A DNA stretch of 37,245 nucleotides from a virus. The notes beneath the pieces were generated by a model, which did no database searches, had not been told where the DNA came from, and worked only from the letters and a program-made list of their open reading frames with translations. The position numbers and the translations under genes were made by a program. The stretch is taken from the IMG/VR virus record IMGVR_UViG_3300050821_013262, positions 1-37,245 of that record. The stretch is one strand, 5' to 3'. This document shows, piece by piece, positions 1 through 37,245 of this stretch (position 1 is its first letter; the number at the start of each line of letters is the position of its first letter).

Positions 1-20
1 CCTTGGCTCTACGGTTACCT
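1..20. repeat. Left copy of 20-bp terminal direct repeat
   Basis: These 20 bases are identical to the last 20 bases of the window (37226-37245). Merging the two copies restores an open coat protein frame, so the repeat is most simply an assembly overlap from a circular or circularly permuted genome of 37,225 bp rather than a biological repeat. Confidence 0.9.
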
Positions 21-1180
21 TCGATTTGCCCCCAAGATTTACAACAACAGCTGGTCTTGTAGCCTCATTCGAGCCTGCTGTTCAACGTGTATTGCAACTG
101 GTTGCTGACCAAAGTAATAACACATCATTCGCCGTTACCTCTCAACAACGTATCTTCAATTTGGAAAAAGGTGAAGAAGATTATATGCGTGTGTTTGGTA
201 AATCAGCTATTGCTGAACTTGCCAACCTTGTTGAAACCAACATTGCATTGAACTGGGCATCAGCAGTTGTGAGCCAGGTTGATGGAACACAAAATACTTT
301 CTCAGGCCCTTATCGTTTCTTTGGAAACGGCGTGACCGCATTAACCAGCTATCAACAGCTGGCAACCGCTGTTATGTTCTTCAAGAACTATGGTTCTGTT
401 GCTGAAGGCATGAAGATTTATCTGCCTGATACTGTAATTCCTGCAATTGTAGGCTCTGGTCTTAATCAATTCGCACCAAAACGAAATGATGACATCGCCA
501 TGAGTTGGGAAGTAGGTGATTTTGGAACTCCCTTAGTTCATTACTATCAGTCAAACTTGCTGCCCATCCATGTATCTGGTGATACAGGCGTTAACGCACA
601 AACTTTAACTGTTATTAGCACTAATGACCCAACCGGTCAAAATGTTACTCAGATTACTGTTTCAGGGGCTACTGCTTCTGATACCAACGCAGTATTTGCT
701 GGTGACATGTTCCAGTTTGCTGACGGTGTTTCTGGACAGCCAAATATGCGTTACCTGACGTTTATTGGTCATTCACCAAGTGCTAACCCTGTGCAATTCA
801 GAGCGATATCTAATGCGGCTGCCAATGCTTCCGGTAACGTAACTATTACGATTACTCCTGCGTTGAACTGGGCTGGTGGTGCAAACCAGAATCTTAACAA
901 TCCAATTGTTAATGGCATGCAATTGCTGACTTTCCCATCCCATCGTTGCGGTGGAATATTGGGCGGAGAAGCGTTGTTTATGGCTATGCCTCAGTTGCCT
1001 GAACAAAGTCCGTATGACACAGCAAACGAATACGATCCAGAAACTGGCGCGTCTTTACGTTTAACTTACGGTTCATTATTCGGACAAAACCAGACAGGTA
1101 TGATTTATGACGAAGTACATGGTTCAGTTATTGTTCCTGAGTACTCCATGCGCATGATGATCCCATTGTCACAAGGCTAA
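1..1180 (+). CDS. Major coat protein, P22 gp5-like (3' part)
   Basis: This is the C-terminal part of the P22-like major capsid protein that builds the icosahedral head. The frame is open from base 2. Joining base 37225 to base 1 continues the frame from the ATG at 37089, giving about 438 residues, close to the 430 of P22 coat. The first ATG inside the window (base 26) is internal and not the true start. The junction region (ANLGSTVTFDLPPRFTTT) and the later QRIFNLEKGEEDYM and AELANLVETNIA segments resemble P22-type coat proteins. The gene follows a scaffold-like gene (36300-37043) and precedes virion accessory genes, the normal head order. The family call rests on remembered pattern and gene order, not on a search. 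Confidence 0.88.
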   Translation, partial: LGSTVTFDLPPRFTTTAGLVASFEPAVQRVLQLVADQSNNTSFAVTSQQRIFNLEKGEEDYMRVFGKSAIAELANLVETNIALNWASAVVSQVDGTQNTFSGPYRFFGNGVTALTSYQQLATAVMFFKNYGSVAEGMKIYLPDTVIPAIVGSGLNQFAPKRNDDIAMSWEVGDFGTPLVHYYQSNLLPIHVSGDTGVNAQTLTVISTNDPTGQNVTQITVSGATASDTNAVFAGDMFQFADGVSGQPNMRYLTFIGHSPSANPVQFRAISNAAANASGNVTITITPALNWAGGANQNLNNPIVNGMQLLTFPSHRCGGILGGEALFMAMPQLPEQSPYDTANEYDPETGASLRLTYGSLFGQNQTGMIYDEVHGSVIVPEYSMRMMIPLSQG

Positions 1181-1230
1181 TACGGCAGCCCGTGAAAGCG
1201 GGCTTAATCTCATTTCATGAGGGTTATAAA

Positions 1231-2088
1231 ATGGCTATTCCACAAATACAAAACGATCCAATTTATTCATTGCCCCATTTATATATTAGTGGCATGCAGT
1301 GCTCTGTTGCCTCTACCACTATCATGGCAATTGCCCCGGGCGCTTGCAGGGACTCAACCAACAATATTGATATCGAGGTTGGATTTCCTAACTTGCAAGG
1401 CAATACATTTCCTGTAGTTCAATTTCAAAATTACCAGCCTGCTTTGCTTGTTAGCTCTGCTGTGAATGGTATTAATGGACTCGATACGGGAACAATTGCA
1501 GCCAGCACCCAATATGCAATATTTATTATTGCTGACTCAAGGGGATATAACCCAACAGGCGGATTACTGAGCTTAACTTCCAATGCTTATCCTACATTAC
1601 CTTTAGGTTATGATTCTTACCGTCTGATTGGATTTATTGAAACCGATGGATCCTCGCATTTTGTGTATGCAACTCACAAACCGCAAAATATGGCTGGTTC
1701 CTTAACGTTTTACAATCAACCAGCTACATCAGTTCTTTCAGGAGGAACTGCAACTACTTTCACAGCCATTGATTTGACTACTAACTCAGCGGTTCCAACA
1801 ACGACACTTCCTAACGTTATTGTATGGTTGCTGGTTGTTTTTATTCCTGCTGCTGCCGGTGATGTTGTGGAGTTCAGACCTACTGGAAGCACAGCTACTT
1901 CTAATGTGGTTACCATAACAGGTATTACTGCTGGAGTTGCTCAGAGTCAATATGTTGAGGTAATAGCAGGTGTTGGTTCATCAAAACCTGAAATTGATTA
2001 TCTGGTTACTTCCTCAAGTGATTCAGTTTCTGTTTCAGTTGCTGCATGGACTGGTGTATCAAATACCGCATATCCTGCCCTGGTATGA
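1231..2088 (+). CDS. Virion accessory protein A (tandem paralogue 1)
   Basis: A 285-residue protein starting at the ATG at 1231 after GAGGGTTATAAA; an in-frame ATG at 1192 has a poorer context. It is a clear paralogue of the next gene, with the same length and shared blocks: QNxPIYxLPxLYIxG near the N-terminus, VNGxNGLDxGT, IADSRGYNP, GYDSxRLIGF, HKPQNM and VAAWTGVSxTAYPALV at the end. The NGLDTGT, YDSYRLIGF and SVLSGGTATTF segments recall domains common in phage tail-fibre and decoration proteins. Its place directly after coat and before the gp4-like gene suggests a head decoration, head fibre or connector-proximal protein. The exact role is inferred. Confidence 0.75.
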   Translation: MAIPQIQNDPIYSLPHLYISGMQCSVASTTIMAIAPGACRDSTNNIDIEVGFPNLQGNTFPVVQFQNYQPALLVSSAVNGINGLDTGTIAASTQYAIFIIADSRGYNPTGGLLSLTSNAYPTLPLGYDSYRLIGFIETDGSSHFVYATHKPQNMAGSLTFYNQPATSVLSGGTATTFTAIDLTTNSAVPTTTLPNVIVWLLVVFIPAAAGDVVEFRPTGSTATSNVVTITGITAGVAQSQYVEVIAGVGSSKPEIDYLVTSSSDSVSVSVAAWTGVSNTAYPALV

Positions 2089-2106
2089 TGTGATTAAGGA
2101 ATAATT

Positions 2107-2964
2107 GTGGCAACACCACAAGTACAGAACAATCCGATATATCCATTGCCCTATTTGTACATTCAGGGACTAAATATATCCTATGCTTCTCCTACTTTAC
2201 TGGCCATAGCTCCAGGGTGTTGCCGTGATTCAACGAATAGCATTGATATTGTTTATGGTTTTCAGGGATTGCAGGGAAATACAATACCATCCCCTTTATA
2301 CAAGGGTTATACAGCACCCTTAATTATTAATTCTCAGGTCAATGGGGTTAATGGATTAGATATAGGCACGCTTGTGTCCAGTACGATATATGGCGTGTAT
2401 ATGATAGCTGATTCGAGAGGATATAATCCGGTTGCAGGGTTATTATCACACCTTGCTCAAATAACTCCCATTATGCCAAATGGATATGACAGTTTACGAT
2501 TAATAGGGTTTGTAGATCCCGCTACAGGCCCTGTTTTCGACTACTCCGTTCATAAACCGCAAAACATGAAAAACGCTCTCACATTTTATAATATTAGGCC
2601 TATTAATGTGCTAATGAATGGAAATGTAACAGGCGGCTCTACCGTAGATTTATCAGTAAATGGCGCTGTTCCAACCACTTCCCTACTATGCATACTGGTT
2701 TGGTTTTATGTAATTTATACGCCTGCAAAGAAAGGTAACCGCCTGTTTTTCAGGTATACAAGTTCTAATGGGGATAATCAAAATAATGCAACGATTATCG
2801 GTCAACAAGATGGAATTGCTCAAACACAATATATATCGGCTTTTGCTACTGCAACAACGGTACCACTAATAGATTATTTTATATTTTCAAGCGCCGATAC
2901 CGTTTCCTTGTATGTTGCAGCCTGGACAGGTGTATCGCCAACGGCTTATCCGGCTTTGGTATAA
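2107..2964 (+). CDS. Virion accessory protein B (tandem paralogue 2)
   Basis: A 285-residue protein starting with GTG at 2107 after TTAAGGAATAATT. It aligns end to end with the preceding protein without obvious gaps at the conserved blocks (NGLDIGT, IADSRGYNP, GYDSLRLIGFV, HKPQNM, AAWTGVSPTAYPALV), so the pair arose by tandem duplication. The central part and the 200-250 region have diverged most. The same candidate roles apply as for its neighbour. A pair could form a hetero-oligomer or give two binding specificities; this is inference. Confidence 0.75.
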   Translation: MATPQVQNNPIYPLPYLYIQGLNISYASPTLLAIAPGCCRDSTNSIDIVYGFQGLQGNTIPSPLYKGYTAPLIINSQVNGVNGLDIGTLVSSTIYGVYMIADSRGYNPVAGLLSHLAQITPIMPNGYDSLRLIGFVDPATGPVFDYSVHKPQNMKNALTFYNIRPINVLMNGNVTGGSTVDLSVNGAVPTTSLLCILVWFYVIYTPAKKGNRLFFRYTSSNGDNQNNATIIGQQDGIAQTQYISAFATATTVPLIDYFIFSSADTVSLYVAAWTGVSPTAYPALV

Positions 2965-2976
2965 AGGGAGATAATT

Positions 2977-3726
2977 ATGCCGTATACAGCCCAACAGCTA
3001 ATTACCCGCTCCTGGTTTTTATCCGGAATTGTAGCGCGTAATCTGCAAACCCCAACCGGTGATCAGATTAACGATGGCCTACAGATGCTTAATGATTTAC
3101 TCAATTTCAAACAGATTGAAGTAGACCTTATTCCCTATTACACCTACATACAAATGCCATTGATTGCTAATCAGGAATCCTATTTCCTTCCCTATGTTGC
3201 GCTTGTTGAGTCAGCTACTTTTAACATAGGAACAGTAAGATATCCCATGGACATGACATCCAGGAGGCGTTATTTTGGATCTTCCCGGGTAGATAATATT
3301 GCATCATTACCTTTTAACTGGACATTTCAGAGAAGTGAAGGAGGAGGTTACTTAAGCGTCTACTTCCTTCCTGAATCGAATTATCCTTTAAAGATGATAG
3401 TTAAGATATTTCTGGTTGACGTCACATTGCAGACAGATTTAACCAATGTTAGCATGACGGTTCCGTATGCCTTTATTAACGCGAGTAATCAAGGTTATGA
3501 TACGAGTTATATAGAATACCTTCGATACGCTCTCGCTAAATACATGGCTTCGGAGTATGGAATAGTATTTAATCCCGAATCGGAGAAAATATTGCAATCT
3601 TACCAAAGAAAATTAATGTATATGGAGCCACCAGACCTGAGCATGATAAAGACCAGTGTGCTGACACAGTCAACGGGAATTAACTACGGAGATGTCAATA
3701 TCGGAAAGGGTTATAGGCCTAATTAA
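2977..3726 (+). CDS. Tail accessory factor, P22 gp4-like
   Basis: A 249-residue protein with a good site (AAAGGGAGATAATT before ATG). The N-terminal helix pattern (TAQQLITRSWFLSG, then DQINDGLQMLNDLLNF) and a C-terminal helix with YLRYALAKYMASEYGI match the layout of the P22 gp4 family, which binds the portal ring after packaging and starts tail assembly. P22 gp4 is about 166 residues; this protein carries an extra middle section of roughly 80 residues. It is the last gene of the rightward head operon. It ends 20 bp from the end of the opposing operon, so the transcripts converge here. Confidence 0.7.
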   Translation: MPYTAQQLITRSWFLSGIVARNLQTPTGDQINDGLQMLNDLLNFKQIEVDLIPYYTYIQMPLIANQESYFLPYVALVESATFNIGTVRYPMDMTSRRRYFGSSRVDNIASLPFNWTFQRSEGGGYLSVYFLPESNYPLKMIVKIFLVDVTLQTDLTNVSMTVPYAFINASNQGYDTSYIEYLRYALAKYMASEYGIVFNPESEKILQSYQRKLMYMEPPDLSMIKTSVLTQSTGINYGDVNIGKGYRPN

Positions 3727-3746
3727 TAACATCAGTGAAATCCTTA

Positions 3747-3917
3747 TTAATCCTTGCGATTAATTGGCTCCTGGCCCGAAAGAATGCGTTCTATCTCATC
3801 AACAGCAGTCATATAACCGCAGTCCCATTCCAGAATACCATTGTTTTTTTTGGCTTTATTTGTTTGACATTCCTTTACGTATTCAACCCATTGCTTTATT
3901 TTTTCTATTTCAGTCAT
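3747..3917 (-). CDS. Small acidic hypothetical protein
   Basis: A 56-residue protein beginning MTEIEKIKQW. A longer frame exists, but the ATG at 3917 lies two bases past the stop of the preceding gene, which suggests coupled translation, since no clear ribosome binding site precedes it. It has no recognised domain. The segment DCGYMTAVDEIERIL looks helical. It is the last gene of the short leftward operon headed by the replication-type protein at 4676. Confidence 0.5.
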   Translation of the reverse strand: MTEIEKIKQWVEYVKECQTNKAKKNNGILEWDCGYMTAVDEIERILSGQEPINRKD

Positions 3918-3919
3918 AA

Positions 3920-4144
3920 TCAAAACCAATGAAATCCATGAGTCATGATTGCAAATGTAGCACTTAATCCGGGAATAATCACGCCCAATAGCCATTTAAA
4001 ATTAGAATCAATTTTAGCATCTATTCTATCAAGTTTTGATTCTATTCTATCCATTCTGCTATCTAATCTATTCAAAGTTTGATGAAATGCATCATTCTTT
4101 TGTTCAAGTAACATAATGCGCACTTCAGTTATTATCTTTTTCAT
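3920..4144 (-). CDS. Coiled-coil plus C-terminal membrane anchor protein
   Basis: A 74-residue protein starting at the ATG at 4144, after AAGGAAAAAA. Residues 16-48 form a heptad-like coiled coil (LDSRMDRIESKLDRIDAKID). A single hydrophobic segment follows (WLLGVIIPGLSATFAIM), then a short tail. This coiled-coil then membrane layout is seen in XhlA-like haemolysin or holin-associated proteins and other small phage membrane proteins. A lysis accessory role is possible, but the gene sits with a replication-type gene far from the lysozyme. It overlaps the upstream gene by 20 bp. Confidence 0.6.
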   Translation of the reverse strand: MKKIITEVRIMLLEQKNDAFHQTLNRLDSRMDRIESKLDRIDAKIDSNFKWLLGVIIPGLSATFAIMTHGFHWF

Positions 4145-4676
4145 TTTTTTCCTTATCCAAGTATGGCTGAAGATGTTTGAACTCGGCAGATAATGCAAAA
4201 TTATTTTTCAGGCAATGTTTTATTTCAGCTTGTTCCTGGTGGGTTAAATAAGAAAAAGAAAGATTCTCCTTAGTAGAAGTATTAGTAGAAGTATTAGTAT
4301 CTCGGCCACTGTGGCCGAGGTCAATGTCACTTTTGGCCGAGGTCTTTGCAGATTTGGCCGAGGTGTTCGATTTGGAATCAGCCACCATGGCCGTGGTGTA
4401 GAATAATAAACCAAGTGAAAATCTCCTTGCATATGATTTACCCATTCGATTAATGAATCCCCACGATTCAAGATCATCTAGTCTTCTTCTTAGGGTTCTA
4501 ATTGGTATTCGACATTCTTCCGATAATGCTTCATCTGAATATGTGCATTTGGATTTATCTTTAAGTATTTTATAAAGCGCTCGCATAATATCTCTATGCT
4601 CTGACTTTGTTTCTGGATGCTTTAAAATGATATGCGGGATTTGATCATACGGAACATTTGTTTTTATATTAGCCAT
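4125..4676 (-). CDS. Winged-helix replication-type protein with internal iterons
   Basis: A 183-residue protein. Residues about 25-80 form a winged helix-turn-helix (YSDEALSEECRIPIRTLRRRLDDLESWGFINR), the type found at the N-terminus of phage and plasmid initiators (HTH_36-like). A low-complexity Ser/Thr/Lys linker (about 105-145) is encoded by DNA containing three perfect TGGCCGAGGT repeats and a fourth variant. This is the same plan as lambda gene O, where origin iterons lie inside the initiator gene. The C-terminus is charged. It is preceded by a structured leader and a micro-ORF. A plain transcription factor is the alternative. No helicase or loader is recognisable beside it. Confidence 0.6.
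   Translation of the reverse strand: MANIKTNVPYDQIPHIILKHPETKSEHRDIMRALYKILKDKSKCTYSDEALSEECRIPIRTLRRRLDDLESWGFINRMGKSYARRFSLGLLFYTTAMVADSKSNTSAKSAKTSAKSDIDLGHSGRDTNTSTNTSTKENLSFSYLTHQEQAEIKHCLKNNFALSAEFKHLQPYLDKEKNEKDNN
4312..4397. repeat. Intragenic iterons, TGGCCGAGGT x3 plus one variant
   Basis: TGGCCGAGGT occurs at 4312-4321, 4334-4343 and 4355-4364, with starts 22 and 21 bp apart, about two helical turns. TGGCCGTGGT follows at 4388-4397. The first copy is also half of the inverted repeat CTCGGCCA-CTG-TGGCCGAG at 4301-4319. Spacing in helical register argues for protein binding on one face of the DNA, as at an iteron origin. A short TTAGTAGAAGTA tandem repeat lies just beside it. Confidence 0.6.
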
Positions 4677-4716
4677 TTGTTATACTTACCCCGTAGTCAT
4701 GTAGTGCGTGAATTTG

Positions 4717-4752
4717 AAAGCCGGTAGGGCGCCAACCCTTTGACCCGGCTTT
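4717..4752 (-). promoter_or_regulatory. Leader hairpin upstream of the replication-type gene
   Basis: AAAGCCGG (4717-4724) pairs perfectly with CCGGCTTT (4745-4752). An inner AGGG/CCCT pair (4726-4729 with 4736-4739) extends the fold. On the leftward transcript it lies between the terminator at 4786-4812 and the gene at 4676. CCGGCTTT is also present at 4805-4812, so the distal arm can pair with either copy. Confidence 0.5.
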
Positions 4753-4785
4753 TGCTTTTCTGCATGATAGCATTTATCGCAGACG

Positions 4786-4812
4786 AAAAAAAACCGGAAC
4801 TCGTCCGGCTTT
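4786..4812 (-). terminator. Intrinsic terminator between micro-ORF and rep-type gene
   Basis: On the minus strand GCCGGA and TCCGGT form a stem around a five-base CGAGT loop, followed at once by eight T residues. It lies 25 bp past the stop of the micro-ORF at 4837-4914 and before the gene at 4676, so it could end or attenuate leftward transcription. Confidence 0.7.
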
Positions 4813-4836
4813 ATAAAAGTCTACATCCTAATTTCA

Positions 4837-4914
4837 TCATCGTAATAACACGGCATATATCAAAATATATAACACGGTTCCATAAATAGCGCCTATAAAT
4901 AAATCTTTCATCAT
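4837..4914 (-). CDS. 25-residue single-pass membrane micro-protein
   Basis: ATGATG follows a strong AAGGGGAA site. The frame encodes a very hydrophobic peptide (MMKDLFIGAIYGTVLYILIY, then AVLLR) with one membrane span and a basic end. It is the first reading frame behind the promoter at 4942-4970 and ends 25 bp before a terminator hairpin. It may be a functional membrane micro-protein, a leader peptide for attenuation, or both. Either is inference; the ribosome binding site and hydrophobic pattern are directly visible. Confidence 0.5.
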   Translation of the reverse strand: MMKDLFIGAIYGTVLYILIYAVLLR

Positions 4915-4941
4915 TTCCCCTTATTAATTATAATGAAAATC

Positions 4942-4970
4942 ATACTATAGTAATACTAATTATGTGTCAA
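4942..4970 (-). promoter_or_regulatory. Leftward promoter with ACTATAGTAATACTA operator
   Basis: On the minus strand TTGACA (4970-4965), a 17-base spacer and TAGTAT (4947-4942) make a near-consensus sigma-70 promoter. The -35 overlaps the stop of the 683-residue ejection gene. ACTATAGTAATACTA (4944-4958), with the palindromic core TAGTAATACTA, overlaps the -10 and spacer. The same 15 bases occur in the same phase at 26458-26472. Confidence 0.7.
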
Positions 4971-7018
4971 TCTTTCATGAGATAACGTCGTAAAGCTTCT
5001 TCAACCCCCAAGGTTGTCAATCCGCCTATAGCCCTATTGGTAATCTTTGATTTAGTCTCTTCTTTCTTTTTAATAGCTTCCTTCAACGCGTCTTCTTTGG
5101 ACTTATAATTTTCTTTCGCGCTTGCGGTTAAGTTTCCTTCTTTTCGCAATTTATCATGTAATTCCTGCATCCGTTTAAGGTCTGATTGCAATTTAGGTAT
5201 TTCATTGGTTACCTTATGGATTGATTCCATTTGCTGAGCATGTTCCAGATTGCTATGAGCGGTCTTCTGATGCTCCATAAGCCGAGATATCTCAGGATTT
5301 GCTTTCAGGTATGGATCAAGTAGTTTATTGGGCTCCATGAGCTTCCCTGGAGATTTTGCAAATGATTTACCCAGGACAAGGCGTGATAATTCAGGATGTG
5401 AATGAATCAAATCGTTAAGGATCTCATTACCTTTTGTAGTTCCGCTTAATGCTTCAATTAAATCACCCTTATATTTTCCATGTTTTAACATTTGTTGGTA
5501 AATAGGGTTTTCATTGAGCGGTGCTACATGAGTGGCGTATATATGATTAATTTTTCTTAACTTGGTCATAACGTCTGGTGGAAAATGTTTTTCCATTAAA
5601 TTTTCCATGGATGCCATTTGTTTCTTTATTGCATCTGCTTCAGTGATATATTTATCTGGATCCAGAGTACCGTATTTAAAAGCTTGCGAGCGCGTCTTGC
5701 CCTCGATACGTGAAAGTGTTCTATAAGAATTTAAAAAAGCTGCCCCGCTAACGTTTTCACCAGGTTTTGTATGAAATGCTTTTATTTCATTCTCTAACTT
5801 TTCACGTGCTTTATCGGTCAAGTAACGACTTTTTAAAACAGGCGAATCCATTAAAGATTTCTGAAGCGCTTTAGTATCAACCGTTCCAGGTAGTTCAATA
5901 TTCCTGCCTGCCACTTGTTCTGTAAGATCGTTAAACTTGCTTCCTACTATCTTTCTAAAGCCTCCTTCACGTCTTAATTTTGTAAATCCGGTTTTTTCAT
6001 CAACATAGGGGACTTTCTTACCTTCTATAGAATCTACTATATGATTAGAAAGTTTTTGTATATGGGCCTCACCTTCTCCTAAATGCTCCGCCATTGCCTT
6101 ATGAACATTTTCTATATTGTGCTTTGCTTCAGGTACTGTTTGTTCTCCAGGTAACATTTTTTCTTCAGGTAATTTATTTTCTTTTAAAAGGTTGGCTTCT
6201 TTTAACGAATTTTCTTTATCGGCCATTTTAAGCAACATAGACTCAGGGTCTCTGGCACCAAATTCATGCGAGGCAACTCTTTCAACACCTTTCAACTCGG
6301 ATTCCTGACCTAACAAATGTTTTAATGCCTGCTCTAATTCAGGTTCGTGAGCACCAACATTTCTCGATGAAATATATTTTCCAATTCCTTGCAAGGCCGA
6401 AGGAATAAGACCAGCCACACCACCAACAACAGCACCCTGAGGCCTGTTTTCTTCATTGGATGCATAACCGGTTGCTGCACCTGATGCGATTCCTGCAAGT
6501 GCTTTCTGCAATGCTGTATTGCCAATTTGAGCGCCTTTAGCTCCTCCAATTGCAGGAATTAACATCGGTAAAACATTTTCCATTATCGTCTCACCAGCAG
6601 CCTCTGACGCTGACGCAGGATTATGATGTTTGGTTAATTCAGGATGAGGAATTCTTACATGAGGGAAATGTATTCCCATCTGCTCGAATAAAGAAGGCAT
6701 AAGTTTATTGCCAACAGCTTCGCCTGCTTCCATTCCCACATTACCCATGGAAGCAAGAACATCACCAACACCCTGAGCGCCACCACGTAATGCACCTTTA
6801 GTGTAATTTCCCTGCTGTTTAAGTAGATTGCCAATCATGGATTGAAGATCAGCCGGTTGCTGGGAAGCTTGTTGTGGCATTGGTTCTTGTGGAGAAGGCT
6901 GCTCTTCCTGCATTTCAGGTTGCATAGATTCTTGCGATTCAGGAAATAAATTAGTCCCAGAGCTTTCTGCTTCAGGAAATAAATTCATTGGTGCTTTTGT
7001 ATTTTTTGCAGTTTTCAT
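4967..7018 (-). CDS. Ejection (internal virion) protein, 683 residues
   Basis: A large protein fitting the third, longest ejection-protein position of P22-like phages (P22 gp16 is 609 residues). The N-terminus is rich in Pro, Gln and Glu. Residues about 140-215 hold Gly/Ala-rich hydrophobic helices (LPMLIPAIGGAKGAQIG; GAVVGGVAGLIPSALQGIG) suited to membrane insertion. The C-terminal third is coiled coil. Such proteins are packaged in the head and leave with the DNA to form a conduit across the cell envelope. The start overlaps the preceding stop by four bases (ATGA). The assignment rests on order, size and composition. A virion-associated protein of another type is the main alternative. Confidence 0.65.
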   Translation of the reverse strand: MKTAKNTKAPMNLFPEAESSGTNLFPESQESMQPEMQEEQPSPQEPMPQQASQQPADLQSMIGNLLKQQGNYTKGALRGGAQGVGDVLASMGNVGMEAGEAVGNKLMPSLFEQMGIHFPHVRIPHPELTKHHNPASASEAAGETIMENVLPMLIPAIGGAKGAQIGNTALQKALAGIASGAATGYASNEENRPQGAVVGGVAGLIPSALQGIGKYISSRNVGAHEPELEQALKHLLGQESELKGVERVASHEFGARDPESMLLKMADKENSLKEANLLKENKLPEEKMLPGEQTVPEAKHNIENVHKAMAEHLGEGEAHIQKLSNHIVDSIEGKKVPYVDEKTGFTKLRREGGFRKIVGSKFNDLTEQVAGRNIELPGTVDTKALQKSLMDSPVLKSRYLTDKAREKLENEIKAFHTKPGENVSGAAFLNSYRTLSRIEGKTRSQAFKYGTLDPDKYITEADAIKKQMASMENLMEKHFPPDVMTKLRKINHIYATHVAPLNENPIYQQMLKHGKYKGDLIEALSGTTKGNEILNDLIHSHPELSRLVLGKSFAKSPGKLMEPNKLLDPYLKANPEISRLMEHQKTAHSNLEHAQQMESIHKVTNEIPKLQSDLKRMQELHDKLRKEGNLTASAKENYKSKEDALKEAIKKKEETKSKITNRAIGGLTTLGVEEALRRYLMKD

Positions 7019-8133
7019 CTGTTTCTATTCGCTATCCAGTCCCTGAATTCAGCAGCATTTTTTATGCCAACCTTTTGGGCTTCCATAACAATTTCTGGTG
7101 TTGTGTTAAACAATTTAGCGGTATGCTGTATATCTTTTGAAACTTGACCGACATTCTCTGTTACATTTTTCTGCATATTACCCTGTGCTTCAGGATTAAC
7201 CTCTATACCTGAAGCCAAAGCTTTATTGTAATTCTTAATCCTTCCCTCGATGAAAGGCCACGCTTGCTTTAATCTTGCTGCAACAGCCTCTTCAGATTCT
7301 CCTGGATGTACTGAAAATATAGAATCAATCAAATGGGGATTAAGACCTATAGATTGCAATCCTGGTTGCATCTGAGCCTTTAATGATATCATTTTGGCTT
7401 TTGCTTCAGCTGGGCCTCTACCACCCATGAACTGGGAAGCAATCTTGCCCAAAGGGCCTAATTTCTCTATACCTCCAGCAATCTCGGAAATATTTGTTTT
7501 TATTTTTCCAGTACCAGCAAATTGTGACGCCAATTTAGAATATTCATCAAATGTCTTCTTTAATCCTTTGGTCTGTAACAGAGCATTTTCACCCTGACTT
7601 ACAACACCTGACCCAGGCGTCTGAATAATGTTACCTTCGGCATCTCTATGAGCTTTTCCACCTGTATAGCCAGACTCAGTGAAAGGCTGAGTAATTTTCC
7701 CGCCCAAACCATGGGGAACTAATCCACCTTCCGGCCCACTTTGTTGAGGTTGGGGCATATTTGTTGCTTGACCCTGAGCAGAGGCATTACCTTGCTGACC
7801 ACCATGAAACATAGAGGCAATCTTATCCATGATGCCACCACCACCCTGAGCCTGACCACCGGGAATACCTTGACCTTGTCCCTGATTCTGAATCATCTGC
7901 GAAATATAATTCATTATTTGTTCGCGTTGTTTAGAATCCAGTCCTTCTGCTATAGGACTAATAGCAATCTGTGCAAGTGGCCCTAATTGCTTTGACAAAA
8001 TATCGGCTTCATGATGCCTTGTAGCATATTGCGCTTTCGTCATTTCCTGATATTTTCGCAAAGCATCCTGCAATATACCGCCGCCCATCTGTTGTGGAGT
8101 AAGAATTGGATATTGACCACCTGATGAAAACAT
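7015..8133 (-). CDS. Ejection (internal virion) protein, 372 residues
   Basis: A Gln/Gly-rich protein with low-complexity linkers around residues 80-135 and a helical C-terminal half (KAKMISLKAQMQPGLQSIGL; EEAVAARLKQAWPFIEGRI). Its position between a gp7-like and a gp16-like gene matches the gp20 slot of P22-type ejection cassettes (P22 gp20 is 471 residues). It is probably carried inside the capsid and released into the periplasm with the DNA. It is co-translated with the downstream gene through a four-base overlap. No enzymatic motif was seen. Confidence 0.6.
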   Translation of the reverse strand: MFSSGGQYPILTPQQMGGGILQDALRKYQEMTKAQYATRHHEADILSKQLGPLAQIAISPIAEGLDSKQREQIMNYISQMIQNQGQGQGIPGGQAQGGGGIMDKIASMFHGGQQGNASAQGQATNMPQPQQSGPEGGLVPHGLGGKITQPFTESGYTGGKAHRDAEGNIIQTPGSGVVSQGENALLQTKGLKKTFDEYSKLASQFAGTGKIKTNISEIAGGIEKLGPLGKIASQFMGGRGPAEAKAKMISLKAQMQPGLQSIGLNPHLIDSIFSVHPGESEEAVAARLKQAWPFIEGRIKNYNKALASGIEVNPEAQGNMQKNVTENVGQVSKDIQHTAKLFNTTPEIVMEAQKVGIKNAAEFRDWIANRNR

Positions 8134-8142
8134 GTCTATTCC

Positions 8143-8748
8143 TTAGAAAAATATCTTGCCAACACCGGAAGCAATATCACTTATTGCGTTCGATCTACCC
8201 TGATTCTGGCTTGCTTGTGCGGCTGCCTGCATTCTGGCTTTCTCTGCCATAGCCTGGGCAATCTGATCGGCCTGAGCATGCGCTGAACTTTGACCACGGT
8301 TAGCAGTCCCCTGTTCACCGTGCAATCCTTCATTATATTGTGCGAGTACTTTATCCAGCCAAGTATTATAATCCTGATTAGCCATCCCGGTAGCAATCCC
8401 CATATTTTGTTGTTGCGATGCTGGACTCCCTGCCATACCCCCGGCAGCTGCCGATTGATTAGCGCCCTGGAGTGCTTGTTGTAGAGCGAATTGAAATCCG
8501 GGAGATTGCTGATATTCTCCACCGAATTCATTTACTTTCTTACCGGGATTAGTCATCCAACTATTGTACTGGTCTTCCAGTTTCGGAACAGCACTTGCGC
8601 CGGCGTCAACATAAGGCTTATATAATCCCGCTGTTTTCTCTGGTATTTGTCCTATTGTTTTTATAGGTGCTTTATAGGGGTTTGTTTGATGACCAAATAA
8701 CCCATAAAGACCAGAACCAATTCCGCCTAATCCTTCTGCCAATCCCAT
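8143..8748 (-). CDS. DNA transfer (ejection) protein, P22 gp7-like
   Basis: A 201-residue protein (P22 gp7 is 229) starting after AAAAGGATTTTGAA. It has the pattern common to this family: a Gly-rich start, then FxQSPGFQFALQQALQGANQ, an Ala/Gly stretch and DYNTWLDKVLAQYNEGL, ending in an Ala/Gln-rich helical tail. Family members are packaged in the virion and ejected with the genome. It is first of three ejection genes in one leftward operon. The 94 bp before it (8749-8842) hold only its ribosome binding site. Confidence 0.75.
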   Translation of the reverse strand: MGLAEGLGGIGSGLYGLFGHQTNPYKAPIKTIGQIPEKTAGLYKPYVDAGASAVPKLEDQYNSWMTNPGKKVNEFGGEYQQSPGFQFALQQALQGANQSAAAGGMAGSPASQQQNMGIATGMANQDYNTWLDKVLAQYNEGLHGEQGTANRGQSSAHAQADQIAQAMAEKARMQAAAQASQNQGRSNAISDIASGVGKIFF

Positions 8749-8842
8749 TTCAAAATCCTTTTAAAATGTTTAAACCGAATTACATATTGCATAAATATTT
8801 AATCATTACATCATATCAAAATCGGTAAATATTGCCAGCTTA

Positions 8843-9238
8843 TTATACATATGCTAATTGACGCCATTGCGCTGTCAGTATCAAAGGAGGCGAGGAACTA
8901 TCGTAAGTAATAACAAATTGCCAGGAAACTCTGTTATCTTTATCAAACACCGTCTGACCACTAATATCCGGCAAACTTGGAGTGCCCGGAACAGTTCCTA
9001 TGGGCAATGGTTGACCAATATAAGGCGCATATATACTCTGAATAGTTGCAATATCCGCAGCACTCAAGCTCGGGAATAAAATGCCCTCATTCTTGAAGTT
9101 ATCCTGCAAAGCCTGAAACAATGTACCCAGACCTAAATTCCATAAATCCGTAAAGTTTCCCTGCTTATCAACAGCAGGCGCCTCTCGCGGAAAATCCGGA
9201 AATATCGATTGATTCTGCTTGGCCTGTGTATTTGCCAT
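8843..9238 (-). CDS. Small virion or tail-associated protein
   Basis: A 131-residue protein placed directly after the gp10-like gene; its ATG at 9238 abuts that stop. The N-terminal segment (IFPDFPREAPAVDKQGNFTDLWNLGLGTLFQAL, residues about 12-44, with a helix after it) recalls short tail-associated proteins beside gp10 in P22-like phages. The C-terminal half is beta-rich. A tail needle would be longer with a long coiled coil, which is absent, so no specific role is assigned. Confidence 0.55.
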   Translation of the reverse strand: MANTQAKQNQSIFPDFPREAPAVDKQGNFTDLWNLGLGTLFQALQDNFKNEGILFPSLSAADIATIQSIYAPYIGQPLPIGTVPGTPSLPDISGQTVFDKDNRVSWQFVITYDSSSPPLILTAQWRQLAYV

Positions 9239-10813
9239 TTATATCCTTATATTAACCACGCCATCTGTACATAGGAATCGTCCTATTCCATGAAAACTGA
9301 ACTGACACACCATGTCATTTGCTATTCCGCACTGCCACCACATGAGCCTGTTACTTCGTAAACCTATAGGATTTAGATAGTAAGGCGTAAAGCTACCAAA
9401 AGTTGCACCGCCATCACGTGATATTGATAAGTCAACACGCGGCACCGTTGGCGTTTGTACGTTATTTATGTTCTGGTAGAAATAATTGGTTTCACCGGTT
9501 TCTATGGTAAAGCCTACATCATTGGCGACAAAATATTCCTGGGATTTTCGCCTTATATTCTTGCATACCCTAACCCTGGGTATTTCTCGCTCAAACATAG
9601 TCCCGTTTGCAAAAGAATCCTGATAGGTGGTGAATATGGTATCAAATGCGTAAATATTTCCCGTGTTCTTTGATACAAAGTAATACTGATTGTTATAATA
9701 GGCAACTTGTGCGGCTATAAAGTAATTGGCGTTTTGATCGCAAGCATGATAAAACTTATCCGTGTTAAAGTCATAAAATAAAGACAGGTTGTCACTATAA
9801 AAATTAATGTGATAAAAAACGTGTCCATCCTGACGATATAAAAATGCTTGAGAATCTTGAGGATTTTGTAACTGGGCAAACACGTAATCAATACCATCAG
9901 TACTTATCTTGCGCGGTTCTCCGCCATCGGATGCAAGAATGATAGGGCCTGATTTTTCATTACCACCAAGCCATACAACTAATTGATCCATATAGGCTAC
10001 GGTTGCAGGTGATAGGCATCCATAATCAATATTATACTGATTGGCACGCTGGTAAGGGAAAATCTGGGCACCTGTATCAAACCAGGCTTCAGTTACATTC
10101 TGGCCCATAACGAAAATCATGTTGCCTTTGGATGGAAATCGTACTACAGCCTGTATATTATCAGGTTTTGTTTGCAGTAACCCAACATTCTGACCAACGC
10201 TTGGCCATGCAGGCTGACCATTTGTCTGAGTAATTAATCCCTCATTTTGTCCGGATAACCTCCATGTGTTCGTATTCCCATTGCTATCACTAAGCGCTGC
10301 GCAAATAAAATAAGTATCATGGAATGTTATATACCCAGGTTTAAAAGTAACGCCCCCATATTGTGCAGCAGGAACTATCTGCAAAGAAGTGGCTACGGTG
10401 GGATCGTAAATATATATTTCCAGACCGTCAGTTATTGCAATTTGCGGCTTATTGTTTTCCGTTATGTACACCACACCACTGACACCAAGTAGATTTCCCA
10501 AAAAGTTTACAGTTGAAAATTGTATTTGTCTTGTTTGCTGATTATAGGTAAGTGTTACAAAATAGACACCCTGACCAATAACAACAACCAGTTTTTGAAA
10601 TTTTGTACTGAAAAATATACCACGGCCCTCGGTTCCACCACCAAGACTTGAAGCGGGAACTGCTATTTTATATCCTGCGTAATCCACCAGAAATTCATCT
10701 GACACGAACATGTTGTATGTTTTTTCAACACTTATTTTGGGATATCGTCCGAATGTGGAAGAACCCACGATATTTAAATCAACAGGTATAAAATTCTGTC
10801 CTCTGGTAATCAT
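9239..10813 (-). CDS. Packaged DNA stabilisation protein, P22 gp10-like
   Basis: A 524-residue protein; P22 gp10 is 472. The start (FIPVDLNIVGSSTFGRYPKI, then SVEKTYNMFVSD) with its Asn-Met-Phe segment, and repeated beta-strand blocks (GVYFVTLTYN, VVYITENNKPQIAI, ITFHDTYFICAAL, PATVAYMDQLVVWLGG), fit the propeller-like plug protein that closes the tail tube under gp4. It is the first gene of the leftward ejection operon. A plausible promoter sits at 10835-10863. Confidence 0.8.
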   Translation of the reverse strand: MITRGQNFIPVDLNIVGSSTFGRYPKISVEKTYNMFVSDEFLVDYAGYKIAVPASSLGGGTEGRGIFFSTKFQKLVVVIGQGVYFVTLTYNQQTRQIQFSTVNFLGNLLGVSGVVYITENNKPQIAITDGLEIYIYDPTVATSLQIVPAAQYGGVTFKPGYITFHDTYFICAALSDSNGNTNTWRLSGQNEGLITQTNGQPAWPSVGQNVGLLQTKPDNIQAVVRFPSKGNMIFVMGQNVTEAWFDTGAQIFPYQRANQYNIDYGCLSPATVAYMDQLVVWLGGNEKSGPIILASDGGEPRKISTDGIDYVFAQLQNPQDSQAFLYRQDGHVFYHINFYSDNLSLFYDFNTDKFYHACDQNANYFIAAQVAYYNNQYYFVSKNTGNIYAFDTIFTTYQDSFANGTMFEREIPRVRVCKNIRRKSQEYFVANDVGFTIETGETNYFYQNINNVQTPTVPRVDLSISRDGGATFGSFTPYYLNPIGLRSNRLMWWQCGIANDMVCQFSFHGIGRFLCTDGVVNIRI

Positions 10814-10834
10814 TCCACATATCCTTATGCGTTT

Positions 10835-10863
10835 TATATAGTCTACATGAAATAAGCGCGCAA
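10835..10863 (-). promoter_or_regulatory. Promoter for the leftward tail/ejection operon
   Basis: TTGCGC (10863-10858), a 17-base spacer and TATATA (10840-10835) on the minus strand lie about 20 bp before the gp10-like start. Confidence 0.45.
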
Positions 10864-10868
10864 AACTA

Positions 10869-10896
10869 TTGTGTTATCAGTTCAATAATGTATCAT
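10869..10896 (+). promoter_or_regulatory. Promoter for the rightward tail-fibre operon
   Basis: TTGTGT (10869-10874), a 16-base spacer and TATCAT (10891-10896) lie upstream of the ATG at 10925, back to back with the leftward promoter. The match is moderate. Confidence 0.35.
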
Positions 10897-10924
10897 TAAA
10901 CTAACTAATCGCAGGAAGCGAAAA

Positions 10925-12943
10925 ATGTTCACAGGGAATCCAGACAAGCTTGTCTCAGCTGCCATGTTGCAGGATGAACTAGTATCCAAAACTGGCGAGC
11001 CTTTGGCTGGCGGCATTATATCCATGTTTGCAGACGGTACCATGTTCTTAAAAAGATGGTATTACCAGACAGGAACGATGCCTAATACTTACGAATATAC
11101 AGCGCTTCCTAATCCTATGACATTAAGTGCTGCCGGAACAATGGTAGATCAGAACGGCAATGATATAATACCTTTTTATTACCCCTGGGATGAATCAGAC
11201 GCAACGGGTAACACATTTCAGGCATACACGGTATTAGTACAGGATTCTAATCAGACAGACCAATTTACCAGATATAACTTTCCATGGGTTCCTGGTCAAA
11301 ATGGTCCGTTGCCTCCTTTTGGACCTGGTTCTGCAACCAATAAGAATCTTATTAAGAATGGTAGATTCTGGAGAAATATTGGAACGTATAATACCGGAAC
11401 AAATCCCTTACCAAACTCAACGACCATACTTGGCATAAATTCCAACAATCCTATATTTTACGTAACAGTTGCTCCTGATCAGCATGACGGCTACATATTA
11501 CCTGATATAACGTTTCAAAAGGGCTCAAATTCAGGTACTGATACCATAACCTTCACTAAATTTGCACAAGGTTTCGCACCATTCCAGGGCCCTCCAACAC
11601 AAACAGATATCACACCAGAATTTTACATAAATCATACAAGCTCAGCACAAGGCGGACAAACTTATAAAGTATATAATTTCCCTGTATCATTGCATCAGCA
11701 GACGCTGGAACAAACAAACGCAACAGTAACCATACAGGCTATGAGCACAATAGGCTCATCTTTAACCTTAAGTATTCTGGCATTTGCAGGCTCTGGTGCG
11801 ACATCTTCCATGCCGCTTGTGGTTTTAACAATACCCGTATTAGACCCTACCTGGACGCAATACAAAGCAACGTTTACATTTCAGACTACAAGTGGCGTAA
11901 CACTTTCCGCAGCGGGAGACGATGCTTATTACTTGCAAGTTGGATTAAGTCCTGCTGCCGCTGTGAACGTAAACTTCGCATTGCCTTCTATCTATTTGAG
12001 TCCAACAGTACCAGTTAATGACTTTTCAAGTTATGACGAAATAAATACTATTATTAGCAGTCCGAGAACTGGTGATATCAGGGCCACACTGAATACCTTC
12101 ATGCCTTATGGATGGGTGCCATTAAATGATGGAACAATATCAAATCCTCTCGGTAGCGCCTCAACGCTTCGCTCCAATGCATGCTGGCCGCTCTATAATC
12201 TTATCTGGAATTCTTTTCAACAATTTAGTACCGGTACATCTGCGTCAGGAACAAATCCTATAGCACAAATGTATAATCCTGGGGGTACTACGGCTATAGG
12301 GTATGGTACAGCTCAAAGCACAACCGCACTTTCAGACTTTACTATAGGGAATCAATTGGCACTCACGGGATCCATGGGTGCCGTAATAATGGGAACGGTT
12401 CCTTTATCAACTATTTTGCAAAACAGTCTATTGGGCCCTTATGTAAATACTGTTAATGTAGCATCTGACGTATTTACACCGGTTAATGCTCCTGGAACTA
12501 TCTATTTCATAGGAATGCCGATTTATTTTCCAACTACAGCTCCCACGGGCCCATTGACGATAAATACACCTTATTATATCACTTTGTATAATGGGACAAC
12601 ATTTCAGCTTGCAATATCTTTTGCAAATGCCGTTGCTGCTGTAGCTATAACTGGTAGCACTAATGGTGGGCCTTTTGCATTCAATACCTTGCAATATGGC
12701 TCGTTTGCCGGTGAATACGGACATTTACAATTATTGACTGAAATAGCTCAGCATCAACATAATCCTTTAAGTCCTGGAACAGGTTTTATAATGAACTCTT
12801 CATCATCTCATTTGCAAATAGGATCTGGACAGAACTCCAGTACGGTAACTACTACTGGAGGTGTTTTTAACTATCCTGCAAGTCAGGCACAAGCGAACGT
12901 TGTTCAACCATACACACTGTACAATATGTTTATGAAACTGTAG
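10925..12943 (+). CDS. Tail fibre protein with virion-binding N-terminus and collar-like C-terminus
   Basis: A 672-residue protein with a good site (CAGGAAGCGAAAA). The N-terminus (GNPDKLVSAAMLQDELVSKT, then GEPLAGGIISMFADGT) looks like the head/tail-binding domain that anchors fibres and tailspikes. The middle is a beta-sandwich-rich region. Near residues 390-430 MPYGWVPLNDGTISN and ACWPLYNLIWN match phage tail-collar domains. The C-terminus has QHQHN and ends PYTLYNMFMKL, a typical fibre end. It probably contacts the host surface. Catalytic tailspike activity cannot be claimed. Confidence 0.75.
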   Translation: MFTGNPDKLVSAAMLQDELVSKTGEPLAGGIISMFADGTMFLKRWYYQTGTMPNTYEYTALPNPMTLSAAGTMVDQNGNDIIPFYYPWDESDATGNTFQAYTVLVQDSNQTDQFTRYNFPWVPGQNGPLPPFGPGSATNKNLIKNGRFWRNIGTYNTGTNPLPNSTTILGINSNNPIFYVTVAPDQHDGYILPDITFQKGSNSGTDTITFTKFAQGFAPFQGPPTQTDITPEFYINHTSSAQGGQTYKVYNFPVSLHQQTLEQTNATVTIQAMSTIGSSLTLSILAFAGSGATSSMPLVVLTIPVLDPTWTQYKATFTFQTTSGVTLSAAGDDAYYLQVGLSPAAAVNVNFALPSIYLSPTVPVNDFSSYDEINTIISSPRTGDIRATLNTFMPYGWVPLNDGTISNPLGSASTLRSNACWPLYNLIWNSFQQFSTGTSASGTNPIAQMYNPGGTTAIGYGTAQSTTALSDFTIGNQLALTGSMGAVIMGTVPLSTILQNSLLGPYVNTVNVASDVFTPVNAPGTIYFIGMPIYFPTTAPTGPLTINTPYYITLYNGTTFQLAISFANAVAAVAITGSTNGGPFAFNTLQYGSFAGEYGHLQLLTEIAQHQHNPLSPGTGFIMNSSSSHLQIGSGQNSSTVTTTGGVFNYPASQAQANVVQPYTLYNMFMKL

Positions 12944-12978
12944 AATAATTACTATATTACGTTAAAAGGATTTTAACG

Positions 12979-13338
12979 ATGGCCACACCAGTACCTTTGA
13001 ATTTTGGCAGGGATATGCAAGGTTATAATGCCTTTGCGCCTCAACCCTCTACCATAAAATATAAAGCGACCTTGACAGCAAACGCTGCGACAAGCGTAGT
13101 AGTGCCTTCGTCCTCTCCGTCGTGGATAGTCTCTTTTCGATATTCTCCGAATAATGTTTGGGTAAATTTCACAGGGGCTACCGCTGCAACCCCGACGGGA
13201 GCAACGCTCACAGCTACAACGGATGAGATGAATCCTGCTTCTGTACGATTAACGTCTGGAACAACTATAAGCATGATTACCAGTCAAACAACTGCTGATG
13301 TTAGCGTAGTGATGTGGCCTGATAATGCCTACGCATAG
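12979..13338 (+). CDS. Small beta-rich structural protein
   Basis: A 119-residue protein behind AAAAGGATTTTAACG. The composition is Thr/Ala/Ser-rich with short beta strands and no cysteine, typical of small virion decoration or fibre-associated proteins. It lies between fibre genes in the same direction, so it is probably a fibre cofactor or head/tail decoration protein. No family was recognised. Confidence 0.6.
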   Translation: MATPVPLNFGRDMQGYNAFAPQPSTIKYKATLTANAATSVVVPSSSPSWIVSFRYSPNNVWVNFTGATAATPTGATLTATTDEMNPASVRLTSGTTISMITSQTTADVSVVMWPDNAYA

Positions 13339-13507
13339 TTTCCCTTTTATTTTTGATGAAAATTTCGGGATTGCGAACGATAGCATTTTTACTTTGATAG
13401 ATGAGGAAGCAGTTTTTCCTCTTCCTCCGATTGGAGGATTTTTACTTGAAACGGATGACACACCATTATTATTAAGCGACGGAAGTTCTTTTCTATCGCT
13501 GGCTTAA
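13325..13507 (+). CDS. Small acidic protein in the fibre operon
   Basis: A 60-residue protein whose start overlaps the end of the previous gene by 14 bp in another frame. It is acidic with repeated leucine/aspartate phrases (FLLETDDTPLLLSDGSSFL), resembling small repetitive fibre-associated proteins. The ribosome binding site is poor, so coupled translation is likely if it is expressed. It fills an otherwise empty 193-bp gap between well-supported genes. Confidence 0.5.
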   Translation: MPTHSFPFIFDENFGIANDSIFTLIDEEAVFPLPPIGGFLLETDDTPLLLSDGSSFLSLA

Positions 13508-13531
13508 ATTATTGAAAAAGGATTTTTCGAT

Positions 13532-15055
13532 ATGTCACAAACATTGGATCAGATTTATATTGCCAATCCAACCACCGTACCTGTGGCCACCGATTTATTT
13601 TACCTGGTTCATAGCCCCTATACCGCTGGTACCGATAGTGGCATTCAATACAGTGATTTAATATCATCATCTGGTAAAGCCCTAACAGAGGTAAACGATA
13701 CCAACGTAACGCTAACCCTTGGTGGCTCTCCCACAAATGCCTTGTTACAGGCTACCTCTATTACTGCAGGCTGGACTGGTACACTGTCAGCAACAAGGGG
13801 CGGCTTAGGTTTAGGAAGTCCCACAGCGCATGGAATTTTAATTGGTGAAGGCGCATCAGCCGTTACTCCCATTGTGCTCACAGCAGGACAAGTATTAATT
13901 GGTACTACTGCAAGTGACCCGGTAGGCGCAACATTAACAGCAGGCACTGGAATAGGAATAAGCTCAGCTTCTGGCTCAATTACCATATCCAATACCAATA
14001 CAACAACTCCATCAGCGCTTACGGAAGTTAATGACACAAACGTGACCTTAACACTCGGCGGAACTCCTGCAACATCGCTGCTACAAGCCGTATCCATAAC
14101 AGCAGGTTGGACAGGAACTCTGGCGGTTACACGCGGTGGTACAGGTCTTGGTTCTTTAAATCAGGGTGACTTAATTTATGGAAGCGCTGGAAATACATTT
14201 TCTGCTCTTGCCAAATCTACAGCTACCACAAATTATTTATCCAATACCGGTTCATCAAATAACCCGGCATGGGCACAGGTAAATCTTGCAAATGGAGTGA
14301 CCGGGAATCTTCCAGTAGGTAATCTAAATTCCGGAACCAGCGCATCAGGAACTACATTCTGGCGTGGGGATGGCACCTGGGCAACACCTTCTAATGGAAT
14401 CACCCCAGCTGCCCTTACCGAAAGTAATGATACTAATGTCACCTTAACCCTAGGTGGCACACCGGCTACCTCTCTACTACAGGCAGTCTCAATAACAGCT
14501 GGATGGAGCGGCACTTTATCTACAACCAGAGGCGGACTTGGTTTATCAAATCCAACAGCTCATGGGGTATTAATCGGCGAGGGTTCTTCTGCGGTTACAC
14601 CTATAGTATTGGGAGCGGGTCAGGTGCTGATTGGTACAACATCTTCCGATCCAAGTGCTGCCACCCTAACAGCAGGTACAGGAATTTCCATTACCTCTGC
14701 ATCAGGCGCCATAACCATTAACAATACAGGTGGCTCTGCGATAAATTATGCAGCAAATTCCAATGCTTCAATAAGCGCAGCTGTTGGGAATGGCTATATT
14801 TTGACAAGTGGTTCGGCAACTACAGTTACTCTACCAACAACCTTTGCAGTGGGGTCAAGAATTGGCGTAGTAGGTCAGGGCGCTGCATGGACACTAGCTC
14901 TCGGTGCTTCCACCAACATTAAAGCCTTTGGTAATACCTATACCACCTCATTTGCCAGCACCAATAATACAGATGCACTCGAATTGATTGCAACGGTTGC
15001 CAATACAACATGGGCAATACATTCCAGTTCATCCACAGCCTTTACCGCTTCTTAA
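13532..15055 (+). CDS. Repeat-containing tail fibre protein
   Basis: A 507-residue protein after AAAGGATTTTTCGAT. It has three internal repeats starting near residues 50, 162 and 294, each opening [16 protein letters not shown] and continuing LLQAxSITAGWxGTL and TRGG. Repeats 1 and 3 share about 110 residues; repeat 2 shares only the first 47 or so, then diverges into a [11 protein letters not shown] segment common in phage fibres. The last 100 residues are a separate beta-rich end. It is likely a trimeric shaft joining the base fibre to the receptor-binding protein. Repeat number may vary by recombination. Confidence 0.75.
13679..14741 (+). repeat. Three-unit coding repeat in the fibre gene
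   Basis: Units begin at 13679, 14015 and 14411. Units 1 and 3 are near full-length copies of about 330 bp at the protein level. Unit 2 keeps only its first 140 bp or so. Synonymous differences are numerous, so the duplication is old rather than an assembly artefact. Confidence 0.75.
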
Positions 15056-15064
15056 GGATACAAT

Positions 15065-15625
15065 ATGACCACAATCAATGCAGTAGGAAACGGATTATCA
15101 GGTGCTATAGGTTCAGGAAATTTTGTAGGTGCTAATACTCCTACTTTAATTACTCCTGTTTTAGGCGCAGCTACTGCTACGAGTGTTAATTTCGGCGGCT
15201 CATCCTTATCCACTTATACCACATTAACGCCATGGACTCCGACATTAACCTTTGCAACCCCTGGTAATTTATCGGTTTCCTATGCAACCCAAACCGGTTA
15301 TTACATGCAAATTGGGAGCCTTACCCTAATTACTTTCCAGATATCCTGTACACCTACCTACACAACTGCTTCTGGTAATATGCAAATATCCGGATCGGGT
15401 TTAACGGCTGCTACTTTTCAATATATCGGGTCAGCTTTCATGTTTTCTTCCGGAACAACATGGCCAGCTGGAAGAACCAGTATTAATTTATTAATGAGCG
15501 CTGCTACTAACTTTATACAATTATTTGGATCAGGCACAGGCGTTGCGGATTCTGTGTTCACGACTACGCAAGTCGTAACCGCAACTAATATTAATTTTGG
15601 CGGTACTATTTTGATAACGGTGTAA
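15065..15625 (+). CDS. Receptor-binding tail fibre tip protein
   Basis: A 186-residue protein after AAGGATACAAT. It opens with VGNGLSGAIGSGNFVGANTP and TLITPVLGAATATSVNFGG, phrases found at the attachment end of phage fibre tips. A WTPTLTFATPG, YATQTGYYMQIGSLTLITF beta-sandwich block of the kind seen in phage receptor-binding heads follows. It lies directly after the repeat fibre, so it is probably the distal tip. Confidence 0.65.
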   Translation: MTTINAVGNGLSGAIGSGNFVGANTPTLITPVLGAATATSVNFGGSSLSTYTTLTPWTPTLTFATPGNLSVSYATQTGYYMQIGSLTLITFQISCTPTYTTASGNMQISGSGLTAATFQYIGSAFMFSSGTTWPAGRTSINLLMSAATNFIQLFGSGTGVADSVFTTTQVVTATNINFGGTILITV

Positions 15626-15626
15626 A

Positions 15627-16070
15627 ATGCCATTATTTTATGAGTCACTCAAAGAACTGGTTACCACGCTGAATATTCAAACCAATCAACAGGTAGTAAT
15701 ATACTCGGTTAATATACCTATTCTGAATGCTAATGATGTTTTAACTATAACTTCTACTTTCGAATGCACGAACAATTATAAATATAATGCTCAGATTGGA
15801 TCGTATATTGTGCTTGCCACATTGCCAAACTCTATAAACGGCACAAGAATAGATCCCGCTAATGCGTGGAATATAACACCTGGCATGCATCACGGCGTTG
15901 TAGTTAAAGCAAGAAGCTATAAAGTCTATACTCAAATGTTTAACTCATACATCAATGTCGTAGGATATTCTTCGGCTGATGCTGCAAAACCAGGTCAAAC
16001 TCTTACTGTTGAACAGGGCTACGGTCATCTGGATGTTGTCGTACATGGACCTCAACCACCAGCTTTTTAA
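15627..16070 (+). CDS. Small virion or fibre accessory protein
   Basis: A 147-residue protein starting two bases after the fibre-tip stop. It appears beta-rich (QQVVIYSVNIPILNANDVLTI; YIVLATLPNSI; HGVVVKARSYKVYTQM) and lacks recognisable motifs. As last gene of the fibre operon it may be a fibre chaperone, a second tip protein or a decoration protein. Confidence 0.6.
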   Translation: MPLFYESLKELVTTLNIQTNQQVVIYSVNIPILNANDVLTITSTFECTNNYKYNAQIGSYIVLATLPNSINGTRIDPANAWNITPGMHHGVVVKARSYKVYTQMFNSYINVVGYSSADAAKPGQTLTVEQGYGHLDVVVHGPQPPAF

Positions 16071-16071
16071 T

Positions 16072-16099
16072 AAGCCTGATTATGTGAATAATCAGACTT
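16072..16099. terminator. Bidirectional terminator between convergent operons
   Basis: AAG-C-CTGATTAT, loop GTGA, ATAATCAG-A-CTT forms an eight-base-pair stem extended by three more after one mismatch. It sits exactly between the end of the fibre operon and the end of the leftward early operon. The T-run is weak on both strands. Confidence 0.5.
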
Positions 16100-16229
16100 A
16101 ATACAGAAAACCCTTATTTATCAACGATATCACATAATTGGTAGCTGTGTAATATATGATCAAACATATTGATATAGTTTTGAACAGGAAAATACTGTTA
16201 AATATCAATGACTTACTGTTTTTGTTCAT
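16098..16229 (-). CDS. Small membrane protein (lysis-type cassette, third)
   Basis: A 43-residue frame, MNKNSKSLIF then hydrophobic IFLFKTISICLIIYYTATNYVI. The start overlaps the stop of the preceding frame (ATGA), so it is probably translated by coupling. One membrane span is likely. It has no known family. It ends inside the bidirectional terminator stem. Confidence 0.45.
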   Translation of the reverse strand: MNKNSKSLIFNSIFLFKTISICLIIYYTATNYVISLINKGFLY

Positions 16230-16366
16230 TTTCTGAACTCACTTTCATCGAGTTCTAAAACGTATTTATCATAGGCCATGTTCTCAAAAATAATCACCAT
16301 CGATATAATGGTGATTATTATGCCAATAACGAATGAAGCTAGACAACTTATAAATAATGTAATCAA
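16226..16366 (-). CDS. Small membrane protein with TTG start (lysis-type cassette, second)
   Basis: A 46-residue frame starting at TTG, which overlaps the stop of the upstream frame (TTGA) and follows GGGAGAGG at eight bases. It has one strong membrane span (TLFISCLASFVIGIIITIIS, continuing MVIIF) and an acidic C-terminal tail. Size and layout would fit a small holin-like or other inner-membrane protein, but the lysozyme lies 7.5 kb away in another operon. Confidence 0.5.
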   Translation of the reverse strand: MITLFISCLASFVIGIIITIISMVIIFENMAYDKYVLELDESEFRK

Positions 16367-16506
16367 AATGGCACCTCTCCCTGTTTTAGTTCCGGAAATT
16401 CCTTGTATTTTGGTATTGCAGGATAATTTAATCTTTGTTCAATTGTCAAAACCAATTTTATAAGCATCGTATATAATTTTAACAATACTGCGTCATTTAT
16501 TTTCAT
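16363..16506 (-). CDS. Small hypothetical protein (coupled cassette, first)
   Basis: A 47-residue frame, MKINDAVLLKLYTMLIKLVL then a charged tail ending QGEVPF, preceded by GGGGGCAAC. It is amphipathic to mildly hydrophobic. Its 3' end carries the ribosome binding site for the next gene, and the stop overlaps the next start by four bases. No family recognised. Confidence 0.5.
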   Translation of the reverse strand: MKINDAVLLKLYTMLIKLVLTIEQRLNYPAIPKYKEFPELKQGEVPF

Positions 16507-16532
16507 GTTGCCCCCAAGGCTTTGGTTAAATA

Positions 16533-16739
16533 TTATTCCGGATCGATTCTTTTTATAGTTAAGATAAATTGATAAGCATTATCAATTTCCTGCAAGTCTG
16601 ATAAAACTAAATCTATGAATTTGTCTTCTATTACATTTATCAATCTTTTAGCTGTGCATTCCAATATTTCATCTACTCCGCTTCCAATAAAGTTCTTCTT
16701 GGTTATTGTGAGCGCTGAAGTTGCATTTATTTCTTTCAT
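16533..16739 (-). CDS. Hypothetical early protein, 68 residues
   Basis: It starts after GGGAGAAAATA. The protein appears alpha/beta (LTITKKNFIGSGVDEILECT; LINVIEDKFIDLVLSDLQEI) with a short C-terminal strand. It is part of the leftward early operon. No domain recognised. Confidence 0.6.
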   Translation of the reverse strand: MKEINATSALTITKKNFIGSGVDEILECTAKRLINVIEDKFIDLVLSDLQEIDNAYQFILTIKRIDPE

Positions 16740-16752
16740 TATTTTCTCCCAA

Positions 16753-16851
16753 TTACATTCTTAAATTATTATCATTTATCAATTCATTAACTTTCTCAAT
16801 CGCCTCATGCTCACATTGACCAAAAACATGATATCTTGGTTCTTTATTCAT
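16753..16851 (-). CDS. 32-residue partial duplicate of the 17482-17742 protein
   Basis: It starts in an ATGA overlap with the upstream gene. Its last 23 residues (QCEHEAIEKVNELINDNNLRM and neighbours) match the C-terminus of the 86-residue protein at 17482-17742 (QCEQEAIEQVNELINNNNLRM). The DNA of the two ends is also similar, so this is a truncated tandem copy. It may be a working micro-protein or a remnant. Confidence 0.55.
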   Translation of the reverse strand: MNKEPRYHVFGQCEHEAIEKVNELINDNNLRM

Positions 16852-17162
16852 TGAAAATTTACCTCTTGTAGGTTTTCCAGATTACGCTTAATTCGGTCTA
16901 GAATTTTCTGATAACTGTACACAACAATACTCATTATCTCATTAGCATTAACTTGTTTATGACCGTCTTTTAAGTAATGATTTATTTCCTTTATAGACAG
17001 ATTAATCATATTAAATAAGGTCAATTCTATGAAATCATGAATTCCGCCTCGCGTACAATCTTCGTATTTACTTAAGAACTTTAAAAGAAATGCGTGAACT
17101 TCAATGGATTTTTCACGCGTAGATTCAAGGTTGCTGTTTGTTATTTTAAATATTTCAGTCAT
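16848..17162 (-). CDS. Hypothetical early protein, 104 residues, helical
   Basis: An all-helical, soluble-looking protein with charged ends. It lies between the CPCC protein gene (one-base gap upstream) and the 32-residue duplicate, whose start it overlaps by four bases. The ribosome binding site (GGGAATTATTAAA) is modest. No family recognised. Confidence 0.6.
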   Translation of the reverse strand: MTEIFKITNSNLESTREKSIEVHAFLLKFLSKYEDCTRGGIHDFIELTLFNMINLSIKEINHYLKDGHKQVNANEIMSIVVYSYQKILDRIKRNLENLQEVNFQ

Positions 17163-17163
17163 T

Positions 17164-17478
17164 TTAATAATTCCCGCTTATGCCTTCTAAAATAGTAACC
17201 TCTCGTCCAACAATACGCTCAAATTCATCTATACTGAATTTATACATAGAATGAATTATTTGTTTGCAACAAGGACACTCAAAATAAGAAAAAGTAATAT
17301 TTTTTTCATCTAATTTCTCTAATAATTGTTCCACACAAGTTCCAAGCCTGTGAGCACTTGGAATAGTTTCAAGTAATTTATTTACAAATTCTTGTGAAAT
17401 AATCGAATTCGAAACAAAGGGATGGTATGTAATTTTATGCCCATTATTATGGTTAACAAAAATATAAGTAAATTTCAT
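17164..17478 (-). CDS. Hypothetical early protein with CPCC motif
   Basis: A 104-residue protein after AGGATGTAAAAT. FECPCCKQIIHSMY near residues 66-79 gives a Cys-Pro-Cys-Cys knuckle with a following histidine, compatible with metal binding, though a second CxxC pair is not obvious. The N-terminus is beta-like (FTYIFVNHNNGHKITYHPFV). Possible small host-takeover protein; function unknown. Confidence 0.6.
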   Translation of the reverse strand: MKFTYIFVNHNNGHKITYHPFVSNSIISQEFVNKLLETIPSAHRLGTCVEQLLEKLDEKNITFSYFECPCCKQIIHSMYKFSIDEFERIVGREVTILEGISGNY

Positions 17479-17481
17479 ATT

Positions 17482-17742
17482 TTACATCCTTAAATTATTA
17501 TTATTTATTAATTCATTAACTTGCTCAATCGCCTCCTGCTCGCATTGTTTTACATTCATATAAGAGGTTCGTATGTCTTCATCTTCTTCTATTACATTAT
17601 CATTTGTATCTTTAATGCTGTAGGTGAATAGATTGTAACTTTCCTTGTAATGAATATCCGAGCGCTCTTTTTTAACCACAGTCGTTTGATATATAGTTAT
17701 TGTGTAATCCTGTTCTTCTATTTCTTTGAACTTTGACTTCAT
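17482..17742 (-). CDS. Hypothetical early protein, 86 residues
   Basis: A charged alpha/beta protein (DYTITIYQTTVVKKERSDIH; YNLFTYSIKDTNDNVIEEDE) with a C-terminal helix QCEQEAIEQVNELINNNN that is duplicated in the 32-residue gene at 16753. It starts after AAGGATAGGAA. It lies past a 218-bp gap from the SSB-like gene, so it may have its own promoter. Confidence 0.6.
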   Translation of the reverse strand: MKSKFKEIEEQDYTITIYQTTVVKKERSDIHYKESYNLFTYSIKDTNDNVIEEDEDIRTSYMNVKQCEQEAIEQVNELINNNNLRM

Positions 17743-17812
17743 TTCCTATCCTTATTATTAAAATGGTGACAATAGATGAGAATTGCACTCACTCGATTGC
17801 GGGTTACTGTCT

Positions 17813-17956
17813 ATGAGTGACTATCAAATCAAACATAGCGTAGACACAAAGGCCGTTCGCGATTGTGGTTACCAGATTGTCTTTAATGCGTCTTATCCCA
17901 CGCTTCAACGCAAACCTGCTTACCCCGGCGTCACTGTCCGCCTGCTATTGTCATAA
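17813..17956 (+). CDS. Doubtful 47-residue ORF in a GC-richer gap
   Basis: An uninterrupted frame opposite to the surrounding operon (MSDYQIKHSVDTKAVRDCGY onward, ending VTVRLLLS). The codons are visibly more GC-rich than its neighbours. It is flanked by an eight-base inverted repeat TGACAATA/TATTGTCA at 17767-17774 and 17946-17953. There is no convincing ribosome binding site. It could be a transferred gene fragment, a small gene, or a structured non-coding segment. Confidence 0.3.
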   Translation: MSDYQIKHSVDTKAVRDCGYQIVFNASYPTLQRKPAYPGVTVRLLLS

Positions 17957-17960
17957 AAAG

Positions 17961-18428
17961 TTAAAATGGGATATCATCATTCAATTCGTTCGAATAATTC
18001 TCTTTCAAAGTCAATTCCTGCTCCTTTGTCAAGTTTTCAGGAATCATTGGTACGATATAATCCTTGATGATGTTCTTTGGTGGAAACAATTTCCCGTCGT
18101 CCCGGGGCTTTCCTTCCTCTATATCAACTTCAAATCTTGCCTTTCTGTTCTTACAATCCTCAGCACTTAATTGCCCATTATGGTATTGTTCACCAAGTCC
18201 TGTTGCCTCTGCAAAGTGCTTGAGTTTATATGCCATAGCTTCAAGAAGATAGTCATATAATACGTATTGCTTTCCTTCCTGGTCCCATGTATTAAGTGTC
18301 ACTTTAATCATCTCGTTACCTTTCTTTGAAACGGCTTCTTCAGCATATTCAACATAGAAGTCATATATGCCTGGCTTCAAAAGCTTTGTCATTGAAAGTT
18401 CCGTTTCGCTTTTAGGTGTAAATCTCAT
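17961..18428 (-). CDS. SSB-like single-stranded DNA-binding protein (DUF669-type)
   Basis: A 155-residue protein. The beta-rich body (GIYDFYVEYAEEAVSKKGNE; MIKVTLNTWDQEGKQYVLYD) resembles DUF669-type phage proteins. The last residues, LNDDIPF, copy the acidic C-terminal tip of bacterial SSB that recruits partner proteins. It lies directly after the Sak4-like ATPase with an ATGA overlap (18425-18428), as expected for a phage single-strand annealing pair in which the recombinase works on SSB-coated DNA. The function is inferred from tail and context; the family assignment would need a profile search. Confidence 0.65.
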   Translation of the reverse strand: MRFTPKSETELSMTKLLKPGIYDFYVEYAEEAVSKKGNEMIKVTLNTWDQEGKQYVLYDYLLEAMAYKLKHFAEATGLGEQYHNGQLSAEDCKNRKARFEVDIEEGKPRDDGKLFPPKNIIKDYIVPMIPENLTKEQELTLKENYSNELNDDIPF

Positions 18429-19291
18429 GCTGCTTCCCCTTTTGTTGTTTCGTTATCAATTTTTTTCTTTAAGAAATCAATGCATTTTTCAATGCAATCA
18501 AACGGCATTTCCTCGAATCGTTCTGATTCTGCCTTGTCAAGCCATTTTTGAACCGTTTCTTCAGGAATGCTCAGTAATTTAATTAGTCCTCGCAATTCTT
18601 TTACTTGCGAAGAATCAGCCAATTTCTGGGCAATCGCATCCCGCTCCAACACATCACGGCCATACCTATCCGCTATTTCATCGTATCCAAAAGGGAATGT
18701 ATCGCCATCAGGAAAGCTCTCAATTCGTGATTTTTTAACAACCCCTACCCGGTCTTTTCCTCGTTTTTGTATCTCAAAAACCAGGTCAAAAAGATAATCA
18801 AGCTTCTTGTAACAATCAAAAGTTTGACCCAATACACTCATGTTTTGCCCATACTCATTTTTAGCGTGACTGGTTATGATTACGTTCATGTCGAGCCTTA
18901 ATAATAGGCTTAACAAATGCTTCATTTTCTTGTTTGCTTCCGAATAATGACGGCCAAATTCCGTGCCATTCTTCAGCGCAGATTTATCAAGCAAGTCATT
19001 ATACAGAGTAGTCATAGGGTCAATAACCAATGTCTTAAACTCATGATTTTCCGTTAACAAACAAGTAACTTCCTGTATCAATTCTTCAAAATCTGAGCAA
19101 TGAAATACCGCGCCACCCTTATTATTTATAATGTCCACATACTTATCATTTATAGAACCTTTTTCAGTGTCCACAAGATAAGGTCTGGGAAAATTAATAG
19201 CGGCCGTTGTCTTTCCAACGCCCGCCGCTCCGTAGAATAATGCCTTTAATCGCTTCTCAACTTTATTCGGTTTTATGCCTCTTAATGCCAT
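18425..19291 (-). CDS. Sak4-like RecA-fold ATPase
   Basis: A 288-residue ATPase. The ATG at 19291 (MALRGIKPNK) follows GGAGATAATC and is preferred to a longer frame. Walker A is GAAGVGKTT at 21-29, Walker B LVID at 88-91, and NVIITSHAK downstream provides a sensor-type segment. These are features of the AAA_24/Sak4 group of phage recombination proteins. With the adjacent SSB-like gene it probably handles recombination and repair of replicating phage DNA. Other RecA-fold phage ATPases, such as replicative helicases, are less likely at this length. Confidence 0.7.
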   Translation of the reverse strand: MALRGIKPNKVEKRLKALFYGAAGVGKTTAAINFPRPYLVDTEKGSINDKYVDIINNKGGAVFHCSDFEELIQEVTCLLTENHEFKTLVIDPMTTLYNDLLDKSALKNGTEFGRHYSEANKKMKHLLSLLLRLDMNVIITSHAKNEYGQNMSVLGQTFDCYKKLDYLFDLVFEIQKRGKDRVGVVKKSRIESFPDGDTFPFGYDEIADRYGRDVLERDAIAQKLADSSQVKELRGLIKLLSIPEETVQKWLDKAESERFEEMPFDCIEKCIDFLKKKIDNETTKGEAA

Positions 19292-19293
19292 GA

Positions 19294-19416
19294 TTATCTC
19301 CACACGTATTGATAATAACTGATTACTGAAAGTCCTGATAAAAGCATCCATCCACTTATTTGTGTCCAGAATTTTTCTCTTTTTTTCAGCCACTTTAATC
19401 GCTGATTAGTCGTCAT
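19294..19416 (-). CDS. 40-residue basic protein with C-terminal membrane span
   Basis: The start follows AAGGATTAT. The N-terminal half is basic (MTTNQRLKWLKKREKFW) and the C-terminal half is hydrophobic (GWMLLSGLSVISYY). The stop lies two bases before the Sak4-like ATG. It overlaps the upstream extension of the ATPase frame in another frame, which supports the shorter ATPase start. Confidence 0.5.
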   Translation of the reverse strand: MTTNQRLKWLKKREKFWTQISGWMLLSGLSVISYYQYVWR

Positions 19417-19424
19417 ATAATCCT

Positions 19425-19862
19425 TCACGATGCCTTCCTCCACTCGTATTCAGCAGGGCCAGTTCTTACCAGTCGTTTATTTAGCTGTTCCATAAATTCA
19501 GCATATTGTGCCCTTAATGATTCATCAATCATTGTTTGCAAAGACTTGGCATGCAGTTTTATAGACCTGTTCAGAATCACATTTGTCAGGTTGTTTCTAT
19601 TTTCCTGCGTGGGATTTTTTAACATAACAAGTAAAGCGCAGGTAGCATCATCGTCTTGCATGAATTGCTGCGGATCCAGGAAGCATTCAGATACTTCACG
19701 GCCATCGGCTTCGATCATGAGTCGAGTTAAATCTGCCTGTACGTCCCAGTCAAGATCGAAAAAATCAATTTCGCCATCATCCATATCATTTTGGCTTTTC
19801 CATTCATAATTTATTACCAATGTGTCGATTGCGTCGACAAGTCGTTCGTAGTGTTTGTTCAT
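19425..19862 (-). CDS. Hypothetical early protein, 145 residues, acidic
   Basis: First gene of the leftward early operon, starting after AGGATGCTGAT. The N-terminal half is strongly acidic (NDMDDGEIDFFDLDWDVQAD). The C-terminal half is helical and more basic. A DNA-mimic or nuclease-inhibitor role (Gam-like position ahead of recombination genes) can be imagined from the position and charge, but no family is recognised. Confidence 0.6.
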   Translation of the reverse strand: MNKHYERLVDAIDTLVINYEWKSQNDMDDGEIDFFDLDWDVQADLTRLMIEADGREVSECFLDPQQFMQDDDATCALLVMLKNPTQENRNNLTNVILNRSIKLHAKSLQTMIDESLRAQYAEFMEQLNKRLVRTGPAEYEWRKAS

Positions 19863-19996
19863 ATCAGCATCCTGCCAGTTGAAACAAAACTTCTGTTTGA
19901 GTTATAGTGTGGTCACTCATCTAATTCGCTCCCAAGGTGTGTTGATGATAGCTACTGCTGGAACTCTTCAGGCTTCAGTAGTAGCGCTTAATTTGT

Positions 19997-20024
19997 ATTA
20001 TATCATGATATCGGTGTTCGTCAA
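19997..20024 (-). promoter_or_regulatory. Leftward early promoter (pL-like) with palindromic operator
   Basis: TTGACG (20024-20019), a 16-base spacer and TATAAT (20002-19997) on the minus strand. The palindrome ATATCATGATAT (20000-20011) covers the -10. It lies inside the 3' end of the RHH gene and would drive the 19862 to 16098 operon across a 135-bp leader. That leader holds GCTACTG/CAGTAG partial inverted repeats. Confidence 0.65.
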
Positions 20025-20192
20025 CAGTTTTTTCACAGTTTTTATTTTATCTGTTACGCATTCGCGCAACAATGAGCTAACAGACCTGTTTTCCAGGAAA
20101 GCCATCTTCTTAACCATATTATACGTGTTATCATCCATCCGGAACAATCGCGCCTTCAATAGTTCCCCGTCATTTTTTTTATTATTAGCCAT
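19998..20192 (-). CDS. Ribbon-helix-helix (Arc/CopG-type) repressor
   Basis: A 64-residue protein starting at ATG 20192 after AAAGGGTTAAAA; a longer frame runs back through the promoter region and is rejected. Residues 14-50 (KARLFRMDDNTYNMVKKMAF, then LENRSVSSLLRECV) give the beta strand, helix A, turn and helix B of an Arc/CopG RHH domain, which binds palindromic DNA as paired dimers. Its gene sits between two divergent early promoters. TATATCATGATAT-type palindromes overlap its own promoter, the rightward promoter and the leftward promoter, so it is the likely master early regulator. P22 also uses RHH repressors (Arc, Mnt). Confidence 0.8.
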   Translation of the reverse strand: MANNKKNDGELLKARLFRMDDNTYNMVKKMAFLENRSVSSLLRECVTDKIKTVKKLLTNTDIMI

Positions 20193-20201
20193 TTTTAACC
20201 C

Positions 20202-20230
20202 TTTGTTTTGATTTGTAAACAGTATATAAT
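20202..20230 (+). promoter_or_regulatory. Rightward early promoter (pR-like)
   Basis: TTTGTT (20202-20207), a 17-base spacer and a perfect TATAAT (20225-20230), before the gene at 20259. The -10 lies in the operator at 20221-20238. Confidence 0.6.
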
Positions 20231-20238
20231 GATATCTG
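20221..20238. promoter_or_regulatory. Operator over divergent promoters (AGTATATAATGATATCTG)
   Basis: An imperfect copy of the perfect 18-bp palindrome at 27490-27507. It overlaps the -10 elements of both divergent promoters at this control region and adjoins another palindrome, GTTATATAAC (20238-20247). Proposed binding site of the RHH repressor. Confidence 0.55.
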
Positions 20239-20249
20239 TTATATAACAA
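20221..20249 (-). promoter_or_regulatory. Promoter of the RHH repressor gene
   Basis: TTGTTA (20249-20244), a 17-base spacer and TATACT (20226-20221) on the minus strand. The arrangement is face to face with the rightward promoter, so the two compete and share one operator. Confidence 0.6.
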
Positions 20250-20258
20250 GGGGAAAAA

Positions 20259-20573
20259 ATGAAGGAATCTATAAAATCCATGCCGTGGTTTATATCTGGC
20301 ATGGAACAAATACAATGTTTAAGCATCGACTGCGTGCTCCACATGACGAAAGGCGCTGAAAGCCTCGTAACAGGGGACAAAAACTTCAACGAAGTTCCCA
20401 TACATCTTATAGTTGGTATGCTTTTTCCGGATATGCTCGCGAGAATTATGTTAGCCAGCGTTCGTGAAGAAGATGTTCTTGATTATTGTTCTTCTCTTAT
20501 TAAAACCTCTTTGCGGCTTCATGAAATGATGAAAGCATGTATTGAAAATGGCGACGGTGAGCTTATACATTGA
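20259..20573 (+). CDS. Early protein, tandem paralogue A
   Basis: A 104-residue helical protein after AAGGGGAAAAA, first gene behind the rightward early promoter. The core IHLIVGMLFPDMLARIMLAS (residues about 48-67) has the same pattern as IHTLVVAVMINMLPRLMWFI in the next gene and IIYLIGHSTANYLARILSWF in the third, so the three are probably divergent paralogues. No known family; the position just past pR suits a regulator or host-takeover protein. Confidence 0.6.
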   Translation: MKESIKSMPWFISGMEQIQCLSIDCVLHMTKGAESLVTGDKNFNEVPIHLIVGMLFPDMLARIMLASVREEDVLDYCSSLIKTSLRLHEMMKACIENGDGELIH

Positions 20574-20583
20574 GGGGAAAATT

Positions 20584-20871
20584 ATGAAAAAGGTTAAAAA
20601 AAATAACCCTTTGGGCTTTGATGAAAGGCATGAAAGAGCGGGAATTAATGCTTTACAGTTAATATCTGGTCACATGAGCAAAATCACTCAGGATAAAAAT
20701 GAAATTCACACGCTCGTTGTTGCGGTTATGATCAATATGCTACCGCGTCTGATGTGGTTTATAGAAAAAGAAGCTGATTACAACGAATTTATGGAGTTTT
20801 TCAATACTGGTGTCAGAGTAAACTACAATCTCATGCAAAAACACTTAAACAAGGAACATTATGATAGTTAA
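20584..20871 (+). CDS. Early protein, tandem paralogue B
   Basis: A 95-residue protein starting at the ATG at 20584 after GAGGGGAAAATT; an upstream in-frame ATG at 20542 lies inside the previous gene. It shares the IHxLV...MLxRxM core with its two neighbours. It has a basic N-terminus (MKKVKKNNPLGFDERHERAG). Function unknown. Confidence 0.6.
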   Translation: MKKVKKNNPLGFDERHERAGINALQLISGHMSKITQDKNEIHTLVVAVMINMLPRLMWFIEKEADYNEFMEFFNTGVRVNYNLMQKHLNKEHYDS

Positions 20872-21163
20872 AGACCAGAATTGGAGTTTAGAGCAGGCAT
20901 CGCGCATAGGTGCAAGGCTTACGGATGTGATACACCAAGAAATAAAAGAATTCAAAGGGGAAGATGATGCAAGCGAGATAATTTATCTTATTGGACATTC
21001 AACAGCCAACTATTTAGCAAGAATATTATCTTGGTTTGAACAGATTGGAGTAACCTATGACATAGATATGGGTAGGGATAAGACATTTTTATGGATAGCA
21101 GAGATTGCTCAGGGAACTTTAATTGACAAACCATCTTTGAAGGATGGTGAAGTTGAGGCATAA
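20861..21163 (+). CDS. Early protein, tandem paralogue C
   Basis: A 100-residue protein after AAGGAACATT, overlapping the previous gene by 11 bp. It shares the central helical core (IIYLIGHSTANYLARILSWF) with the two upstream proteins but has an acidic surround. Function unknown. Confidence 0.6.
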   Translation: MIVKDQNWSLEQASRIGARLTDVIHQEIKEFKGEDDASEIIYLIGHSTANYLARILSWFEQIGVTYDIDMGRDKTFLWIAEIAQGTLIDKPSLKDGEVEA

Positions 21164-21351
21164 TGACAGGGTAGAGCAGGAAAGTAGGGGTGTAGAGGCT
21201 TCCTGCCTCACAAATAGTGTTTGAATGAACCGACCGACCAAAGTTACTCATTCAAGCTTCAATAACATAAGACACAAGTATTTGGTACTCGGCTTTTGTC
21301 TTTGCGCATCCACGCACAATTGGACATAACATTAACTACGAGGAAAATTAT
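21164..21351 (+). promoter_or_regulatory. Structured leader before the initiator gene
   Basis: This 188-bp gene-free stretch holds three inverted repeats in series: GCAGGAA/TTCCTGC (21176-21182 with 21200-21206), TTGAATGA/TCATTCAA (21221-21228 with 21248-21255) and AAGACACAAG/CTTTTGTCTT (21269-21278 with 21293-21302, one mismatch). It could contain a terminator, a copy-control leader or a small RNA. GAGGAAAATTAT at its end is the next gene's ribosome binding site. Confidence 0.5.
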
Positions 21352-22392
21352 ATGTCACAACAAAATTATAACACAAGCGATCAGAATAACAACATCCATC
21401 AATCATTTACTACCAAAAGAACTTACCAAAGATACGTAAATATCCAGGAAAACGTTTTCAAAGCACTTTCTCCATACGCCTACAAAGTTTATACAGCATT
21501 AAGATTCCAGGCTGACTTTGGCGAAGAAGTATCAAAAGTAAGCAGAACAGTTGCTCAAATTGCGGAAGCTTCTGGAATTAGTCAGGCTAAAACCTATACA
21601 TGTTTTAATGAACTTGAAGACATGGGTTTATTACAAAGAGAATCCAAAACCGGATTTGAAACGGTTTATCATCTGGCGCAGGAACTATATTCGCTTGCCA
21701 AACCAAATCTTGTGAACAACGAAGTTATCCACAACCCCTCTTCAAAAAATATACCCCCCCTCCACAATATAGAGACCCCCCCTCCACAATATGGAGACCA
21801 TCCCATTAACTTATCCATTACTAAAAACAACACACACACAGCGCGCGCGATCGAAGGCGATTTTATTTTGGAACAAGCTATGTTTCCAGATTCAGAACAA
21901 TATAGAAAATCAACATTTCTTCGGGAACAATGTTTGAAAGATGAAAAATCAAAACTCAAGCATGAGCAATTACAGACCAAAGGACTGGATAAAACATTTG
22001 AAGAAGTGCTTGACGAATGCATAACCCATTACGCTACACAGAAAGAGCCACAACTTGTTAGCCCTCAGCGTTTACAATCATGGCTCAACAGAGACGAGCG
22101 ATATTTCAAGACCAGGGAAATGAATAGCAAGCCCAGGATATGGGTGGAAAAAGAAGACAGAGCGGCTAACAACGAAGAGATTGCAAAGCGTGAGAAAGAT
22201 GCGCTTGAAAAAAAGAATGCAGAAATAGCCGCATCCCCGCAGTTTATGAATATCGTCACGAAAGTTACCGAGAGATTTGCACCGAAAGACAAGCTTTCTG
22301 AATATAATACTGCGGAAGTTCGGGCTCCACGTGAAAGACCTGTGGCTTTGAAAGAACTGCTTCTATCTTTGGGTAGTTCAAGAGTTAATTAA
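21352..22392 (+). CDS. Replication initiator (lambda O-like plan) with internal origin
   Basis: A 346-residue protein after GAGGAAAATTAT. Residues about 60-105 form a winged helix-turn-helix (VAQIAEASGISQAKTYTCFN, then ELEDMGLLQRE) as in phage and plasmid initiators. The linker around 120-160 is Pro-rich and is encoded by a DnaA box and two 22-bp tandem repeats, so the origin lies inside the gene as in lambda O. The C-terminal half is charged and helical and may contact host replication proteins. No phage helicase, primase or polymerase was found, so the host replisome would be used. Confidence 0.7.
   Translation: MSQQNYNTSDQNNNIHQSFTTKRTYQRYVNIQENVFKALSPYAYKVYTALRFQADFGEEVSKVSRTVAQIAEASGISQAKTYTCFNELEDMGLLQRESKTGFETVYHLAQELYSLAKPNLVNNEVIHNPSSKNIPPLHNIETPPPQYGDHPINLSITKNNTHTARAIEGDFILEQAMFPDSEQYRKSTFLREQCLKDEKSKLKHEQLQTKGLDKTFEEVLDECITHYATQKEPQLVSPQRLQSWLNRDERYFKTREMNSKPRIWVEKEDRAANNEEIAKREKDALEKKNAEIAASPQFMNIVTKVTERFAPKDKLSEYNTAEVRAPRERPVALKELLLSLGSSRVN
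21725..21850. other. Candidate replication origin inside the initiator gene
   Basis: In order: a consensus DnaA box TTATCCACA (21725-21733), an A-rich step, two perfect-register 22-bp tandem repeats (21754-21775 and 21776-21797, one A/G difference, each C7 then TCCACAATATRGAGA), TTATCCATT (21811-21819), and an alternating CACACACACA/GCGCGCGCGA tract ending at a GATC (about 21831-21852). Iterons plus a DnaA box within an initiator gene are hallmarks of an origin. Confidence 0.65.
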
Positions 22393-22406
22393 AATAAGGG
22401 GTAGAA

Positions 22407-22886
22407 ATGAATGTCGTTAAACAAGATTTCAGAAAAAAAATAATATTGGATCTATTTTGTTTTTCCGATGAGCCAATTGAAGAAATATATTTTCAAATAG
22501 CAGAGCATGTGCTGATAACTCTGTATAAAGCAAATCCATTTCACAGCTTATTCGAGGGTTTCAAATGGGATAATATTCCCAATGATTTCTTTCAATCCTG
22601 TTTATGCAGCTGGGCTTCTGCTTTTAAGATATGGGAACTAAACGACATGGGAAGGGCTTCCACAACTGTATTTTCATTGATTTCTCATGGAATTATTCCA
22701 TCCTTGGGAATGTTCAAATGTGTATACGATGGTAATGAACTACCTGTCGCTTATGAAAAAAATAATGAATATCATATGTATCTTAGACAACACTCAACCT
22801 ATCAGGGGAATTTCGACATGATAATAAATGGCGCTAAAACTTACGAAGGGTGGCACAAAGAAAAATACGGCACAATACCAACGTGA
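22407..22886 (+). CDS. Hypothetical protein following the initiator
   Basis: A 159-residue protein after AAGGGGTAGAA. It is aromatic-rich and globular (FHSLFEGFKWDNIPNDFFQS; WASAFKIWELNDMGRASTTV). By position it takes the slot of a helicase loader (lambda P), but it lacks a visible P-loop and its sequence was not recognised, so no function is given. Confidence 0.6.
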   Translation: MNVVKQDFRKKIILDLFCFSDEPIEEIYFQIAEHVLITLYKANPFHSLFEGFKWDNIPNDFFQSCLCSWASAFKIWELNDMGRASTTVFSLISHGIIPSLGMFKCVYDGNELPVAYEKNNEYHMYLRQHSTYQGNFDMIINGAKTYEGWHKEKYGTIPT

Positions 22887-22954
22887 TTATTTTTGATCGT
22901 TCAACCTACCCCCTTTAAAATCGTTTTTAAGGCATAAAAATGGAGGTATTCAGG

Positions 22955-23194
22955 ATGAAGAAAGAGATAAGAGCCTCGGAACGGGTAATCGGGCACCTGA
23001 AAAAGTGTTACCGTGAAAAATGGAAAGCAGGATACGAAGACCCGGAAATCTGGGAAGACTTGCTGGAAAAATGCACAGATGAGGAAATTGAATCCGCTTT
23101 AGTGCATTATACCAAGCGGTCACGTTTTTTTGGTAATGAGCCACCGAAAAGCTTTAATTTTTTTCTTTTTTGCAAACGGGGAGAAGACCATTGA
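22955..23194 (+). CDS. Small nin-region protein, 79 residues
   Basis: The ATG at 22955 follows GGAGGTATTCAGG, a strong site. An in-frame ATG at 22940 (after AAGGCATAAAA) would add five residues. The protein is basic and helical (ERVIGHLKKCYREKWKAGYE; EIESALVHYTKRSRFFG). Nin-region proteins upstream of rusA often bind DNA. No family recognised. Confidence 0.6.
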   Translation: MKKEIRASERVIGHLKKCYREKWKAGYEDPEIWEDLLEKCTDEEIESALVHYTKRSRFFGNEPPKSFNFFLFCKRGEDH

Positions 23195-23400
23195 AAATAA
23201 TTTGGCCAAAAATTGAAACTTCTATCGAAAATAATGGGAGAAAAATTAGTTATTCTCAAAATAACAAACTTGACAATCCTAACGAGCAATTCGCATTTTG
23301 TTATGATTATTTTACATTTATGATAAAGTCCTTGAAATTGATTGGTATGGATGACGAGGCATTATCTCGTATTGAATTTCGTGAAGATGAAGAAAAATGA
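23191..23400 (+). CDS. Small nin-region protein with TTG start, 69 residues
   Basis: The best start is TTG at 23191, which overlaps the previous stop (TTGA) and follows GGGGAGAAGACCA. The in-frame ATG at 23170 lies inside the upstream gene without a site. The protein ends with an acidic stretch (EFREDEEK), and its stop overlaps the rusA start by four bases. Function unknown. Confidence 0.55.
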   Translation: MKIIWPKIETSIENNGRKISYSQNNKLDNPNEQFAFCYDYFTFMIKSLKLIGMDDEALSRIEFREDEEK

Positions 23401-23753
23401 AAGAGCTAATTATGTCACTGCCATATCCCAACGGCGTAAGCGTTAATCATTGCTACTCCCGGGGACAAAAAGGGGTTTATCTTACCCCCATGGTGCGCTC
23501 ATACCGAAAAAGCATTTGGGCTGGTTGCGTCGGTAAACAAAAGTTTGGCAAAGAGCTTCTTGACGTCGAGATAGAAATGTTTCCCCCTGATGAACGCAGG
23601 CGGGATGTGGATAATGTTCTCAAAGTTACACTGGATTCCCTGGCTCATGCCGGGGTTTTTACGGATGACTGCCAGATTGTGAGATTGATGATAGCAAAAA
23701 AAGAAAAAGTCACCGATGGTCGTCTTGACGTAACAATTAGGACGGTGGCATGA
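23397..23753 (+). CDS. rusA: Holliday junction resolvase RusA family
   Basis: A 118-residue protein (E. coli RusA is 120). The segment PPDERRRDVDNVLKVTLDSL then AHAGVFTDDCQI carries aspartates at 70, 72 and 91, the three catalytic Mg-binding residues in the family's usual numbering, and the N-terminal SLPYPNGVSVNHCYSRG is typical. It cuts four-way junctions symmetrically, resolving recombination and branched replication intermediates before packaging. It sits between nin-type genes and the lysozyme, as in lambdoid phages. Confidence 0.92.
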   Translation: MKELIMSLPYPNGVSVNHCYSRGQKGVYLTPMVRSYRKSIWAGCVGKQKFGKELLDVEIEMFPPDERRRDVDNVLKVTLDSLAHAGVFTDDCQIVRLMIAKKEKVTDGRLDVTIRTVA

Positions 23754-23842
23754 TGGAACTACATAGCACCCTTGCTATATATTGGCCGCCTGAGATTTGG
23801 TGGCTTTATTTGATAAGGATTTCGGATGCTACCGGAGACTAA
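23750..23842 (+). CDS. Possible 30-residue hydrophobic micro-protein
   Basis: The frame starts in an ATGA overlap with rusA and runs into the lysozyme gene in another frame. The peptide is aromatic and hydrophobic (LAIYWPPEIWWLYLIRI). Its position just before the lysozyme is where a small lysis protein would be expected, but it could simply be the lysozyme leader. Confidence 0.3.
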   Translation: MMELHSTLAIYWPPEIWWLYLIRISDATGD

Positions 23843-24254
23843 AGCTATTTTAAAAAATGTTTTGTTCGAAGAGGAAAGTTTTCGCTCAAAACCCTACAAG
23901 GATACTACCGGAAATTTAACCATCGGAATCGGAAGGAATTTAACAGTTCGCGGAATTAGTTTGGTAGAAGGTAAGTTTTTACTCGATAATGACATCGAAT
24001 GGCATGACGAAAATCTACAAAAGACCTTAAGTTTCTATTCATCTCTTTCGGAGACTCGTCAAGCTGTGATGGTTGATATGAGTTTTAATCTCGGGCTTCG
24101 CGGTCTTCTTGGGTTTGAGGATATGTTGGGCGCCGTTAAATTTGGAGACTACCCTAAAGCTGCTCGCTGTATGCTTGATTCTCTATGGCATAAGCAAGTC
24201 GGAATGCGCGCAGAAAATCTTGCGCGCGCTATGATTACAGATGTTATGGTTTAG
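23826..24254 (+). CDS. Endolysin, T4-type lysozyme (GH24)
   Basis: A 142-residue muramidase after AAGGATTTCGG that cleaves the glycan of peptidoglycan for lysis. The catalytic region EESFRSKPYKDTTGNLTIGI aligns with T4 lysozyme, giving Glu17, Asp26 and Thr32 as the E-D-T triad. The FNLGLRGLLGFEDML segment is the second conserved block. There is no signal peptide or SAR segment at the N-terminus, so a holin is needed, yet no standard holin gene lies beside it. It ends two bases from an opposing gene. Confidence 0.92.
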   Translation: MLPETKAILKNVLFEEESFRSKPYKDTTGNLTIGIGRNLTVRGISLVEGKFLLDNDIEWHDENLQKTLSFYSSLSETRQAVMVDMSFNLGLRGLLGFEDMLGAVKFGDYPKAARCMLDSLWHKQVGMRAENLARAMITDVMV

Positions 24255-24256
24255 AT

Positions 24257-24445
24257 TTATTTTTTTTCCTTAAAAGTCTCTGAAAAAGTAAATTCCAGTT
24301 TTGACTCTCCCGCAGAATTCACAGACGACATGGTTTGCCGCCAGCCAGCGGGGAATTTAATTATAAATCTTTCTTGTCTCCCGTTAGGGAAAGAAGGTAA
24401 TTCCAGGGTAGTAGTTGGCTCTTTAGTTATTATGTACTCCATCAT
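24257..24445 (-). CDS. Hypothetical protein, 62 residues
   Basis: It starts at ATGATG after GGGGAAACTATC and overlaps the upstream RHH gene by 23 bp in another frame. It is a beta-rich small protein (ERFIIKFPAGWRQTMSSVNS). Last gene of the leftward regulatory operon; function unknown. Confidence 0.55.
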   Translation of the reverse strand: MMEYIITKEPTTTLELPSFPNGRQERFIIKFPAGWRQTMSSVNSAGESKLEFTFSETFKEKK

Positions 24446-24611
24446 GATAGTTTCCCCTTTTTTTTGTAAAAGTTTCCATGAAATAATGCGTTAATGCCCG
24501 TTTAATTATAGACGACTGAGTTTCCCCGAGTTCGTGCATAAGTTTTTCCAGTTGACTAATGTCTACTGCTGCAAGACAAACTGATATTCTTTTTGTTACT
24601 GTTGATGACAT
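24423..24611 (-). CDS. Second ribbon-helix-helix protein
   Basis: A 62-residue protein after AAAGGAGACG. Residues 6-45 (TKRISVCLAAVDISQLEKLM then HELGETQSSIIKRALTHYF) fit a CopG/RHH fold: beta strand KRISVCL, helix A, a GETQSS turn, helix B. It is probably a DNA-binding regulator. With the Cro-like protein just upstream it is a candidate binder of the ACTATAGTAATACTA operator at this operon's promoter. Confidence 0.65.
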   Translation of the reverse strand: MSSTVTKRISVCLAAVDISQLEKLMHELGETQSSIIKRALTHYFMETFTKKRGNYHDGVHNN

Positions 24612-24614
24612 ATT

Positions 24615-24812
24615 TTACGTCTCCTTTGGTCTCGAATCCTGAGCGTTTGCTTTGAAAAATCCGTTAGTGTCTTCTTCAATGCGCATTTGCGCGGATATTG
24701 GTATATATCCTTTATGTAGCCATTGATTTAAAACGTTTATTTCAATACCTAATCTTGTTTGTATAGTAAATGCATTTTTATCGTAATGGTTGTATAATTC
24801 TTCAATCTTCAT
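24615..24812 (-). CDS. Cro-like helix-turn-helix regulator
   Basis: A 65-residue protein after AAAAAGGAGAATATT. IEELYNHYDKNAFTIQTRLG then IEINVLNQWLHKGYIPISAQ and RIEEDTNGFFKA follow the pattern of small Cro/YdaS-type phage regulators: helix, turn at RLGIE, recognition helix, then WxxKGYIP and a short dimer strand. It probably represses an early promoter, perhaps that of its own operon at 26461. Confidence 0.65.
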   Translation of the reverse strand: MKIEELYNHYDKNAFTIQTRLGIEINVLNQWLHKGYIPISAQMRIEEDTNGFFKANAQDSRPKET

Positions 24813-24837
24813 AATATTCTCCTTTTTATTTTTAATT

Positions 24838-25104
24838 TTATTTGCTTACTATTTTATTTATTTGCTCCTCTTTTTTTTGATTAATCTTTAATGCCTTAAA
24901 TAACGCATTGATTGCTGATATCTTGTTTTTATATATTGGGTGAGGGAATTCTTTTTCGTTATGAGATTCTTTTTTAAAATAATCTTTTGCAAGCTTTATG
25001 TGATTTATATCAAATTCACCCGCAATGGCTTTGTCGTAATTTGTCCCATTTGTTGTGGTAGTTGTGAAATAATAAATTATGTCTCCTTGTTTAAAGTTTC
25101 TCAT
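24838..25104 (-). CDS. Hypothetical protein, 88 residues
   Basis: It starts after GGAGAAAGAATAAAA. The N-terminus is beta-like (GDIIYYFTTTTTNGTNYDKA), with Lys-rich helices toward the C-terminus. No family recognised. Confidence 0.55.
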   Translation of the reverse strand: MRNFKQGDIIYYFTTTTTNGTNYDKAIAGEFDINHIKLAKDYFKKESHNEKEFPHPIYKNKISAINALFKALKINQKKEEQINKIVSK

Positions 25105-25106
25105 TT

Positions 25107-25256
25107 TTATTCTTTCTCCAGTTTTTCCATTAAATTAATGAGTCGCATTTGAAGATAGAATGCCATTTCTAAATCAAGATCATCTTCTTTAAAGCATATA
25201 TCAATCTCCAGCTTCATGTTTTTAATTCTTTCTTTTAACTTTTCTCTTTCAGTCAT
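25107..25256 (-). CDS. Small helical protein, 49 residues
   Basis: It starts after AAAGGAAAAATAAA. It is a charged helix-pair protein (MTEREKLKERIKNMKLEIDI; MAFYLQMRLINLMEKLEKE). Its stop lies two bases before the next start at 25104, consistent with the operon. No function can be assigned. Confidence 0.5.
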   Translation of the reverse strand: MTEREKLKERIKNMKLEIDICFKEDDLDLEMAFYLQMRLINLMEKLEKE

Positions 25257-25271
25257 TTTATTTTTCCTTTT

Positions 25272-25478
25272 TTATTCTATATTCATCAATTGCATTAAAT
25301 TTTCCGCCGCTTCCTGTTTGCTTGCTCCTTCTGCGTAAGGGGATTTGCAAATAAACCCGTCAAAATAATGTTCTTCGTAATCAGCTGGCCATGCGATAAA
25401 CTCTACTGAAGAATATTCATCAATTATTATTTCGTGTCCTTTATATTCGTATCGGTCGTTATATATATGGATTAACAT
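25272..25478 (-). CDS. Hypothetical protein, 68 residues
   Basis: A small acidic protein with a beta-sheet N-terminal part (YEYKGHEIIIDEYSSVEFIA), an aromatic middle and a C-terminal helix (SKQEAAENLMQLMN). The pattern is common in small phage proteins resembling HicB-type folds, but the match is too weak to name. Starts two bases after the upstream stop. Confidence 0.55.
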   Translation of the reverse strand: MLIHIYNDRYEYKGHEIIIDEYSSVEFIAWPADYEEHYFDGFICKSPYAEGASKQEAAENLMQLMNIE

Positions 25479-25480
25479 TT

Positions 25481-25723
25481 TTATTCACCTAATTTTTCGC
25501 CATACTCAATAACCTCAAAACTATCCCAGTCACAGCAGTCACTTAAATCTTCTATTGCATCGATACCGTGTCCGTCTTTAATTTGCCACATAATTTTGTA
25601 TTCAAATGTTGTTTCGTGTTCATCAATAGACTCTGCGTAGGTATGCATTTGAGTACCGCAATCCGCAATGAAAGCCGCTTTAACCGGATATAATTTTTTA
25701 CCTTTGTAATCAAATCCACTCAT
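25481..25723 (-). CDS. Hypothetical acidic protein, 80 residues
   Basis: It starts in an ATGA overlap with the upstream gene, after AAGGGGAAATAAA. It is strongly acidic, with Cys-Cys in DLSDCCDWDSFEVIEYGEKL. Possible DNA-mimic charge distribution, but this is only composition. Function unknown. Confidence 0.55.
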   Translation of the reverse strand: MSGFDYKGKKLYPVKAAFIADCGTQMHTYAESIDEHETTFEYKIMWQIKDGHGIDAIEDLSDCCDWDSFEVIEYGEKLGE

Positions 25724-25959
25724 TTTATTTCCCCTTGTGTAATTGCCAATTGTGAATCAATCAAGTTAAAAACATCATTCTGCTTGAAGTTTCCCATTTC
25801 ATTGCATAATTGAAATGGCATTTCTTTTGTTCTATCGCAGGTCTTATCATCGCCAGCTAACCAGTAGCACACTTCATATCTATCCCCATTTTCCTCGATT
25901 ATCGTTTCCACAAATTTTTTATCAGCAAAAATTCTTACAGTCAGATTTCGTATTTTCAT
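25720..25959 (-). CDS. Hypothetical protein, 79 residues
   Basis: It starts after AAGGGGAAATAAA, the same spacer sequence as its downstream neighbour, so the intergenic segments look duplicated. It is alpha/beta (IRNLTVRIFADKKFVETIIE; DRYEVCYWLAGDDKTCDRTK). Function unknown. Confidence 0.55.
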   Translation of the reverse strand: MKIRNLTVRIFADKKFVETIIEENGDRYEVCYWLAGDDKTCDRTKEMPFQLCNEMGNFKQNDVFNLIDSQLAITQGEIK

Positions 25960-25974
25960 TTTATTTCCCCTTGT

Positions 25975-26250
25975 TTAGATACTGTAGCCTTCGTTTAATT
26001 TTTTATTGAATGCTATGTTCTGATTTGAATTTAATCGCACTATTTTGGCTTGTGCGTCTAACGCATCCATATTTGCGGCTATTTTTGCAATGAATTCCTG
26101 TATTAATTTTTTGGTTGCCTCAGAAAGCCGAACTTCCGGCATTCCCTTAATTTGTTTAACTTCACCTGTCATGGTTATATATCTGGCGCACAAGTTATCA
26201 AAAATCCCCACCTCTGGCTGGTATTCAAATCTGCCGCATTCAGTTTTCAT
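25975..26250 (-). CDS. Hypothetical protein, 91 residues
   Basis: It starts after AAGGGGAAAAAA. A beta-rich first half (CGRFEYQPEVGIFDNLCARY) is followed by a long helix (KKLIQEFIAKIAANMDALDA). Second gene of the leftward operon. Function unknown. Confidence 0.55.
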   Translation of the reverse strand: MKTECGRFEYQPEVGIFDNLCARYITMTGEVKQIKGMPEVRLSEATKKLIQEFIAKIAANMDALDAQAKIVRLNSNQNIAFNKKLNEGYSI

Positions 26251-26280
26251 TTTTTTCCCCTTATTTGTTGTGTTGGGTCA

Positions 26281-26427
26281 TTAGACCCATTCACCGTTTA
26301 ATTTAATCTCAAGTTTAACCTTCTTTGCATTTACCTTGTTGTGTCTTACCACTGCCGCTTCGGCGTCACACAAGTGACTCCAGTAGCTGTATTGTCCGTA
26401 CATCATCGCTCTGTAACAGTTTTTCAT
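26281..26427 (-). CDS. Small hypothetical protein, 48 residues
   Basis: First gene of the leftward operon behind the promoter at 26461-26489, with a good site (GAGGAAAAGAAA). It is basic and aromatic (NCYRAMMYGQYSYWSHLCDA; KKVKLEIKLNGEWV). No family recognised. Confidence 0.55.
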   Translation of the reverse strand: MKNCYRAMMYGQYSYWSHLCDAEAAVVRHNKVNAKKVKLEIKLNGEWV

Positions 26428-26460
26428 TTTCTTTTCCTCGTTTGTTAACTCAATATGACT

Positions 26461-26489
26461 ATAGTAATACTATGGTATGATAATGTCAA
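26461..26489 (-). promoter_or_regulatory. Leftward promoter with ACTATAGTAATACTA operator
   Basis: TTGACA (26489-26484), a 17-base spacer and TACTAT (26466-26461) on the minus strand. ACTATAGTAATACTA (26458-26472) covers the -10, with ATAGTAATACTAT (26461-26473) forming a 13-bp palindrome. Same design and phase as the promoter at 4942-4970. Confidence 0.75.
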
Positions 26490-26558
26490 CATGTATTTAC
26501 ACTTTCATTTAAATATTTTTTCGGTATACTAAAATGCATACTATATATAAGGGATTTT

Positions 26559-26825
26559 ATGGCTAGTAAACGAATAGTTTGTAAACGTTGCTCAGGACAG
26601 GGTGAAATTATGGGCGGCGGTATGATGCGCATTGAATGCGATGACTGTGAGGGACGTGGTAGATTGTATCCTGACGAAGTCCCTGGTTATAAAAAGCCTG
26701 TTGTTATCGATAAAGAGTCTAAATCATATAAAAATGCTATTAGTCGGATAAAGAAATTGCATCCGGATTTGACTGACGAAGAGGTTATTGATATCTTCGA
26801 AAAAGAATACAACAAGTTGGATTAA
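26559..26825 (+). CDS. DnaJ-type zinc-motif protein
   Basis: An 88-residue protein after AAGGGATTTT. CKRCSGQGEI near the N-terminus and CDDCEGRGRL about 20 residues later form two CxxCxGxG knuckles, as in the DnaJ central zinc domain. A helical C-terminus follows (LHPDLTDEEVIDIFEKEYNK). It begins the packaging operon two bases before the small terminase, so it may act on DNA or with terminase; this is inference. Confidence 0.65.
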   Translation: MASKRIVCKRCSGQGEIMGGGMMRIECDDCEGRGRLYPDEVPGYKKPVVIDKESKSYKNAISRIKKLHPDLTDEEVIDIFEKEYNKLD

Positions 26826-26827
26826 TT

Positions 26828-27289
26828 ATGGCGCGACCTACGATTTATAATCAAGCATTAGCTGACTTGATTTGCGAGCGAGTTGCTACTCATGATATGG
26901 GATTGCAGCAACTTTGTGACACTTACGATGATTTGCCTTGTAAATATACAATACTGAGCTGGAGACACAAATATGACTCATTTTCATCCCAGTACGCGAG
27001 AGCAAAAGAACGTCAAGTTAACCTGTTGGCTGAACAAATATTAGAAATAGCGGACGATGCGAAGAATGATTATACAATTGATGAAAATGGCAAGAAAGTT
27101 ATAGACCATGAGTTAGCTGCGCGCTCACGATTGCGCATAGATTCACGGAAATGGCTTGCTTCAAAACTAGCCCCAAAGCTGTATGGTGACATTGGCAGAA
27201 TAACGTTAGAAGACGGTACAGCAGAATCGGTTAGCAATGTACGCGCTACGGTGGATGCTATTCTGAAGGAAAAAGAAAGGCCGTATTGA
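26828..27289 (+). CDS. terS: Terminase small subunit (Sf6 gp1-like)
   Basis: A 153-residue protein. The N-terminal HTH (ADLICERVATHDMGLQQLCD) and the following YTILSWRHKYDSFSSQYARA then KERQVNLLAEQILEIADDA match the small terminase family typified by Sf6 gp1, which recognises the packaging site on concatemeric DNA and hands it to the large subunit. It lies upstream of the large terminase, although separated from it by about 1.5 kb of accessory genes, which is unusual. The pac site may lie in or near this gene, as in related phages. Confidence 0.85.
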   Translation: MARPTIYNQALADLICERVATHDMGLQQLCDTYDDLPCKYTILSWRHKYDSFSSQYARAKERQVNLLAEQILEIADDAKNDYTIDENGKKVIDHELAARSRLRIDSRKWLASKLAPKLYGDIGRITLEDGTAESVSNVRATVDAILKEKERPY

Positions 27290-27293
27290 TTAT

Positions 27294-27464
27294 TTAGTAA
27301 ATTAGCTTATTAAATATACTTTGACAAAAAAGGCCTGTTGCTACTATAGCTAAGCAAAACACACTCATTTTAAGTCTGTCAATAATTTTGTGCATGCGCA
27401 GTAATTCCAGCTCATGTTCTATAAGTCTTAATTTAGTCTCTATATACTCAGCATTCATCATCAT
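27294..27464 (-). CDS. Coiled-coil membrane protein in reverse orientation
   Basis: A 56-residue frame starting at ATGATGATG after AAAGGGGGG. A charged coiled coil (AEYIETKLRLIEHELELLRM) is followed by a membrane span (VFCLAIVATGLFCQSIF). It lies opposite to the packaging operon and shares a divergent control region, with a perfect 18-bp palindrome, with the gene at 27534. It may act as a membrane accessory protein. Family unknown. Confidence 0.55.
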   Translation of the reverse strand: MMMNAEYIETKLRLIEHELELLRMHKIIDRLKMSVFCLAIVATGLFCQSIFNKLIY

Positions 27465-27489
27465 CCCCCCTTTATTATTTAATAATAAC

Positions 27490-27507
27490 AGTATATCATG
27501 ATATACT
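27490..27507. promoter_or_regulatory. Perfect 18-bp palindromic operator AGTATATCATGATATACT
   Basis: An exact palindrome between divergent genes at 27464 (-) and 27534 (+), containing TATACT -10 candidates on both strands (the -35 matches are weak). TATATCATGATAT is also found at 19999-20011 and in altered form at 20221-20238. Likely bound by the RHH repressor. Confidence 0.6.
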
Positions 27508-27533
27508 TACCGAAAATACAAAAAGGAATTATC

Positions 27534-27737
27534 ATGACGCACAAATTTAAATTTGGCGATGAAGTGGATTATATATATAAAGACGGTGACAAGTCCCCAG
27601 CTACAGTTATTGAGATAAATGATGACGGCGTAGGAATGTGGGTCAAATGGCATGATTCGCCCTGCATGCCAGTACAGTTGATGCCATGCAACAGGTTTGA
27701 GATTAATCATGAGAGAATGAAAAATGAAAAAAGCTAA
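27534..27737 (+). CDS. Small SH3-like hypothetical protein
   Basis: A 67-residue protein starting at ATG 27534 after AAAAGGAATTATC; an upstream in-frame ATG at 27498 lies in the operator. The pattern FGDEVDYIYKDGDKSPATVI then EINDDGVGMWVKW suggests a small five-stranded barrel of SH3/KOW type. First gene of the rightward accessory insert. Function unknown. Confidence 0.55.
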   Translation: MTHKFKFGDEVDYIYKDGDKSPATVIEINDDGVGMWVKWHDSPCMPVQLMPCNRFEINHERMKNEKS

Positions 27738-27849
27738 ACTATTAATAACAGGAGTAATGGCAATTCAGGCGGTGTTTTGTTTGTGCTTGATAATAGCTGC
27801 AGGTGCAGGACTAACGTTTATCATTCACGAACTAATAAAGGCTTGGTAA
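27724..27849 (+). CDS. 41-residue membrane protein
   Basis: It starts inside the end of the previous gene. Basic start (MKKAKLL), then a long hydrophobic stretch (GVMAIQAVFCLCLIIAAGAG, LTFIIHELI). Its stop directly abuts the ATG of the TnpA-like gene. Likely an inner-membrane micro-protein. Function unknown. Confidence 0.5.
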   Translation: MKKAKLLITGVMAIQAVFCLCLIIAAGAGLTFIIHELIKAW

Positions 27850-28437
27850 ATGAAGAGAACAAGAAAAAAAACAACAACGTTAAAAAATTCCCATGTACAT
27901 TGGTATAGAGTGTACATGCATTATACAGAATATAATAAAATTCATGGCACCGATATAGTGAGTTATTGTAACATACATGGCCACGATTTTAACAAATATA
28001 GAAACTGTTTATATGCTTATGGTCTGAATTATGTAGGCAATGAAAAAAAGAAGCATGAGTTTATACAAATGGTAAATGATTGTATGTCGTCAGGAATGAG
28101 CCAGGCAAATTACGCAATATCAATAGGAAAACCCATAGCCCACGTAGTCATGGCTTTCGCCCATCTGAGATTGTTAGACGATTTGGAAAAAGAAAACAAT
28201 ACCGATATAAATAAGGAGAATGAATTGAACTTTGTACCATTGAAAAGTTTATTTAAAAGTAAACAACCCGAAATTGAATTATCGCAAGAACCCCAAGATG
28301 AACCAGTTAATCAGCATCTAATAACATGTCAAAATGACATAGAGATAACTATCAGAGCAGGAATCAAAGTTACATTAGGACAACATATTGGTATGGATAA
28401 AATAATGAAAATAGTAGAATTAATGAGGAACTTATAA
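27850..28437 (+). CDS. IS66 TnpA-like protein with two HTH-type units
   Basis: A 195-residue protein. Residues about 75-105 (FIQMVNDCMSSGMSQANYAI then SIGKPIAHVVMAFAHLR) resemble the SGLSQxxYCxxHGI HTH of IS66 TnpA. A first, weaker unit is visible at 17-55 (HWYRVYMHYTEYNKIHGTDI then VSYCNIHG). The C-terminus, NDIEITIRAGIKVTLGQHIG then MDKIMKIVELMRNL, matches the typical IS66 TnpA end, IEI.LPNG..L....D...L..L...L. Its stop overlaps the TnpB-like start in TAATG, as in IS66 elements. The transposase TnpC is absent and no terminal inverted repeats were seen, so it may be a domesticated DNA-binding protein. Confidence 0.65.
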   Translation: MKRTRKKTTTLKNSHVHWYRVYMHYTEYNKIHGTDIVSYCNIHGHDFNKYRNCLYAYGLNYVGNEKKKHEFIQMVNDCMSSGMSQANYAISIGKPIAHVVMAFAHLRLLDDLEKENNTDINKENELNFVPLKSLFKSKQPEIELSQEPQDEPVNQHLITCQNDIEITIRAGIKVTLGQHIGMDKIMKIVELMRNL

Positions 28438-28790
28438 TGATGTTAACAAGTCTTGCAGATAAAAAAATATATATGGCTAGTAAACCTGTTGATTTTAGAA
28501 TGTCCATAGATGGCTTGTCTCAGATGGTGACTAAAAACAAAATGACGTGGTTACACGATGGCTCTGTGTATGTTTTCTATAATCGACATAAAGATAAAAT
28601 TAAATGTTTATTTTGGGACAGAAATGGATTTGTGCTTTACTATAAACGGTTAGATAACACAAAGTTTAAATTTGCAGAGATGACGGAAGAATTGGCTTCG
28701 GTTTCTCCTGAAGACCTGGAGATTATCTTATCGGGATTTGACCCATCGAAAGTTGAAAGGCAGAATTTGTTAACGCATGAGGCGTCATAA
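28437..28790 (+). CDS. tnpB: IS66 TnpB-like protein
   Basis: A 117-residue protein with the full IS66 Orf2 pattern: KIYMASKPVDFRMSIDGLSQ, DGSVYVFYNRHKDKIKCLFW, DRNGFVLYYKRLDNTKFKFA and SPEDLEIILSGFD. IS66 TnpB is an accessory protein needed for transposition with unknown biochemistry. Here it is intact and followed ten bases later by the large terminase gene rather than tnpC. It is in the same reading direction as the packaging genes, and the ribosome binding site of the terminase (AAGGATTTTAA) lies just past its stop. The intact frame argues for selection. Confidence 0.9.
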   Translation: MMLTSLADKKIYMASKPVDFRMSIDGLSQMVTKNKMTWLHDGSVYVFYNRHKDKIKCLFWDRNGFVLYYKRLDNTKFKFAEMTEELASVSPEDLEIILSGFDPSKVERQNLLTHEAS

Positions 28791-28799
28791 GGATTTTAA

Positions 28800-30338
28800 G
28801 TGGCATCAAAAGAATTGATGGAGTTAAGAACTGATTTATGGGCAAGCTTTCTCTTATTCACGCGTACGTTTTTCCCGCTTGTCACTGGTAGACAATTCGT
28901 TATCAGTGAGCCACCGGGGCGTGAATCGCATTACATAACTATAGCTAAAGAGCTGTCTTTAGTGTCAAGGATGCAATGCCCAAGCCTCAATATCAATGTT
29001 CCGCCGGGTTACGGCAAGTCTGTCTTGCTGTGTATGTGGACAGCATGGACATTAAGCAGGTGGCCAAATTCTCAGTATTTATATATAAGCTATGGTAAAG
29101 TACTTGCTACCAAGCATACCGAGTTCATCAAGCGTGTGATAAGCTGTTCTCATTACCGTGATGTTTTTGATGTGAGTATCAGGCATGACAGTAAAGCGAA
29201 AGACTTCTTCCAAACTAACCATGGGGGAGCGATTAAAAGCTTCGGGTCGACGGGTGCGATCACGGGTCAGGACGCGGGACTTCCTAACGTGCCTCACTTT
29301 AGCGGTGCCGTTATTATGGACGACATGCACAAACCAGATGAAGTCCATTCAGATACAATTCGCGCCTCCGTCATCCAAAATTACAAAGAAACTATCTTAC
29401 AGCGTCCACGAGCCCCAAATGTCCCAATTATCTACCTTGGACAAAGACTGCACGAAGACGACCTGACAGCCTATCTCATGTCAGGACAGGATGAGCGTAC
29501 CTGGAAATCCGTAATACTTAAATCCATTGATGACGCAGGTAATGCCCTTTGTCCAACCATTAACCCGCTTGCTCAACTCCGTGAAAAACAAGATAAAAAT
29601 CCCTATGTATTTGCCTCACAATATCAACAAGACCCAATGCCGGCAGGTGGCGCACTATTCAAGCCTGAAAACTTTGTACTTATGGCCGATGAGCCAAAGA
29701 TAATAAAAACATTCATAACAGCGGATACTGCTGAAACCTCTAAAAGTTATAATGATGCAACGGTATTCGGGTTCTTTGGTTTATATGAAATTGAGTTCAA
29801 TAATCAGAAAACAGGGCAATACGGCATACACTCACTGGATTGCTGGGAAGTACGGGTTGAACCCAAAGACCTGCAAGATGAATTTATGTCCTTCTACTCT
29901 GATTGCATGTTGCATCCTGTTAAGCCATTAGTTGCAGCCATTGAGAAGAAATCTACAGGTGTGACTTTAATCAGTACGTTAAAGGAAGTGCGAGGCCTTG
30001 AGATACGCGACGTAAAACGTACCAAAGCTTCAGGAAGCAAAACAGAGCGATTCCTGGAAATGCAACCGATTATTGCTGCAAAGCTCATATCATTCACCCA
30101 TGGCGCAAAGCATGTGGACTTATGCATTAATCATCTAATTAAGATTACTGCCAATGACACGCACCGACATGATGATATAGCAGATGTTTTTTACGATGCT
30201 ATAAAGATAGGATTAATAGACAGAACATTGCTCAATCAGGCAACAGGTGCAAGAGATTATGAAGCAGTTGCAAATAGTTTTGGACAACGAGTACAAAAGA
30301 TTGATAGATTAAAGAAAGCTGCGTATTTTAAAAAGTAG
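28800..30338 (+). CDS. terL: Terminase large subunit
   Basis: A 512-residue packaging motor starting with GTG at 28800 after AAGGATTTTAA. Walker A is VPPGYGKS at 67-74 and Walker B VIMDD at 171-175. The RNase H-type nuclease domain shows Asp309 (ITADTAETS), Glu382 (AIEKKST) and the HRHDDIADVFYDA aspartates near 458-462. It translocates DNA into the procapsid through the portal and cuts the concatemer by headful. It is directly upstream of the portal gene, with an intergenic gap of 55 bp. All expected catalytic residues are present. Confidence 0.95.
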   Translation: MASKELMELRTDLWASFLLFTRTFFPLVTGRQFVISEPPGRESHYITIAKELSLVSRMQCPSLNINVPPGYGKSVLLCMWTAWTLSRWPNSQYLYISYGKVLATKHTEFIKRVISCSHYRDVFDVSIRHDSKAKDFFQTNHGGAIKSFGSTGAITGQDAGLPNVPHFSGAVIMDDMHKPDEVHSDTIRASVIQNYKETILQRPRAPNVPIIYLGQRLHEDDLTAYLMSGQDERTWKSVILKSIDDAGNALCPTINPLAQLREKQDKNPYVFASQYQQDPMPAGGALFKPENFVLMADEPKIIKTFITADTAETSKSYNDATVFGFFGLYEIEFNNQKTGQYGIHSLDCWEVRVEPKDLQDEFMSFYSDCMLHPVKPLVAAIEKKSTGVTLISTLKEVRGLEIRDVKRTKASGSKTERFLEMQPIIAAKLISFTHGAKHVDLCINHLIKITANDTHRHDDIADVFYDAIKIGLIDRTLLNQATGARDYEAVANSFGQRVQKIDRLKKAAYFKK

Positions 30339-30393
30339 AGCTATAGGATATACTCTTTGTATAAAATTTTCCAGGGACTGGGGATTTATCGCA

Positions 30394-32493
30394 ATGGATG
30401 TTGCACAAGAATATCAAGACAATCTGGAACGCATCAAGACTAATGTTCGGCGTGCGCATGATTATTTCAAACCAAACTATGACCGATTCAATGAGTTTCG
30501 CAAGTTTATATTTGATACCTCCTTATCTGCTGATGATATAACCCTTTTAATGACTCTGGGAAAGCCGCAACTCGAATTCAATGTCCTGGAAGCCTACATA
30601 TCCCGGCTGTTGGGCGAATTCTCCAAGCAAGAGCCAGACATTGAGGTTTCAGCGGATGACCAGGATAATGCTGACCCGCTGGTGATACGATTCGTCCAGG
30701 AGCATTTGCGACACGTTCTGATGGATAATAAAAATCACCATACGCGTTATGAGCTGTATAAAGATGTATTGTCTGGCGGCTTTGGTGTATTAAAAGTCCT
30801 GACAGATTATGAAAATCCTATGTCCATGAATCAAATAATAATGATTGAGCGCGAGGAGCCAACCCTTGCGGTGTTTGACCAGCTTGCCAGACGCTCCCAT
30901 AAAGGGGATGGGCGCTTCTGTTGTCAACTCTTTCCCAAAGGCAAAGATGATTTTGAAAAAGAATTCCCTGACGCGCCAACCAATACATTAAACTTTCGCC
31001 GTGACTTTGCAGGCTTTAACTGGTCTTATCTCAATGATGCAACACCCATAATACTTATAGGCGATTATTATGAAAAGAAAAGGAAAGAGCGCACAATAGT
31101 GCAGATTAATGATGAAAAGCGCTCTGTTATGACTATGCGCAAGTATAGAAAGCTTGTGGACGAATGGGATGACATAACCGTACCACCGGCTATAATTGGT
31201 AAACCACGCAAAACGATTATTGATACTATTTGCAGATATCGACTCATTGAAAACAGGGTGCTGGAATACGAGGAAACCGATTTTAGCCACTTGCCTCTGG
31301 TCTTTGTGGACGGTTCGTCCGCGATGATTAAAGAGCCTAAAAACGGTAATATAAGGCAGGTGTGCAGGCCTTATGTGTATCATGCAAAAGGCGCTCAGAG
31401 GCTCAAGAACTACGCAGGGATATGTCTTGCCAATGAGCTTGAAAATACTGTTCAGCATAAATTTATGGTGGCAAAAGAGGCGCTTCCCAAAGAAGAGCAA
31501 TTTTTAGAGGCGTATAAGGATGTTCAGAAAGCTTCAGTACTTGTTTATAACTCGGTTCATGAATCAAATCCTGAGCTTCCTATCCAGATGCCGGTACGTG
31601 AGATTAACCGTATTCCTGCCCCTCCAGAGATTATGCAATCGTTTACGGGCGCTGATTCCCTTATTCAAAATGTACTGGGTAGCTATGATGCTTCTCTCGG
31701 CATTAACAATAATCAACTGTCTGGGATTGCTATTGTCGAAGCAGCTTCCCAGTCTAATGCAACCGCCATGCCCTTCATCGTGGGGTTTATGCAAGGACTA
31801 CAACGAGCAGCTGAAATCTATGTCGATTTATTGCCTAAATACATAACCACCCCACGCACGCTTCCCATTATCGATGACGAAGGACAGCGAAATTATCTGC
31901 GTGTTAATCAAAAGCAGGGCATGGATATGGACTTTGATACCAATGTCCTCAACATAAGCATCAAAGCAGGCGCATCCTTCCAGGTTCAAAAATCAAGAAC
32001 GATTATGATGATTAAGGAAATCATGGGAATGAGTCCATTATTTGCGCAATTCATGGCTGAGAAAGGATTGAATTTCATCCTGGATAACATGGAAGGTAAA
32101 GGAGTTGAAGAGCTGAAGATGTTGACTGGCGAGTGGACAGAGCAATATCAGCAGGAAAAACAACAGGCGCAGCAAGCAGAGGCCCAGCAAAATCCTGTGC
32201 AGATGAAGATGCAAATGGAGCAGGCCAAAATGCAGCAACAGTCTCAGAAAGACCAGCAGCAAATGCAGTTGGCAATGGCAAAGATTCAGTCTGAAGATAG
32301 AAAGCTAATGGCTGATTTACATTTAGGTCATGAGTCAGCGAAGGTGCAGATGATTAAAGCGCAAACCGAGCGCATGGCGAAACAGACTGACTTACAAATT
32401 AAACATATGGATATGGGGCACAGACATGCAAAGGAAGTTATCGAGGTTCATACGGCGCTGCATAAACCACATAAGGAACATCGGGTACGATAG
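30394..32493 (+). CDS. Portal protein, P22-like
   Basis: A 699-residue protein (P22 gp1 is 725). The opening QDNLERIKTNVRRAHDYFKP and FNVLEAYISRLLGEFSKQEP segments, the DASLGINNNQLSGIAIVEAA block and the long Gln/Lys-rich C-terminal coiled coil (about 580-699, the barrel of P22 portals) support a P22-like dodecameric portal. It forms the DNA entry channel and binds terminase, then gp4. The C-terminal tail ends in a His-rich stretch (HTALHKPHKEHRVR). Confidence 0.9.
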   Translation: MDVAQEYQDNLERIKTNVRRAHDYFKPNYDRFNEFRKFIFDTSLSADDITLLMTLGKPQLEFNVLEAYISRLLGEFSKQEPDIEVSADDQDNADPLVIRFVQEHLRHVLMDNKNHHTRYELYKDVLSGGFGVLKVLTDYENPMSMNQIIMIEREEPTLAVFDQLARRSHKGDGRFCCQLFPKGKDDFEKEFPDAPTNTLNFRRDFAGFNWSYLNDATPIILIGDYYEKKRKERTIVQINDEKRSVMTMRKYRKLVDEWDDITVPPAIIGKPRKTIIDTICRYRLIENRVLEYEETDFSHLPLVFVDGSSAMIKEPKNGNIRQVCRPYVYHAKGAQRLKNYAGICLANELENTVQHKFMVAKEALPKEEQFLEAYKDVQKASVLVYNSVHESNPELPIQMPVREINRIPAPPEIMQSFTGADSLIQNVLGSYDASLGINNNQLSGIAIVEAASQSNATAMPFIVGFMQGLQRAAEIYVDLLPKYITTPRTLPIIDDEGQRNYLRVNQKQGMDMDFDTNVLNISIKAGASFQVQKSRTIMMIKEIMGMSPLFAQFMAEKGLNFILDNMEGKGVEELKMLTGEWTEQYQQEKQQAQQAEAQQNPVQMKMQMEQAKMQQQSQKDQQQMQLAMAKIQSEDRKLMADLHLGHESAKVQMIKAQTERMAKQTDLQIKHMDMGHRHAKEVIEVHTALHKPHKEHRVR

Positions 32494-32508
32494 AGAGAGG
32501 GAAAACTC

Positions 32509-32679
32509 ATGGCAAAAATAGGCTGGAATGATTTACATAATGCAACGTATGGCGAGCTGAAAAAGACGTATAAAGTAACTGACCGTCAATTGGAAAACCA
32601 GGTAAGACGACATCTGGATGGAGCCAATGCTACTGAGCGTCGTGGACTATACGAAACCGTATATGCTAAAAGAAAATGA
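32509..32679 (+). CDS. Small basic protein, 56 residues
   Basis: It follows the portal gene after GAGAGAGGGAAAACTC. It is basic and helical (WNDLHNATYGELKKTYKVTD; QLENQVRRHLDGANATERRG), and the stop overlaps the next start (ATGA). Its place between portal and scaffold suggests a head-assembly or packaged DNA-binding protein. Family unknown. Confidence 0.6.
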   Translation: MAKIGWNDLHNATYGELKKTYKVTDRQLENQVRRHLDGANATERRGLYETVYAKRK

Positions 32680-32933
32680 AACTGGATATAACTGACCTGA
32701 CAGAGCACTCAATATGCACGCTTGAGAAAGCGCATAAAGGCGTTAAGAGCCGTTTAAAGAGTCAGTTAGGATTAATATTTGATGTAGTCGTACTTGATAA
32801 TCAGGATGAGACATCTCTGGAAATTCAGAACACCATTGACAATATGTTAAACGATGAGTTTAATAAACATGTGGGGTCTTATCTGATTACCATGGATAAG
32901 GTGAGACGATTAATCGAGAATGGATTGAACTGA
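32676..32933 (+). CDS. Hypothetical protein, 85 residues
   Basis: Coupled to the previous gene by an ATGA overlap. It is a helical, mixed-charge protein (LTEHSICTLEKAHKGVKSRL; QNTIDNMLNDEFNKHVGSYL). Function unknown; the setting is head assembly. Confidence 0.6.
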   Translation: MKLDITDLTEHSICTLEKAHKGVKSRLKSQLGLIFDVVVLDNQDETSLEIQNTIDNMLNDEFNKHVGSYLITMDKVRRLIENGLN

Positions 32934-32934
32934 T

Positions 32935-33084
32935 ATGCCATTGAAAAAAGGTGCAAAACCCGGTAGCAAAGGATTTTCTGATAATATAAAGGCTGAGATG
33001 AATGCGGGAAAACCACAGAAGCAAGCCGTAGCTATAGCTTATTCAGAATCAGGTGAACGTAAAAAGAAAAGGAAGTCAAAATGA
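32935..33084 (+). CDS. Small basic protein, DUF6496-like
   Basis: A 49-residue protein starting one base after the previous stop. The pattern PLKKGAKPGSKGFSDNIKAE then MNAGKPQKQAVAIAYSES is one that recurs in tiny phage proteins near head genes (DUF6496-type, from memory). It is highly basic at the C-terminus (RKKKRKSK), compatible with DNA or procapsid binding. Its stop overlaps the next start by four bases. Confidence 0.65.
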   Translation: MPLKKGAKPGSKGFSDNIKAEMNAGKPQKQAVAIAYSESGERKKKRKSK

Positions 33085-33209
33085 AAGATAAACCTAAAAG
33101 CGGTATGAGTAAAAAGCCCATGAAGAAAGAGCATCATCATAAACACATGGATGAAAAAGAAGATAAGAAGCTTGTAAAGAAGATGGTTAAAAAGGACTGT
33201 ATTAAATAA
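33081..33209 (+). CDS. Lys/His-rich 42-residue protein
   Basis: Coupled to the previous gene (ATGA). It is very basic, with KKEHHHKHMDEKEDKKLVKK in the centre. Probably another tiny virion or DNA-condensing protein. The HHHKH cluster recalls the His-rich protein at 33825. Confidence 0.55.
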   Translation: MKDKPKSGMSKKPMKKEHHHKHMDEKEDKKLVKKMVKKDCIK

Positions 33210-33221
33210 CAAGGAACCATA

Positions 33222-33386
33222 ATGGTTAACAAATGCTATGATGAACGCGAATCAAAAAACCGAAAAAAGGCTTTTAAAGAGTCTGATAAAGTTGTGGCAC
33301 AGGTTGCTAAAGATACTAACAAGACTCGTCGTAAAGACACATTGCTGCCTTTGAAGAATGCGGTGAAGAAGAAAACGAGGCCATAA
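33222..33386 (+). CDS. Small basic protein, 54 residues
   Basis: It starts after CAAGGAACCATA. It is rich in Lys and Arg (ERESKNRKKAFKESDKVVAQ; NAVKKKTRP) and possibly disordered. Same late cluster; function unknown. Confidence 0.55.
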   Translation: MVNKCYDERESKNRKKAFKESDKVVAQVAKDTNKTRRKDTLLPLKNAVKKKTRP

Positions 33387-33399
33387 CAGGGAGAAAGTT

Positions 33400-33585
33400 A
33401 TGTTAAGTATATTGGGAGCAGGGGCATTGTCATTACTGGAGCGGGAGCTTATGAAATATGAGCCGCTTGTTCAGCAGTTTGTGATTACGCAACTGGATAG
33501 TCTTAGTAAGTTGCTGGTGCAATACGTAGCTAATAAATTGCACGTAAATCCTCATCTTGCATCAGAGGAAGATACTAATGGCTGA
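33400..33585 (+). CDS. Small helical protein, 61 residues
   Basis: It starts after GGGAGAAAGTT. The hydrophobic N-terminal helix (MLSILGAGALSLLERELMKY) and amphipathic remainder (LVQQFVITQLDSLSKLLVQY) could associate with membranes or with the capsid. It overlaps the next gene by eight bases. Confidence 0.55.
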   Translation: MLSILGAGALSLLERELMKYEPLVQQFVITQLDSLSKLLVQYVANKLHVNPHLASEEDTNG

Positions 33586-33757
33586 AAAATGGATTAAGGG
33601 TGCCATAAAGCATCCTGGTAAACTTCACCGTGAACTTGGTGTGCCGCAGGGTGAGAAAATACCTGCGAAGAAGATGGCCAAGGCTGCTAAAAGCAAGAGC
33701 CCGACAATTCGTAAAGAGGTTGCGCTTGCGAAAACATTAAAGAAGTTACACAAATAG
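33578..33757 (+). CDS. Small basic phage protein, KWIKGAIKHPGKLHRELG type
   Basis: A 59-residue protein starting at ATG 33578 after AGAGGAAG. The pattern KWIKGAIKHPGKLHRELGVP, GEKIPAKKMAKAAKSKSPTI and LAKTLKKLHK recurs in phage and prophage head regions. It is strongly basic and probably binds DNA or other virion components. No specific role is known to me. Confidence 0.65.
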   Translation: MAEKWIKGAIKHPGKLHRELGVPQGEKIPAKKMAKAAKSKSPTIRKEVALAKTLKKLHK

Positions 33758-33824
33758 CATTTCAGTAATCTTTGATATATAATAAAACAGTTTGTACCTA
33801 TTCACTGACAGGGAGTTAGTTATA

Positions 33825-34121
33825 ATGGAACATAAAGCAAAGCATCACATGAAGCACGAACACCATAAGCATCATGAACATAAACACCATGAGCACAAGC
33901 ATCACGAGCACAAGATGCATGAAAAACATCACGAACATAAGCCACATTCTGAATTTCATGACAACCGTATGGTTCATGACAAGCATCAGGAAGGTATTGG
34001 GCGTGTGATTCAACGTACCCATGAAGCCCGTGACGGCCATTTCGGCAAGATGGGAATGGGTCATCATAGTGAGTCAAATTTCAAGCGCGCAAGCTCAGCC
34101 GCTACGCCAAGAAAGGCATAA
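33825..34121 (+). CDS. Histidine-rich repeat protein
   Basis: A 98-residue protein starting at the ATG at 33825 (GGGAG upstream). Residues 5-45 are a tandem HEHKHH repeat with more than twenty histidines, then a low-complexity basic tail with GRVIQRTHEARDGHFGKMGM. It should bind divalent metals such as Zn, Ni or Cu strongly. It lies among small basic late proteins, so a virion, DNA-condensation or metal-sequestering role is possible; none is established. Confidence 0.7.
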   Translation: MEHKAKHHMKHEHHKHHEHKHHEHKHHEHKMHEKHHEHKPHSEFHDNRMVHDKHQEGIGRVIQRTHEARDGHFGKMGMGHHSESNFKRASSAATPRKA

Positions 34122-34146
34122 TTACTTACTCTCATAAGGACGTGAA

Positions 34147-35151
34147 ATGGGTATCGTACAAGCTCCGATTGCTCTATCGGCACAAACTGGTGTAATACCA
34201 GCAAAAAAGAGAATGGTTACAACGGATAATCTGGCAACTTTAACGGCGGCCGGATATCTTAATTCTGTAACGCTCTATGAGGGAACTCCGGTTTCCACTA
34301 ATGATATTATAGAATGTTTGTATTCTTATAATACGGCTACTAAAACCGGTACCTACGAAGAGTTTGCAGTATCTATATCAGGAACTGGTGTAATAACACT
34401 ATCTTCGTTATCCAATGCTGGCGAAGTAGTGCTTCCAACCACTGCTGGAAATATTGCAGTATATGCAAATACGATTGGTGGTTTGACTCAAAATGCTGCC
34501 ACTGCCACTAATAACGGAAATATACAGGCAGGTGTGAGCGGAACAGCTGGTACATTGGCAAGCTTCCCGGCAACAGGTGCTAAAGGTTCTTTAGTGGTTG
34601 CGGCCGTTGCCAACAGTGGAAATACGACAACTACTATCAGCAATGCTGCAATGGGTCAGGCAACTGTTATAAGCATTCCCGATCCAGGTGGCTCTACCGG
34701 AAATTTCCTGGTTGCCCCATTGGCATTGGTTAACAATAATATTGTACAAGCTGATGGTACAGGTGGCCTTATAACCGATGCAGGGATTGCTACTGCCGCG
34801 GTAATGAGCAAAACAGCTGTTAATACGTTAACAGGTTCTGGTCAAATTATACTGGCAAAAGCAAATGGTACTGAAGCTGCGAATGCTGTAACTGCTAGCG
34901 GTAACGCAGGCGTTATAACAACATCTTCATTAACTACTGCCGCAGGCTCTGCATATGCAATTACCTGGACGAATACATTAATTACTGCTACGTCCGTAAT
35001 TAGTTTAACCTTAATGGGTGGTACGAATACCAGAGAAACTATTAGTTTGTCTGCAACAGCTGGCTCTGGAACATCAACATTAACCATTAATAACATTGGC
35101 CCTACTAATGCGTTCAACGGTACGATACTTATCGGTTACACAGTATTTTAA
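34147..35151 (+). CDS. Beta-rich virion protein (decoration or head-fibre type)
   Basis: A 334-residue protein after CATAAGGACGTGAA. It is Ala/Thr/Ser/Gly-rich, cysteine-poor beyond residue 60, with repeated short strands. The C-terminal block (SSLTTAAGSAYAITWTNTLI, then a strand ending FNGTILIGYTVF) resembles small beta-sandwich domains of virion proteins. Its position between packaging and scaffold/coat genes suggests a head decoration or head-fibre protein. Composition is unlike the early genes. Confidence 0.6.
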   Translation: MGIVQAPIALSAQTGVIPAKKRMVTTDNLATLTAAGYLNSVTLYEGTPVSTNDIIECLYSYNTATKTGTYEEFAVSISGTGVITLSSLSNAGEVVLPTTAGNIAVYANTIGGLTQNAATATNNGNIQAGVSGTAGTLASFPATGAKGSLVVAAVANSGNTTTTISNAAMGQATVISIPDPGGSTGNFLVAPLALVNNNIVQADGTGGLITDAGIATAAVMSKTAVNTLTGSGQIILAKANGTEAANAVTASGNAGVITTSSLTTAAGSAYAITWTNTLITATSVISLTLMGGTNTRETISLSATAGSGTSTLTINNIGPTNAFNGTILIGYTVF

Positions 35152-35167
35152 TCGATTAGTAATAGTA

Positions 35168-35200
35168 TACTTGCATTAAACAGTTGATTTAATGCAAGTA
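35168..35200. terminator. Perfect 13-bp stem hairpin past the virion gene
   Basis: TACTTGCATTAAA and TTTAATGCAAGTA flank a seven-base loop CAGTTGA. The stem is perfect but lacks a T-run on either side. It lies between the rightward virion gene and the leftward moron, so it may insulate both transcripts. Confidence 0.5.
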
Positions 35201-35279
35201 GCCATGTTATTAGTTAACAAAACCCGCCCAGCCTATTTACATGTCTCCATGCGTGAAAATGCTCAAATCGTGCGGGTTA

Positions 35280-35459
35280 CTATTTCTCAGCAAGATTTTT
35301 AATTGCATCACCGTATTTATCAAATACCCTAGCTACTGCATCCAGAACTTCCGGGCTATCAGGCCTATATGGCATTTCATGTAGACATTTATGACATAGT
35401 TTCACGACATACATGCCATTTTTGGATAATGTATTTTTGTAGTCATGTTCACAGTTCAT
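35280..35459 (-). CDS. Small zinc-ribbon-like protein in the moron
   Basis: A 59-residue protein in reverse orientation, starting at ATG 35459 after AAGGGCAAGAATA. NCEHDYKNTLSKNGMYVVKL and CHKCLHEMPYR hold one Cys-x-His near the start and a CxxC-x-His, compatible with a single zinc site. The rest is helical (VLDAVARVFDKYGDAIKNLA). Last gene of the moron cassette. The 129 bp upstream (35460-35588) hold only a GGAGG/CCTCC hairpin. Confidence 0.6.
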   Translation of the reverse strand: MNCEHDYKNTLSKNGMYVVKLCHKCLHEMPYRPDSPEVLDAVARVFDKYGDAIKNLAEK

Positions 35460-35588
35460 TATTCTTGCCCTTATATTGGTCGGAGGCCTTTCACCTCCGT
35501 GTGTCTGACTCTATTACTGCCGCCCCGCAGTTCGCTATTATTGTGGCTCAAGCGACATCGCCGTTCACCCATAGCCCAGGTGAGTGAA

Positions 35589-35822
35589 TTAATCAATTAT
35601 TTCCCATGTATCACACATAATGGCCCAGCGCTCTATGCCCCAATAACGAGGAAGGCTAAAGTCCTCGCAATCACATTGTAAAGGACTATCAAACATTTTT
35701 ATCAAAGTAGGGTCTTTATCCACACCTTCAAAGCCACATATCCAAAATTCACCCTCATGCATTAATGCATATTTTGCTTTCTTGCCTTCTCGCATTAAGG
35801 GCAATATTTCTTCAAATTTCAT
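35589..35822 (-). CDS. Possible Tad2-like (DUF2829) protein
   Basis: A 77-residue protein after GAGGAAAGAGGA, with its start overlapping the upstream stop in ATGA. The N-terminus KFEEILPLMREGKKAKYALM, an aromatic core (GEFWICGFEG) and the end WAIMCDTWEIID resemble DUF2829 proteins: (N/K)FEEAL..L..GKK, then ...DWEI. One group of these, Tad2, sequesters the Thoeris signal molecule. The match is by eye and partial. Location in a self-contained moron supports an accessory or anti-defence role. Confidence 0.45.
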   Translation of the reverse strand: MKFEEILPLMREGKKAKYALMHEGEFWICGFEGVDKDPTLIKMFDSPLQCDCEDFSLPRYWGIERWAIMCDTWEIID

Positions 35823-36019
35823 TCCTCTTTCCTCAAGTTATCCCGAAACCACTTGTCAAGTTCTTCAAGACAATAAAGTACACGGCCTTTGGTGTTCATT
35901 CTAAAGTACGGAGGGCCTTCTTTCTTCCATCTCTTTTGACGAAACCAGGAGCTTGAATAACCAAATCTGGCAGATGCCTCTTTCTCTTCAATAAACTTAA
36001 TCCCATCCATAGTAATCAT
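35819..36019 (-). CDS. AlpA/excisionase-type small HTH protein
   Basis: A 66-residue protein. The ATG at 36019 is six bases past AAGGA; an ATG at 36025 is too close to the site. IKFIEEKEASARFGYSSSWF and RVLYCLEELDKWFRDNL match the winged-helix layout of AlpA or phage excisionase-like proteins, with KKEGPPYFRMNTKG as the wing. First gene of the moron, probably its regulator. No integrase partner is present, so true excisionase activity is unlikely. Confidence 0.65.
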   Translation of the reverse strand: MITMDGIKFIEEKEASARFGYSSSWFRQKRWKKEGPPYFRMNTKGRVLYCLEELDKWFRDNLRKEE

Positions 36020-36061
36020 AACCATTCCTTGATTATTAATATTGTTAAAACCTCACAAACT

Positions 36062-36090
36062 ATTCTATTCATGTTCAATCTGGTTTGCAA
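36062..36090 (-). promoter_or_regulatory. Moron promoter
   Basis: TTGCAA (36090-36085), a 17-base spacer and TAGAAT (36067-36062) on the minus strand, about 43 bp before the HTH gene. An independent promoter is expected for a moron. Confidence 0.5.
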
Positions 36091-36118
36091 CCATTCCTGT
36101 CCATCAGTAGATTAAACG

Positions 36119-36147
36119 TTGAGCAAACGGTTTTTACTCCTTATTTT
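36119..36147 (+). promoter_or_regulatory. Possible promoter for scaffold and coat genes
   Basis: TTGAGC (36119-36124), a 17-base spacer and TATTTT (36142-36147). The rest of the leader to 36299 contains AATCTG/CAGATT (36205-36210 with about 36218-36223) and AGATTT/AAATCT inverted repeats and is GC-richer than its surroundings. No gene was found in 36026-36299. Confidence 0.3.
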
Positions 36148-36299
36148 CCCAAGCTCCGCTGACCTCTTGCGATAAAGGGGGAATCACCCGGGCGGGGAAA
36201 AGCCAATCTGATAGATACAGATTTAAAAAATCTACGAGACTCATGCGTCATGTGAGGCAACACTACCGTTGCGGGGTTAATAGCAGAAAAGGAAGTAAT

Positions 36300-37043
36300 A
36301 TGGATGAGATTCAAGGATTGGATCAAAGTACGGAAGTAACCACTTCTGCACCGGATGCTAGTGCCAGTGCTCCTGCAACCCAAAGTACGCCAAATGAACG
36401 TACTTTCAGACAGCACGAAGTTAATGAAATTGTTGGGCGCGCTAAAAAAGAAGCAGCGGAATCTACCCGTAGAAAGTACGAGCAGGAACCGCAATACACC
36501 CAGCAACGATACACTGAACAAGCGCCTGCTCATCAGGATAATCGTTCTCCTGCGATGCCTGAAGATACCATAAGGCGACTTGCAGCAGAAGAAGCCCAGA
36601 GACTCAGAAATGAATGGGTGCAAGATTCCCAGGCAAAACATGAAACCTCTGAAGCCCAGCGTATCGTCCAGAACTTCTGGAATAAAATAGCACCCGGCAA
36701 GGAAGACTACGAAGACTTTGACGCGGTCACAAGTGACATAGAATACGCTCGCTTTCCAAATGTGGTTCAAATTTTATCTGAACACGTTGAAAATGCGCAC
36801 GATGTTCTTTATGAACTCGGTAAAGACCGGTTCAAAATGGCGCAATTAGAACAGTTAAGCCAGATGTCACCAAAAGACGCACTTGTACAGGCAAGACGCT
36901 TGGCTGAATCAATTCAGAACAACAAGCAGGCAGCCAGGACAAGAACTCCAAAACAGCCTCTCTCCCAGTTACGACCCTCTAATACCGGAACGGATAACGG
37001 CGTTATGAGCGTTAGAGACTATAGAATGAAATATAGGGGCTAA
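36300..37043 (+). CDS. Scaffolding protein
   Basis: A 247-residue protein starting at ATG 36300 (MDEIQGLDQS) after AAAAGGAAGTAAT; a longer frame from 36243 lacks a site. It is hydrophilic and largely helical, with a disordered Ser/Ala/Pro start, Gln/Arg-rich coiled segments and a basic C-terminus ending VRDYRMKYRG. This matches P22 gp8-type scaffolds (303 residues), which direct coat assembly and bind coat through a basic C-terminal helix-turn-helix, then leave the procapsid. It is immediately upstream of coat. Confidence 0.75.
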   Translation: MDEIQGLDQSTEVTTSAPDASASAPATQSTPNERTFRQHEVNEIVGRAKKEAAESTRRKYEQEPQYTQQRYTEQAPAHQDNRSPAMPEDTIRRLAAEEAQRLRNEWVQDSQAKHETSEAQRIVQNFWNKIAPGKEDYEDFDAVTSDIEYARFPNVVQILSEHVENAHDVLYELGKDRFKMAQLEQLSQMSPKDALVQARRLAESIQNNKQAARTRTPKQPLSQLRPSNTGTDNGVMSVRDYRMKYRG

Positions 37044-37088
37044 CCAGTTGCCGCTATCTGACTATTAATTTTCGTCGGAGTAGCTAAC

Positions 37089-37245
37089 ATGGCAGTTTTT
37101 CCTAATAATATTTTGCAACAGGTACAAACCTATCAACGCTCAGGACTGGGCTTGCTATTAAACCTTTGTTGCCACATCGCAACCGCTAACACAAAGTTTA
37201 AAGACTTTGACCAAATTCAAGCTAACCTTGGCTCTACGGTTACCT
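37089..37245 (+). CDS. Major coat protein, P22 gp5-like (5' part)
   Basis: ATG at 37089 after CGGAGTAGCTAAC. It encodes the first 45 or so residues (MAVFPNNILQQVQTYQRSGL; ANTKFKDFDQIQANLGSTVT) and runs off the window in the terminal repeat. Continuing at base 1 keeps the frame, so this is the start of the gene at 1-1180. The region 37044-37088 holds only the ribosome binding site. Confidence 0.88.
   Translation, partial: MAVFPNNILQQVQTYQRSGLGLLLNLCCHIATANTKFKDFDQIQANLGSTVT
37226..37245. repeat. Right copy of 20-bp terminal direct repeat
   Basis: Identical to bases 1-20; see the left copy. The overlap lies inside the coat gene. Confidence 0.9.

Follow-up and report, generated by a model that had tools for sequence, protein, structure and literature searches.

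A probably domesticated IS66 TnpA–TnpB module carried by phages without its transposase

Two overlapping genes directly 5′ of the terminase large subunit gene in virus record IMGVR_UViG_3300050821_013262 (the whole record of 37,245 bp was analyzed and is termed the window) probably represent a domesticated IS66 TnpA–TnpB module that, as judged from comparative sequence analysis, is exchanged horizontally between phages as an accessory cassette. The protein families are already known; the new part is a stable, selected life of TnpA–TnpB in phages without TnpC. No earlier description of this was found in the open-licence literature, where searches for domesticated or tnpC-less IS66 genes in phages gave ordinary mentions or insertions only.

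All features of the locus lie on the plus strand. The earlier note had placed the pair at 27850–28790, with an upstream protein of 195 residues and an overlap in TAATG, and the sequence confirmed this exactly: tnpA occupies 27850–28437 (195 amino acids) and tnpB 28437–28790 (117 amino acids), with the stop/start overlap at 28435–28439. In relatives, too, tnpA and tnpB either overlap or are immediately adjacent. The adjacency of terL (28800–30338; phrog_38, E = 4e-77), which lies outside the cassette, also held, although the gap is nine bases rather than the ten first given, the start codon of terL being the GTG at 28800. For context, an Sf6-type terminase small subunit gene, terS (26828–27289; PF20901, E = 6e-31), lies upstream, and a P22-type portal gene was located at 30394–32493 by profile searches. 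Between terS and tnpA there are two small plus-strand open reading frames. A hydrophobic frame of about 41 codons, read from the sequence directly 5′ of tnpA (27724–27849), gave no significant match in a homologue search. Inside the first codons of tnpA (27890–27916), a perfect, operator-like inverted repeat, CATGTACA-N11-TGTACATG, was observed that is not conserved in relatives.

The product of the frame at 28437–28790 is, on profile, alignment and tree comparisons, beyond doubt a genuine IS66 TnpB (Orf2). It matched PF05717 (E = 6e-30, with 103.6 bits where the curated cut-off is 26.6) and the NCBIfam model IS66_TnpB (NF033819, E = 5e-27), and was also matched by phrog_623 (“transposase”; E = 5e-28, positions 126–238 of 259). 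The TnpB alignment comprised 25 rows; the IS66-invariant residues D19, R21, F47, and K56, together with the near-invariant R71, were present in 100% of viral TnpBs, and further residues were fixed in viruses only (e.g. position 22, K to M). The profile match and the retention of all invariant residues bear out the initial reading of this frame as an intact TnpB. An AlphaFold model of moderate quality (pLDDT 74) found no fold match among solved structures, nor was any match to the TnpB sequence found in the PDB.

For TnpA, single-sequence family searches gave no significant match, and tblastn against cultured phages gave none. Profiles were then compared by hhalign, with 21 aligned TnpA relatives set against 17 aligned IS66 TnpAs; a probability of 96.8% (E = 2e-10) was obtained over a region spanning the helix-turn-helix (HTH), the linker, and the C-terminal tail. 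By this comparison, the frame at 27850–28437 encodes a true, though diverged, IS66 TnpA, which agrees with the earlier assignment made from its tail and its TAATG overlap with tnpB. The AlphaFold2 model (mean pLDDT 78) consists of two three-helix HTH units in tandem (approximately residues 12–57 and 65–123), a disordered linker, in which an IS66-like FxxV/L motif occurs, and a tail folded as a β-hairpin plus helix (164–194); the last 45 residues are conserved in the alignment of 21 relatives. Because the first HTH unit matched both IS66 TnpA (hhalign probability 97.2%) and the second unit (96.5%), and the second likewise matched IS66 TnpA (95.8%), the phage protein carries a duplicated reader, the extra unit sitting at the N terminus relative to IS66 TnpA. 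Comparison of the model with solved structures returned weak matches to HTH regulators such as ArdK, KorA, and sigma region 4, but none reached significance. Two variant forms were also noted: a 382-amino acid TnpA (L167, 337–1485) in which the N-terminal HTH region appears duplicated and the conserved tail is kept, with no tnpB following, and a tail-less tandem-HTH part standing alone (L032, 9075–9461) in a phage that also has the full pair.

The absence of the transposase, remarked on from the beginning, was confirmed with PF03050: tnpC could not be detected anywhere in the window, nor in any viral record of the family that was searched (13 of these span 34–42 kb). One distant viral TnpB match (L033) does have tnpC and is an ordinary, true IS66. 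Terminal inverted repeats were likewise said to be lacking, and comparison with shuffled sequence yielded none that were convincing: none bracketed the pair clearly above shuffled expectation, and in most loci of relatives none exceeded chance. A small excess of inverted repeats in the window was traced to one AT-rich match with 3 mismatches, located inside neighbouring genes.

A total of 2.9 million viral contigs were searched, first with TnpB and afterwards with the TnpB alignment. Of the 32 loci recovered, which, like the TerL loci described below, are metagenomic and often fragments, 31 belonged to the family of the window (45–66% identity), so that some 30 viral contigs besides the window carry a family TnpB. 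A TnpA homologue lay directly 5′ of TnpB in nearly all viral loci with upstream sequence, and the pair was intact in relatives with full-length loci. In a tree of 34 viral and 34 other IS66 TnpBs, all 34 viral sequences formed one clade (support 100/99), the sister of which (95/77, from 117 columns) consisted of complete IS66 elements with tnpC from Legionellales-related genomes. IS66 TnpB was found in 21 of 73 such genomes, and tnpC stood beside most IS66 TnpBs of these genomes and of cultured phages. Five loci from Legionellales-related genomes (L212, L213, L214, L217, and L227) are IS66-like with a tnpC-like gene on the opposite strand, facing tnpB. In the bacterial genome collection, copies were seen on 3 MAG contigs, named Desulfosporosinus, Myxococcales, and Legionellales, for which binning errors are possible; the Myxococcales copy is an ordinary IS66-like locus.

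Selection on TnpB was estimated from seven pairs unsaturated at silent sites, giving dN/dS values of 0.09–0.30 with a median of 0.13. In pairs whose TnpBs are 85–87% identical, the HTH half of TnpA is merely 42–45% identical. This contrast between a conserved TnpB and TnpA tail and a fast-changing HTH half is, as far as the alignments go, what a constant partner paired with a changing reader would show. Taken together, the single viral clade, the purifying selection, and the retention of the IS66-invariant residues support one ancient capture and domestication. The domestication proposed in the earlier note for a pair without tnpC thus gained support from the one viral clade, a dN/dS of about 0.1, the lack of tnpC in the family, and the intact frames; the decay that would have spoken against it was not seen in relatives with full-length loci.

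Of the roles suggested at the outset, packaging fared worst. TnpA–TnpB would here act as a packaging or late-gene factor that cooperates with the terminase and might, for instance, mark the site of packaging; in favour of this, the pair is located in the window between terS and terL, in the same orientation as both. However, with the window TerL as query, TnpB was found beside terL in 0 of 72 other viral TerL relatives (within the stored flank), and among 46 whole, longer records of TerL relatives only G074 gave a PF05717 match, to a diverged copy remote from terL. Twenty TnpB-positive TerLs formed one clade in the TerL tree; the window was placed elsewhere, among otherwise TnpB-negative phages. 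That clade does lend packaging some support. Where its contigs extend 3.3 kb or more upstream of terL, 18 of 23 members have the pair 0.1–2.8 kb 5′ of terL (10 of 15 where they extend 5 kb or more), but the other five of the 23 have no pair there. The pair is missing from L161, L171, and L184, and in L161 and L184 the small genes that flank the cassette elsewhere are adjacent; the clade evidently inherited the pair vertically, with losses. In the nearest terL relatives of the window, L084 and L085, terS and terL are only ∼160 bp apart with no cassette, and the site filled in the window is therefore empty in theirs. Other phages have the pair by recombination genes and are without the window-type TerL. 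One such group carries TnpBs 56–62% identical to that of the window, whereas the portal proteins are just 21–24% identical; in the two phages checked, the pair was near RecT, a PDDEXK nuclease, and a helicase in one and near AAA_24 and DUF669 in the other. The empty sites, the several positions, and the mismatch between TnpB and portal identities indicate an accessory cassette that is mobile between phages and can be lost, with the position directly before terL being one landing site among several. The empty sites are readable at gene level, the relatives being too diverged for exact cassette borders or an 8-bp target duplication. Given the TerL surveys and the losses within the positive clade, the packaging role was rejected and is considered very unlikely; a regulatory or anti-defence role fits better.

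In the main clade, the neighbours of the cassette include tRNA genes, an RNA ligase gene, RtcB, and a phosphoesterase. L161, L177, L027, L003, and L012 have as many as seven tRNA genes 5′ of terL; in L177 this region also encodes RNA ligase and RtcB, suggesting tRNA repair or counter-defence. An 894-amino acid TerL (L016, 5680–8361; also L030/G016) contains an intein near the Walker B region (Intein_splicing, E = 2e-10), and a similar TerL of 873 amino acids in L030 is split at the same residue. TerLs of L141 and L152 are ∼795 amino acids long; an intein search of L141 gave no match. In a 51.5-kb record (L162), a sensor histidine kinase gene (4571–7330) lies just 5′ of a terL relative, perhaps at a phage–host junction.

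That the pair is a recent remnant or non-autonomous IS66 copy heading for decay is scarcely credible. Ordinary IS66 elements do enter phages, as seen in cultured-phage copies and in reported ordinary insertions (PMC8631192), but a single viral clade, purifying selection, and intact frames in full-length loci are at odds with decay, and element ends were not above chance in most loci. This candidate was accordingly rejected on the missing ends, the selection on TnpB, and the tree. It is improbable, if less so, that phage TnpA–TnpB compete with host TnpC or supply it with accessory factors, so as to shield the phage from IS66 insertion or take over the host enzyme. Every IS66-invariant TnpB residue is retained, and the sister group consists of IS66 elements from Legionellales-related genomes, in which TnpB occurs at the frequency given above; on the other hand, no element ends are present, the bacterial genome collection holds few copies (the 3 contigs), and TnpA, with its extra, fast-changing HTH, may no longer recognize IS66 ends.

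A role as phage transcription regulator, with TnpA acting together with TnpB on its own gene or on late genes, deserves more weight than either of these, although it too seems unlikely and ranks below counter-defence. Tandem HTH units would suit it, as would the non-significant fold matches to ArdK, KorA, and sigma region 4 and the inverted repeat that the window has in the first codons of tnpA. That repeat is not general: a search for a common operator-like repeat at tnpA across relatives gave nothing above chance, with 14 inverted repeats observed against 12.5 expected in 28 loci. Regulation also leaves the strong constraint on TnpB unexplained, and the cassette is dispensable and varies in position between phage regions. 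The sporadic distribution, the transfer between phages, the fast-changing reader, and the tRNA and RNA-repair neighbours in the main clade are together best accommodated by an accessory host-takeover or counter-defence factor, a role to which we give a little under an even chance. PADLOC, which covers known anti-phage defence families, gave no match on the cassette.

As a working model for the domesticated cassette, a tailed phage would have acquired the two accessory genes of an IS66 element of the Legionellales type, with loss of the transposase gene and element ends; TnpA would have gained its second HTH, and tnpA–tnpB would since have spread across phage lineages as a cassette. The tandem HTHs of TnpA would bind specific DNA, the conserved TnpA tail would hold TnpB, and the complex would block or redirect a DNA transaction independently of the transposase. 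DNA binding and complex formation are steps that we infer, because a search of the open-licence literature gave no biochemical function for IS66 TnpA or TnpB. More speculatively, and with somewhat less confidence than the counter-defence role itself, IS66 TnpA and TnpB could constitute a stand-alone DNA-targeting complex with its own transposase-independent activity, which phages use as a modular counter-defence or host-takeover device, with TnpB as the constant effector and TnpA as an HTH reader that diversifies quickly and can be duplicated.

No account is known of what TnpA and TnpB contribute to the transposition of IS66. Retention of the pair by a phage lineage without TnpC suggests a selectable function that belongs to the two proteins themselves, which, being small and intact, allow it to be assayed separately from transposition. 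The pair would also be a case in which phages domesticate the accessory, not the catalytic, genes of a transposon and pass them on as a cassette.

IS66 TnpB also occurs inside the genomes of Pseudomonas phage Marin (OR683406) and a Leptospira phage (KF114877); unlike the pair studied here, these copies are ordinary insertions in which tnpC adjoins tnpB, and their TnpBs are ∼32–35% identical. The family phrog_623 carries a transposase label (integration and excision) and does not distinguish tnpC-less copies. The closest known system is IS66 of the Legionellales type (e.g. L201–L205), the nearest relatives in the TnpB tree, which shares the TnpA–TnpB order, the close junction, a PF05717 TnpB, and a TnpA with an HTH and C-terminal tail. 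The phage pair differs from it in having no tnpC, no terminal repeats that could be found, and a second HTH in TnpA, and in being fixed in phage genomes under selection with virus-specific TnpB residues, such as that at position 22.
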